A stretch of DNA of 45,563 bases. Origin: an uncultured Acidobacteriota bacterium (GTDB taxonomy: Bacteria > Acidobacteriota > CAIWXX01). How positions within the stretch are numbered: position 1 is the first letter of the stretch; every line of letters starts with the position of its first letter. This document shows, piece by piece, positions 1-45,563 of this stretch. Where the stretch lies: NCBI GenBank assembly GCA_903916735.1, contig CAIWXX010000070.1:1-45563 (forward strand), given 5' to 3'. The translations under genes were made by a program, and so were the position numbers. The notes under the pieces were generated by a model that was not told the DNA's origin, ran no database searches, and worked only from the letters and a program-made list of their open reading frames with translations.

Positions 1-603
1 CGACCAAAATCGAAAAATAAACCTCGCGCATTATCAACCACATCCGTTTCCAAGCTACGCATTTCCTTCGCTGCCGGCGCTGCACAACTCGCTGATTTCA
101 CGCGCGCGACAAAAGCGAAAAGTTGCCTACAGCATCTAATTCGCAATAGATATTACGACGCACACACAGGTAGGTTTACAGCGGAGGATCCGATCGGACC
201 AGAAGAGGGGATGGGCCTTAATAGCTATGTGAGAAACGATCCGGTTAATGCTACTGATCCGTTTGGACTGCGAACAAACTATGATTGCCATCAGAAGGAA
301 TGCAAGATCGACAAGGCCAAGCTTGCTGGAGACCCGGCGTATTGCAGGGATACAACCACTAATTGGTTCCACTCTGGGCAGGTTTGTTATCGACACGTGG
401 GCGGTAGCGGATGGCATGTCTGTTTTTCGTCTGATGGCAGCTGTAACTGGCATAGGGATACAACCAGTCCTTGTAACTGCAGGAACAAGGACGGAACATG
501 CAATTGTTCATTAGGGGCTGCTGGGAGCCATGGATGGAGCGATGTTATAGGTGTTGATTGGGAACATCATGAATGCAAGGCGGTTCCCCGCGACCTTAAG
601 TAA
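1..603 (+). CDS. RHS core end plus Cys-rich C-terminal tip (tip A), 5' partial
   Basis: The frame is open from base 1 to the TAA at 601-603. From about base 145 it reads as the conserved end of an RHS repeat-associated core: NRYYDAHTGRFTAEDPIG, then YVRNDPVNATDPFGL. The following 110 or so residues are a variable tip with 11 cysteines and a His/Trp-rich end (DWEHHEC). RHS proteins are large exported polymorphic toxins whose last ~100-150 residues carry the toxic activity. The codons before base 120 do not resemble RHS core, so this is more likely a displaced (orphan) tip than the end of an intact gene. A small membrane protein gene starts 8 nt downstream, the usual place for an immunity gene. 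The tip's activity is not recognised; the many cysteines suggest a disulfide- or metal-stabilised fold. Confidence 0.75.
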   Translation, partial: RPKSKNKPRALSTTSVSKLRISFAAGAAQLADFTRATKAKSCLQHLIRNRYYDAHTGRFTAEDPIGPEEGMGLNSYVRNDPVNATDPFGLRTNYDCHQKECKIDKAKLAGDPAYCRDTTTNWFHSGQVCYRHVGGSGWHVCFSSDGSCNWHRDTTSPCNCRNKDGTCNCSLGAAGSHGWSDVIGVDWEHHECKAVPRDLK

Positions 604-611
604 AGGTTCAT

Positions 612-1043
612 ATGTTGACAAGCGGCATCTCAGAGAGTTCGCATGACCTGCTGGAATGTGATCATCATGGACTTCGCTGGACGTTCATTTTGGCGTTCAT
701 TTCAATTAACACAGCCTTTTGTCTCAATGGAGGCCATTGGCTACCGGGCATAGAGGCATCAACTCTCAAATTCATTGCCTCAATACACCCCCGAGCTGTG
801 CCTATTGTTGTGTTGGCCGGTTCACTTGTCCTTGTGACCTTTGGAGCAGTAGCAACGTATGTCTCTAGGTGCATAGCCCGAACAAACAAAAAGTGGCGAA
901 TTCCAGGTTGGATCAGTTTTCAATTTCTCGCCGATCTCGCAACGGGAGCATGCGTGCTCTTGATTGTAATTGATTGCGTGTTTACTGTCCCATGGGCATT
1001 ATGGGCATATGGGATCTTGAGCGGCAACGCATATCCTGATTGA
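612..1043 (+). CDS. Small membrane protein, candidate immunity protein of RHS tip A
   Basis: This encodes 143 residues with three to four hydrophobic segments (about residues 24-40, 61-84 and 104-137), so it is an integral membrane protein. The ATG is preceded at 5 nt by AAAGG (602-606), which overlaps the stop of RHS tip A, so translation is probably coupled. I do not recognise a family. Its position directly after a toxin-like RHS tip, its size and its membrane nature fit an immunity protein, but this is inferred from position only. Confidence 0.6.
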   Translation: MLTSGISESSHDLLECDHHGLRWTFILAFISINTAFCLNGGHWLPGIEASTLKFIASIHPRAVPIVVLAGSLVLVTFGAVATYVSRCIARTNKKWRIPGWISFQFLADLATGACVLLIVIDCVFTVPWALWAYGILSGNAYPD

Positions 1044-1252
1044 GTGAAACGACGCTTAGATTACGGCGCGATTATCCTAAGAGTCCGGTGAAGTACATCT
1101 TGTTGGCTCAATGAAACTGACGTAGAAGGCAAGCTATGGCAATGGAGGAGATGAAAACCATGGTCGAGAATGGGAGCGGCGTATACGTGTTCTAAGCAAC
1201 GCGCTTCCGATGAGTCGAGACGGGATGCCGAACCCGTCTTTGCAGAGCCTCA

Positions 1253-1627
1253 TTACCGGAGGGGGAGATAGAGAACCTGGCCCTCCAATTCGGTTTCGAG
1301 ACAGCATTCAGCCAAGAGAAGGATATCTTCGATCGGCTGACCGGGAAGAGAGCCGCTCCTGACCTGGATCACGCCTGGCATTGAAAGCCCATTGCGCAAT
1401 CGATTGTATGCATGTGCCGTGAAGGTGGCGGCATCGTGCGTGAGGAAGATGCGCCCTTCTCTTGCGGCCCATTCGAGAAGCGTTGGGTCATCAGCGCCCA
1501 AGAGATCGGCATCCTGGACACGCACAATATCGATATCGGGATTGCGTCGGCGGATGCTACGCACGATATCATTGTCGAAGTTTTCGTCGGCTGCGAAGCG
1601 GATCACGCTGCTATCGTTGCGCAGCAC
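1253..1627 (-). CDS. DUF5615-type PIN-like toxin
   Basis: The 124-residue protein has the features of the DUF5615 PIN-like family: the N-terminal RFAADENFDNDIVRSIRR, the central DADLLGADDPTLLEWAAREGR and the acidic FLTHDAATF. These are the conserved Asp positions of PIN-like nucleases. Members usually pair with DUF433 proteins as toxin-antitoxin modules, as here: the DUF433 gene lies directly upstream and overlaps by 17 bp if the GTG at 1627 is used. A GTG at 1606 (giving IRFAADENF at the N-terminus) is an equally good start and would leave a 4-nt gap. It is the last gene of an Xre-DUF433-DUF5615 operon. RNase activity is known for PIN relatives and is inferred here. Confidence 0.8.
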   Translation of the reverse strand: MLRNDSSVIRFAADENFDNDIVRSIRRRNPDIDIVRVQDADLLGADDPTLLEWAAREGRIFLTHDAATFTAHAYNRLRNGLSMPGVIQVRSGSLPGQPIEDILLLAECCLETELEGQVLYLPLR

Positions 1628-1940
1628 GGCGCGCTAAGAGGCGTTCACGGATTCCGGACGGATTGAATCTGGCCTCGTTCTCTTTCTGGATCACCTCGGC
1701 TTGGCGTTCGCGATCGCGCATGTAGGCATCAACTTCGTTGCGATGATGGAGGTAGTAGCCGATAACCGCATAGACGTCGGCCAATTGAAGTGTCGGATAG
1801 CGTTGCTCTATCTCTTCAGGAGTTGCACCTGCGTTGAAGACAGAGATGATCGTGTCGAGCGTCACACGGCTGCCGGCGACGCGTATCACTCCGGCTTCCT
1901 CGCGAAGTGGAATGACCTCTGCTGTGATGGTCACGACCAT
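1611..1940 (-). CDS. DUF433 antitoxin
   Basis: The 109-residue protein has the DUF433 pattern: GVIRVAGSRVTLDTIISVFNAGATPEEI followed by YPTLQLADVYAVIGYYLHH, a small winged-helix-like DNA-binding fold. The C-terminal third is charged and probably flexible, as expected for the toxin-neutralising arm. The ATG is preceded by AAAGGAGG only 2-3 nt away. It starts 18 nt after the Xre gene stop and overlaps the DUF5615 toxin gene, so the three genes form one operon. The role as antitoxin rests on the well-known DUF433/DUF5615 pairing. Confidence 0.8.
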   Translation of the reverse strand: MVVTITAEVIPLREEAGVIRVAGSRVTLDTIISVFNAGATPEEIEQRYPTLQLADVYAVIGYYLHHRNEVDAYMRDRERQAEVIQKENEARFNPSGIRERLLARRAAQR

Positions 1941-1958
1941 TGCCTCCTTTGCTCGCGC

Positions 1959-2375
1959 TCAGGCACGACGCGCCTTTTCGATTTGGGCCTCGATGTTGCG
2001 ATGGGCGATGACGCTATCGACTAGAAGGATAATCGCCTCGCGGTCTTCATGGGACAGTTTCTCTAGCTCCATGAATCGCTTGTAGAGTCGCAGGTCGGCA
2101 ATTAGGGGGTCGGCAGGAGGCATGCCCTGTTCACGTCCCATGAGGAACTCGTCAGCAGATATTCGCAATGCCTCTGCGAGCGCTACGGCCGTCTCGAACG
2201 CCGGAAGTATCTGGCTGCGTTCATAGCGGGAGATCTGCATCACGTCGGTATCGATCATGTCGGCGAGCTGCTTCTGAGAGAGGCCATGCTCTTGCCGAGC
2301 CTTGCGAAGGCGGAACCCGAAACCTCTGGTAATCGTGCTCACTGATCTCGTTCTCTCTTCTTTCATCGGGATCAT
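1959..2375 (-). CDS. Xre-family regulator of TA operon 1
   Basis: The 138-residue protein has an N-terminal helix-turn-helix (residues ~20-75, with LRKARQEHGLSQKQLADMI and ISRYERSQILP). A C-terminal helical segment (FMELEKLSHEDREAIILLVDS) is related to that of the second Xre protein at 3316-3738. Both regulators share layout, length and the 'L..L..LD/E KL....R' tail, so they are paralogues. It heads the operon with DUF433 and DUF5615, resembling three-component toxin-antitoxin systems such as paaR-paaA-parE, where a separate regulator precedes the pair. Transcription probably starts from the minus-strand half of the bidirectional promoter at 2426-2454, in which the regulator presumably also binds. 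An internal ATG at 2366 is an alternative start. Confidence 0.85.
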   Translation of the reverse strand: MIPMKEERTRSVSTITRGFGFRLRKARQEHGLSQKQLADMIDTDVMQISRYERSQILPAFETAVALAEALRISADEFLMGREQGMPPADPLIADLRLYKRFMELEKLSHEDREAIILLVDSVIAHRNIEAQIEKARRA

Positions 2376-2419
2376 TCTAAAGGCACCACGCTGGCCAACG
2401 AGCCCGATGAAGTACGCTC

Positions 2420-2454
2420 TTGAAAATGATAGGGCTTATGCTCTATATTGTCAA
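2420..2454. promoter_or_regulatory. Overlapping bidirectional promoter, TA operon 1 / RHS tip B
   Basis: The plus strand reads TTGAAA (2420-2425), N18, TATATT (2444-2449). The minus strand reads TTGACA (2454-2449), N17, TATCAT (2431-2426). The -35 of one promoter therefore overlaps the -10 of the other over the same ~35 bp. The minus-strand promoter leads into the Xre gene at 2375 and the plus-strand promoter into RHS tip B. The same arrangement recurs at 3763-3796. Confidence 0.7.
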
Positions 2455-2479
2455 CAGCGCAATGACGATATATCAAAAT

Positions 2480-2508
2480 TCCCTCTTGACAGGATTTCCG
2501 CAATAGAT
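2480..2508 (+). repeat. 29-bp direct repeat, copy 1, at the RHS core/tip junction
   Basis: The 29 bases at 2480-2508 are identical to 3822-3850. In both copies the repeat starts 25 nt after the end of the bidirectional promoter and runs into the RHS motif encoding RN-R-(F/Y)-YDPH. A TGA lies in the RHS reading frame inside the repeat, so translation cannot enter from upstream. Confidence 0.85.
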
Positions 2509-2612
2509 TCTATGACCCGCACAGTGGTAGATGCACAAGTGAGGATCCATTAGGAATCAGGAGAGGACGACGTCCACCTCGCCATCTTTTCGTGTGGCGG
2601 ACCGTGTCTTAA
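2493..2612 (+). pseudogene. RHS tip B, truncated core-end remnant
   Basis: In the frame starting at 2493 the sequence reads DFRNRFYDPHSGRCTSEDPLG, the signature end of an RHS core. It then departs into an unrelated basic stretch and stops at TAA 2610-2612. The DPFGL-type motif and any toxin domain are missing. It has no start codon or ribosome binding site and is best read as a residual piece of a displaced RHS tip. Confidence 0.75.
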
Positions 2613-2756
2613 CTTTTAACCTGACGCTTCTGCTGGACGGTTCTCGGACGCCGCGGGGATTTTCGATTTGGACGTCGGCGGTGCAATGAGCGAGGAAGCC
2701 GTGTCAGTGTTCGCGGAGGGAGATTTGGATATGCCGCGTGTGAGATGTTGTTGCCA

Positions 2757-3050
2757 TCACCGCCTCCGCTTCCATAATTCCGGGCTCCTATGCAGATGAA
2801 AGCACGCGACGAAGACAACGGTATCATCGATCAATCGGAAGAACAGGCCATACGGGAATCGCCGAACGAGCACACGACGGGTTTGACGGTGCAGGACTGG
2901 ATAGGTCAACGGAGCTGATAGAACCCGTTGCATCGCAACATGAATCTCTGCCAGGAACTCCTCGCCCAATCCTTCACGCGCCTGTCCGTACCAAGCGTAT
3001 GCCCGTCTGATGTCATCCGCGGCTGCGGGCCGAAAAATGTACGGTCTCAC
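2757..3050 (-). CDS. RelE/ParE-family toxin
   Basis: The 97-residue protein has the ParE/RelE plasmid-stabilisation layout: an N-terminal FRPAAADDIRRAYAWY helix, EFLAEIHVAMQRVLSAP, then the strand pattern RRVLVRRFPYGLFFRLIDD and VVFVACFHLHRSPELW. The ATG overlaps the stop of the upstream antitoxin by 4 nt (ATGA at 3050-3047), so they are co-translated. ParE relatives inhibit gyrase and RelE relatives cleave mRNA; the sequence does not decide which applies, though the architecture is closer to ParE. It is the last gene of the second Xre-antitoxin-toxin operon. Confidence 0.9.
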   Translation of the reverse strand: MRPYIFRPAAADDIRRAYAWYGQAREGLGEEFLAEIHVAMQRVLSAPLTYPVLHRQTRRVLVRRFPYGLFFRLIDDTVVFVACFHLHRSPELWKRRR

Positions 3051-3268
3051 TGTTGACGTGCGCGTGCCTGAGCAGCAACTTCATCCCATGTGAGTCCGGT
3101 CGGTCCTTCGGCATCGAGCGCATCCAGGCGTCGATCCAGCTCGGCCTTTTGCGCCTCGCTGAGGGGCAGAGTATCGGGATCATGCCCGATGCTTTCCCAC
3201 AATCGGTCGAGTAGGTCGAGTTGCTCATCGCGGCTCAGTTGATTGATATCCAGCGCTTGTTTGGCCAT
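3047..3268 (-). CDS. Addiction module antitoxin (TIGR02574-like)
   Basis: The 73-residue acidic helical protein has the addiction-module signature: LSRDEQLDLLDRLWESI, LSEAQKAELDRRLDAL and GLTWDEVAAQ near the C-terminus. This family is the usual antitoxin partner of ParE/RelE toxins, and the toxin gene follows with an ATGA overlap. AAAAAGGT lies immediately before the ATG. It begins 47 nt after the stop of the upstream Xre gene, so the three are probably one transcript. Confidence 0.88.
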   Translation of the reverse strand: MAKQALDINQLSRDEQLDLLDRLWESIGHDPDTLPLSEAQKAELDRRLDALDAEGPTGLTWDEVAAQARARQQ

Positions 3269-3315
3269 ACCTTTTTAATTGTCCCTTACAACGTTATGAA
3301 ACGCAAGTAGGAATC

Positions 3316-3738
3316 CTATCGGGTCTGGAGAGCGTCTTCGAGTTTGTTGCGAGCTATCATCGCGTCGATCACATCGATGACGGTCTGCTGATGGCGGCGA
3401 TCAAGTTTGTCCAGATCCTGGAGTCGCTGGAGTAGCAAAGAGTTTTTCAGTGGGGGCTCCGGCTCACGATTGGCTTTCCCGGAGATAAGTGCATCTACCG
3501 ATATCTGAAGCACGCGGGCGATTTCTACCAGGATGTCGGCTGCAGGTAGAGTCCTCCCGCGCTCATAGTGAGAAACCTGCACCGGGTCGACGCCGGCCAA
3601 TAAGGCAAGCTGCCGTTGGCTGAGTCTGCGATCTTCCCGGTAACAGTGAAGCCTCTCTGCAAAGGCCCTTGCCAGCACGAGATCAATTCTCCTCTGTTCT
3701 TTCTTCATGAATGAGATATTAATACTCTGATCATTCAA
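3316..3738 (-). CDS. Xre-family regulator of TA operon 2
   Basis: The HTH regulator has up to 140 residues with the helix-turn-helix at about residues 27-85 (YREDRRLSQRQLALLAGV, VSHYERGRTLPAADILV). The C-terminal tail LQDLDKLDRRHQQTVIDVIDA is related to that of the Xre protein at 1959-2375. The first codon is TTG (3738-3736); an ATG at 3708 (MKKEQRR) is an alternative, and neither has a clear ribosome binding site. The minus-strand promoter at 3768-3796 lies just upstream and would give a leader of about 20 nt. It heads the addiction-module/ParE operon. Duplicated regulators controlling different toxin pairs are the notable feature. Confidence 0.85.
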   Translation of the reverse strand: MNDQSINISFMKKEQRRIDLVLARAFAERLHCYREDRRLSQRQLALLAGVDPVQVSHYERGRTLPAADILVEIARVLQISVDALISGKANREPEPPLKNSLLLQRLQDLDKLDRRHQQTVIDVIDAMIARNKLEDALQTR

Positions 3739-3762
3739 TCCAGGCTTTTTATCTCATCCTAC

Positions 3763-3796
3763 TTGACATGATAAAGGCTTGTGCCTATATTGTCAA
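3763..3796. promoter_or_regulatory. Overlapping bidirectional promoter, TA operon 2 / RHS tip C
   Basis: The plus strand reads TTGACA (3763-3768), N17, TATATT (3786-3791). The minus strand reads TTGACA (3796-3791), N17, TATCAT (3773-3768). Both are near-consensus sigma-70 promoters sharing the same DNA. The minus half serves the Xre gene at 3738 and the plus half faces RHS tip C. The layout and much of the sequence match 2420-2454. Confidence 0.75.
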
Positions 3797-3821
3797 TGTG
3801 CTACAATGCAATATTCGAAAG

Positions 3822-3850
3822 TCCCTCTTGACAGGATTTCCGCAATAGAT
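3822..3850 (+). repeat. 29-bp direct repeat, copy 2, at the RHS core/tip junction
   Basis: This is identical to 2480-2508 and lies the same 25 nt downstream of the bidirectional promoter. It ends within the codons for RNRYYDPH of RHS tip C. Confidence 0.85.
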
Positions 3851-4368
3851 ACTACGATCCACATACAGGCATTTTCCTCGCCCGAGATCCCATTTTTCAG
3901 ACCGAAGTCTACAGCTATGTGATGAATAATACTATTGTATTCTATGATCCATTCGGTCTTATGCGCACAAGCTGTCCGAGTTGTGGCGATCATAATAGCG
4001 ATGTCCATGAAGGCGCGAATATAGCATGTGCAAACATAGGCGGGAATCCCACATGTAGAAATACGATACTCCAACTCTTACCAGGCGGGATCACGTGCAT
4101 GCATAACAAGTGCAAGGAGGGATTGCACATCGAATGCGGCTCATGTTCAGGATGTGGAACTATAAATAGTGATGGTGACATTGTTCTCTGTTCAGGGAGC
4201 TTACTTCCTCAGCCTAATCTTTGCGGCCCAATTGAAGGTACTGTAGCTCATGAATTATCACATCTGTGCGGGGTTGGAAATGATGGTACTAAGGACAGAG
4301 CGTCAAGCGAGAACCGGAGGAAGGCTAAGACAATCGAGTTGGCATGCAGAGATAAAAACTTCAGGTAG
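3832..4368 (+). CDS. RHS tip C with Cys-rich HELSH metallopeptidase-like domain
   Basis: The frame opens after a TGA at 3829-3831. It reads DFRNRYYDPHTGIFLARDPI and YSYVMNNTIVFYDPFGL, the end of an RHS core, followed by about 135 residues of tip. The tip has 13 cysteines (including SCPSC, CGSCSGCG) and an HELSH motif at 4249-4263 in the context GTVAHELSHLCGVGND. HExxH is the zinc-binding and catalytic motif of zincin metallopeptidases, several of which are known as polymorphic toxin domains. The first possible starts are GTG/ATG at 3919/3922, with no visible ribosome binding site, so it may be a silent cassette that must recombine with an intact rhs gene. Peptidase activity is inferred from one motif; the third zinc ligand cannot be assigned. 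Confidence 0.65.
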   Translation, partial: QDFRNRYYDPHTGIFLARDPIFQTEVYSYVMNNTIVFYDPFGLMRTSCPSCGDHNSDVHEGANIACANIGGNPTCRNTILQLLPGGITCMHNKCKEGLHIECGSCSGCGTINSDGDIVLCSGSLLPQPNLCGPIEGTVAHELSHLCGVGNDGTKDRASSENRRKAKTIELACRDKNFR

Positions 4369-4400
4369 GAAAGTAAATTTCTATGAAAGGAGCGAAGGTC

Positions 4401-5537
4401 ATGAGGGACTATCACACAATCAGGATGCTACACCCTCTATGTACGGCAACACTGGTGGTTCTTGGAATGATAATCATCGCCACTACTAATCCGGAGAGAG
4501 GTGGAGCTATGGTTTTGAAAGAAACCTATATTCCAGTCTATGGAATTAAGATTAACCCACTAAATCCGGCGATTATTTATGTGGCGTCCTCTAAAGGTCT
4601 CTTCAAAACCACAAATGGAGCCGCAACCTGGAAAAAGGTTATCAAAGGATTGCCGAAAAATTGCAGTGGTCAATCGCTAGCAATAGATGGTTCCAATCCA
4701 GACATTCTATACGCAGGAACTTATGGCGCTGGGCTCTATAAAAGCATCAACTCCGGTGGGAGCTGGACGGCAATAAACAAGGGATTGGAAGATACGCCTA
4801 GTATTTTTAGTATTGGGATTGATCCGTCTCAATCAAAAAAGATGTATGTAGGAACGCGTGGAGGCGGAGTTTACATGACGATTAATGGTGGCAAGAATTG
4901 GAAACAATCAGGTATGGAAGGCTGCAGTGTATATGGGTTAGAAATAGATCCAAATGCTCCTGCGACTATTTATGCAGGAACAGGGTCTTGTGGAATATTT
5001 AAGAGTACGAACGGAGGTGAATATTGGCTGCCATCAAGCGATGGATTGACCGATGGCACCGATAGCCATGTATTTGGCCTGGCTATGGACAAATCCACTC
5101 CATCAATATTATATGCAGGAACGAATGAGCGCGGAGCGTTCAAGAGCACGAATGGAGGCAATCTCTGGAAAGCGATCAACAAAGGATTAGGTAATGTTTG
5201 GGGCTTAGCGGTGACAGCATTTGCAATAGATCCAACAAACTCCAAAACCATATATTCGAGTGTATGTTACGAGGCGGGGATGGCCCATGGTGGAGTCTTC
5301 AAGAGCACTAATAGCGGAGCGACCTGGAAAGCTATGAATAATGGCCTCGTGGATCTTCTCGCTTTTACACTTGCAATAGATCCGATTAATCCCAAAACCT
5401 TGTATGTGGGACTTTCAAGCGGGGTGTACAAGAGTATGGATGGAGGTGCAAATTGGAAAGCCATGAACAACGGATTGGATAAGGGCCCTTCATCAGATGG
5501 AGTAGCACCTGGTTTTGGAAGCAGGGTCGACTTTTAG
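4401..5537 (+). CDS. Exported seven-repeat BNR/sortilin-type beta-propeller protein
   Basis: The protein has about 378 residues from the ATG at 4401, chosen because AAAGGAG (4385-4391) precedes it at a good distance; an ATG at 4383 is also possible. An N-terminal hydrophobic segment (ATLVVLGMIIIA) looks like a signal peptide or anchor. The rest is seven repeats of 45-60 residues built around (F/Y)KSTNGGxxWKxxNxGL, with intervening IDPxNPxxIYAGT strands. This is the BNR/Asp-box pattern of seven-bladed propellers (sortilin or glycosidase-like folds). Catalytic residues are not evident, so a binding role is more likely. It starts just after RHS tip C and shares its AT-rich composition, so it may have travelled with the tip. 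Function is otherwise unknown. Confidence 0.75.
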   Translation: MRDYHTIRMLHPLCTATLVVLGMIIIATTNPERGGAMVLKETYIPVYGIKINPLNPAIIYVASSKGLFKTTNGAATWKKVIKGLPKNCSGQSLAIDGSNPDILYAGTYGAGLYKSINSGGSWTAINKGLEDTPSIFSIGIDPSQSKKMYVGTRGGGVYMTINGGKNWKQSGMEGCSVYGLEIDPNAPATIYAGTGSCGIFKSTNGGEYWLPSSDGLTDGTDSHVFGLAMDKSTPSILYAGTNERGAFKSTNGGNLWKAINKGLGNVWGLAVTAFAIDPTNSKTIYSSVCYEAGMAHGGVFKSTNSGATWKAMNNGLVDLLAFTLAIDPINPKTLYVGLSSGVYKSMDGGANWKAMNNGLDKGPSSDGVAPGFGSRVDF

Positions 5538-6046
5538 ACATTACCTCGCCTCTTAAAATCGCTCCAGGGGTATCCTGGTGCGCCGTCTTTCATATCGCAG
5601 AAAAAGCCTGCCAGAGAACGTGTGCCTTGATGGATTGAAACCATGGAGTCACGCGATACAGCCTTTGTTGAAGCAGAAGATCGCATCGTCTGATGAATTC
5701 GTCAACTGTGAACAAGACACTTGGATAACTTGCAGCGAGGGTAAACCCCCTTGCCATGCAATCGCCATTGTTGCCGGATACTGAGGCAAACAAGTTCGCC
5801 CCCGGCGGTAACGGCATCGAGGTCTTCCTGCTGGAGCACGTCAGCCAGATCGAGCGGAGTAATGTCAAGGTCAGCAATTCTCAATCAAAAGCTGATTGAT
5901 GCCTCGCGAATACGTCCTTAGCGTGCATAATAGCACCAATCTGGTCGGTACCCTAATGTGCATTCTTTTCTTGTGAGTGGCAGCCATGATCTCAGGGGTT
6001 CTGTTTTCACGGTCATTTGCAAGTTCCCATTCATTGGATCATATGC
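5538..6046. other. Intergenic stretch without a convincing gene
   Basis: Short open frames exist on both strands (for example minus 5702-5884, with ADLDITPLDLADVLQQED). None has a recognisable family, a good ribosome binding site or a supported partner. It may hold a frameshifted small gene on the minus strand, but this cannot be decided from the sequence. Confidence 0.4.
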
Positions 6047-6337
6047 CTACAAAGAATAAATCTGGACATTCGGGGTGGCGAGGAATTTTTGGCGGCGCCC
6101 TGCCCGACAAGGAACGATGATATCGGTCTTGTCTTCTTTGCCATAAATGTCCGTCATCCCACCATTATCAATTCCGTCCGGGCCGACACTATAGAGGACA
6201 TCGCGCGCTTCGTTGTACAGAAACGGCTTTTCGGAAAAAGGGTCCAGCGCCCGATACGAATCCCTGCTTTCCAGGATCGCCCGAAGCGGCTTGCCGGGAG
6301 TGGACATGAGCAGGCCCCCTGAGCGCGTTTGCTCCAC
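6047..6337 (-). pseudogene. Remnant of a conserved hypothetical protein C-terminus
   Basis: The minus-strand frame contains DPFSEKPFLYNEARDVLYSVGPDGIDNGG, followed by GKEDKTDIIVPC. The pattern DPFxGKPxxY...LYSVGPDGxDdGG...TDI is the typical C-terminal tail of exported hypothetical and pseudopilin-like proteins in several phyla. The N-terminal bulk is missing and there is no ribosome binding site, so this is probably a left-over 3' fragment. Confidence 0.5.
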
Positions 6338-6485
6338 CGCGCCTCTGTCGTTACAAGAAGAAAAAATTGAGATGTTTTGGGGTTATGGGCGATGTCGTCA
6401 GGTTGCTTTACGACGCGCCGGGTGTTAAACCTGATCAGGGTGCGGATCGTCACATCGCCGCTGATTATCCGCATCCGGGAATCTA

Positions 6486-6506
6486 CCGCGGCCAGGGGGG
6501 CCGCGG
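6486..6506 (+). promoter_or_regulatory. Perfect GC hairpin in the hydG leader
   Basis: CCGCGGCC (6486-6493) and GGCCGCGG (6499-6506) form a perfect 8-bp GC stem with an AGGGG loop. It ends 16 nt before the hydG ATG and 8 nt before the AGAGGA ribosome binding site. It could affect mRNA stability or translation of the operon. There is no U-tract, so it is not a classical terminator. Confidence 0.5.
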
Positions 6507-6522
6507 GAAAGGAAAGAGGACG

Positions 6523-7917
6523 ATGAGTCAGAAGGCGGTTCTGAAGATAGATGAAGGAGAGATCGAGCGTGTTTTGACCACGGCCGGCAAAGTTGAGCCG
6601 GCCCGGATTCGAGAGGTGTTGAAAAAAGCTGTCGACGCGAAAGGCCTCCAACCCGAGGAAGTGGCGATTCTCACGGGAGTCAGCGATCCGGATCTTCTCG
6701 GTGAACTGTTCGCAACTGCTAAGCATATCAAAGAAGGGATCTACGGCCGGAGGCTGGTTATTTTCGCCCCTTTGTATATATCGAATCTTTGCAGTAATGA
6801 ATGCCTTTATTGCGCGTTCCGCGCTCGCAATAAGGATCTTAATCGGCGCGCACTCAGCCAGGAATTAATCGCGCGAGAAGTTGAAGCTCTGGTGGATCAG
6901 GGCCACAAGCGCGTTCTGCTTGTCGCCGGTGAGTCGTACCCAAAAGAAGGATTTTCTTACATTCTTAATTCAATCGATACCATCTATGGCATCAAGCGAG
7001 GCAACGGAGAGGTCCGGAGGGTCAATGCCAACATTGCGCCTCTCACGTTGGAAGAGTTCAAGCAGCTTAAGAAAAAGAAGATCGGAACCTATCAACTTTT
7101 CCAGGAAACATATCACCGAAAAACATATTCAAAAATGCACCTGGGTGGGCGCAAGAAGGACTACGATTGGCGCATTTCAGCGATGCATCGTGCCATGGAA
7201 GCCGACATCGATGATGTCGGTATCGGGGTCCTCTTCGGTTTATTCGATTGGCGTTTTGAAATTCTGGCAATGCTCCAGCACATCCGAAACCTGGAGGAGT
7301 GCTTCGGGGTGGGGCCGCACACGATCAGTGTCCCGCGACTCGAGCCCGCCACCGGATCGGATCTTGCGAGTCAACCGCCGAAACCGGTTTCAGATGTGGA
7401 GTTCCGAAAGCTTGTTGCCATTCTTCGTCTGGCAGTTCCCTATACAGGCATCATCATGTCTACACGCGAAACGGCCAACATCAGGCGCGAAACATTCGCC
7501 CTCGGCGTTTCGCAAATCTCCGCCGGCAGCCGCACCAACCCCGGCGGGTACTCCGAGAAGGAGGTGGCCGAAGCGAGTCAATTCTCCCTGGGAGATCACC
7601 GGACGCTCGATGAAGTCGTTCGCGATGTGGCATCGATGGGATATATCCCCTCCTTCTGTACAGCCTGCTATCGACTCGGTCGCACGGGGCGGGATTTCAT
7701 GGATTTGGCCAAGCCGGGCGAGATCAAGTCGCATTGTGATCCCAATGCGCTTTCGACGTTCCTTGAATACCTTCAGGATTATGCCTCGCCTGCGACACAC
7801 GAAACCGGAGAGAAACTCATCGGGGCTGTGCTTGGCGAGATGGGTGAGAAGGAAAGAGCGATTTCTGAAAAAATGCTGCAAGCAGTCAAGGCCGGCAAGC
7901 GTGATGTGTTCATATAA
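6523..7917 (+). CDS. hydG: [FeFe]-hydrogenase maturase HydG
   Basis: HydG is the radical SAM tyrosine lyase that makes the CO and CN ligands of the H-cluster as an Fe(CO)2CN synthon. The protein is 464 residues from the ATG at 6523, which is preceded by AGAGGA; this matches the family length. The frame is also open upstream to 6367, but that part is not conserved. The radical SAM CX3CX2C motif is C90/C94/C97 (CSNECLYC). The C-terminal auxiliary cluster motif is exactly CX2CX22C (FCTACYRLG...EIKSHC). It is the first gene of the hydG-aspA-hydF-hydE cluster, with aspA starting 32 nt downstream. Confidence 0.97.
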   Translation: MSQKAVLKIDEGEIERVLTTAGKVEPARIREVLKKAVDAKGLQPEEVAILTGVSDPDLLGELFATAKHIKEGIYGRRLVIFAPLYISNLCSNECLYCAFRARNKDLNRRALSQELIAREVEALVDQGHKRVLLVAGESYPKEGFSYILNSIDTIYGIKRGNGEVRRVNANIAPLTLEEFKQLKKKKIGTYQLFQETYHRKTYSKMHLGGRKKDYDWRISAMHRAMEADIDDVGIGVLFGLFDWRFEILAMLQHIRNLEECFGVGPHTISVPRLEPATGSDLASQPPKPVSDVEFRKLVAILRLAVPYTGIIMSTRETANIRRETFALGVSQISAGSRTNPGGYSEKEVAEASQFSLGDHRTLDEVVRDVASMGYIPSFCTACYRLGRTGRDFMDLAKPGEIKSHCDPNALSTFLEYLQDYASPATHETGEKLIGAVLGEMGEKERAISEKMLQAVKAGKRDVFI

Positions 7918-7949
7918 GTCATGCTCGGGCGACTGATCGTTGCGAGCTT

Positions 7950-9368
7950 ATGGAGAATACGGCTATGGATATAGCGATGCGCATCGAGAAAGATGGGATT
8001 GGTCAAGCCGAAATCCCCGGTGATGTGCTGTGGGGAATTCACACTCTGCGCGCCATGGATAACTTCCCACTGGCCGGACGGCCGGTACATCCTTCACTCA
8101 TCCATGCCTACGGCCAGGTCAAGCTCGCCTGCGCAACCACAAACCGCCGGCTCGGTTTCTTTGATCAGAACCCGAAAAAGGCTGATGCAATCGAGCAGGC
8201 GTGCAGGGAGATGGCTGCAGGCCGGCTGGATCGGCACATTGTCGTCGATCTTCTCCAGGGCGGCGCCGGAACCAGCACCAACATGAATGTGAATGAGGTT
8301 CTGGCCAACCGAGCGCTGGAAATCCTCGGCGAGCCTCACGGCCGCTACGACATTGTCTCGCCACTGGATGATATCAATCGTCACCAGTCAACAAACGATA
8401 CCTACCCGACGGCTCTGCGGCTGGCGACCATTCGGCTTCTGCATGAGCTCGAATCCCGAGTGCTGTCTCTGCAGGAGGCTTTTCAAGCAAAAGAGAAGCA
8501 ATTCGACCATGTGGTCAAGGTCGGGAGGACCGAACTTCAGGATGCTGTGCTCACGACCCTTGGCCGCGAGATGGCGGCTTATGCCGAAGCCTTCAACCGC
8601 GACCGGTGGAGGATTTACAAGTGCGAAGAGCGGCTTCGCACCGTCAATCTGGGTGGGACTGCGATCGGAACAGGCCTTGCCGCTCCACGGCAGTTCATCT
8701 TCAGGGCCGCGGATACGTTGCGCGAATTGACTGGCATTGGTTTCGCGCGCGCCGAAAACCTCATCGATGCAACTCAAAATGTCGATGTGTTCGTGGAAGT
8801 CTCGGGGATACTGAAAGCGCTGGCGGCCTCCTTGTTCAAAGTGGCATCCGATCTCCGCTTTTTATCCTCGGGTCCTGAAGCCGGGATTGGAGAAATTCGG
8901 TTACCGGATCGTCAGGCTGGTTCTTCGATCATGCCGGGCAAAGTAAATCCAGTCATCCCTGAAGCGGTTAGCCAGGCCGCGCTTTGGGCCATGGGCCAGG
9001 ACGCGACGATTGGTCTCGCGGCGGCGATGGGAAATCTGGAGCTGAATCCATTTTTGCCGCTCATCGCATCATGCCTGCTGGAGAATATTGAAATTCTCAC
9101 GCGCGCCAGCGACATTTTCCGGCGACATTGTGTGGAAGGGATCGAGGCCGACGAAGCCCGTTGCAGGCGCCATGTGGATGCATCCACGAGTGTCGCGACG
9201 GCTTTGCTTTCAGTCGTGAGCTATGCAGAAGCATCGAGAATCGCCGAGCGGGCCCGAAAGGAAGGAACCCCCATCCGCGAGATCGTCATCGAAGAGAAAA
9301 TACTCAGCGCCGAACGTTTTGATCAGCTCGTCAGCCCTGAGTCCGTCTGCCGCCTGGGTTCTGAATGA
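7950..9368 (+). CDS. aspA: Aspartate ammonia-lyase in the maturation operon
   Basis: This catalyses reversible deamination of aspartate to fumarate and NH4+. It is 472 residues with the fumarase/aspartase signature GSSIMPGKVNP (from residue 324), plus GGAGTSTNMNVNEVLANRAL, QSTNDTYPTALRLA and VKVGRTELQDAV, closely following bacterial AspA. An ATG at 7965 (MDIAMRIEKDG) has a better ribosome binding site (GGAG 9 nt upstream) and may be the true start. It sits between hydG and hydF on the same strand with gaps of 32 and 45 nt, and aspA occurs in hyd maturation clusters of other anaerobes. It may supply ammonium for the azadithiolate bridge of the H-cluster; this is a hypothesis based on context. 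Confidence 0.93.
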   Translation: MENTAMDIAMRIEKDGIGQAEIPGDVLWGIHTLRAMDNFPLAGRPVHPSLIHAYGQVKLACATTNRRLGFFDQNPKKADAIEQACREMAAGRLDRHIVVDLLQGGAGTSTNMNVNEVLANRALEILGEPHGRYDIVSPLDDINRHQSTNDTYPTALRLATIRLLHELESRVLSLQEAFQAKEKQFDHVVKVGRTELQDAVLTTLGREMAAYAEAFNRDRWRIYKCEERLRTVNLGGTAIGTGLAAPRQFIFRAADTLRELTGIGFARAENLIDATQNVDVFVEVSGILKALAASLFKVASDLRFLSSGPEAGIGEIRLPDRQAGSSIMPGKVNPVIPEAVSQAALWAMGQDATIGLAAAMGNLELNPFLPLIASCLLENIEILTRASDIFRRHCVEGIEADEARCRRHVDASTSVATALLSVVSYAEASRIAERARKEGTPIREIVIEEKILSAERFDQLVSPESVCRLGSE

Positions 9369-9413
9369 GAAGGAGAGTCGCTGACGTCTCGCCGGCGATA
9401 TGTGTGAAATCAT

Positions 9414-10652
9414 ATGGCGCGGACTTATAAAGGGTTTCATCTTCATATAGGCATTTTCGGCCGCCGAAATGTCGGCAAATCCAGCCTGCTGAATGCCATC
9501 ACGAAACAGCAGGTTTCCATTGTTTCAGATTATGCCGGCACAACCACAGACCCTGTTGAAAAGCCGATGGAGCTTCTGCCTCTGGGTCCAGTGCTCTTCA
9601 TCGACACAGCAGGGATTGACGATGTCGGGGCGCTCGGTGAGCTCCGAGTGCAGAAGACACGGCAGGTGTTTGATCGCACCGATCTGGGTGTGCTGGTTTC
9701 TGAAGCGAGTACATGGGGAGAATTCGAAGAACTGATTCTTTCCGAATTGAAATCCCGCGACCTCCCGATTCTCGTCGTGTTCAACAAGATCGATCTCGCC
9801 GAGCCCGCTGTCGATGTGACGGGTCGGCTCTCCGTGATGAAGATACCTTTTGTCCGGACGAATGCCGCATCAGGAGCGGGCATATTGGATTTTCGTCAAT
9901 GCTTGCTCGACAGTGCCCCGAGCGACTTTATCGATAATCCGGTTATCCTGGCTGATTTGGTGAAGCCTGGGGCGCTCGCCGTGCTGGTTGTTCCCATTGA
10001 CAAAGAGGCGCCCAAAGGCCGGCTGATCACTCCACAAGTTCAATCGATTCGCGATTTACTCGATAACGACTCCTATTGTCTCGTGGTGAAAGAGCGTGAA
10101 TTGCGACGCGCGTTGGAAACACTCAAGGAACCTCCCGGACTCGTTGTCACCGATTCCCAGGCCTTCTTGAAGGTCGCCGCCGACACGCCTCTCGATGTCC
10201 CTCTGACAAGCTTCTCCATCCTCTTCTCACGATTCAAAGGAGACCTCGCCACTCAAGTGGAAGGGACTCTGGCGGTGGATCGACTGAGAGCGGGCGACCG
10301 GGTCCTCGTGGCCGAAGCCTGCACTCATCACCCGATCGGTGAAGATATCGGTCGGGTCAAGATTCCGCGCTGGCTCACTCAGTACATCGGCGGGAAGCTG
10401 GAGTTTGTCACGGTGCAAGGACATGACTTCCCCGACGACCTCTCGCCCTATAAGCTCGTCATCCACTGTGGAGCGTGTATGTACAACCGCCGCGAGATGC
10501 TGAACCGGATCTTACGCTGTCGTAAAGCGAATGTGCCGATCACAAACTACGGTCTGGTCATCGCCTATAGCCTTGGCATTTTTGAACGCGCACTAGGGCC
10601 TTTCCCGGCGGCATTGGAGTTATATCAAAGCCGGGCTCGATCAGGGCAATAG
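9414..10652 (+). CDS. hydF: [FeFe]-hydrogenase maturase GTPase HydF
   Basis: HydF is the scaffold on which the 2Fe subcluster is completed before transfer to the hydrogenase. The 412-residue protein has an N-terminal Era-like GTPase domain: P-loop GRRNVGKS (16-23), DTAG (64-67), NKID. A dimerisation region follows, then the C-terminal [4Fe-4S] domain with C303-T-H305 and H351-C352-x2-C355, i.e. the CxH...HCxxC signature. Key motifs are intact. It lies 45 nt after aspA and 11 nt before hydE, so it is part of one transcription unit. Confidence 0.97.
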   Translation: MARTYKGFHLHIGIFGRRNVGKSSLLNAITKQQVSIVSDYAGTTTDPVEKPMELLPLGPVLFIDTAGIDDVGALGELRVQKTRQVFDRTDLGVLVSEASTWGEFEELILSELKSRDLPILVVFNKIDLAEPAVDVTGRLSVMKIPFVRTNAASGAGILDFRQCLLDSAPSDFIDNPVILADLVKPGALAVLVVPIDKEAPKGRLITPQVQSIRDLLDNDSYCLVVKERELRRALETLKEPPGLVVTDSQAFLKVAADTPLDVPLTSFSILFSRFKGDLATQVEGTLAVDRLRAGDRVLVAEACTHHPIGEDIGRVKIPRWLTQYIGGKLEFVTVQGHDFPDDLSPYKLVIHCGACMYNRREMLNRILRCRKANVPITNYGLVIAYSLGIFERALGPFPAALELYQSRARSGQ

Positions 10653-10663
10653 GTGAAATCCGG

Positions 10664-11767
10664 ATGTCAGATCTGTTCGATGGAATTCATGAGTTCGAAA
10701 ACCTGACGCGTGATGCGATTCTCGACTGGCTCAGAGAGGACGATGAGACCAAGCTCGAACGGCTTTGGCATGCGTCAAATCTCGTCCGCCGCCGTTTTGT
10801 TGGCGACGATGTCCATCTACGAGGACTCATTGAAATCTCTAATCATTGCGTGCGCTGCTGTGGCTACTGCGGGCTGCGGTTCGAGAACAAGAAAATCGAG
10901 CGCTATCGAATGAGCGCCGACGAGATACTTGCCTGTGCGCACCAGGCATTGCAAATGGGCTATGGAACAGTTGTGATGCAATCGGGCGAGGATTATGGCA
11001 TCACGCGTGACTGGCTCACCGGTATCATTCGTCGCATCAAGAAAGAGACGCCTCTGGCCGTCACACTGAGCCTCGGGGAACGGTCTGATGAGGATTTCAA
11101 AGCTTGGCGCGAAGCTGGGGCAGATCGTTATTTGCTTCGCTTCGAAACCTCGGATCCTGATTTATATCGATTTATCCACCCATCTTTGCCGCATCGCGAA
11201 TCTGATCGCATGGCCATTTTGCGTTCTCTTCGAGAGTTGGGATATGAGATCGGGAGCGGGATTATGATCGGCATCCCTGGTCAAAACTACCGGAGCGTTG
11301 CCGGAGATATCGAATCATTCCGTTCACTGGACCTCGATATGATCGGCGTCGGACCTTATATCCCGCATCCTGACACTCCACTCGGCATGCCCGATACGCC
11401 GACGGCACTTCCGGATGACGAGCAGGTGCCTCACAGCGAAGAGATGACCTACAGGGTTTTGGCGATGACACGATTGGTCTGCCCTGAAGCCAACATCCCC
11501 AGCACGACTGCACTCGCGACGTTGAACAAGGCCAGTGGCCGTGAGCTCGGCTTGCAGAGAGGCGCCAACATTGTCATGCCCAACCTGACGCCGTCTCAGT
11601 ATCGAGTCAAATATGAAATATATCCCGACAAGGCGTGCATCAACGAGACTGCGCAATGCTGCCACATCTGCCTGTCCGGTCGTATCGAATCCATTAGCCG
11701 CTCGATCGGCAAGGGCCAAGGCGGACGAAAGCGCGAGAGAATCCGAAAGGAACCGGACATGCATTGA
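10664..11767 (+). CDS. hydE: [FeFe]-hydrogenase maturase HydE
   Basis: HydE is a radical SAM enzyme acting on the HydG product in assembly of the 2Fe subcluster. It has 367 residues with the radical SAM CX3CX2C motif at C62/C66/C69 (CVRCCGYC). Further landmarks are YRMSADEIL, GTVVMQSGED, SLGERSDED, YLLRFETSDPDLY, GSGIMIGIPGQ and GVGPYIPHPDTPL, all typical of HydE. The C-terminal segment has the extra cysteines of ETAQCCHICL. The last ~25 residues are very basic and non-conserved. It is the last gene of the maturation cluster; the next gene has its own promoter. Confidence 0.97.
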   Translation: MSDLFDGIHEFENLTRDAILDWLREDDETKLERLWHASNLVRRRFVGDDVHLRGLIEISNHCVRCCGYCGLRFENKKIERYRMSADEILACAHQALQMGYGTVVMQSGEDYGITRDWLTGIIRRIKKETPLAVTLSLGERSDEDFKAWREAGADRYLLRFETSDPDLYRFIHPSLPHRESDRMAILRSLRELGYEIGSGIMIGIPGQNYRSVAGDIESFRSLDLDMIGVGPYIPHPDTPLGMPDTPTALPDDEQVPHSEEMTYRVLAMTRLVCPEANIPSTTALATLNKASGRELGLQRGANIVMPNLTPSQYRVKYEIYPDKACINETAQCCHICLSGRIESISRSIGKGQGGRKRERIRKEPDMH

Positions 11768-11780
11768 TTGCGTGACTCCC

Positions 11781-11809
11781 TTGACTGATTGAACGATCAG
11801 TCCTATGTT
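11781..11809 (+). promoter_or_regulatory. Promoter with embedded palindromic operator, upstream of the M28 peptidase
   Basis: TTGACT (11781-11786), N17, TATGTT (11804-11809) is a good sigma-70 match. Between the boxes lies a 7-bp inverted repeat, GACTGAT (11783-11789) and ATCAGTC (11796-11802), separated by TGAACG. Shape and position resemble TetR-family operators. The predicted start of transcription (~11816) argues for the downstream ATG at 11935 as the peptidase start. Confidence 0.6.
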
Positions 11810-11934
11810 CTGTCATGCCCTATGACGCTCCGGTCCGAAATATTCGCCATCTCCCGGAGGATGTCCCTCTGGCTCTCTCAAGAAAGCAAAGTGCCATGAA
11901 CCGAGCCGCATTGGCCCGAAAATGGAGTTTTTCA

Positions 11935-14067
11935 ATGAAACGCATTTACATTTTTATGGTCTTCGGCCTGGCATCGGCAATGTACAGCGCGACACCAGGC
12001 TTACCCGTTCTCAAAGGGTTTAGCGTAAGCCGAAATTCGTGGGAACGGGATTTCGAACAGCGCCTTGTCGCGCTACCGAAACCGACCGAGTGCGGTGAGT
12101 TGCTGCGCGCACTGACGCGAACGCCTCATGTGGCAGGGACACCGGCCAATGAGCGTGTGGCACGGTTGATTGCCGATGAGTACAGGAAGGCGGGGCTTGA
12201 GGTCGAGATGCCGTCATATGATGTGCTGCTCTCATACCCGAAGAGCGCGACCATCGAAATTATCGGCGAACGACACATCCGGCTTGGCCGTCCTGAGGAG
12301 CCTGTCGCTGGAGATCCGGATACTCACTCTGCAGAGGCCGCAATCCCGTGGTGTGCCTATTCACCAACATGCGATCTGGTGAGCGATGTCGTCTATGTCA
12401 ATCGCGGCAGTCCAGCCGATTACGATCAACTGGCCCGGATGGGAATCGATGTCAAGGGGAAGATCGCGCTGGCCCGGTATTTCGGTGGCTATCGCGGCGG
12501 CAAGGGACTTGAAGCCGAAAAGCGCGGAGTCGCAGCCGTGTTGGCCTATTCCGATCCAATCGATGATGGATGGTTCAGAGGAGATGTTTACCCCGCAGGC
12601 CCATGGGGCCCTGATTCGCACTTCCAGCGTGGCTCAAATGTCTATGACTTCATTATTCCAGGTGATCCGCTCACACCCGGCTGGGCTTCAATACCGGATG
12701 CGCGCCGCATCGATGAGTCCGAATCGAAAAGCCTCCCGAAAGTGCCGATGATGCCTCTGTCGGCTCGCGATGCAGCGATGATTCTGAAAAGGCTGAAAGG
12801 ACCAGTGGTGCCAGATGGCTGGCAAGGCGTCGCTCTACCGGCAGCCTATCACATTGGGCCCGGCCCCGTGAAAGTGCATCTCAAGATCGAAAATACGCGT
12901 GAGAGGAGGACCATCATTGATGTCATCGGGGTGCTCAAGGGCACGGACGAACCTGAACGTACAATCCTTCTCTCGAATCACCATGATGCATGGGTCTACG
13001 GAGCCGTCGATCCGTGCTCGGGAACTGCGGCCCTGGTTTCGCTGGCTCGTGCCTTTGGGCAGTTGGCGCGCGACGGTTGGAAGCCGCGTCGCACGATCAT
13101 GTTCGGCTCCTGGGATGCCGAGGAATACACGCTGACGGGATCAACCGAGTGGGGCGAAGAACATCAGGATGAATGCCGGAAGAATGTGGCCATCTGCATC
13201 AACATTGACTCGGCGACATCGGGCAGGGAGTTCACGGCTTCAGCGTCGCCTCTGCTTTTCGGATCGATTCGCGATGTCGCTCATGATATCGATGATCCAG
13301 GAGCGGCCGGCAGGAGTGTCGCCGATACGTGGCGCGAAACAAGTGGCCGGACCAACATTCGCAGCTATGCAACCGGCGCGACCGGCGAGGATCTGCCGAT
13401 TTCGATTCTTGGCAGCGGATCCGACTACACCGTCTTTTTCAACAGGCTTGGAGTTCCATCGGCCGACATGCTTTTCGACGGGCCATACGGCGTCTATCAC
13501 TCCATCTATGATGACGACCACTGGATGGAGACCCAGGGTGATCCTGGTTTCCTGTATCACGCAGCGATGGCGAAACTGGTTGGGGTGCTTGCGTTGCGTT
13601 TTGCAAATGCCGATGTGCTTCCGTTGAGTGCTTCCACCTATGGGCGCGAGATCGCACGCTATGCGGAGGAACTCGCTGCCGAAGAGAACGGAAAATTGTA
13701 CGCGAGCGAATTGCATGGCATGGAGACGAGTGCGCACGCCTGGAGTGAAGCTGCAGGAAAGGCCGAGGAGTCGATTGCGCGCCGGCTGGCATCTGGAAAG
13801 ATGCCGGCGGCGGAGATCACCGCAGCGAATGAATGGCTGATGTCACTCGAACGAGCGCTCCTTGCAGAAGACGGGCTTCCGGGTCGTCCATGGTTTCGAC
13901 ACCTCATTTACGCTCCGCTGCCGAGTTATGAGGCTGAAACGCTTCCGGTTGTGAGAGAAGCAATCGATGCCGCAAAGGCCGACGAAGCGCGGGCAGGAAT
14001 AAGAGAACTCACTGGGAAGCTTGATCAGGCCACATCGCACGCGCGGCAACTCATCGGCGTTCAATAA
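11935..14067 (+). CDS. Exported M28 metallopeptidase, glutamate carboxypeptidase II-like
   Basis: The protein is 710 residues from the ATG at 11935, preceded by GGAG at 8 nt and starting with a signal peptide (MKRIYIFMVFGLASAMYSA). Order: protease-associated insert (DVVYVNRGSPADYDQL, GKIALARYFGGYRGGK), the M28 catalytic domain, and a helical transferrin-receptor-like dimerisation domain. Zinc and catalytic landmarks are SNHHDAWVYGAVDPCSGTAAL (H350 and the Asp that bridges the metals), SWDAEEYTLTGSTEW (E396/E397) and the late YHSIYDD His. This is the layout of NAALADase-type carboxypeptidases, which remove C-terminal acidic residues from peptides outside the cytoplasm. It fits peptide use by a fermenter. 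Confidence 0.92.
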   Translation: MKRIYIFMVFGLASAMYSATPGLPVLKGFSVSRNSWERDFEQRLVALPKPTECGELLRALTRTPHVAGTPANERVARLIADEYRKAGLEVEMPSYDVLLSYPKSATIEIIGERHIRLGRPEEPVAGDPDTHSAEAAIPWCAYSPTCDLVSDVVYVNRGSPADYDQLARMGIDVKGKIALARYFGGYRGGKGLEAEKRGVAAVLAYSDPIDDGWFRGDVYPAGPWGPDSHFQRGSNVYDFIIPGDPLTPGWASIPDARRIDESESKSLPKVPMMPLSARDAAMILKRLKGPVVPDGWQGVALPAAYHIGPGPVKVHLKIENTRERRTIIDVIGVLKGTDEPERTILLSNHHDAWVYGAVDPCSGTAALVSLARAFGQLARDGWKPRRTIMFGSWDAEEYTLTGSTEWGEEHQDECRKNVAICINIDSATSGREFTASASPLLFGSIRDVAHDIDDPGAAGRSVADTWRETSGRTNIRSYATGATGEDLPISILGSGSDYTVFFNRLGVPSADMLFDGPYGVYHSIYDDDHWMETQGDPGFLYHAAMAKLVGVLALRFANADVLPLSASTYGREIARYAEELAAEENGKLYASELHGMETSAHAWSEAAGKAEESIARRLASGKMPAAEITAANEWLMSLERALLAEDGLPGRPWFRHLIYAPLPSYEAETLPVVREAIDAAKADEARAGIRELTGKLDQATSHARQLIGVQ

Positions 14068-14090
14068 AAGTCCGCTCTCCGATGCCTCTC

Positions 14091-15716
14091 TCATCCCGAC
14101 GGCGTCAGCCCTGCCTCGTCGGCGCGTTGGCGCGCTTCGGAATCGGCGCGCGGCCAGTCGTAGTCGTTCATGTCTATGAACCGGCAGATGGCGCGAGCTC
14201 GGTCCGGTGCGGCTTTCAGCATCTGCCGAAAAATTTCCTGACAAATGAGCCGATAGCTGCGATGGCCTTGGGGGGCCGTGCGGAGCTCAAGCAGATGCTG
14301 TGCTTCCCTGTCATTGAATCCGAAAAAACAGCGGATGTTGAAACCGAAGAGAGCTGCATACTGGGCGACGTCGCGCCCGAGATCCGTGCGGATCGTTTCG
14401 TAGAGATCGGTCGAAGCGTCGATGCATGCCCGGATATCGTCATGATAACCGGCTTCCTTGATCTCGGGTGGAATATCGGTGAAGCCCAGTCGTGTTGAAA
14501 TGAGCTGGCGTTCCTGCGTCAACATGCGATGGCGATGCAGATCGCGATACATGCCGAAATCGAGAACGAGCTCGCATTGCCATGGATAACCGAACTCGAG
14601 GGCCCGGCCCGGACGGTCACGGCGGGTCTTTCGTTCACCGATATAGGTCTGCAATATCAATCGGCGTTCCTCCGGCGACAGTCCTTCGACGAGAGAGTGT
14701 AGCGAAGCGAATGCACACTCGCTGAAAGGAAAGAGCATGAATGCCAGTTGGCCGCTTTCACTGTGACCACCGGGAAGGATATGAACCGATTCGGTTGGCG
14801 CCGGAGTGGCTGTAATTCGGCGTGTGAGCGAATCGGTGAGTTGTTGCATGGCCCGCCGCGTTCGTATCAGATACTCGCTTCTCTGCGCCCGTTGAACGTA
14901 GCGAGGAATGGCATTGCGCAACGCTTCGTGCATATTGCACGCCAGCTCCGTCATTTCCGGCAAATCGCTCGAATACAGATGCCGCAGCATGTGCTCGAAG
15001 GTACGCCCATTCGCATGCACCCCGAGATTTGTCCGTGTCGCAACCGGAAGAAGCATTCGAAGCGTGTCACATGTCTTCGTGCGAATATCTGTGCCCCATG
15101 TACGGTGGAAATCCTTTCGCTCCTCTTCAGCAGAGCACTGGCTGTATCGAATCCTGCCGCGGCCTGTGCGAATCTCATACTCCGCCGACTCAAGAGGCTT
15201 GCGACGGCGGAAGTAAGCCTGCATTGGATCGATGAGGCGGCAGTACGTCCCGAAGATGAAGTCCATTGTTGAGATATATTGAGCCGCGTGGCGCGATCCC
15301 ATGATCGATGGTTCCCGCAGATAGCGAAAATCTCCATTGGCATCCCGCTGGTCGTAAAAGACATAGCGCGAGGATTGCTCGATGTACGAACCGAGCCGGC
15401 GATCTTCGATGATTTTCGTTGCAAGATTGGAAATGTCCTCAATGGAAAGCCAGGCGCCTTCGAGCTCCTGGACGGAATCATCGCCGAATTGAATGAGGAC
15501 GCGCTGGATGAGCTCATCTGCACGTCGTGCATCGATGATTCCCTCCTTGATGAACTCGTTCAGCAGTATCTCGCGAAAACCGCCCTTAGCCCTGCTGTAT
15601 CTGGCAAAGATGGCGCCGATCATACCCGGCAGCGCGGTCGGATTGACAATAAAAACACTCCCGTGAGGATCCGACACGAACTGCCGTAGCAGCTCCAGCT
15701 CATCCTGTTTTTCCAT
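14091..15716 (-). CDS. Double-length ThyX-like FAD-dependent thymidylate synthase family protein
   Basis: The protein has 541 residues, about twice a canonical ThyX (~220-250), and looks like two ThyX-like halves. The first half has YIEQSSRYVFYD (residues 112-122), matching the dUMP/FAD-binding S-RYV motif. The second half has FGMYRDLHRHRMLTQERQLIST, matching the ThyX RHR signature, but the canonical RHR-x7-S spacing is not kept. ThyX makes dTMP from dUMP using CH2H4folate, FADH2 and NADPH. Long duplicated versions are found in several anaerobic phyla; whether they are active is unclear. The start has AGGCAGGA upstream. It converges on the M28 gene with a 23-nt gap. Confidence 0.8.
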   Translation of the reverse strand: MEKQDELELLRQFVSDPHGSVFIVNPTALPGMIGAIFARYSRAKGGFREILLNEFIKEGIIDARRADELIQRVLIQFGDDSVQELEGAWLSIEDISNLATKIIEDRRLGSYIEQSSRYVFYDQRDANGDFRYLREPSIMGSRHAAQYISTMDFIFGTYCRLIDPMQAYFRRRKPLESAEYEIRTGRGRIRYSQCSAEEERKDFHRTWGTDIRTKTCDTLRMLLPVATRTNLGVHANGRTFEHMLRHLYSSDLPEMTELACNMHEALRNAIPRYVQRAQRSEYLIRTRRAMQQLTDSLTRRITATPAPTESVHILPGGHSESGQLAFMLFPFSECAFASLHSLVEGLSPEERRLILQTYIGERKTRRDRPGRALEFGYPWQCELVLDFGMYRDLHRHRMLTQERQLISTRLGFTDIPPEIKEAGYHDDIRACIDASTDLYETIRTDLGRDVAQYAALFGFNIRCFFGFNDREAQHLLELRTAPQGHRSYRLICQEIFRQMLKAAPDRARAICRFIDMNDYDWPRADSEARQRADEAGLTPSG

Positions 15717-15849
15717 AAAAATCCTGCCTCAGCTTCCTATCCGCTCGATCTGCAATCATAAACGGCGTGGAGAACCGCCACAATAGCAAAGTGCGGTGGC
15801 TTCGTTAAAAGCGGAACGGCTGTCCTCTTTGTTGCATCCGAAGGTGCTT

Positions 15850-15878
15850 CTTGACAGGCGACTTCCAGCGCCATAGAT
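15850..15878 (+). promoter_or_regulatory. Predicted promoter of the PaaI-like gene
   Basis: TTGACA (15850-15855), N17, TAGATT (15873-15878) lies 86 nt before the ATG at 15964. A purine-rich GTAGGAG precedes that ATG. Confidence 0.5.
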
Positions 15879-15963
15879 TTTGACCATGGTTCATAAGCAG
15901 ATAACTTCATCCGATTGGCTGAGTCACTCTGAGTACCGGCTCTTTCGCTTCAGGTAGGAGACT

Positions 15964-16388
15964 ATGGCGGACATCTCGCTTAACGACGATCACTATTGTT
16001 TTGTCTGCGGGAGAAATAATTCCGATGGGCTGCAACTCACGTTTGAATACCCCGAACCCGGTAAGTGCAGGGCGGAATTCATGCCGCCGATGAAGTATCA
16101 AGGATGGCGTGGGATATTGCACGGTGGAATCGTATCGACGCTCCTGGATGAAGCGATGGCCCATGCGCTGGGGGGCGCGCAGCGAGGTGGAGGTGGGAGC
16201 GGCGCCGTCACAGCCGAGATGACTGTGCGGTTCAAAAAACCGGTCAAGATCGGGGAAGTCGTGGCACTCCTGGGGTATGTCTTGAGCGATAAGGGGAGGC
16301 TGGTTGAGTGTCGTTCGGAAATCCTCGCCCCCATGACGGTATCGTGCTGGCCAGTGCGACCGGGAAGCTGGTACGGCCGAAGGAGTAG
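15964..16388 (+). pseudogene. PaaI-family hotdog thioesterase, frameshifted near its 3' end
   Basis: The start (DDHYCFVCGRNNSDGLQL) and body (GWRGILHGGIVSTLLDEAMAHAL, AVTAEMTVRFKKPVKIGE) are those of PaaI-type acyl-CoA thioesterases, including the catalytic HGG region. After SEILAP the original frame turns into unrelated sequence. One frame over, the expected tail HDGIVLASATGKLVRPKE follows and ends at the TAG at 16386-16388. The shift is at the run of five C around 16329-16333, so it is either a one-base loss in a homopolymer (real or sequencing error) or a recent inactivation. If it is an error, the gene is an intact thioesterase of about 140 residues. Confidence 0.8.
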
Positions 16389-16390
16389 GG

Positions 16391-16551
16391 TTCCTAACAC
16401 CCGGCTCTACTCCAGGGGCTCTTTTTGGCAACGGAACGCCGAAGACGGGCCAGTCATTTGGTTTCAAATCACGACGGCGGGGACATTTCCCTATTTCTGT
16501 GCCATCCATCCGACAATAATGGTCGGTATGATTATCGTGACAGGCAGTTGA
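16391..16551 (+). pseudogene. Cupredoxin (plastocyanin-like) C-terminal remnant
   Basis: The C-terminal half of a type 1 copper domain is readable in two frames. PGALFGNGTPKTGQSFGFK (16412-16468) is followed, after a frame change near 16465, by ITTAGTFPYFCAIHPTIMVG to the TGA at 16549-16551. The Cys-x2-His-x4-Met pattern (C, H, M) matches copper ligands. The N-terminal half with the first His ligand and the export signal is absent, and there is no start. This is a decayed fragment that happens to continue the frame of the frameshifted thioesterase. Confidence 0.65.
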
Positions 16552-16746
16552 CTTCGCTGAAAATGAGTGAAATCGAGTCGTTGTCGGCATTGAACCATTC
16601 CTGATGTCCTTTCCCCAACTTGTCGCTTTGTACGGCTTCAATCAGAGCATTCCGCAAAATAAGCCGCAAAATGCAAATGAATTAGATGTACGATTACACG
16701 TGTATTTTTGATCGGTTGAGATGGGAAAAAGAGTTTCAAGGAAAAA

Positions 16747-17076
16747 ATGATGAAGAGGCTGCTTCTTTCACTGGGGCTTGGCTCGGCGGCCGGAATCGTC
16801 GATGTCATTCCGATGATCCCGATGGGTTGCAACCGCTATGCACTCGCGTCGGCTTTCACTCAGTGGGTCGTCCTCGGCTTTGTTATCTCCTATCTCCGGC
16901 TTGGCCTGCCGGACTGGCTCAAGGGTTTCATCATTTCTTTGGCGTCGGTCACCCCTATCATGATTGTCGTTATTGAAGCAGATCCCAAGGCCTGGATTCC
17001 AATCACGATTATGTCGGCACTGCTCGGGAGCGGCGTTGGATATCTCAGCGGCAGACTGCCTGAGATGTCGACATAG
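16747..17076 (+). CDS. Small conserved membrane protein with four predicted TM segments
   Basis: The 109-residue hydrophobic protein begins MKRLLLSLGLGSAAGIVDVIPMIPM, then has WVVLGFVISYLRL, LKGFIISLASVTPIMIVVI and ITIMSALLGSGVGYLSG, giving about four membrane segments. AAGGA lies 4-5 nt before the ATG. Similar small proteins with 'GIIDVIPM' and 'GSLLGY' motifs occur in bacteria and archaea without assigned function. It is a single gene with no evident operon partner. Confidence 0.75.
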   Translation: MMKRLLLSLGLGSAAGIVDVIPMIPMGCNRYALASAFTQWVVLGFVISYLRLGLPDWLKGFIISLASVTPIMIVVIEADPKAWIPITIMSALLGSGVGYLSGRLPEMST

Positions 17077-17621
17077 ATCACGGCAGTGAGGACCATCGAC
17101 GGGCGCCATGTTTCTCATAGTGAACTTGCCCGTCCTCTATCAGCGGCGAATGGCTGAAGGCCGGCAAATACCTCTGGAGCTATTAGCCGGATGGTAGCTG
17201 GGGAGATGGACTTGCGGCCCAGGGCTTAAGCGCGCCATGGCTCTGGCTGGCTTCGCTCTCATGACCGCACGCACTTTTTTGATTATTGAACTTGACATTG
17301 CCAATGACCGTCGCAGCGACCCCAACATATTGGGGTGATGGACCGGATGCTCCTAGAGCACTCAAGATTGGGCGGGTTCTCCAAACTCGTCCCCCGCCAT
17401 GGAAGGCGATCATGAGCTATCCCAGCATTGTCGTGTATGAGGTTCCCCGGGTTTCATTGTCATCGGAACCCTGAGACAACCCAGATCTCGTGATAAGGGC
17501 ACATCTGCATTGTCGCCTTCGTCGCACTGGTGCTCACGTACAAGGTCTTCGGCATCGCGATTGTGAGCCGTGATTGTTTTCCTGAGTGGTCTCCGCAGGC
17601 ATTTCGATTGATTGGGATCCC
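17077..17621. other. Intergenic stretch, possible gene remnants
   Basis: No supported gene is present. An open stretch near 17500-17640 on the plus strand reads VAFVALVLTYKVFGIAIVS followed by FPEWSPQAFRLIGIPYFF. It looks like a broken membrane-protein end but has no start and no recognised family. Confidence 0.4.
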
Positions 17622-18797
17622 TTACTTCTTCTCTGAGCGGTCCAAGCCCTGTAGCTCAGTTGAGTATGTAATCCCCTTCCGGCGCGCCTGATCCTGGATT
17701 ATCTGGGCGATCTTTGAGTCGAAGGAATTGTCCTTGCCGTCTGCAGCCGGTTTTTTCATCTCGGCATCCAGATAGGCTTGTCGCTGCTTGACGAGATCAG
17801 TGATTTTCGCCTGAAGCTCATCTCGTTTCGCGGCCTGCTGATCAAGGTAGGCGTGCTGTTCTTTTGTCGTTTGACCGCGAAGCTGAGCAGGTAGATCCTG
17901 GTCCTTGAGCCCCTCCAATTTGGCACTACCGCTGCGCAGGTCATCGACAAGGTCTCCGCCACCCTGAACCACCTTTCCGGTCGTCGCATTAAAAGCCAGG
18001 CGTTCAGCAGCGGCGGGAGCCGCCGCGCTTTCCGATGCCGCTTGCTTGGCCTTGACTTCTCGCATCCGCGTTTCACTTCCGTAGGGTACCAATGTTCTGC
18101 CGATTTCCACATTGAGATCCGCCAGGGCCTTGTCCATTGGCGTTGAGATCACCTGCATACCGCCTGTCTGGCCGATTGATACGTAGGTACCCTCGGCCAG
18201 TCTGGCAACTTCCTGCCATACCTGGGCCGTCTCCGGATAGGTCCCACACTGAATGGTATTAATGATGACATCCTTTTTCATCGCACTCTGACACGTTGCC
18301 GAGTATGTGGCATCGTCGCCATAGTCCATATGAGGAGGGCAGTCTCCAACCAGAAAAACGATCTTCAGCAGATGATTTCCAGGGCTCCAACTCATCTTAT
18401 TGACAGCCTCAAATAAGGCTTGATTAACCGATTCAGGAAGATCCCCCCCTCCGCCGGCACTCAAGGACCGCAGGTTACTGTAAACCGTATCAATGTCCTC
18501 ATTGAGGTCGTAGACTTTGGTGACGTACTCATCTCCACGATCGCGGTATCCGATCATCCCAATCTTCAGCAAAGGGGTCGGTTTGGCCGAGATCATCTGA
18601 TTGGCGATGGACCAGATCTTTGCCTTCGCTCCTTCGATCAGCCCACTCATCGAGGCTGTTGTGTCAAGCGCGAAGCAGACTTCGATTTGAGGCCGCTGGC
18701 TCGTTGTCCGTTTGACAGCCTCTTGTCCGTGGATAGTGCTGAGCGCCATCAAAGTCGCGAAACCGATGACAGCTATTGGATTTATTCGGGCATTCAT
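17622..18797 (-). CDS. Exported VWA-domain protein
   Basis: The protein is 391 residues from the ATG at 18797, supported by GGGAG 7 nt upstream, and begins with a signal peptide (IAVIGFATLMALSTIHG). A von Willebrand A domain follows with the metal-ion-dependent adhesion site (VCFALDTTASMSGLIEGAK), GMIGYRDRGDEYVTK and IVFLVGDCPPHMDYGDD. The C-terminal third is an Ala/Lys/Gln-rich coiled-coil-like region. It lies 36 nt downstream of the VIT/VWA gene on the same strand and is probably co-transcribed. It likely binds a protein partner in the envelope; the ligand is unknown. Confidence 0.85.
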   Translation of the reverse strand: MNARINPIAVIGFATLMALSTIHGQEAVKRTTSQRPQIEVCFALDTTASMSGLIEGAKAKIWSIANQMISAKPTPLLKIGMIGYRDRGDEYVTKVYDLNEDIDTVYSNLRSLSAGGGGDLPESVNQALFEAVNKMSWSPGNHLLKIVFLVGDCPPHMDYGDDATYSATCQSAMKKDVIINTIQCGTYPETAQVWQEVARLAEGTYVSIGQTGGMQVISTPMDKALADLNVEIGRTLVPYGSETRMREVKAKQAASESAAAPAAAERLAFNATTGKVVQGGGDLVDDLRSGSAKLEGLKDQDLPAQLRGQTTKEQHAYLDQQAAKRDELQAKITDLVKQRQAYLDAEMKKPAADGKDNSFDSKIAQIIQDQARRKGITYSTELQGLDRSEKK

Positions 18798-18833
18798 TGT
18801 GGACTCCCTTCTGATTGATGATTGCATGACTGT

Positions 18834-21101
18834 TCACTCGACGATATTGTAGATTGTGTCTTCCAAGAGGAGTTGCATGTTTTTTCCGATTGACAACCAC
18901 TGTGCAGCATCGGGATGCCGCTTGATGACTGCAAAATAATCGTCGGAACCGAATTTTAGCTGCACCTTCCTGGCGTTGGGATGAGCCTGAACATTGGCAT
19001 CAATCCACTGGGTTCCGTTCTGGTAGAAGGTGCGGCCACGGAGATAACGAGTCTGCTGCGATTGAACAGCCTTAACGATGTCACGCCCGGCCGTCGTTCC
19101 AGCTTGTCCACTCATGGCATAAGCGTTGGCGGCAGATGGCGCTGCGGCTGTGTCGGCTTTCTTGAGGGCATCAAATGCTTGTGCCCCGCCGACTGCGGCA
19201 CCTCCGCTTTTTTTCGTGTTGATCTCTTCATAGATCCTGCCTGTTTCGGCCCGCATCTCCTTGTCTTGATCGATCATTTGAAGTGTTCGCTGAGCAACCG
19301 GCACCTGACGGCGAGATTCATCCTCGACGATCAGATAGGCTGTGTAGGGTGTCACGATTCCATATTTCCTCGCCAGTTCCGCCACTTCGTCACGCAGCTC
19401 CTTGCTTTCTCCATGCAAACGGATCTCATCCAGAAGAAACCCGATCCTCCGCGTCGCCCAGAGCCTGGGGATGAAAGCGTTCGAGCCAGTTTTTGCGGGG
19501 AAAGTAGCCTCATATGTGTACGATCGTGTCTGGCCGTTGACGGTGCCTGTGAGTGTGACGGCAGCGCCACCCTGTCCATCGTATCTTCCGAAAACCAATA
19601 GTTGCTCACCCTTGAACAAATCCGGCAGCTTCGCCGGGTACATTTTTGCAGGCGTGATGGCTCCTGTGAATTTCAAATGCACGTCTGCGAGAACTGGTTG
19701 ATTGATTTTTGTGAAAAAGTTCGAGACCTTCACTTCGATGTCTTCCATGGGGAGAACGTATTGGCTGATGGCATGCGTCTCATCCGACAGGCGGTCAAGA
19801 AGATGCGTGTTGACGTCGGTGCCGAGGCCGAAGCAGAAGATGCGGATGGTACGGTTGTCGATGCTTTTGATCACCTTTGAAATGATCTGATTCTCATCCG
19901 TGCTGCCGATTGTCGGGAGGCCATCAGTGAGAAAAACAATGACGTAAGGCCTGTTCGCGCCGGCTTGATTGTCGGCCGGTTCGAGCGCCTTGAGAAGAGC
20001 GTCCTCGATCGCCGTTCCTCCGATGGGTTTCAGGTCGTTCACAAAAGCGACGGCCTTATCGATATTCGCTCCGTTCACATTCACCAGCTTTTCAAAGAGA
20101 GGCTGAGGTTCGGTTGAAAAACGAACCAGATTGAATCGATCGCCGGTATTGAGGTTTGTGAGGCAGAATGTTAATGCCCTTTTCGCCTGATCGATCTTGT
20201 GACTGTCGGCCATCGATCCGGATGTATCCAGGACAAAGACGACATCTTTCTGCACAATTTTTTCCGTCGCCATTTGTGCCGTGGGGGAGATTAGCAGGGC
20301 AAAGTACCCGCTTTCCGCATCATTTGCTTCTCGGTGAGCCAGAAGATCAATGCCGACCTCCGAGTCGGAGGCGGGTGAGTAGAATAGTTCGAAATCCGTG
20401 TCCGGTTTCACATCGGCCGCTTCAAACCCGATGACTGCCTGGCCATTGCCATGCCTTTTGATTTCCACGGTATGGCTTGGGGAATAGACGGATTTGATCC
20501 CTTGCTGACACGTCAAATCAACCTTAATCGATACGCTTTTCAATGCCCGCGATGAGTATTTTTCCGTGCTCAACGGGTAGACGTAGTGCATGAGGCCGCT
20601 GTCGCTACGGAGTAGTTCCGTGTATTTGAGTCTGATGCGTTTATCGCTGTGTGGCTCGATTGGGAATATACGAACCTTGAACAGGCGCTGCCCGGCGTAT
20701 TCCATGAGGGCCGGATCCTTCATCTTGCGCACGATCTCCTCGTAAATTCCCCTGGCCTTGTCCGCGTCCAGCAGTTCCGCATCCATCATCTTCCCGTTGA
20801 TGTCCATGGAGAATTTGTCAATTTGGGCATCGTTCGGTATCGGGAAGATGTATGTCCCCTCCAATCGCTGATCATTCGGATTGAAGAAGACCTGGTCGAC
20901 ATCAGTCATGGCGACTCTATCGGCTATCGTCACCCCCACGTTGTGATATTTCACCTCAAGTGGAGCGAACGCATATTGGAGCGATGAAATCGGGCGGGGT
21001 AACGGAGTGTCGATAATAATGAGTCCATCGGCGTTTGCGATGCCGCTCATCGAAGCGACTAACCAGACCAGGCCAATCAACCGAAGCATTTTTCCTCTCA
21101 T
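18834..21101 (-). CDS. Exported VIT/VWA-domain protein
   Basis: The protein is 755 residues from the ATG at 21101, chosen because GGAGGT lies 8 nt upstream and a signal peptide follows (MLRLIGLVWLVASMSGIANA). The N-terminal VIT domain has VDQVFFNPNDQRLEGTYIFP and DADKARGIYEEIVRKMKDP. It is followed by a VWA domain with an intact MIDAS (FVLDTSGSM near residue 300, then GGTAIEDAL and FLTDGLPT). The C-terminal region is unassigned. The architecture is that of inter-alpha-trypsin-inhibitor heavy-chain-like bacterial proteins of unknown function. It forms an operon with the downstream VWA gene. Confidence 0.9.
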   Translation of the reverse strand: MRGKMLRLIGLVWLVASMSGIANADGLIIIDTPLPRPISSLQYAFAPLEVKYHNVGVTIADRVAMTDVDQVFFNPNDQRLEGTYIFPIPNDAQIDKFSMDINGKMMDAELLDADKARGIYEEIVRKMKDPALMEYAGQRLFKVRIFPIEPHSDKRIRLKYTELLRSDSGLMHYVYPLSTEKYSSRALKSVSIKVDLTCQQGIKSVYSPSHTVEIKRHGNGQAVIGFEAADVKPDTDFELFYSPASDSEVGIDLLAHREANDAESGYFALLISPTAQMATEKIVQKDVVFVLDTSGSMADSHKIDQAKRALTFCLTNLNTGDRFNLVRFSTEPQPLFEKLVNVNGANIDKAVAFVNDLKPIGGTAIEDALLKALEPADNQAGANRPYVIVFLTDGLPTIGSTDENQIISKVIKSIDNRTIRIFCFGLGTDVNTHLLDRLSDETHAISQYVLPMEDIEVKVSNFFTKINQPVLADVHLKFTGAITPAKMYPAKLPDLFKGEQLLVFGRYDGQGGAAVTLTGTVNGQTRSYTYEATFPAKTGSNAFIPRLWATRRIGFLLDEIRLHGESKELRDEVAELARKYGIVTPYTAYLIVEDESRRQVPVAQRTLQMIDQDKEMRAETGRIYEEINTKKSGGAAVGGAQAFDALKKADTAAAPSAANAYAMSGQAGTTAGRDIVKAVQSQQTRYLRGRTFYQNGTQWIDANVQAHPNARKVQLKFGSDDYFAVIKRHPDAAQWLSIGKNMQLLLEDTIYNIVE

Positions 21102-21220
21102 TGTGCACCACCTCCAATTGATAGAACGCATAGCTTGCCCGCAAAGATTTTTCCGACATGAAAAGATGGAAGGGGTTTTCCGCGACCAGTTGTCAATTCA
21201 CAGAAATCACAACCAGTCGG

Positions 21221-23386
21221 CTACCACCTTCCCCGTTCAGCCTTAACATGGGGGTGAGGGAGATCCTCTTCGCTCGCAGCCGTCATACGCACGGCGCATA
21301 TTTTGTATTCGGGAATCCTTGCATACGGGTCAAGGACATCGATGGTCAATGTATTGGCACTGGCTTCTACCGAGAAAAAGGGGATGAAAACGACACCTGG
21401 TGTCGTCTTGTCAGTCACCCTGGCGCGCAAGCAAACGGTCCCGCGTCGAGACGCCACATGAACGGCTTGGCCGTCTTTGACGCCGAGCCTGGCAGCATCG
21501 CCGGGATGAACCTCGACCAGAGCCTCCGGATACAGCTCGTCAAGCCTCCCGTGACGTGTCATCGTGCCGCCGTGCCAGTGCTCGAGTACTCGGCCGGTAG
21601 TGAGGATGAGCGAATACTCTGCATCCACCAGTTCAGCCGAAGGAATATATTGAAGCGGATGGAACGTGGCCCTTCCGCTCGGGAAGGTATCTGTGAAAAG
21701 CACGGGTGTGCCAGGGTGGTTTTCATCCAGCACAGGAGTTTGCAAGCCGGTAGTTTCGATGCGCGCGTATGTCACACCGGCATATTCGGGCACGAGTCTC
21801 CCCATCTCGCGCAGTATTTCTTCGGAATGGCTGTAACCCCAATAAGCGGATGCGCCGTTTCTCTCACGATGCTTCTCGATGCGTTGAGCGAGGTCGCAGA
21901 TGATACTCCAATCGGGGCGTGATTTGCCTCGCGGTTCGATTGCCTTCCGGACACGCTGAACGCGGCGGTCGGTATTGGTGAAAGTGCCGTCTTTTTCGGC
22001 CCACGAGCAACTCGGAAGAAAGACATCCGCAAAAGCACCGGACTCATTGATGAAAAGATCCTGCGCAACGATGAATTCAAGCTCCTTCATCAGCTCGTGT
22101 GTGTGGTTGAGATTCGGTTCGCTCATCATGGGGTTTTCCCCCATGATATAAAGGCTCCGTACTTCACCCGTCGCAGCGGCGCTGATGATTTCAGTGGTTG
22201 TCAGTCCTCGTCGGCGCGAAAGTCCGCCGGATTCGATTCGCCAGGCTTTTTCAAATTTCTCAGCGCTCACGTCACTATCGACCGGTTGATATCCCGGGTA
22301 GTGCCAGGGCATGACGCCAGCATCTGACGTGCCTTGGACATTGTTCTGGCCGCGTAAAGGGTTGAGCCCGGTGCCGCGCCTTCCGATGTGACCGGTCAGG
22401 AGTGCCAGATGGATGATGCTCAAGGCGTTATCGGTGCCGTGTGAGGATTGGGAAATACCAAGTGTCCAGTAAATAGCGCCATTTTTGGCTCGGGCATAGA
22501 GACGCGCAGCCTGAACAATCTGATCCACCGGCACGCCACTCACTTCCTCGGCAAAGGCCGGCGTGAATTTCTCCATCGATTCGGCAAAGGCTTCGAAGTT
22601 TTGCGTGCGGGCACGGATAAAGGCTTCGTTGTAGAGTTTCTCCTTGAGAATGACATGCGCCATCGCCGAAAAGAGGGCGACATCAGTGCCGGGTTTCAAG
22701 GCCAGCCACATTGTCGCTTCCTTGACCATTTCGATTCGGCGCGGGTCCACGACGATTAATTTCGCCCCGTATTTGCGTACAGCCGCTTTCATCTGAATGG
22801 CGATGATGGGATGGGTTTCGGCGGTATTGGAACCGGTGATGATAAAAACATCATTCTCAATCACCTCGGCCGCCGTATTACTCATCGCCGACGATCCAAG
22901 GGCCTTTTGAAGCGCGACAACAGATCCAGCATGGCACAGGCGTGTACAATGGTCGATATTGTTCGTGCGAAAGAGCGCTCGCGCCATCTTTTGCAAAAGG
23001 AAATTGTCTTCGTTGGTGGCCTTGGCGCAACCATAAAACGCCAGGCTGTCGGCGCCACTCCGCCGGCTGATTTCCGTCAGACGGTTTGTGATATGGTCGA
23101 GTGCTTCATCCCATGAGATGGAGCGCCACTCGTCGAGGTTGAAGGCTTGAGCCCGCGAGCCGGGTTGCTGCCGCTTCACGCGAATAAGCGGCGTGAGCAC
23201 GCGGGCTCGATTATAAACGAAATCATAGCCAAAACGCCCCTTCACGCAGAGATTACCGTGGTTGGAAACCGCATCAAAAGGGGATGTGACCTTGTAGATA
23301 TAGTCATCCCGTGCGTGCAAATCCAGCGTGCATCCGACGCCGCAGTAGGGGCAGGTTGTGCGAGTCATGCGATCCGGTGTGATCAT
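21221..23386 (-). CDS. fdhA: Formate dehydrogenase catalytic subunit (Mo/W-bisPGD, Cys active site)
   Basis: The 721-residue molybdopterin oxidoreductase oxidises formate to CO2, or does the reverse. The N-terminal [4Fe-4S] motif is C12-x2-C15-x3-C19 with C47 (CPYCGVGC...NLCVKG). The active-site region [18 protein letters not shown] places C151 where selenocysteine or cysteine coordinates the metal, so this is the Cys form and no Sec machinery is needed. The cofactor motifs [10 protein letters not shown] and [17 protein letters not shown] are present. The ATG overlaps the stop of the upstream Fe-S subunit (ATGA). With the NuoG-like and NuoEF-like subunits it forms a soluble NAD-linked complex. 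No fdhD is seen in the window. Confidence 0.93.
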
Positions 23387-24126
23387 GGCTGCTTCCTTTC
23401 CGGCTCTGATGAAGGGTCAGCCAGTCGGCTCATGCATGTGCGCTTTTCGATGCGGGTTGTTTCAATGATCTCATCGAGTGATTGGCCCTGCTCAAGCAGC
23501 CATTCGCGTTTGGGCTTCAGAGCATTGGTCGGGCAAACGCCCAGGCACTGCCCGCAGAAGACACACGTGGATTCCATGATCGGCCGATCGTAAAAGGTGG
23601 AAATGAGCGTTTCGAAGCCACGCCCTGAGAAATTAATGGCGTATGTGTACTGGGCATCCTCGGCGCACACCTGCACGCATCGCCAGCACAGCACACATTT
23701 GGCATAGTCGCGGATGTACATCGGGTTGTCATCGAGGATCGGCGGGCAGCGGCGTTGGCATCCGGAATAACGAGTGATGTCGACTGAATAGTCGCGCATA
23801 TGAGCCTGGAGTTCAGGGGCTTCGCTGAGATCGATTGAGGATGCCAGCATCTCGAGGATCGTGCGACGAACACGTTCGACGCGCGCTGTGCGCGTATGCA
23901 CCACCATACCGGGGCCGGCCGACGCCACGCATGAGGGGATGAGGGCTCGGCTGCCTTCAACCTCGACCACGCACAGGCGGCAGATGGCGCACGAGGTTGT
24001 GGCTTTGTGATAGCACATCGTGGGAATTCGGATCCCGATCCGAGTCGCTGCCTGCAAAATGGTGGCTTCCGGCTCGACTGATACAACGGTATCATCAATT
24101 GTGAGAAAGATCGGTTCGCTCATCAT
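23383..24126 (-). CDS. NuoG-like iron-sulfur subunit of formate dehydrogenase
   Basis: The 247-residue electron-transfer subunit has an N-terminal [2Fe-2S] plant-type domain with C38, C49, C52 and C66 (CYH...[11 protein letters not shown]...PSC), a middle Cys-rich segment, and two [4Fe-4S] clusters ([12 protein letters not shown] and [13 protein letters not shown]). In many FDHs this region is fused to the N-terminus of the catalytic subunit; here it is a separate gene. The start overlaps the stop of the NuoEF-like gene and its own stop overlaps fdhA, both by ATGA, which implies equal stoichiometry. It should carry electrons between the formate site and the flavin subunit. Confidence 0.9.
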
Positions 24127-25808
24127 GGCTCCTTTCCGTCAGTGGGGCTGAACAGAACAGGCCAGAGCCGCAGAGCGCTGATGAGAGCGGTCGCTGCAGT
24201 CTGGCCGAGGCCGCAGAGGGAGGCATCCGTCATCGTCCATCCAATATCCTGCAGAAGCTCCAGGTCGCCCGGCCGTCTTTGACCGGCTGCCAGACGCTCC
24301 AGGATTTCGTACTGGCGCCGCGTTCCGATCCGGCACGGAGTGCATTTGCCGCAGGATTCATCGGCAAAGAACCGTGCGAGGCGTACCAATACATCGCGTA
24401 GATCGCGAGTTTCGTTGAGAACGGTGACCACACCAGAGCCGAGCGGAAGCCCGGCAGCGCGTAAGTCTTCAAAGGAGAGCCTCACATCAAGCTGGTCAGG
24501 TGATGCAAAGGCGCCCGCTGCTCCATCCATCAGCACACATTGGAGGCCTTTTCCATCTCGCATACCACCTGCAAGGTCTTCGATAAGGTGACGCAGGGTG
24601 ATGCCGAAGGGAACTTCGTAAAGTCCCGGCTTCATCACATCGCCTGAAACGCAGAATAGTTTGGGGCCGGGAGATTTTTCAGTGCCGTATCGGCGGTAGC
24701 CGTCCGCTCCGAGAGTGATGATGAGCGGTATATTGGCGAGTGTCTCCACATTGCTGATGACGGTGGGTTTCCCGAAGAGCCCCGCAGTTGTCGGGAAGGG
24801 TGGCTTGATTCGCGGAAATCCGCGCTTGCCTTCAATGGCTTCAAAGAGAGCCGTCTCTTCACCACAGATATAAGCGCCGGCACCGCGGCGAACCTCGATC
24901 TCGACCGGAAAGATGCTGCGAGCTTCTTCAACGGCGGCGCGCATGACCTGATATGCCCGTGGATATTCGCCGCGGATGAAGATGTAGCCTTTGGACGCGC
25001 CGATCGCATGGGCAGTGATGGCGAGTCCTTCAATGATGCGGTGAGGATCTTCTTCCATCAGCACTCGATCTTTGAAAGCGCCCGGTTCAGCTTCCTCGCC
25101 GTTGCAGACGACATACTTGGGCTGACCGTTTGCTCGATAAGCGCCTTCCCACTTGGCGCCTGTGGGGAAAGCGGCACCGCCGCGGCCCACCAGCCCACTC
25201 GCTTTCACCTCGGCGATCAGATCCTCAGGCGGACGGGCGAATGCTTTGACAAGGGCCTCGTACCCTCCGTTTGCTCTATACTCCACGAGAGATGTCGGGC
25301 GATTTTTTCCGCATAGCGCCGTGAGGAGGCGCAGATCCCCGCCGGGCACTCCGAAGGGCGTCAACCCGATGTCGTCGGTCAGCGCGCCGTCCATACGTGG
25401 ATGCAGTTCACCGAACTGTTTCTCCTGCACCAAAGCGGTGGGGGCATGTTCGCAGAGTCCGAGACATGGAGAACGCTGCACTGTCACATCCAGTGCGCCG
25501 GGCTTGTAGTGGCGTGCGATTACATTGTAGGCCTCTTGGGCGCCTGCCATGGCGCACACGGGGTCGGTGCAAATGATGTCGACGGTTTTTCTGACCGGCC
25601 TCGGATAGAAAAGTTTGTAAAATTCGATCACACCAAAGACTTCAACGAGTGGCACACCGAGCGCCGCTGCAATTTCGGCCGCCACCTCTTGAGGTAGCCA
25701 TCCGTAGATGGCTTGGGCCGCATGGAGAGCGGGAAGCAGGGCGGTGCGCCCGAGAGGAGCATATTCAGCCGTCACCGGAGCCAATAGGGAAATATCCGGG
25801 TTTTCCAT
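24123..25808 (-). CDS. NuoE-NuoF fusion, NAD(H)/FMN subunit of formate dehydrogenase
   Basis: The protein is 561 residues from the ATG at 25808, with GAGGGA just upstream. Residues 1-150 form the NuoE-like thioredoxin-fold [2Fe-2S] domain (CTDPVC and [11 protein letters not shown]). The rest is Nuo[17 protein letters not shown] (FMN), [19 protein letters not shown] (NADH) and the [4Fe-4S] motif [12 protein letters not shown] with a distal Cys (SLCGLGQTA). It couples formate oxidation to NAD+. It is the first gene of the three-gene fdh operon and diverges from mobA across only 41 bp. Confidence 0.93.
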
Positions 25809-25849
25809 AATCCCTCGCCTAGAATGCACATATTATATAATTCGCAATA

Positions 25850-26482
25850 ATGAAGGTGAATGGGCATCCATCAATCGCTGATGGATGGAAACTAAATGCA
25901 GCCGTGCTGGCGGGTGGAATATCAAGCCGCATGGGCCAGGAAAAAGCATTGCTGTCCTTTCGCGGCGAGCCTTTGATTGCCCGTGTCATCCATCGTTTGC
26001 AGAAAGTGACGGATGAAATCCTTATCGTGACGAATAACCCGGAACGTTTCGCATTCTTGGGAATGCGATGTGTCAGAGATAAAGCGACGGGCACCGGGGC
26101 GATGGGCGGGTTGCATGCGGCGCTGCAGGAGGCTCGCGGCGAGCTGGTGGCAGTCGTCGCGTGCGATATGCCTTTTCTCAGCGCTGATGTGTTGAAGCGA
26201 GCGGCTGAGGTGCTGATGAATGAAGGCGTTGATGCGGTGCTTCCGTGCTCGATGGAAGGCCTGGAGCCGCTCCACGCTGTCTATCGCCGGTCGACGTGCC
26301 TGCCGGTGCTTGAAGAAGCCGTGGCGAGGGGAGAGCGGCGGCTGGTGTCGTTTCTGCCGTTTGTAAGGGTGCGAGAGCTGATGTTGGCGGAGATGGAGCC
26401 AGTGGATCCGTATGGTCGCGCTTTCATCAATGTGAACACTCCGGAGGAGTGGCGGATTGCTGAAAAAATCTGTGACGAGTAG
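25850..26482 (+). CDS. mobA: Molybdenum cofactor guanylyltransferase MobA
   Basis: MobA attaches GMP to molybdopterin to give the guanine dinucleotide cofactor needed by formate dehydrogenase. It has 210 residues with the nucleotidyltransferase signature LAGGISSRMGQEK (20-32), TGTGAMGGLHAAL, VACDMPFL and PLHAVYRR, and ends with FINVNTPEEW. It is divergent from the fdh operon, which it serves. The ~40-bp divergent region is AT-rich (TATTATATAATTC), so the two promoters must overlap or extend into the genes. Confidence 0.93.
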   Translation: MKVNGHPSIADGWKLNAAVLAGGISSRMGQEKALLSFRGEPLIARVIHRLQKVTDEILIVTNNPERFAFLGMRCVRDKATGTGAMGGLHAALQEARGELVAVVACDMPFLSADVLKRAAEVLMNEGVDAVLPCSMEGLEPLHAVYRRSTCLPVLEEAVARGERRLVSFLPFVRVRELMLAEMEPVDPYGRAFINVNTPEEWRIAEKICDE

Positions 26483-26654
26483 GGACGTTGGTCGCAAAGC
26501 TCGGGGGCGAGTTGATCTTTTCCAGCCGGGAAATATCTGTGTTGATGCGTGGTCATCGGTGGTTCCTTTCCCGAATCAATGCGCCTCTGTATTCAAGCCG
26601 ATATGGCTTTGAGTGAATGAAGCATTCAGCGCAGCAACTTCCTGGAAAGTCACA

Positions 26655-26903
26655 TCATTCAGGTAATTTATTGTGCCCCGCTGGGCTATTCGTCTTTGGT
26701 GTCTGCTTGAAAATGGCTGAGATATCCAAACCGAAATATCTGAGACAGGCGATCAGGAGGATGGCGGCCGCCGCTTCGTCGATGTTGCCGATGAGAGGTA
26801 GGTTGTCGGGCAATAATTCGAAAACGCCTGCCCCGGGATTAAGAAGATAGAAAAGAGCCAGCGACCCAACGCAGAAGACGAAAATGTTTTTTAAAGTTTT
26901 CAT
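26655..26903 (-). CDS. DUF1232 (YkvA-like) small membrane protein
   Basis: The protein is 82 residues from the ATG at 26903. It has an N-terminal membrane segment (FVFCVGSLALFYLLNP) and the DUF1232 core LPDNLPLIGNIDEAAAAILLIACL. The start overlaps the stop of the upstream DUF4230-like gene (ATGA), so the two are translationally coupled. Function is unknown for the family. Confidence 0.8.
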   Translation of the reverse strand: MKTLKNIFVFCVGSLALFYLLNPGAGVFELLPDNLPLIGNIDEAAAAILLIACLRYFGLDISAIFKQTPKTNSPAGHNKLPE

Positions 26904-27652
26904 TCTTGTTTCAGAAAAATCGTCGTTGAAGGCGAAGGAAGGGGCTCGTCGGGGAAAAACACCTCGACGGAGCAATCCCTGCCATCAATGTATTGATGCC
27001 CCAGCCATGTCTTGATGAATGCCGCTGTTTGTTTGCGGCCTTCATCGCGCACGAGTGGGATGTTGTCTTTGGCACGGTGCCTGGTTTCGTCGGTGATACT
27101 GAGTTTCAAGGCTTCCATAACGGGAGCCTCACGGCGGAAGATGCTGCCTTTTCGAACCGTATATTCGATCTTCGACGCGTTCACGGCCGGTGTATTAAAC
27201 TGGATGGGAGGCGTCAGCACCCGGATTGTTCGATCCTTGATCGTCAGTTTCCAATCGCCTTTGAAGTCCAGGTAATAGGTGTATTCAACGGATGCGCGAG
27301 CTTCGACAATGACCTCCGGAAGAGGGACCCAGAAGGCGGTGCGTTCATCTTTCCGTTCGAAAACCTCCATTTGATCAAGCGTGGCAAATTGAAAATAGCT
27401 GGTGCCGGCAACGGTTGTTGCATAGCTGATAAATGATGTTGAGACAGTCCCCTTGTGAAAAGCTTCGGCGACACTCATCAATGTCTGAGCGACTTTATCG
27501 GCTCCTCGACCGGGCAACTCAGTCAACCGTTTGAATACATAGATGACGGATCCTGTGATAACCAGAACAATCATGATGAGGATCAACGCAACCGGCAGAT
27601 GCAAACCGAGCTTTTTCGATCTGTTCCGGTCCGGTTGAAATTCGATTGTCAT
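26900..27652 (-). CDS. DUF4230-like membrane-anchored protein
   Basis: The 250-residue protein has a basic N-terminus, one transmembrane helix (LPVALILIMIVLVITGSVIYVF, about residues 19-40) and an extracytoplasmic domain with the DUF4230-like pattern VEYTYYLDFKGDWKLTI and RTIRVLTPPIQFNTPAV. The C-terminal part (EGRKQTAAFIKTWL) also fits that family. It is coupled to the downstream DUF1232 gene. The family assignment is moderate and the function is unknown. Confidence 0.65.
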   Translation of the reverse strand: MTIEFQPDRNRSKKLGLHLPVALILIMIVLVITGSVIYVFKRLTELPGRGADKVAQTLMSVAEAFHKGTVSTSFISYATTVAGTSYFQFATLDQMEVFERKDERTAFWVPLPEVIVEARASVEYTYYLDFKGDWKLTIKDRTIRVLTPPIQFNTPAVNASKIEYTVRKGSIFRREAPVMEALKLSITDETRHRAKDNIPLVRDEGRKQTAAFIKTWLGHQYIDGRDCSVEVFFPDEPLPSPSTTIFLKQE

Positions 27653-27710
27653 GTTGATTGAAGTCTAACTCTGTGCCGGTGCCAAATCAATGCGAGGCGA
27701 TAAGCGGGCA

Positions 27711-27739
27711 GGGGCACGTCAAAGTCAAGCCGGTGCCCC
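27711..27739 (-). terminator. Hairpin between amidohydrolase and DUF4230 genes, possible terminator
   Basis: GGGGCAC (27711-27717) pairs with GTGCCCC (27733-27739) around a 15-nt loop, 32 nt past the amidohydrolase stop on the minus strand. No U-tract follows, so termination is only a possibility. Confidence 0.3.
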
Positions 27740-27770
27740 GGCCGCCATGGTGAAGGCCGACGCCCGAGTC

Positions 27771-29495
27771 TCACTGGCGAGGAAGCGATGCCTCACTTTT
27801 ATAAACTTCTTTGCCTTCCAGGAGAGTTGATAAAACTTTCACCTTATGAATCTCGCTCAATGGAATTTCAAACAGGTTCTTATCCAGAATCGTCAAGTCG
27901 GCCGATTTGCCGACTTCGATTGAGCCCGTGATTTTTTCCTGATGACTGACATAGGCGCCGTTGATGGTATAGGCAGCAAGCATGGAGGGCAGATCCATGA
28001 TTTCCTCCGGAATCCACGAAGCGCTTGTCGCATCCTCCACATCGCGCCTAGTCACAGCCACTTGAATGGCGTCGAGCGGATTCATCGAAGAAACATCCCA
28101 GTCGCTACCTCCGGCGATGACGGCTCCACTTTTAAAAACACTTCCAATCGGGTACAGCCAGCGCGAACGTTCCGGGCCGAGTGCCGGTTCGGTCAGCTGG
28201 GTGATATATGGGTCGGCGAAGGCCCAGAAGCCTTGAAAATTGGCGACGACCCCAAGTTTTCTGAATCGAGGAATATCGAGCGGGTTGATGAGTTCCAGGT
28301 GAATGATCTGATGGCGTGCATCTCTCCGGCCGTTGGCCCGCTCGGCAGCTTCAATCGCATCGAGTGACATGCGGATGGCGGCATCGCCGATGGCATGGAC
28401 ATGGATTTGAAATCCAGCCGCGTCCAAGGCTATTGCCAGGCGGTTGAATTGCGCGGCATCCAGATTGGGCATTCCACGGTAGCCGGGCCGGTCGAGGTAC
28501 GGTTCGAGAAGAGCGGCCGTTTTCGATTCGATGACTCCATCGGCAAAAATCTTGGCCATCGTTGCGTGCAAGTATTTACCCTGGTACAAATCTCGTCTCT
28601 TGATCAAGTCCGTGATCTGTTCAATTCCTTTTTGAGTGTCGACGGATTGCGACGCGAGAACCCGGACCGAGAGTTTTCCCTTGCGGTCAAACTCGGAGTA
28701 GGCTTGGAGAAACTCCTCGCCTGCATTGGCTTCCACAATCGACGTGATGCCGAAACTGTTGGCCAGAGAAAGCCCAACTTCCAGGCCTTTGATGCGATCC
28801 TCGTGAGTGTCTTTGGGAAGAAATTTTGCCACAAGATCGGCGGCGCTTTCACGTAGGGCACCCGATGGCTCACCGGTTTCTTTCTTTCGCTCGATGCGAC
28901 CATCGACCGGGTCGGGAGTGTCTTTTGTGATGCCGGCTATTTGCAGCGCTCGTGAGTTGACCCATACCGAATGCCCGTCCATCGCCGTCAGATAGGCAGG
29001 CTGGTCGGGAATCAGCTTGTCGAGTTGCTCTTTGCTGGGGTTGGCATCAGGAAAGAGAGGGAGCTCCCAGCCGTTGCCGATGATCCATTTTTTTTCAGGG
29101 TGCTGCTTGACATAGTCCCGGATTCTTTCAAATGCCTCCTCTTGATCCAGGATGCCGTTGAGCGTGCAGGTCGCAAGATCCATACCGCCGCTGATGAGGT
29201 GAATATGCGAATCGTGAAATCCCGGGAGAATCATCCTCCCCTTCAGGTCGAGAATTTTTGTTTCCGGGCCTTTGAATTTCCCGACTCCCGCGACTGTGCC
29301 CACATAGATTATCTTTCCATCGGCGATGGCCACAGCATCAGCCCAGCTGCGCGTGCTATCCATCGTGTAGATGTCGGCATTTTTTAAAATCATTTGCGCT
29401 GTCTGAGCGCTCTGTCCACCTCTTGAGCCGAAGAGAAGAAAAAGGGCTGAGAGGATAGCAACGGCGCGATGCTGCCCGGATGTTGTGTTTTTCAC
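27771..29495 (-). CDS. Exported YtcJ-like amidohydrolase
   Basis: The protein is 574 residues from a GTG at 29495, preferred over upstream codons because GGAGGG precedes it and a signal-peptide-like stretch follows (AVAILSALFLLFGSRGG). Amidohydrolase family 3 landmarks are the metal motif GFHDSHIHL, the later HVHAIGDAAI, IIHLELI and GGSDWDVSSMNP, and the C-terminal SIEVGKSADLTILDKN. Members hydrolyse amide or N-formyl substrates; the substrate is not predictable. A likely terminator hairpin lies downstream. Confidence 0.88.
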   Translation of the reverse strand: MKNTTSGQHRAVAILSALFLLFGSRGGQSAQTAQMILKNADIYTMDSTRSWADAVAIADGKIIYVGTVAGVGKFKGPETKILDLKGRMILPGFHDSHIHLISGGMDLATCTLNGILDQEEAFERIRDYVKQHPEKKWIIGNGWELPLFPDANPSKEQLDKLIPDQPAYLTAMDGHSVWVNSRALQIAGITKDTPDPVDGRIERKKETGEPSGALRESAADLVAKFLPKDTHEDRIKGLEVGLSLANSFGITSIVEANAGEEFLQAYSEFDRKGKLSVRVLASQSVDTQKGIEQITDLIKRRDLYQGKYLHATMAKIFADGVIESKTAALLEPYLDRPGYRGMPNLDAAQFNRLAIALDAAGFQIHVHAIGDAAIRMSLDAIEAAERANGRRDARHQIIHLELINPLDIPRFRKLGVVANFQGFWAFADPYITQLTEPALGPERSRWLYPIGSVFKSGAVIAGGSDWDVSSMNPLDAIQVAVTRRDVEDATSASWIPEEIMDLPSMLAAYTINGAYVSHQEKITGSIEVGKSADLTILDKNLFEIPLSEIHKVKVLSTLLEGKEVYKSEASLPRQ

Positions 29496-29598
29496 TTTCC
29501 CTCCAACGATGAAACCATTTCCACCATTATGCTCGGGGTTTCCATGGCGAATCAAGTCGAATTCCCCAGGCATTCCAATCTGTCACCGAAGGGTGCCT

Positions 29599-30183
29599 CT
29601 ACAAAGCTGCAAAATCGCGGGCGCTGATGTCCCAGGGTGGCGCGTTGCGGATGGCGTCGACCACGTCATCAGGCTTTTCGACCACAGACCACATGGATCG
29701 ATGCCGTTCGCTCATGAACTTTTCGCGAATACAGCTCTCCAAAAGCAGTATGCATGGATCGAAAAATCTCTGAACGTTGATCATCACGATCGGTTTTAAA
29801 AAGCAGCCCAGCCTTTTGAGAGTGATCGCCTCGAAGAGCTCATCCAGAGTGCCACAGCCGCCGGGCAGTGCAATCACGGCGTCCGCCTCTTCGAGCATGA
29901 GGCGAGTCCGTTCCCGGAGGTCATCGACGATCAGCATTTTTGTCAGACATCGATGCCCCCATTCCAATTCGTACATGAAGCGAGGAATGACGCCGACGAC
30001 CAGTCCGCCTTCGGCCAGCGCCGCGTCGGCGAGAGAGCCCATGGAGCCGACGGAACCGCCGCCGTAGACGATGCTGATGGAATGGTGAGCGAGGATCCGT
30101 CCGAGAGCAGCCGCAGCGTGGTGATAAACCGAGTCCGATTGCCGGCTGGAAGCACAGTAAACACAAACCTTTTTAATCGTCAT
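29599..30183 (-). CDS. LOG-family protein (TIGR00730)
   Basis: The protein is 194 residues from the ATG at 30183, with GGAG 8 nt upstream; a GTG at 30192 is possible. It shows the LOG/lysine-decarboxylase-like signature: VCVYCASSR, IVYGGGSVGSMGSLADAAL, and PGGCGTLDELFEAIT for the PGGxGTxxE phosphoribohydrolase motif. Relatives release cytokinin-type bases or nucleobases from nucleoside monophosphates. The Gly-x-Gly-Thr motif is kept (a Cys replaces the common Thr/Ser). It is a single gene after a long non-coding stretch. Confidence 0.92.
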   Translation of the reverse strand: MTIKKVCVYCASSRQSDSVYHHAAAALGRILAHHSISIVYGGGSVGSMGSLADAALAEGGLVVGVIPRFMYELEWGHRCLTKMLIVDDLRERTRLMLEEADAVIALPGGCGTLDELFEAITLKRLGCFLKPIVMINVQRFFDPCILLLESCIREKFMSERHRSMWSVVEKPDDVVDAIRNAPPWDISARDFAAL

Positions 30184-30903
30184 GAAAATCACTCCTGCGG
30201 CTCGATGAATTCATCTTTTGGAAACCCATCAGAAGCCCGATTCGATTATTCGGGAGCTGAGCATACTTCATCGCATCAGGCGGTCTCAACCTCGCCGTCC
30301 GCCCGATATCAAGACGCCTGCGAATACCTTTGGGTCAGCATCAACACATCGGACATCCCAACCCTCCGTCTGTTTATTCTCAGGCCGGTCCGGCGGAATC
30401 GCACTCTTGTTCAATGCGCCGGTTTTCCAAATCCGGATACTGAATGCATCCATCAATCGCTGTGGAGGACTCAAGAATGAGAACAGAAAAATATAGGTGG
30501 CAGCCAGGAGCGAGTCGATTGGGACTCCTTGATCAACTTGCTCCAACAAAATTATCTGAGAGTGTGCGACTGTCTTCCTTAATAAAATTTCCTCTGGGCA
30601 ATGGTCCGCGCCATTATTAAGAATTCCAGGCGCCTGGTTGAGCTGTTGCGTACAAGATTTTAAGAAATGGCATTTTCGATTACTAATAGTTCTACCACCA
30701 AGCTGCGATTTTTAAAAAGTTCGTGCATTTCCAGATAAAATCTTCAAGTAGGCCTGGTCAGATGATGAGAAGGTCGCCATGACGAGGCCATCGATATGTG
30801 CGAGAGGATAATAAGGGAATTTGCCATTTAACATATAGAAAAATATAGATAATTTCGAAATTAGCAGGGTTCTATTTTGCCAATGTTTATTTTAAAAAAA
30901 CTC
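30184..30903. other. Long AT-rich intergenic region upstream of the rex promoter
   Basis: No supported gene. Short frames have no recognisable families. A 12-bp perfect palindrome, CCAGGCGCCTGG, lies at 30626-30637; about ten such palindromes are expected in this window by chance. The region becomes very AT-rich after 30540. Confidence 0.5.
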
Positions 30904-30932
30904 TTGACACCTATTTGACGCGAGCCTATACT
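30904..30932 (+). promoter_or_regulatory. Strong promoter of the rex-hydCBA operon
   Basis: TTGACA (30904-30909), N17, TATACT (30927-30932) is a near-consensus sigma-70 promoter. The expected start of transcription is about 30939, inside the Rex box. Confidence 0.8.
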
Positions 30933-30934
30933 GG

Positions 30935-30952
30935 CTGTGAAATGGTTAACAA
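30935..30952 (+). promoter_or_regulatory. Rex operator
   Basis: CTGTGAA-ATGG-TTAACAA matches the known Rex box forms TTGTGAA-N4-TTCACAA and TTGTTAA-N4-TTAACAA in 18 bp. It overlaps the predicted transcription start, so Rex bound at low NADH would block the operon, which would be released when NADH rises. A further TTCACA half-site lies at 30963-30968. Confidence 0.7.
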
Positions 30953-30970
30953 CGTTATTGGGTTCACAGA

Positions 30971-31606
30971 ATGACGAAGATCCCAGATCGAACCATTGAG
31001 CGGCTGATCACGTATCGCAGGCTTTTACAGAAGCAGGCGGTCGAGGGCGTCATCAGCATTTACTCGCATGACCTTGCGACTCTGGCCCACGTCAAGCCCG
31101 TGCAGGTTCGCCGCGATTTGATGGAGATCGGGTTCTCAGGCAGCCCCAGCAAGGGATATGGAGTTCAGGGATTGCTCGATTACATCAGTGGTATTCTGGA
31201 CATGCCTGGTGGAACAAAGGCCGCATTGGTTGGTGCCGGCAATCTGGGCCGCGCGCTTCTTTCCTATTTCAACGGCCGTAGCTCGACCATTAATGTTGTT
31301 GCGGCTTTTGATGTTGATACAAATATCATCGGCCGAGTTATTGCGGGATGCCGCTGCTATGACATTCAAGAATTAGGTGCTCGTGCCAAGGAATTCGGCA
31401 TCACCATCGGCATCGTGACTGTGCCGGCGACGCAAGCCCAATCAGCCGCCGATGCGCTCGTCGAAGCCGGCGTCACTGGAATATTAAACTTCGCGCCGGT
31501 CCCATTGAGGATCCGGCCAGATGTTTACATAGTACAAGTCGATATTACGCGCGCCCTTGAAAAGGTGGCGCATTTTGCCAAGCCACAGAGTGCGAAAGAG
31601 GTGTAA
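30971..31606 (+). CDS. rex: Redox-sensing repressor Rex
   Basis: Rex senses the NADH/NAD+ ratio and represses fermentation genes when NADH is low. The 211-residue protein has an N-terminal winged helix (IPDRTIERLITYRRLLQ and the recognition region KPVQVRRDLMEIGFSG) and a Rossmann domain with ALVGAGNLGRALLSYF (GAGNLG at 88-93). The C-terminal domain-swap helix is present. It is the first gene of the hydrogenase operon, with hydC starting 4 nt after its stop. The Rex box lies in its own promoter, so autoregulation and control of the hydrogenase are expected. Confidence 0.95.
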   Translation: MTKIPDRTIERLITYRRLLQKQAVEGVISIYSHDLATLAHVKPVQVRRDLMEIGFSGSPSKGYGVQGLLDYISGILDMPGGTKAALVGAGNLGRALLSYFNGRSSTINVVAAFDVDTNIIGRVIAGCRCYDIQELGARAKEFGITIGIVTVPATQAQSAADALVEAGVTGILNFAPVPLRIRPDVYIVQVDITRALEKVAHFAKPQSAKEV

Positions 31607-31610
31607 CGAC

Positions 31611-32090
31611 ATGGAGCACGCGACGAACGTCGAGCAAGTCATCAAGCGCTTTCCGAAAGCGGGCAGGGACAGCTTGATCCCGATTCTCCAAGCTGTCCAG
31701 GAAGAGCAAGGCTATCTTTCGGAAGACGCTGTGGTTCGAATCAGCCGGCACCTGAAAATTCCGACAAGCAAGGTGTACGGCGTTGCTACTTTTTACAACC
31801 AGTTCCGGTTCCAGCCCAAAGGCAAGTATCATGTAGTGGTATGTCGTGGGACTGCCTGTCATGTGAAGGGCTCCGCCAAGGTCCTCGACATGGTGACGAA
31901 GGCGTTGAAGATCGAACCTGGAAAAACCACTCGCGACAAAATGTTCAGCCTGGAAGTTGTGGCCTGCATGGGTGCATGCGGACTGGCGCCGGTTGTGAAC
32001 CTTAATGGCGAGTTCTACGCCAAGGTCACTCCGATGAAACTCCATCGCATCATCGAGGAGTGTCGGACAAAGGAGCGGGGAAATGGCTAA
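31611..32090 (+). CDS. hydC: HydC, NuoE-like [2Fe-2S] subunit of bifurcating hydrogenase
   Basis: The protein is 159 residues from the ATG at 31611, preceded by AGAGGTG at 7 nt and 4 nt after the rex stop. The N-terminal helical bundle (SLIPILQAVQEEQGYLSEDA) and thioredoxin-like domain bind one [2Fe-2S] cluster via C78, C83, C119 and C123 (CRGTAC and CMGAC). In HydABC complexes this subunit docks on HydB and takes part in NADH-linked electron bifurcation. Its stop lies within the start of hydB (8-nt overlap), so the two are coupled. Confidence 0.94.
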   Translation: MEHATNVEQVIKRFPKAGRDSLIPILQAVQEEQGYLSEDAVVRISRHLKIPTSKVYGVATFYNQFRFQPKGKYHVVVCRGTACHVKGSAKVLDMVTKALKIEPGKTTRDKMFSLEVVACMGACGLAPVVNLNGEFYAKVTPMKLHRIIEECRTKERGNG

Positions 32091-35000
32091 TGCCGTCATG
32101 AATCAAGAAATCTCTTGCTGGGACATCCCAACCCGGCCGCTGCCCGATCTGCTGAAAGCCCTCAAGGCCGGCCCCTTCAAAGGTGACACCACGGCACTCA
32201 TCGCGTCGCTGCGGCGCGAGAAAGTCAACAAGCCCGTCATCTTCATTGGTACCGGCACATGCGGCCTCGGCGCCGGCGCTGCCAAGACTGTTGAAGCGAT
32301 CAAAGAGCTTCTGAAAACCAGAAAAGTTGACGTTGAAATTCTCGAAGTCGGTTGTGTTGGGCTCTGTTCGGAAGAGCCGATTGTCGATTTCCAATTGCCC
32401 GGGCGAAATCGAATCAGCTTCGGTGGTGTGCAGAGCGACAAGGTTCAAAAATTGCTAGACTCTGTTCTCGCCGGCACAGTCCCCGATGAGATGGTGATCG
32501 GCCAATTTCGTGACGAAGCAGCCAAACCGTGGGACAAGGTAGCCTATCTCGACGAGCATCCTTTTTTCCGTCTGCAGAAACGATTTGTTCTCGCCAACTC
32601 CGGTATCATTGATCCAACTAATATTGATGAATACATCGCTCGCGGCGGCTACTCCGCCATGTACAACGTCCTGCACCGCATGACGCCCGATGAAGTGTGC
32701 GAATCGGCCATCAAGAGCGGTCTGCGCGGGCGAGGCGGCGGTGGTTTCCCGACTGGCAAGAAATGGCAGATGGCGCGTTCGTCGCAATCAGATCAGAAGT
32801 ACCTCATCTGCAATGCTGATGAAGGCGATCCCGGTGCCTTCATGGATCGCGCTGTTTGCGAATCCGACCCTTATCGGCTGCTTGAAGGCATGGTTATCGC
32901 TGCTTATGGAATCGGCGCCTCCAAAGCCTATATCTACATCCGCGCTGAATACCCTCTCGGTATTCGCAATCTGAAGGCGGCTATCGAGAAGGCCAAGGAA
33001 TACGGGCTCCTTGGTGAAAACATCACCGGATCGAGCTTCAACCTCGAAATCATCATCAAGATGGGTGCGGGTGCTTTCGTTTGCGGCGAAGAGACGGCGC
33101 TGATGCACTCGATTGAAGGCAAGCGCGGTATGCCGCGCCCACGCCCACCGTATCCGACTGTTTCAGGACTGTTCGGCAACCCGACCGTTATCAACAATGT
33201 GGAGACCCTCGCGAATGTGACGGCCATAATGACCGTTGGCTGGGAAAAGTTCGCGGCACTCGGCACTGCCGGATCCAAGGGCACGAAGGTTTTTGCTCTC
33301 TCCGGCATGGTCAATCGCACTGGACTCGTTGAAGTTCCGATGGGCACGACGATCCGCCAGGTTGTTTATGATGTCGGCGGCGGCATCCCCGGAGGCCGCA
33401 AATGCAAAGCCGTGCAAATCGGTGGCCCATCCGGTGGCTGCATTCCTGAGGCTCACCTGGATCTGCCGTGCGATTATGAAGAGCTGAAGAAATTCGGCGC
33501 CATCATGGGATCGGGTGGACTGGTCGTCATGGATCAGAACACCTGTATGGTGGATATTGCCAAGTTCTTCATGGAATTCATCCAGAATGAATCCTGCGGC
33601 AAATGCATCCCCTGCCGTGAAGGCACTAAGAGGATGCTCGAAATTCTGCAGGCGATCACCCGCCCCCGGCGCAAGGAAGAAGACATCGATGCGCTGCTCC
33701 GCTTCCAGGGCATCATGTATCTGCAGGAGCTGGGAGAGGTCATTCGCAAGAGCTCGCTCTGCGGTCTCGGCCAGACAGCGCCGAGCCCCGTGCTTTCGAC
33801 TCTGCGCTGGTTCCGTGATGAATACGAAGCGCACATCTTTGAACGACGCTGCCCAGCGGGTGCATGCAAGGAACTGGTCGGTGCGCCCTGCCAGAGCGGC
33901 TGCCCGGTCGGCACGGAAGTCTGGCGTTATGTCGCGCATGTTGGCCGTGGCGAATACGAAGAAGCGTATCGTGTCATTCGCCAGGCGAATCCGTTTCCGT
34001 CAGCTTGCGCGCGCGTTTGCAATCACCCGTGTGAAGACCTGTGCCGATGCGGGACGACAGGCGGCGAGCCGATTGCTGTCCGGACTCTCAAACGGTTTGT
34101 CGTCGACCGCGTCGACCCACTGAAATACAAGCCTGCACCGAAGCCTTCCAAGGCCGGTGCTCCCAAGATCGCCGTGATCGGCGCCGGCCCCTCAGGGCTC
34201 TCAGCAGCACACTACCTGTCCTTGCAGGGTTACAAAGTCAGTGTCTTCGAGAAAGAGAACAAGCCGGGCGGCATGCTCATATGCGGCATTCCCGAGTATC
34301 GCCTGCCGCGCGCTGTCCTCCAACGCGAAATTGATTCGCTTCTCAACGACAATATCGATTTGCACTGCAACAAAGCGCTGGGCAGGGACTTCACGATTCC
34401 TGACCTCGAAGGCCGGGGCTACAAAGCCATTTATGTCGCCACCGGCGCTCATCGCAGCAAGACACTCGGTCTGCCCGACGATGACGTTGATGGCGTCATC
34501 CCCGGCATCACCTTCCTCAAAGCCTTCAATCTCGAAGGCAAAGAACTCGGAAAAGGCCGGGTCGGCATCATCGGTGGCGGCAACTCTGCGATCGATGCCG
34601 CTCGCGTGGCCGTTCGGCAGAAGGGCGTCTCCAATGTGACCGTCTTCTACCGTCGCACTCGCGATGAGATGCCGGCGTATGCCGAGGAGATTGATGCGGC
34701 GATTGAAGAAGGCGTCACGCTTGTCACCCTGGTCGCTCCCACTGGACTCGCCACCGAAAAGGGAAAACTCGTCGGTGTTCAGTTCATCAAGAACGAGTTG
34801 GGTGAGAGAGATTCATCGGGGCGGGCCAAACCGGTCCCGATCAAGGGTTCGGAATATGTGGTGGCTCTCGACACACTGGTTGTCGCCATCAGCGAAGAGC
34901 CCGATAAGGGAGTCCTCACGGGACTCAGCATCTCCAAGAGCGGCTCCCTAATCATCAACGATGAGTCCTACTCGGCGGGCAAACCCGGCGTCTTTGGCGG

Positions 35001-35322
35001 TGGCGATGTTGTGACCGGCCCCAACACGGTCATTGACTCGATCGCCGACGGCAAGAACGCAGCCGTCATGATCGATCGATATTTGACGGGCAAGCAGTTG
35101 AAGATTTTGCCCAAGGTCAAATTGCCGACGGTCTACATCGAACCCGCTGTGGCCGGCGATGAAGAAGGTGAAGCTGCCGGCCGTGTGCATGCACTGCATC
35201 TCGACCCGAAGAAGCGCCAGAAGAGCGTTGCTGAAGTCGAGCTGTGCGTCTCGGAATCCATGGCGATGTGCGAAGCGCGCCGTTGTTTGCGCTGCGACAT
35301 CGAGTTCACCCAGCCAGTCTGA
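32083..35322 (+). CDS. hydB: HydB (NuoF-like) fused to a GltD/NfnB-like FAD/NAD(P) module
   Basis: The 1079-residue flavoprotein has four parts. Residues 1-130: thioredoxin-like [2Fe-2S] domain (GTCGLGAGA; C60, C91, C95). Residues 170-590: NuoF with FMN motif LRGRGGGGFPTGKKW, NADH motif GAGAFVCGEETALMHSIEG and the [4Fe-4S] cluster C504/C507/C510/C559. Residues ~590-690: a GltD-type Fe-S domain (CQSGC, CARVCNHPCEDLCRC). From ~694: two Rossmann folds, FAD (VIGAGPSGLSAAHYL) and NAD(P)H (GIIGGGNSAIDAARVAV). In standard HydB proteins a 2[4Fe-4S] ferredoxin domain sits where the GltD part is. The extra flavin suggests a second pyridine-nucleotide or electron branch, possibly NADPH. A Cys-rich end (CEARRCLRC) closes the protein. 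Confidence 0.93.
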   Translation: MANAVMNQEISCWDIPTRPLPDLLKALKAGPFKGDTTALIASLRREKVNKPVIFIGTGTCGLGAGAAKTVEAIKELLKTRKVDVEILEVGCVGLCSEEPIVDFQLPGRNRISFGGVQSDKVQKLLDSVLAGTVPDEMVIGQFRDEAAKPWDKVAYLDEHPFFRLQKRFVLANSGIIDPTNIDEYIARGGYSAMYNVLHRMTPDEVCESAIKSGLRGRGGGGFPTGKKWQMARSSQSDQKYLICNADEGDPGAFMDRAVCESDPYRLLEGMVIAAYGIGASKAYIYIRAEYPLGIRNLKAAIEKAKEYGLLGENITGSSFNLEIIIKMGAGAFVCGEETALMHSIEGKRGMPRPRPPYPTVSGLFGNPTVINNVETLANVTAIMTVGWEKFAALGTAGSKGTKVFALSGMVNRTGLVEVPMGTTIRQVVYDVGGGIPGGRKCKAVQIGGPSGGCIPEAHLDLPCDYEELKKFGAIMGSGGLVVMDQNTCMVDIAKFFMEFIQNESCGKCIPCREGTKRMLEILQAITRPRRKEEDIDALLRFQGIMYLQELGEVIRKSSLCGLGQTAPSPVLSTLRWFRDEYEAHIFERRCPAGACKELVGAPCQSGCPVGTEVWRYVAHVGRGEYEEAYRVIRQANPFPSACARVCNHPCEDLCRCGTTGGEPIAVRTLKRFVVDRVDPLKYKPAPKPSKAGAPKIAVIGAGPSGLSAAHYLSLQGYKVSVFEKENKPGGMLICGIPEYRLPRAVLQREIDSLLNDNIDLHCNKALGRDFTIPDLEGRGYKAIYVATGAHRSKTLGLPDDDVDGVIPGITFLKAFNLEGKELGKGRVGIIGGGNSAIDAARVAVRQKGVSNVTVFYRRTRDEMPAYAEEIDAAIEEGVTLVTLVAPTGLATEKGKLVGVQFIKNELGERDSSGRAKPVPIKGSEYVVALDTLVVAISEEPDKGVLTGLSISKSGSLIINDESYSAGKPGVFGGGDVVTGPNTVIDSIADGKNAAVMIDRYLTGKQLKILPKVKLPTVYIEPAVAGDEEGEAAGRVHALHLDPKKRQKSVAEVELCVSESMAMCEARRCLRCDIEFTQPV

Positions 35323-35338
35323 TTACGAAGGACACAAT

Positions 35339-37069
35339 ATGAGCACATTTACAATCGAAGCCAACGGCCAGAAGCTGGAAGCGAAAAAGGGCGAGACAAT
35401 TCTCTCGACCCTGAAGCGCGCCAACATCAAAGTGCCAACGCTCTGCCACATCGAAGGGCTCCCGCCGGCGGGTGCCTGCCGCATGTGCGTCGTCGAAGTG
35501 GAAGGATCACCCAACCTCGTCCCCTCATGCTCGTTCCCAGTCGCCGAAGGCATGAAGATCAAAACCAATTCTCCGCAAGTCATCCATACTCGCCGCACAA
35601 TCATCGAATTGTTGCTTGCCAATCATCCTGATGACTGTCTCTATTGCGTGCGCGGAGGCAATTGCGATCTTCAAAGCCTCGCCCGGAACCATGGGGTTCA
35701 GGTGCGCCGTTTCCGCGGGGCGCGCAACCGCCGGGATAAGGACATATCCGGACCTTCCATCCAGCGGGAACCTGACAAGTGCATTCTTTGCGGCAAATGC
35801 GTCCGCATCTGCGAAGAAATCCAGGGAGTCTCAGCCATCGATTTCCTGCAACGAGGATCCAAATCGGTGGTCGGCACGGCATTCGACAAGGGGTTGAACG
35901 TGTCGAGCTGCATCAACTGCGGGCAGTGCATCGTCGTCTGCCCGACCGGCGCGCTGCACGAGCGGTCCAATGTTGACGATGTGCTGAGGGCGCTCAATGA
36001 TCCCGAATCCTTCGTCGTCGTCCAGCATGCGCCGGCCGTATCGGTCACCATCGCCGAGGAATTCGGCATGAAGCCCGGAGCAGACATGGATGGAAAAATG
36101 GTTGCTGCCTTGCGGCGCATCGGTTTCAAACGCGTGTTCGATACTTCGTTCACGGCTGATCTGACGATCATGGAAGAGGGCTCGGAGCTTGCTCACCGTG
36201 TTGCCACAGGCGGCGTCCTGCCGATGATGACATCCTGTTCGCCCGGCTGGATCAAGTTCGTCGAGACCTTCTACCCCGAATTCACGCCGAACTTGTCGAC
36301 ATGCAAGAGCCCACAGCAGATGATGGGCGCCATCGTAAAAACCTACTTTGCCCAACGCGAAGGACTTGACCCGAAGAAGATCGTTTCAATCTCCATCATG
36401 CCCTGCACGGCGAAGAAATTCGAAGCCTCTCGCCCCGAGATGGGACGCGATTACACTCAAGACGTCGATTATGTTTTGACAACGCGCGAGCTCGCCGATC
36501 TCTTCCGTATCGCCGGCCTTGACCCAGCCACAATGGAACCCGAAGCGCCGGACACACCATTTGGCGAACGTTCGAGCGCCGGCAAACTCTTCGGCGCCAC
36601 CGGCGGCGTCATGGAAGCGGCGGTCCGATCCGTCCATTTTCTGTTGACCGGCAAAGAACTTGAAGAGCTGAAGATCGAAGATTTTCGCGGCATGAAAGGC
36701 TCCAAGGAGCTGCACGTGAAGGTCGGCGATCTGAATGTCGGTGCCGTTGTCGTCAGCAGCCTCGGCCAGGCTCGCCGACTCCTCGATGAAATCAAAGCGG
36801 GTGGCAGAAAAGACATCCACTTCATTGAAGTGATGACCTGTCCCGGTGGGTGCATCAATGGCGGCGGGCAGCCGATCGGCACTGATATCGAAGCGGTCAA
36901 GGCGCGCATGAAGGCGCTTTACCAGATCGATCGCGATGCTCCACTGCGCGTCAGCCATCGCAATAAATGGGTCCAGCGGCTCTATGATGAATTCCTCGGC
37001 AAGCCGCTTGGCGAAAAAAGTCACCAGCTCCTTCACACCCATTACCATAAACGGGATGTGATGGTGTAA
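35339..37069 (+). CDS. hydA: HydA, catalytic subunit of bifurcating [FeFe]-hydrogenase
   Basis: The protein is 576 residues from the ATG at 35339, with AAGGA 6 nt upstream. Domains: [2Fe-2S] (C36, C47, C50, C64); His-Cys3 [4Fe-4S] (H96, C100, C103, C109); two ferredoxin-type [4Fe-4S] clusters (C148/C151/C154/C158 and C191/C194/C197/C201); the H-cluster domain; and a short SSU-like tail. H-cluster motifs are L1 TSCSPGW (C300), L2 IMPCTAKKFE (C355) and L3 EVMTCPGGCINGGGQP (C501, C505). L1 has Ser at 301 where the classical motif is TSCCPGW. It reduces protons or oxidises H2 using electrons from HydB and HydC. It starts 16 nt after the hydB stop. Confidence 0.96.
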   Translation: MSTFTIEANGQKLEAKKGETILSTLKRANIKVPTLCHIEGLPPAGACRMCVVEVEGSPNLVPSCSFPVAEGMKIKTNSPQVIHTRRTIIELLLANHPDDCLYCVRGGNCDLQSLARNHGVQVRRFRGARNRRDKDISGPSIQREPDKCILCGKCVRICEEIQGVSAIDFLQRGSKSVVGTAFDKGLNVSSCINCGQCIVVCPTGALHERSNVDDVLRALNDPESFVVVQHAPAVSVTIAEEFGMKPGADMDGKMVAALRRIGFKRVFDTSFTADLTIMEEGSELAHRVATGGVLPMMTSCSPGWIKFVETFYPEFTPNLSTCKSPQQMMGAIVKTYFAQREGLDPKKIVSISIMPCTAKKFEASRPEMGRDYTQDVDYVLTTRELADLFRIAGLDPATMEPEAPDTPFGERSSAGKLFGATGGVMEAAVRSVHFLLTGKELEELKIEDFRGMKGSKELHVKVGDLNVGAVVVSSLGQARRLLDEIKAGGRKDIHFIEVMTCPGGCINGGGQPIGTDIEAVKARMKALYQIDRDAPLRVSHRNKWVQRLYDEFLGKPLGEKSHQLLHTHYHKRDVMV

Positions 37070-37088
37070 TGGGAGGGAGGTAAATCAC

Positions 37089-37496
37089 ATGACAGCACCG
37101 AAAAAGATACTTATCGTCGACGATGATATTGACCTCCTCGAACAGGCCAGCATGCTACTGAAGAGTGAAGGATACGATGTCGTCACCGCGGGCGGGCAGG
37201 AAGAAGCCGAAGAAGCAATCCTCTCAGTGATCCCCGATCTTTGTGTCGTGGACCTCATGATGGAGAACATGGATTCGGGATTCATCCTCTGCCACACCGT
37301 TAAAAAGCTTTACCCTGAGACGCCGGTCATCCTGCTGACAGCTGTGAGATCGAGCACCGGGCTGGATTTCACTTCTCGATCTCCTGAAGCCGGATCGTGG
37401 GTCGAGGCCGATGCCTTCCTGGACAAGCCGATTCGCCCTGAGCAGCTGAAGGCCGAGGTCAAGAGGTTGCTCGCGGCGCGAGGAGAGGATCATTGA
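37089..37496 (+). CDS. Single-domain response regulator in the hyd operon
   Basis: The 135-residue CheY-like receiver has the acidic pocket D11-D13, phospho-acceptor D55 (VVDLMM), T84 and K113 (DKP). An insertion of about 15 residues (SSTGLDFTSRSPEAG) lies between the T and K strands, unlike typical CheY. There is no output domain, so it must pass phosphate on or act by protein contact. GGGAGGGAGG precedes the ATG. It is 19 nt after hydA, so it is made with the hydrogenase. The hydrogenase-kinase fusion downstream is the obvious phospho-donor. Confidence 0.9.
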   Translation: MTAPKKILIVDDDIDLLEQASMLLKSEGYDVVTAGGQEEAEEAILSVIPDLCVVDLMMENMDSGFILCHTVKKLYPETPVILLTAVRSSTGLDFTSRSPEAGSWVEADAFLDKPIRPEQLKAEVKRLLAARGEDH

Positions 37497-38053
37497 TGGT
37501 GATCCGGCGGCATCACGGTCATTTCATGGCGTTACAACGCATGCAACGAGTTTTTTAATGAGAATAGTGGGCGTCATCGCAATCATCGACGTCGATGACC
37601 AGTGCTCGAATCAACCCATTTTGACCTCCATGTCGACGTCCACGTTTCTCTAAAACAGCTTGCCGCCGGACCAATAATTCAAATCATGAAAGACATGGCA
37701 TCAGACCCAAGGGGGGCTTCTATCTCAAATCAATTTCGAATACCACAGAGGAACGGTTGAGTATTGCCAGGGGAGTGAGCCCATGGATGTAAAGAAGACG
37801 TCGAGAAATGCTCCAGAGTGGCAACAGAGAAATCTCCGTCGCCCCTCTGGGGCTTCATTAATTTTTGCCGATGACGCGCTTTCTTTGGTGTTATTGGGCG
37901 GATGGGTGAGGCTCGTTCCGAGCGGCTTTGCCGTGAACAGCGCTGCTCACAAGGATTCCCGTCCTCGCCATCTATTGCAGGCGGTGTGGCTGTTCTGCCG
38001 TGAACGCCTTTTCTCGCCGACTTTCCTACCGTTCGTCTTCGGCCTGTCTCATC
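37497..38053. other. Intergenic region before the sensory hydrogenase gene, with palindromes and a REP-like hairpin
   Basis: No conserved gene. It holds a 16-bp perfect palindrome at 37583-37598 (TCATCGAC-GTCGATGA), a GCCCC-TCT-GGGGC hairpin at 37841-37853, and an 18-bp near-palindrome at 37933-37950 (GTGAACAGC and GCTGCTCAC halves). A 94-codon frame at 37783-38067 has a fair ribosome binding site but overlaps the repeat-like stretch and shows no family, so it is not called. A long minus-strand frame here is antisense to the kinase gene. Confidence 0.5.
37801..37860 (+). repeat. REP-like hairpin repeat
   Basis: The stretch around GCCCC-TCT-GGGGC (37841-37853), with the flanking GAGTGGCAACAGAGAAAT, looks like the dispersed palindromic repeats found between genes in many genomes. 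Only one copy is in this window, so repeat status is inferred from its form. Confidence 0.35.
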
Positions 38054-40093
38054 ATGAGTCCGACTAATCCCGGCGAACCAGTCGGCCTTGTCTCCACCAT
38101 CAAGGAGCGGTGCCGAAAGTGTTACACCTGCGTCCGCGAATGCCGGGCGAAAGCGATTCGGATCCACGCCGGTCAGGCTGAAGTAGTCGTCGAACGCTGC
38201 ATCGGCTGCGGCAATTGTGTCCGTGTCTGCAGCCAACATGCGAAGAGGGTGCGCGATGGGTTGACACCCACCCGCGATCTCCTGAAATCCGGCCGTTGTG
38301 TGATTGCGGCTGTCGCGCCGAGTTTTCCGGCCGAGTTCTGCCATGGTGATTCTGAACCGTACTCCGGCCTCGACTATTGCACACTCGTCGGCATGATTCG
38401 TGCTCTTGGATTCACCAAGGTCATCCAGGTGGCATATGGCGCCGACCTCGTCGCCAGGAAATACCGCGAACTTCTTGAAACATATCCTGATCGCAACTTC
38501 ATTTCCACGACCTGTCCGTCGATCATACTCTACGTTGAAAAGTACCATCCTGACCTCGTGCCTTACCTTGCGCCTGTCGTCTCACCGATGATCGCCACGG
38601 CGCGTGTCGCGCATAAAATCTATGGCGATGATGCCCTCGTCGTCTTCATCGGTCCTTGCATCGCGAAAAAGGATGAAGCCGCCACCGAACGCTATAGCCG
38701 GGATATGGCGGCAGCGCTGACCTTTGTCGAGTTGCGGCAGATGTTCAGAGAAAGCGGAATCACGACTGAGTCCGTCAGGCCGACGGATTTCGATCCGCCT
38801 TACCCGGACAAGGGGATGCTTTTTTCGATCAAACGCGGAATTTTGCAGGCTGCCGGCATCAAGGAAGATTTGATCAATGACGATGTGATTGTGGCGGATG
38901 GCGGATCGGAATTCGGCCATGCGCTACGTGAATTTGAATCCAAACATCTTAATGCCCGTTTGCTGGAAGTGCTGTCCTGCAAAGGCGGCTGCATCATGGG
39001 CGCCGGCACGGCGACGCATGCAACTCTCTTCAGCCGGCGTTCCGAAGTCAGTCGCTATGTTCGCCGCCGTCTGAGGAGTGGAGAAGAGCGCCTCCTCAAT
39101 CCGCCCGGTGCTGACGATATCGATCTGAATGCCTGGTTTTACCCGGATGATCGAACGATGCCGGTTCCTTCCGAGGGAGAGATACAGGCGATCATGGAAG
39201 AGATGGGCAAGCGCACCCATGAAGATGAACTCAATTGCGGCGCCTGTGGCTATGAAACCTGCCGCGAACACGCGATCGCGATCTTCGACGGCCTCGCCGA
39301 AACCGAGATGTGTCTGCCGACGACGATTGCACGATTGGGCGAAGTCGTCCTGGAACTGAACACGACAAACCAGCAACTCGCCAGCGCGCAACAGGCTCTG
39401 GTACAATCTGAGAAGCTTGCGAGTATGGGCCAGCTGGCGGCAGGCATCGCTCACGAAGTCAACAATCCTCTCGGCGTCGTTCTCCTCTACAGCCAGCTGT
39501 TGCTTGAGGAGTGCAATCCTAAATCCGAGCTCTACAACGATCTGAAGAAAATCGCCGAGCAATCCGATCGGTGCAAGAAGATTGTTTCAGGGCTTTTAAA
39601 TTTTGCCCGTAATAACCAGGTGCAGCTCAAACAGGTTCATCTGGGCGACTTTGTTCAGTCCTGCGTGCGTGCGGTCATCGTCCCCGACGATGTCAAAATC
39701 AAGGTGGAAAGTCGTCTCAAAGACCCGGTGACCGAACTGGACCAGGATCAGATGATGCAGGTTTTCACCAATTTGATGAACAACTCCATCGAAGCGATGC
39801 CCGGTAAGGGCACTTTGGTGATCACTGCGGATGGCGATGATGCGTGGGTGCAGGTGAGTGTCAGTGATAACGGAAACGGCATTCCGAAAGAACATCAGAA
39901 AAAAATATTCGAACCGTTCTTCACGACGAAGACCGGCGGCAAAGGCACTGGGCTGGGTCTGGCAATCACGTACGGCATCGTGAAGATGCACCGCGGCAAC
40001 ATCGCTGTGCAGTCGAATGCCGATCCGAAAAATGGTCCGACCGGGACGACGATTACAGTCAAGTTGCCGCGAAATCCGGGAAATGCCGCATAG
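38054..40093 (+). CDS. Sensory [FeFe]-hydrogenase fused to a histidine kinase
   Basis: The protein is 679 residues from the ATG at 38054. Order: two [4Fe-4S] ferredoxin clusters (C20/C23/C26/C30 and C49/C52/C55/C59); an H-cluster domain with TTCP (C154), GPCIAKKDE (C202) and EVLSCKGGCIMGAG (C309, C313); a CO-dehydrogenase-type [4Fe-4S] motif (C395, C398, C403, C420); a coiled coil; HisKA with H467 (GIAHEVNNPLG); and a HATPase domain (NNSIEAM, DNGNGIP, FEPFFTTK, GTGLGL). All four H-cluster cysteines are kept, but the proton-relay Cys next to C154 is Thr, as in sensory HydS-type enzymes. It probably senses H2 or redox state and autophosphorylates. No clear ribosome binding site is visible; the frame extends upstream to a GTG at 38000. 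Confidence 0.92.
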   Translation: MSPTNPGEPVGLVSTIKERCRKCYTCVRECRAKAIRIHAGQAEVVVERCIGCGNCVRVCSQHAKRVRDGLTPTRDLLKSGRCVIAAVAPSFPAEFCHGDSEPYSGLDYCTLVGMIRALGFTKVIQVAYGADLVARKYRELLETYPDRNFISTTCPSIILYVEKYHPDLVPYLAPVVSPMIATARVAHKIYGDDALVVFIGPCIAKKDEAATERYSRDMAAALTFVELRQMFRESGITTESVRPTDFDPPYPDKGMLFSIKRGILQAAGIKEDLINDDVIVADGGSEFGHALREFESKHLNARLLEVLSCKGGCIMGAGTATHATLFSRRSEVSRYVRRRLRSGEERLLNPPGADDIDLNAWFYPDDRTMPVPSEGEIQAIMEEMGKRTHEDELNCGACGYETCREHAIAIFDGLAETEMCLPTTIARLGEVVLELNTTNQQLASAQQALVQSEKLASMGQLAAGIAHEVNNPLGVVLLYSQLLLEECNPKSELYNDLKKIAEQSDRCKKIVSGLLNFARNNQVQLKQVHLGDFVQSCVRAVIVPDDVKIKVESRLKDPVTELDQDQMMQVFTNLMNNSIEAMPGKGTLVITADGDDAWVQVSVSDNGNGIPKEHQKKIFEPFFTTKTGGKGTGLGLAITYGIVKMHRGNIAVQSNADPKNGPTGTTITVKLPRNPGNAA

Positions 40094-40198
40094 CACCATG
40101 CCCCCAAGAAATCTCCCATCTCAGCATGGGAACGATAGGTGGATTGAGGCGAGGATCGTTATGCCAACCGCAGTCAACTGAAAGCGAGGATCAACCCC

Positions 40199-41347
40199 AT
40201 GGAGAAATTGAAACTTCTGATCGTTGATGATGAACAGCCCATGCGGGAAGGCGTCATGCGGGCTCTCCGCAAGTACACGGTGAGTCTTCCGTATGCTGAG
40301 GAGGATTACGGTTTCGATTTCTCTGAGGCCGGCACCGGCGAAGAAGCACTCGATGTGATCGACCGCACACCGCCCGACATACTTCTGCTCGATTACAAGC
40401 TGCCGGGCATCAAAGGGCTTGACGTGCTCGATCACATCATTCAGCGCCAGCTCGATATTCTCACCGTGATGATCACGGCCTATGCCTCGCTCGAAACGGC
40501 CGTCAGCGCCACCCGCTATGGCGCTTACGATTTCCTGGCGAAACCGTTTACGCCCGAGGAGCTCCGGACGGCTGTTCACAAGGCTGTCAAACATCTGATT
40601 TTGACACGGCAGGCCCGCAAGTTCACTGAAGAGAAACGCCGTGTCAGGTTTCAATTCATTTCGGTGCTGGCACACGAGCTGAAATCGCCGCTCTCGGCGG
40701 TGGAAGGTTACCTCCGGATCATGCAGACGCGTTCGGCGGGCAATGAGCTCGGCGCCTACGATGAAATGGTCAGGCGCTCGGTAACTCGCCTGGAAGGCAT
40801 GCGAAAAATGATCATGGACATCCTGGATCTGACGCGCATCGAGTCCGGTCAGAAAACGCGGGAAATGGCGGAAGTCGATCTGCGCGACGTTGCCCGTGTC
40901 GCCATCGAAACGGCTCAGCCTCCGGCTCAGGAGCGTGGAATCTCGATCGAATTGGATTCCCCCGAGAGCATCTTCATGGTTGCGGATCGAGGCGAACTGG
41001 AGATCATTCTGAACAATCTGGCCTCGAATGCCGTCAAATACAACCGCGATCATGGCAAGGTCACATTGGCTTTATCGGCCGACGACGAGACGGTGACGAT
41101 CGCCTGCACCGACACCGGCATCGGCATGAGTGAGGAAGAGACGGTCCAGCTCTTCAAGGAATTCGGTCGCATCAAGAACGAAAAAACACGGCACATCCTC
41201 GGATCAGGTCTGGGTCTCTCGACGCTCAAAAAACTCGCCACTGAATATTACGGCGGCGGAGTCAAGGTGGAATCAAAACCAGGCGAAGGAACGACTTTCA
41301 CCGTGACCTTGCAACGCCGGCCGGCGGGATCAGAGGCGAAGGCTTAG
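40199..41347 (+). CDS. Receiver-histidine kinase hybrid
   Basis: The 382-residue protein has an N-terminal receiver (D10-D11, D65, T93, K115) with an insertion (TVSLPYAEEDYGF) after the first helix. A HisKA domain with H160 (FISVLAHELKSPLSAVEGYL) and a HATPase domain (NNLASNAVKYN, DTGIGMS, GSGLGLSTLKKL) follow. There is no DNA-binding or transmembrane part. It lies 105 nt after the hydrogenase-kinase gene on the same strand, with GAGG upstream of the ATG. It could accept phosphate from that kinase at D65 and then modulate its own kinase activity, forming the middle of a phosphorelay; this order is inferred. Confidence 0.92.
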   Translation: MEKLKLLIVDDEQPMREGVMRALRKYTVSLPYAEEDYGFDFSEAGTGEEALDVIDRTPPDILLLDYKLPGIKGLDVLDHIIQRQLDILTVMITAYASLETAVSATRYGAYDFLAKPFTPEELRTAVHKAVKHLILTRQARKFTEEKRRVRFQFISVLAHELKSPLSAVEGYLRIMQTRSAGNELGAYDEMVRRSVTRLEGMRKMIMDILDLTRIESGQKTREMAEVDLRDVARVAIETAQPPAQERGISIELDSPESIFMVADRGELEIILNNLASNAVKYNRDHGKVTLALSADDETVTIACTDTGIGMSEEETVQLFKEFGRIKNEKTRHILGSGLGLSTLKKLATEYYGGGVKVESKPGEGTTFTVTLQRRPAGSEAKA

Positions 41348-41759
41348 AGAGACTCGGGGCTCGATTTCCGATTTCATGTCCCCTTGCAATTTCACTCTAC
41401 AATTGTAGATAAAATTGAACCGAAACTGAATTCATTAATCAGGAGATCCTGATAAAAGCGCCTTGAATGGACACTCGCTGGGCCATTCCTCGCGGCGGAT
41501 GCACGTCCACTTTCGAGCTGAATGAAATCGCCGGGCGAGAAAGGACTTATGTCCGAATCATCTCACGTGCCACTTCTCGATCGGCCATGATGAACAAAAT
41601 GGGCGGAAAATCGTACTATGAGAGGGATGTATGTGTGTATTGGTGGATTATCAATTGAAAATTCCTTTCTGAAAAAAAATCAAAGAATGAGTCGTAAGCA
41701 TTTCGCATGACAGCTCGAAAAATTCACTCATACGCCCATTTCAAGGCGGATCCCCATGA
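41348..41759. other. Intergenic region after the signalling operon
   Basis: No recognisable gene. A 7-bp inverted repeat ATCAGGA-GA-TCCTGAT lies at 41438-41453, just before a 63-codon frame (41467-41658) that matches no known family. AT-rich patches occur at 41395-41430 and 41660-41700. Confidence 0.4.
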
Positions 41760-42020
41760 GTCGGTGAGAAGGATCGGGTCACCTTGGCGGTTTACCAGCA
41801 CATGATCAATCATCCGCTTTATCTTCCCAATAATTCCATCCGGAACCTCATACAATTCCAATGTTTTCTAGAAGACAAGGCGATCGGCCCGGAGATGGAA
41901 TGCATGTGCGCCGGCGGCGATATCATCCCCCAGCTCTGGATGAAGAATGCCGTCGGGAGCGAGATTTCGGTTAAGCCGATGTTGAAAGCCGTCGACATGG
42001 CGCTCAAAATGGTGAAATGA
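41760..42020 (+). pseudogene. C-terminal remnant of a peptidase-like protein
   Basis: After a TGA at 41757-41759 the frame reads VYQHMINHPLYLPNNSIRNLIQF, then GPEMECMCAGGDIIPQLWMKNAVG and SEISVKPMLKAVDMAL. This resembles the C-terminal tail of large exported M3-like peptidase proteins (NHPLY, xGxIxPDxWMxxAVG, SxxPLLxA). The catalytic part is absent and no start or ribosome binding site is visible. It lies immediately upstream of an intact M3 peptidase gene. The assignment is from memory of the family pattern. Confidence 0.5.
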
Positions 42021-42127
42021 CGGGGTCATGATGTCATTTCCAATGGCACACTCAACAAGGCCTTAAATGGCATAGGATAGGTTCGATGGGATACATGTTT
42101 GAATGGAATGAATCAGAAGGAGTCAGA

Positions 42128-44062
42128 ATGAAAAAGGTACCCACTCTCCTCACAACCGCTCTGGCAGCAGTCCTGCTGGCCGTACCCGGCATCCCGCAGG
42201 AAAAAGCCGCTCAAAAGAAAATCCCGGACTACTCACAAACGGCGCGCAAAGATGTCCCGGTGGACTTCACCTGGAAGATCGAGGACCTCTACGCTACCAT
42301 CGACGCCTGGAAGGCCGATAAGGATGCGGTCGCCAAGATGATGACCCAGGCCGAGGCACTCTCGAAAGGGTGGACCTCCTCGCCGCAAAACATGCTGGCG
42401 CTGCTCGAGTTCAGGAACGAGCTTGGGAAAAAGGCCGAGAAGCTTTTCTCCTACACCAGCAACCAGATCAACGCTGATCTTGGAAATACGACCTACCAGA
42501 GTCTGGGAGGGGAGCTTCAGTCGCTTTTCGTCACATATAATTCAAAGATGGCGTTCTTCGAGCCGGATGTTCTGGCGCTCGGAAGTGAGAAATTCTCCGC
42601 CTATCTGAAAGCCGAACCGAAGCTCGCGCCCTACGGCTTCCCGGTCGAAGACATCCTGCGCGGCAAAGAGCACGTGCTGCCTGCTGAGCAGCAGAGGATC
42701 GCATCCCTCACCGGACTCTTCTCAGGCGCCACCGGCCAGGCATCGGGGATGCTGAATGACTTGAACATGCCGGCCCCCGAGGTTACCCTCAGCGACGGAC
42801 AGAAAACGACTCTCAATTTTGCCACCTTCGCAATTCTGCGCCGGTTGGAAAATGCCGAAGATCGACACCTCGTCGTCACCTCCTTCTGGGGAAACCAGAA
42901 AAAATATGAAAATACCTTCGCCGTTCTTCAGGATGGCGCCATCAAGCAGCATCTTTTCAATGCCCAGATCCACAATTTCAAGAATTGCCTGGAAGCCCGC
43001 CTCTTCGACAACAACATTCCGGTCGATGTCTATCAACAGCTCATCCGGTCGACCCGCGAAAACCTGACTCCTTTCCAGCGCTATCTCAGCCTCAAACAGA
43101 AGCTGCTTGGACTGCCTCATTATCGATACGAAGACATCTATGCATCGGCGGTCCCGGCCGTCCAACGCACCTACACATACGAAGAAGCCAGGCAGATCTG
43201 CATGGATGCCTTGAAGCCGCTCGGGGATGAATACGCTCAGTCGCTGAAACAGGCCTTCGAAAATCGTTGGATTGACATCTACCCGAACAAGGGCAAGGAA
43301 AGCGGTGCCTACAGCGGCGGAGTCTATGGCGTGCATCCCTACATCAAATTAAATTTCGACGGCAAATATGACGGCGTCTCGACGATGGCCCATGAGCTCG
43401 GCCATGCGCTCCACTCGGAGCTCACCAACAAGACCCAACATTACGCCACGACCGGCTATGCCGCCTTCCTCGCCGAAATCGCCTCCACCTTCAACGAAAA
43501 CCTCGTAATGAACTATCTGCTGAAGAATGAGAAAGACGACCTCTTCAAGCTCTATGTGATCGACAATTACCTTGATCAGGTGAGAGGCACTCTCTATCGC
43601 CAGGTCCTCTTCTCCGAATTCGAGCTCGCCATACATCAGCGTGTGGAAGAGGGTCAGACTCTGACTCCCGACTGGCTCGATCAGAAATATCTGGAACTGA
43701 CACGCCATTACTACGGGCACGATAAAGGGGTCTGTGAAGTCGGGGATTATATCCAGTGCGAGTGGAGCCGGGTTTCACACTTCTACCTCAATTACTACGT
43801 CTTCCAATACAGCACCGGCCTCATCGCGTCGATGGCTCTGAGCGATATGGTGCTGAGCCAGGGTCCTGAGGCCCAGAGACGCTATCTCGATCTGCTCAAG
43901 TCGGGCAGCAGCGATTATCCGATGGTTTTGTTGAAGAAGGCGGGTGTGGATATGACGACGCCGGTTCCCTACGAGGCTGCCTTCAAACGGATCGATCAAC
44001 TCGTGACCGAAATGGAAACGATTGTCGAACGGCTGAAAGCCCAAGGGAAACTGAAAATCTGA
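42128..44062 (+). CDS. pepF: Exported M3-family oligoendopeptidase (PepF-like)
   Basis: The zinc metallopeptidase is 644 residues from the ATG at 42128, with AGAAGGAG just upstream. An N-terminal signal peptide (LLTTALAAVLLAVPGIP) makes it extracytoplasmic, unlike the classical cytoplasmic PepF. The N-terminal helical half follows the M3B pattern (FTWKIEDLYATIDAW). The catalytic motif is STMAHELGHALHSEL (H422, E423, H426), with the third ligand Glu near residue 450 (FLAEIASTFNENL). The late PepF motif YYVFQYSTGLIASMAL is present. It degrades short peptides and complements the exported M28 peptidase. Confidence 0.94.
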   Translation: MKKVPTLLTTALAAVLLAVPGIPQEKAAQKKIPDYSQTARKDVPVDFTWKIEDLYATIDAWKADKDAVAKMMTQAEALSKGWTSSPQNMLALLEFRNELGKKAEKLFSYTSNQINADLGNTTYQSLGGELQSLFVTYNSKMAFFEPDVLALGSEKFSAYLKAEPKLAPYGFPVEDILRGKEHVLPAEQQRIASLTGLFSGATGQASGMLNDLNMPAPEVTLSDGQKTTLNFATFAILRRLENAEDRHLVVTSFWGNQKKYENTFAVLQDGAIKQHLFNAQIHNFKNCLEARLFDNNIPVDVYQQLIRSTRENLTPFQRYLSLKQKLLGLPHYRYEDIYASAVPAVQRTYTYEEARQICMDALKPLGDEYAQSLKQAFENRWIDIYPNKGKESGAYSGGVYGVHPYIKLNFDGKYDGVSTMAHELGHALHSELTNKTQHYATTGYAAFLAEIASTFNENLVMNYLLKNEKDDLFKLYVIDNYLDQVRGTLYRQVLFSEFELAIHQRVEEGQTLTPDWLDQKYLELTRHYYGHDKGVCEVGDYIQCEWSRVSHFYLNYYVFQYSTGLIASMALSDMVLSQGPEAQRRYLDLLKSGSSDYPMVLLKKAGVDMTTPVPYEAAFKRIDQLVTEMETIVERLKAQGKLKI

Positions 44063-44089
44063 ACCCGCATTGAACCGGAAATGAACACA

Positions 44090-44138
44090 GGCGCCGGTCG
44101 GCAAAATAGCGCGTCAAAGATGACGCCCGACCGGCGCC
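44090..44138. terminator. Long two-part hairpin downstream of the M3 peptidase gene
   Basis: GGCGCCGGTCGG (44090-44101) pairs perfectly with CCGACCGGCGCC (44127-44138). Inside it lies a second stem, GCGTCA (44111-44116) with TGACGC (44121-44126). It begins 27 nt after the peptidase stop and ends at the 3' end of the decayed ABC gene, so it may separate the convergent units. No long U-tract follows on either side. Confidence 0.55.
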
Positions 44139-44139
44139 T

Positions 44140-44515
44140 TCATGGCATCCGATGCGCCGGATCTTCTTTCTGGACGATGCCGTCGAGCAGATGAACGATG
44201 CGGCTACTGTAGGATGCGTTTTTCTCCGAGTGCGTGGCCTGGATGATCGTAGTGCTTTCGCGGTTGAGCTGAGTAAAGATCTTCATGATCTCTTCGCCCT
44301 GTTTGGAATTCAGGTTTCCCGTCGGCTCGTTGGCCAGTATGAGTGTGGGCCTGATGATCAGGGCACGGGCGATGGCCACGAGCTGCTGTTGTCCTCCGGA
44401 GAGCTGGGTTGGGGAAGAGGTCCTTCTTGGCCACCATCTGAAAGCGGTCCAGTATCTCCGCGATCAACCCCCTTGCGCTCAAAGCCTTTGACCTTCTTGT
44501 ACAGGAGCGGTGTCT
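44140..44515 (-). pseudogene. ABC transporter ATPase (LolD/MacB-like), 3' remnant
   Basis: On the minus strand [16 protein letters not shown] leads by frameshift into [16 protein letters not shown] (the ABC signature). This is followed by [14 protein letters not shown] and TTIIQATHSEKNASYSSRIVHLLDG. The Walker B Asp is Asn (NEPTG in place of DEPTG), and the Walker A half is missing. The reading frame is broken at least once near 44405 and again near 44460. The gene is cut off where the transposase remnant begins, consistent with inactivation by insertion. Confidence 0.75.
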
Positions 44516-45563
44516 AGCCCGACTTCCGCAACTGGGACACATTTGCCAAAGTAACCGATTGATTTTTAATAAAAATTCTTTAAAGGTCGGCACTACAGAG
44601 GGCTGGTTTTTTCTCCTCGATTTGGCTGTTCGCTGCGAAGATTTGTGGAGGAGGTTGAGCCGGCAAATCCAGTATTGGCCATGTAAGCAGTAGGCAGTGA
44701 TCCTTTTCGGGTTGCGTGTAGCGTGAGAGGACGAGGAGGCGATTGTCTGTAGTGGGGAGGTGGACATCAATCATCTGGATGCCGGCGAATTTATCGCGCA
44801 CCTCGCGAGGTGAAAGACCTGGTGCCATTGGCCTGAGGCGATGCTTCAATGTGACATGAAGGCAGTAGGCCATGAAGGCGATGAAGATGTGCGCCTCAAT
44901 TCGTGTGTCGAGTTGATGGAAAACCGGTCGGAGCGAGAGATCACCCTTGAGGTTTTTAAACGCCTGCTCGATCTCGGTGAGGCGGATGTTTTGCTGCCAG
45001 AGTATCGATGGATCTTCTCCGCACAGATTAGATCGGAGGAGATAGTGGCCTTCTCTCCGTATCGTCTCCCGGAATTTGTTCTTCCTCAATGAAGTTGCCT
45101 TCCATCACTTCATAGGCAATCGGGAATCCATCCGGAGTCACAATCAAAGCAATCACGACCTGCACACAATCCGGTCTCTTGTCCCTGCCATATCCGAACT
45201 TCCTTTTTCCGATCTTTGGTGCGTCGCACTCAAAGTAGGTGCTGGTCAGATCGTAGAAAAGAACATCAAACCCCGCAGCAAACATGTAACCCCATCGTTC
45301 TCGTAAGAAGGAGAACAGATTTTTCTTGTGTGTCAGTAATTTGTCCATGCAACGATAGAGCTTATCGATCTGAACCAGAGAAAAGTATTCGCCAAGCAGA
45401 TCCCCCATCGCGCTCCGGCTGTACCAGAGCCGATGCAACTCCATCTCCGCCGTGCGAACATGAATCACATCGCAATCCACCGGCGCCGCCTTTCGATTCT
45501 CCGGGCATAACGCCACTTGCTTCGGCTGTGTTTGCCCTTGTTCTAGTATCTCAACAGTTCGAC
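44516..45563 (-). mobile_element. IS1634-type insertion sequence, incomplete
   Basis: The element is recognised from its transposase (next entry) and from the way the ABC gene ends abruptly near 44515. The sequence there (CCGACTTCCGCAACTGGGAC, from about 44519) looks like an IS terminus. The other end lies outside the window, so terminal repeats and target duplication cannot be checked. Confidence 0.6.
44580..45563 (-). pseudogene. IS1634-family transposase with internal deletion, N-terminus off the edge
   Basis: The minus-strand frame is open from the right edge and contains FDVLFYDLTSTYFE, then KRKFGYGRDKRPDCVQVVIALIVTPDGFPIAYEV, the first catalytic (DDE) region of IS1634/IS4-type transposases. 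Directly after MEGNFIEE, near 45090, the frame jumps to RETIRREGHYLLRSNL, then LTEIEQAFKNLKGDLSLRPVFHQLDTRIEAH, the C-terminal region with the catalytic Glu. The segment expected between them, with the second Asp, is missing and the two parts are in different frames. The enzyme should therefore be inactive. Confidence 0.85.

Follow-up and report, generated by a model that had tools for sequence, protein, structure and literature searches.

The locus analysed here raises the question of what a hydrogenase-like protein fused to a histidine kinase senses, and what it controls, when it is encoded beside a NADH-linked [FeFe] hydrogenase. The window (the whole stretch of 45,563 nucleotides, from an uncultured Acidobacteriota bacterium) carries rex, hydC, hydB and hydA, followed by genes for a lone receiver (RR), a hydrogenase-kinase fusion (HydHK) and a receiver-kinase hybrid (RRHK), with the maturase genes on the same contig (Table 1). 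The best explanation, to which we assign a probability of about 0.5, is that HydHK reads H2 and phosphorylates RRHK and/or RR, and that the output adjusts HydABC. This explanation builds on the domains, the intact residues, the conservation of the cassette and its linkage to HydABC and the maturases; from these we infer the H2 signal, the phosphotransfer and its order, and the final target.

Table 1. Features of the window, with positions counted from its first nucleotide.
Feature	Position	Strand	Remark
hydG maturase	6523..7917	+	TIGR03955 above cut-off
Aspartate ammonia-lyase family gene, within maturase cluster	7950..9368	+	
hydF maturase	9414..10652	+	
hydE maturase	10664..11767	+	
sigma70-like promoter TTGACA-17-TATACT, 11/12	30904..30932	+	upstream of rex; consensus match only
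Rex-operator-like site CTGTGAAATGGTTAACAA, 2 mismatches	30935..30952	+	immediately 3' of promoter-like site
rex, NADH-sensing repressor	30971..31606	+	NCBIfam Rex models above cut-off
hydC, NuoE-like	31611..32090	+	
hydB, NuoF-like with C-terminal DPD_II and FAD/NAD(P) extension, 1079 aa	32083..35322	+	
hydA, group A NADH-linked [FeFe] hydrogenase catalytic subunit	35339..37069	+	
RR, lone receiver, D55, 135 aa, conserved insertion replacing helix alpha4	37089..37496	+	
Intergenic gap RR/HydHK, 557 bp, non-coding	37497..38053	+	
HydHK, 2x[4Fe-4S] ferredoxin, H-cluster domain, Cx2Cx4Cx16C Fe-S domain and histidine kinase (H467), 679 aa	38054..40093	+	
RRHK, receiver (D65)-HisKA (H159)-HATPase hybrid response regulator, 382 aa	40199..41347	+	

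HydA scored 816.6 bits against the curated model NF040763 for the NADH-dependent group (cut-off 765), and HydABC was the only group A hydrogenase found in the genome, in a 183-contig assembly on which such statements of absence depend. Four proteins with an Fe_hyd_lg_C domain were found in this genome: besides HydA and HydHK, two less closely related ones are encoded on other contigs. The standard C-terminal 2x[4Fe-4S] domain that is needed for bifurcation is replaced in HydB by DPD_II and Pyr_redox_2 domains, and this extension, which takes the place of the usual C-terminal ferredoxin domain, is possibly a second bifurcation site like that of Hydrogenedentota sub-type I. A long HydB was present in all six compared loci in which the receiver comes straight after hydA. 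RR starts 20 bases 3' of the hydA stop, and the purine-rich bases in front of it may act as a ribosome-binding site. Upstream of rex, the position of the Rex-operator-like site next to the promoter-like site is suggestive, although chance alone would give 1.4 sites of this kind per window. The gap between RR and HydHK had no Rfam match, contained no relic of a related gene and was single-copy in the genome, and a mobile or repeated insertion was therefore ruled out.

HydHK had been described, in a sequence-only reading that preceded this analysis, as a 679-residue fusion of ferredoxin domains, an H-cluster domain with four ligand cysteines, a further Fe-S domain and a histidine kinase, and its coordinates, length, domains and ligands proved correct. 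The domains are Fer4 (residues 16-59), Fe_hyd_lg_C (83-317), the Fe-S domain PF04060 (393-422), HisKA (458-521) and HATPase (563-674). Two N-terminal [4Fe-4S] motifs (C20/23/26/30 and C49/52/55/59), all four H-cluster ligands (C154, C202, C309 and C313) and four cysteines in the exact Cx2Cx4Cx16C spacing of sensory (group C/M2f-like) enzymes (PMC8163306; C395, C398, C403 and C420, within the PF04060 match) are present. These ferredoxin, H-cluster and Cx2Cx4Cx16C cysteines, together with H467, the N-box residues N573/N577 and the G-boxes, were invariant among nine sequences from several phyla. A pseudogene or degenerate sensor was ruled out, all catalytic and ligand residues being intact. K205 lies at what we take by position to be CpI K358, and its retention in close HydHKs is an argument that a [2Fe] site is bound. 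The second-sphere residues T153, G200 and L307, at the CpI positions C299, M353 and M497 that separate sensory from catalytic enzymes (PMC10055695; PMC8163306), are by alignment all of the sensory kind. The earlier suggestion that threonine in place of the proton-relay cysteine marks a sensory hydrogenase held only in part: Thr153 does precede C154, but close relatives have T, A, S or D at this position and TmHydS has Ala (PMC10055695), so that the threonine itself is no signature. A Pfam scan found no PAS domain in HydHK, and the Fe-S domain passes directly into HisKA; judged by these sequence features, HydHK would be a sensory hydrogenase except for the PAS domain, which a kinase replaces. 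This kinase most resembles the AtoS/ZraS (NtrB-like) class. In a tree of H-domains constructed without TmHydS and TamHydS, HydHK was separated from HydA (100/98), and PAS-type sensors of Bacteroidota fell on the HydHK side.

Whether the signal is H2 itself has to be weighed against a more general redox signal, in which ferredoxin or NADH would be sensed through the ferredoxin and Fe-S domains and the H-domain would hold a [4Fe-4S] cluster only. The loss of the proton-relay residues is consistent with such a sensor, as is the third H-cluster loop, which in nearly all close relatives is CxGC and one residue shorter, and the Fer4 ligands are conserved to the same degree as the H-cluster ligands. 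In addition, group-C proteins without standard H-cluster motifs have been reported, and H-cluster binding has been doubted for the group C1 proteins of Hydrogenedentota (PMC11406978). However, the close HydHKs retain the four ligand cysteines and the K358-equivalent lysine, the loop of the window HydHK (residues 305-318, 38966-39007) is CKGGC with the standard Cx3C spacing of catalytic enzymes, and the maturases are linked. TmHydS and TamHydS, with similar changes, still bind an H-cluster and turn over H2 (PMC10055695; PMC8163306). On this evidence, a general redox sensor appears improbable.

The phylogenetic survey that the sequence-only reading had proposed showed that the three-gene set recurs beside hydA in its own phylum and in metagenome-assembled genomes (MAGs) of Planctomycetota, Myxococcota and Bacteroidota. 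A protein search of named genomes identified full-length HydHK orthologs at 46-57% identity in MAGs of Planctomycetota (locus L005), Myxococcota (L006) and Bacteroidota (L007-L014); HydHK adjoins RR and RRHK in all of these loci, and HydA wherever the contig extends so far. Among 396 genomes of the same phylum, a close HydHK was found in 18, a close RRHK in 18 and both in 16, and the loci of the four genomes with HydHK or RRHK alone stop at contig ends. All 18 genomes with HydHK also contained a group A HydA, a gene found in 57 genomes of this sample; these are raw counts that include shared ancestry, with HydHK present in eight sampled genera. In this phylum, HydHK, RR and RRHK lie beside hydA in nearly all loci long enough to tell. 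The order is A-RR-HK-RRHK in the window and in two other genomes (G096 and G395), A-RR-HK-RR2-RRHK in one family and A-HK-RR-RRHK in the remaining loci, and the retention of membership despite changed gene order argues for selection on the set. In several operons, HydE, HydG and HydF are found 3' of the cassette, as is often the case. Recurrence of the same set beside the same enzyme in several phyla suggests that the cassette probably tunes hydrogen metabolism to the level of H2. The HydA and RR trees place the window with G096 and G395 (99/98 and 95/90), and the HydHK and RRHK trees, which are poorly resolved, do not. Horizontal replacement of the window kinases was considered, and no claim is made for it, the AU tests being weak (p 0.03, 0.10 and 0.26) and the group having been picked post hoc. 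In two Bacteroidota loci (L012, 8228-9967, and L014, 8271-9977), the HydA next to HydHK is divergent (approximately 38% to the window HydA), H-cluster motifs one and two being changed, and both loci additionally hold a normal HydA and a PAS-type sensor with an SpoIIE phosphatase.

Both candidate phosphoacceptor proteins are intact. RR keeps D11, D12, D55, T84 and K113, and D55 is invariant in the ortholog alignment. The unusual insertion noted in the first reading is real: approximately seven residues common to the orthologs lie between beta4 and beta5, in place of helix alpha4, with the conserved pattern T-G-x-x-F...W-[VI]-x-[AV]-D. An AlphaFold2 model (pLDDT 82) has the receiver fold minus helix alpha4, with a low-confidence loop instead. 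A fold search indicated an ordinary receiver fold, revealing no special relative that would be informative. Receivers usually use the alpha4-beta5-alpha5 surface for output and dimerisation, and because alpha4 is missing from the model, the RR family probably has a special partner. RRHK, correctly recognised beforehand as a 382-residue receiver-kinase hybrid with D65, consists of REC (7-126), HisKA (152-217) and HATPase (263-373) domains, and D65, H159, N277, D305 and the G-box are invariant among its orthologs. Domain scans agreed with the first reading in finding no DNA-binding domain in HydHK, RR or RRHK, which rules out such an output within any of the three proteins.

Under the favoured explanation, HydHK would work in the cytoplasm as a sensor kinase, its input domain being a [FeFe] hydrogenase of the sensory, group-C type. 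By analogy with TmHydS and TamHydS, H2 at the H-cluster would change the redox state of the H-cluster and the N-terminal clusters, and this change would be passed through the Fe-S domain and a continuous helix to the DHp helices, setting the autophosphorylation of H467. Exposure of TamHydS to H2 leads to reduction of the H-cluster and of one of the N-terminal clusters and to a change in secondary structure, whereas the C-terminal cluster does not become reduced (PMC13104023). Since the C-terminal cluster of TamHydS stays unreduced and no PAS or HAMP domain lies between the Fe-S domain and the DHp helix of HydHK, the simplest reading is that the signal would travel from the H-domain to the kinase by conformation. 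The AlphaFold2 model of HydHK (pLDDT 62.9) is too poor for signal geometry, and a long helix from the Fe-S domain into the DHp helix (421-486) appears in it at low confidence. Counted against the explanation as a whole were the doubt raised over Hydrogenedentota proteins, the CxGC loop of most orthologs, the unreduced cluster of TamHydS, the poor HydHK model and the sigma54 activator beside the HydHK homologs of G021 and G034 (see below).

From H467, the phosphate would pass to D65 of RRHK and/or D55 of RR. RRHK would resemble LvrB in acting as a hybrid response regulator, and RR would most likely be its phosphorylation target. As RR and RRHK are paired in the absence of HydHK at other loci (see below), they look like partners, and the order HydHK to RRHK to RR is favoured, with a direct branch from HydHK to RR possible. 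RRHK matches the hybrid response regulators of the LvrB/PakF type, with an N-terminal REC, DHp and CA domains and conserved D and H. LvrB of Leptospira has the same REC-DHp-CA architecture and likewise no DNA-binding domain; LvrA, encoded in the same operon, phosphorylates the receiver of this REC-HK protein and boosts its autokinase activity (PMC5863495). Unlike HydHK, LvrA is a PAS hybrid kinase, and LvrA-LvrB has neither a lone receiver nor a metabolic operon (PMC5863495).

The output would act on the adjacent HydABC, in parallel to Rex as the presumed reporter of NADH/NAD+. Four features favour RR as a direct regulator of HydABC: the conserved set has no DNA-binding output, RR is encoded next to hydA, the RR and HydA trees agree, and a putative Rex/sigma70-type control region already exists at 30904-30952. 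A distant transcription factor is a strong rival. The same sensor would then control transcription by way of a DNA-binding response regulator encoded elsewhere; RRHK would be the kinase at which the pathway branches, and RR would compete for phosphate or serve as a sink for it. The NtrB-like affinity of the HydHK kinase is consistent with such an output, as are the approximately 39 receiver domains related to RR in the genome and the inference that LvrAB works via unlinked regulators (PMC5863495). Additionally, HydHK homologs at 38% identity (G021 and G034) lie near an NtrC-type sigma54 activator and not near HydA, which suggests that the usual output of such sensors may be transcription, and Cache kinases of the same subfamily in [NiFe] hydrogenase operons also adjoin NtrC-type sigma54 activators. 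However, Rex is the sole DNA-binding regulator in the conserved cluster, and its operon would already be served by Rex and a sigma70-like promoter. A sigma54 promoter near the operon was rejected, the 21 sigma54-type sites in the window matching the 23 expected by chance and none lying near rex or in 37497-38053. Control through transcription is the less likely of the two outputs, and a somewhat unlikely one, in our estimate.

The pairing of RR with RRHK extends beyond [FeFe] hydrogenases. Distant homologs of RRHK (approximately 35%) and RR (38-46%) were found paired, without HydHK, in group-3b-like [NiFe] hydrogenase operons (loci L146-L150, L153, L155 and L157) that include HypA, HypB, a maturation protease and Hdr subunits. 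Kinases in these operons are of the Cache-HAMP type and belong to the histidine kinase subfamily of HydHK, and an NtrC-type sigma54 regulator adjoins some of them. In three Bacteroidota loci, a HydHK-type kinase domain occurs with RRHK and is joined to a Cache domain where HydHK has its hydrogenase domain. These loci (L015-L017) encode RRHK, a Cache_3-domain kinase (kinase domain 50-53% to HydHK) and a receiver of 165 aa that carries a long insertion. The occurrence of RR-RRHK pairs at [NiFe] hydrogenases with Cache kinases points to a hydrogenase-associated module with exchangeable sensors; from these gene neighbourhoods, RR and RRHK look like a portable pair, with HydHK one of several sensors feeding it. 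A bolder and rather doubtful extension is that the pair controls H2-metabolising complexes in general ([FeFe] HydABC, group-3b-like [NiFe] and Hdr-linked), with an H-cluster or Cache kinase as the exchangeable sensor. The output would be the alpha4-less RR, which would bind the hydrogenase complex and alter how active it is; this would amount to a post-translational phospho-switch on an electron-bifurcating-type hydrogenase.

Compared to known systems, the locus is only partly new. The sequence-only reading had considered it a candidate for an undescribed system; the kind of sensor is already represented in HydDB group C1 and in Hydrogenedentota, whereas the open-access literature searched yielded no text on the conserved partners RR and RRHK or on their occurrence at [NiFe] hydrogenases. 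HydDB lists [FeFe] group C1 as 'histidine kinase-linked (putative)' with its role undetermined there; like HydHK, its members have a sensory-type H-domain linked to a histidine kinase and are proposed to sense H2, but no partners or mechanism are given (PMC5037454). HydHK, with HisKA and HATPase fused, has the kinase linkage of C1, and assignment to C3 is possible; kinase-bearing group-C proteins of Hydrogenedentota are partly assigned to C3 (PMC11406978). In that phylum, group-C proteins with PAS or kinase domains occur in group A3 clusters, and BfuT, beside the A3 hydrogenase BfuABC of sub-type V, resembles HydHK in combining a group-C H-domain and a kinase next to a bifurcating-type hydrogenase; the text mentions no RR or receiver-kinase partner, and the window HydB fits BfuB of sub-type I (DPD_II and FAD), not sub-type V (PMC11406978). 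In Cloacimonadota, a C1 gene adjoins a kinase gene (PMC8542988). HoxBC-HoxJ-HoxA of Ralstonia similarly uses a hydrogenase-like H2 sensor to drive a histidine kinase that controls hydrogenase (PMC5707799), but has a [NiFe] sensor, a separate kinase and a single DNA-binding regulator, HoxA.

That some [FeFe] hydrogenases are sensors is a long-standing proposal. The two for which biochemistry is cited here, TmHydS (group C) and TamHydS (group D), share with HydHK the two N-terminal [4Fe-4S] motifs, an H-domain that lacks the relay cysteine, the C-terminal Cx2Cx4Cx16C cluster and the proximity of their genes to a group A hydrogenase. The last domain is a PAS domain in TmHydS and the Fe-S domain in TamHydS, and neither has the fused kinase of HydHK; their signal output is therefore not directly assayable. 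HydHK carries an H-cluster domain and a full kinase on one chain and is encoded with two candidate phosphoacceptors and the maturases, which makes H2 sensing assayable by autophosphorylation. Related receiver and receiver-kinase pairs at two unrelated hydrogenase classes suggest a shared, uncharacterised layer of hydrogenase control.

Several minor observations concern the same genome. A receiver with 33% identity to RR (L076, G000:C137:64106-64465) adjoins HdrC/HdrA/MvhD-like genes. Two further hydrogenase-like Fe-S proteins, of 581 and 435 aa (L078 on G000:C62 and L079 on G000:C160), are each encoded next to genes for an RsbW-like HATPase and a NADH-linked molybdopterin oxidoreductase, and the K358-equivalent lysine is absent from the former. 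At the contig end, on the minus strand of the window (44204-45561), broken-frame ORFs have, judged by eye, the look of a transposase remnant.
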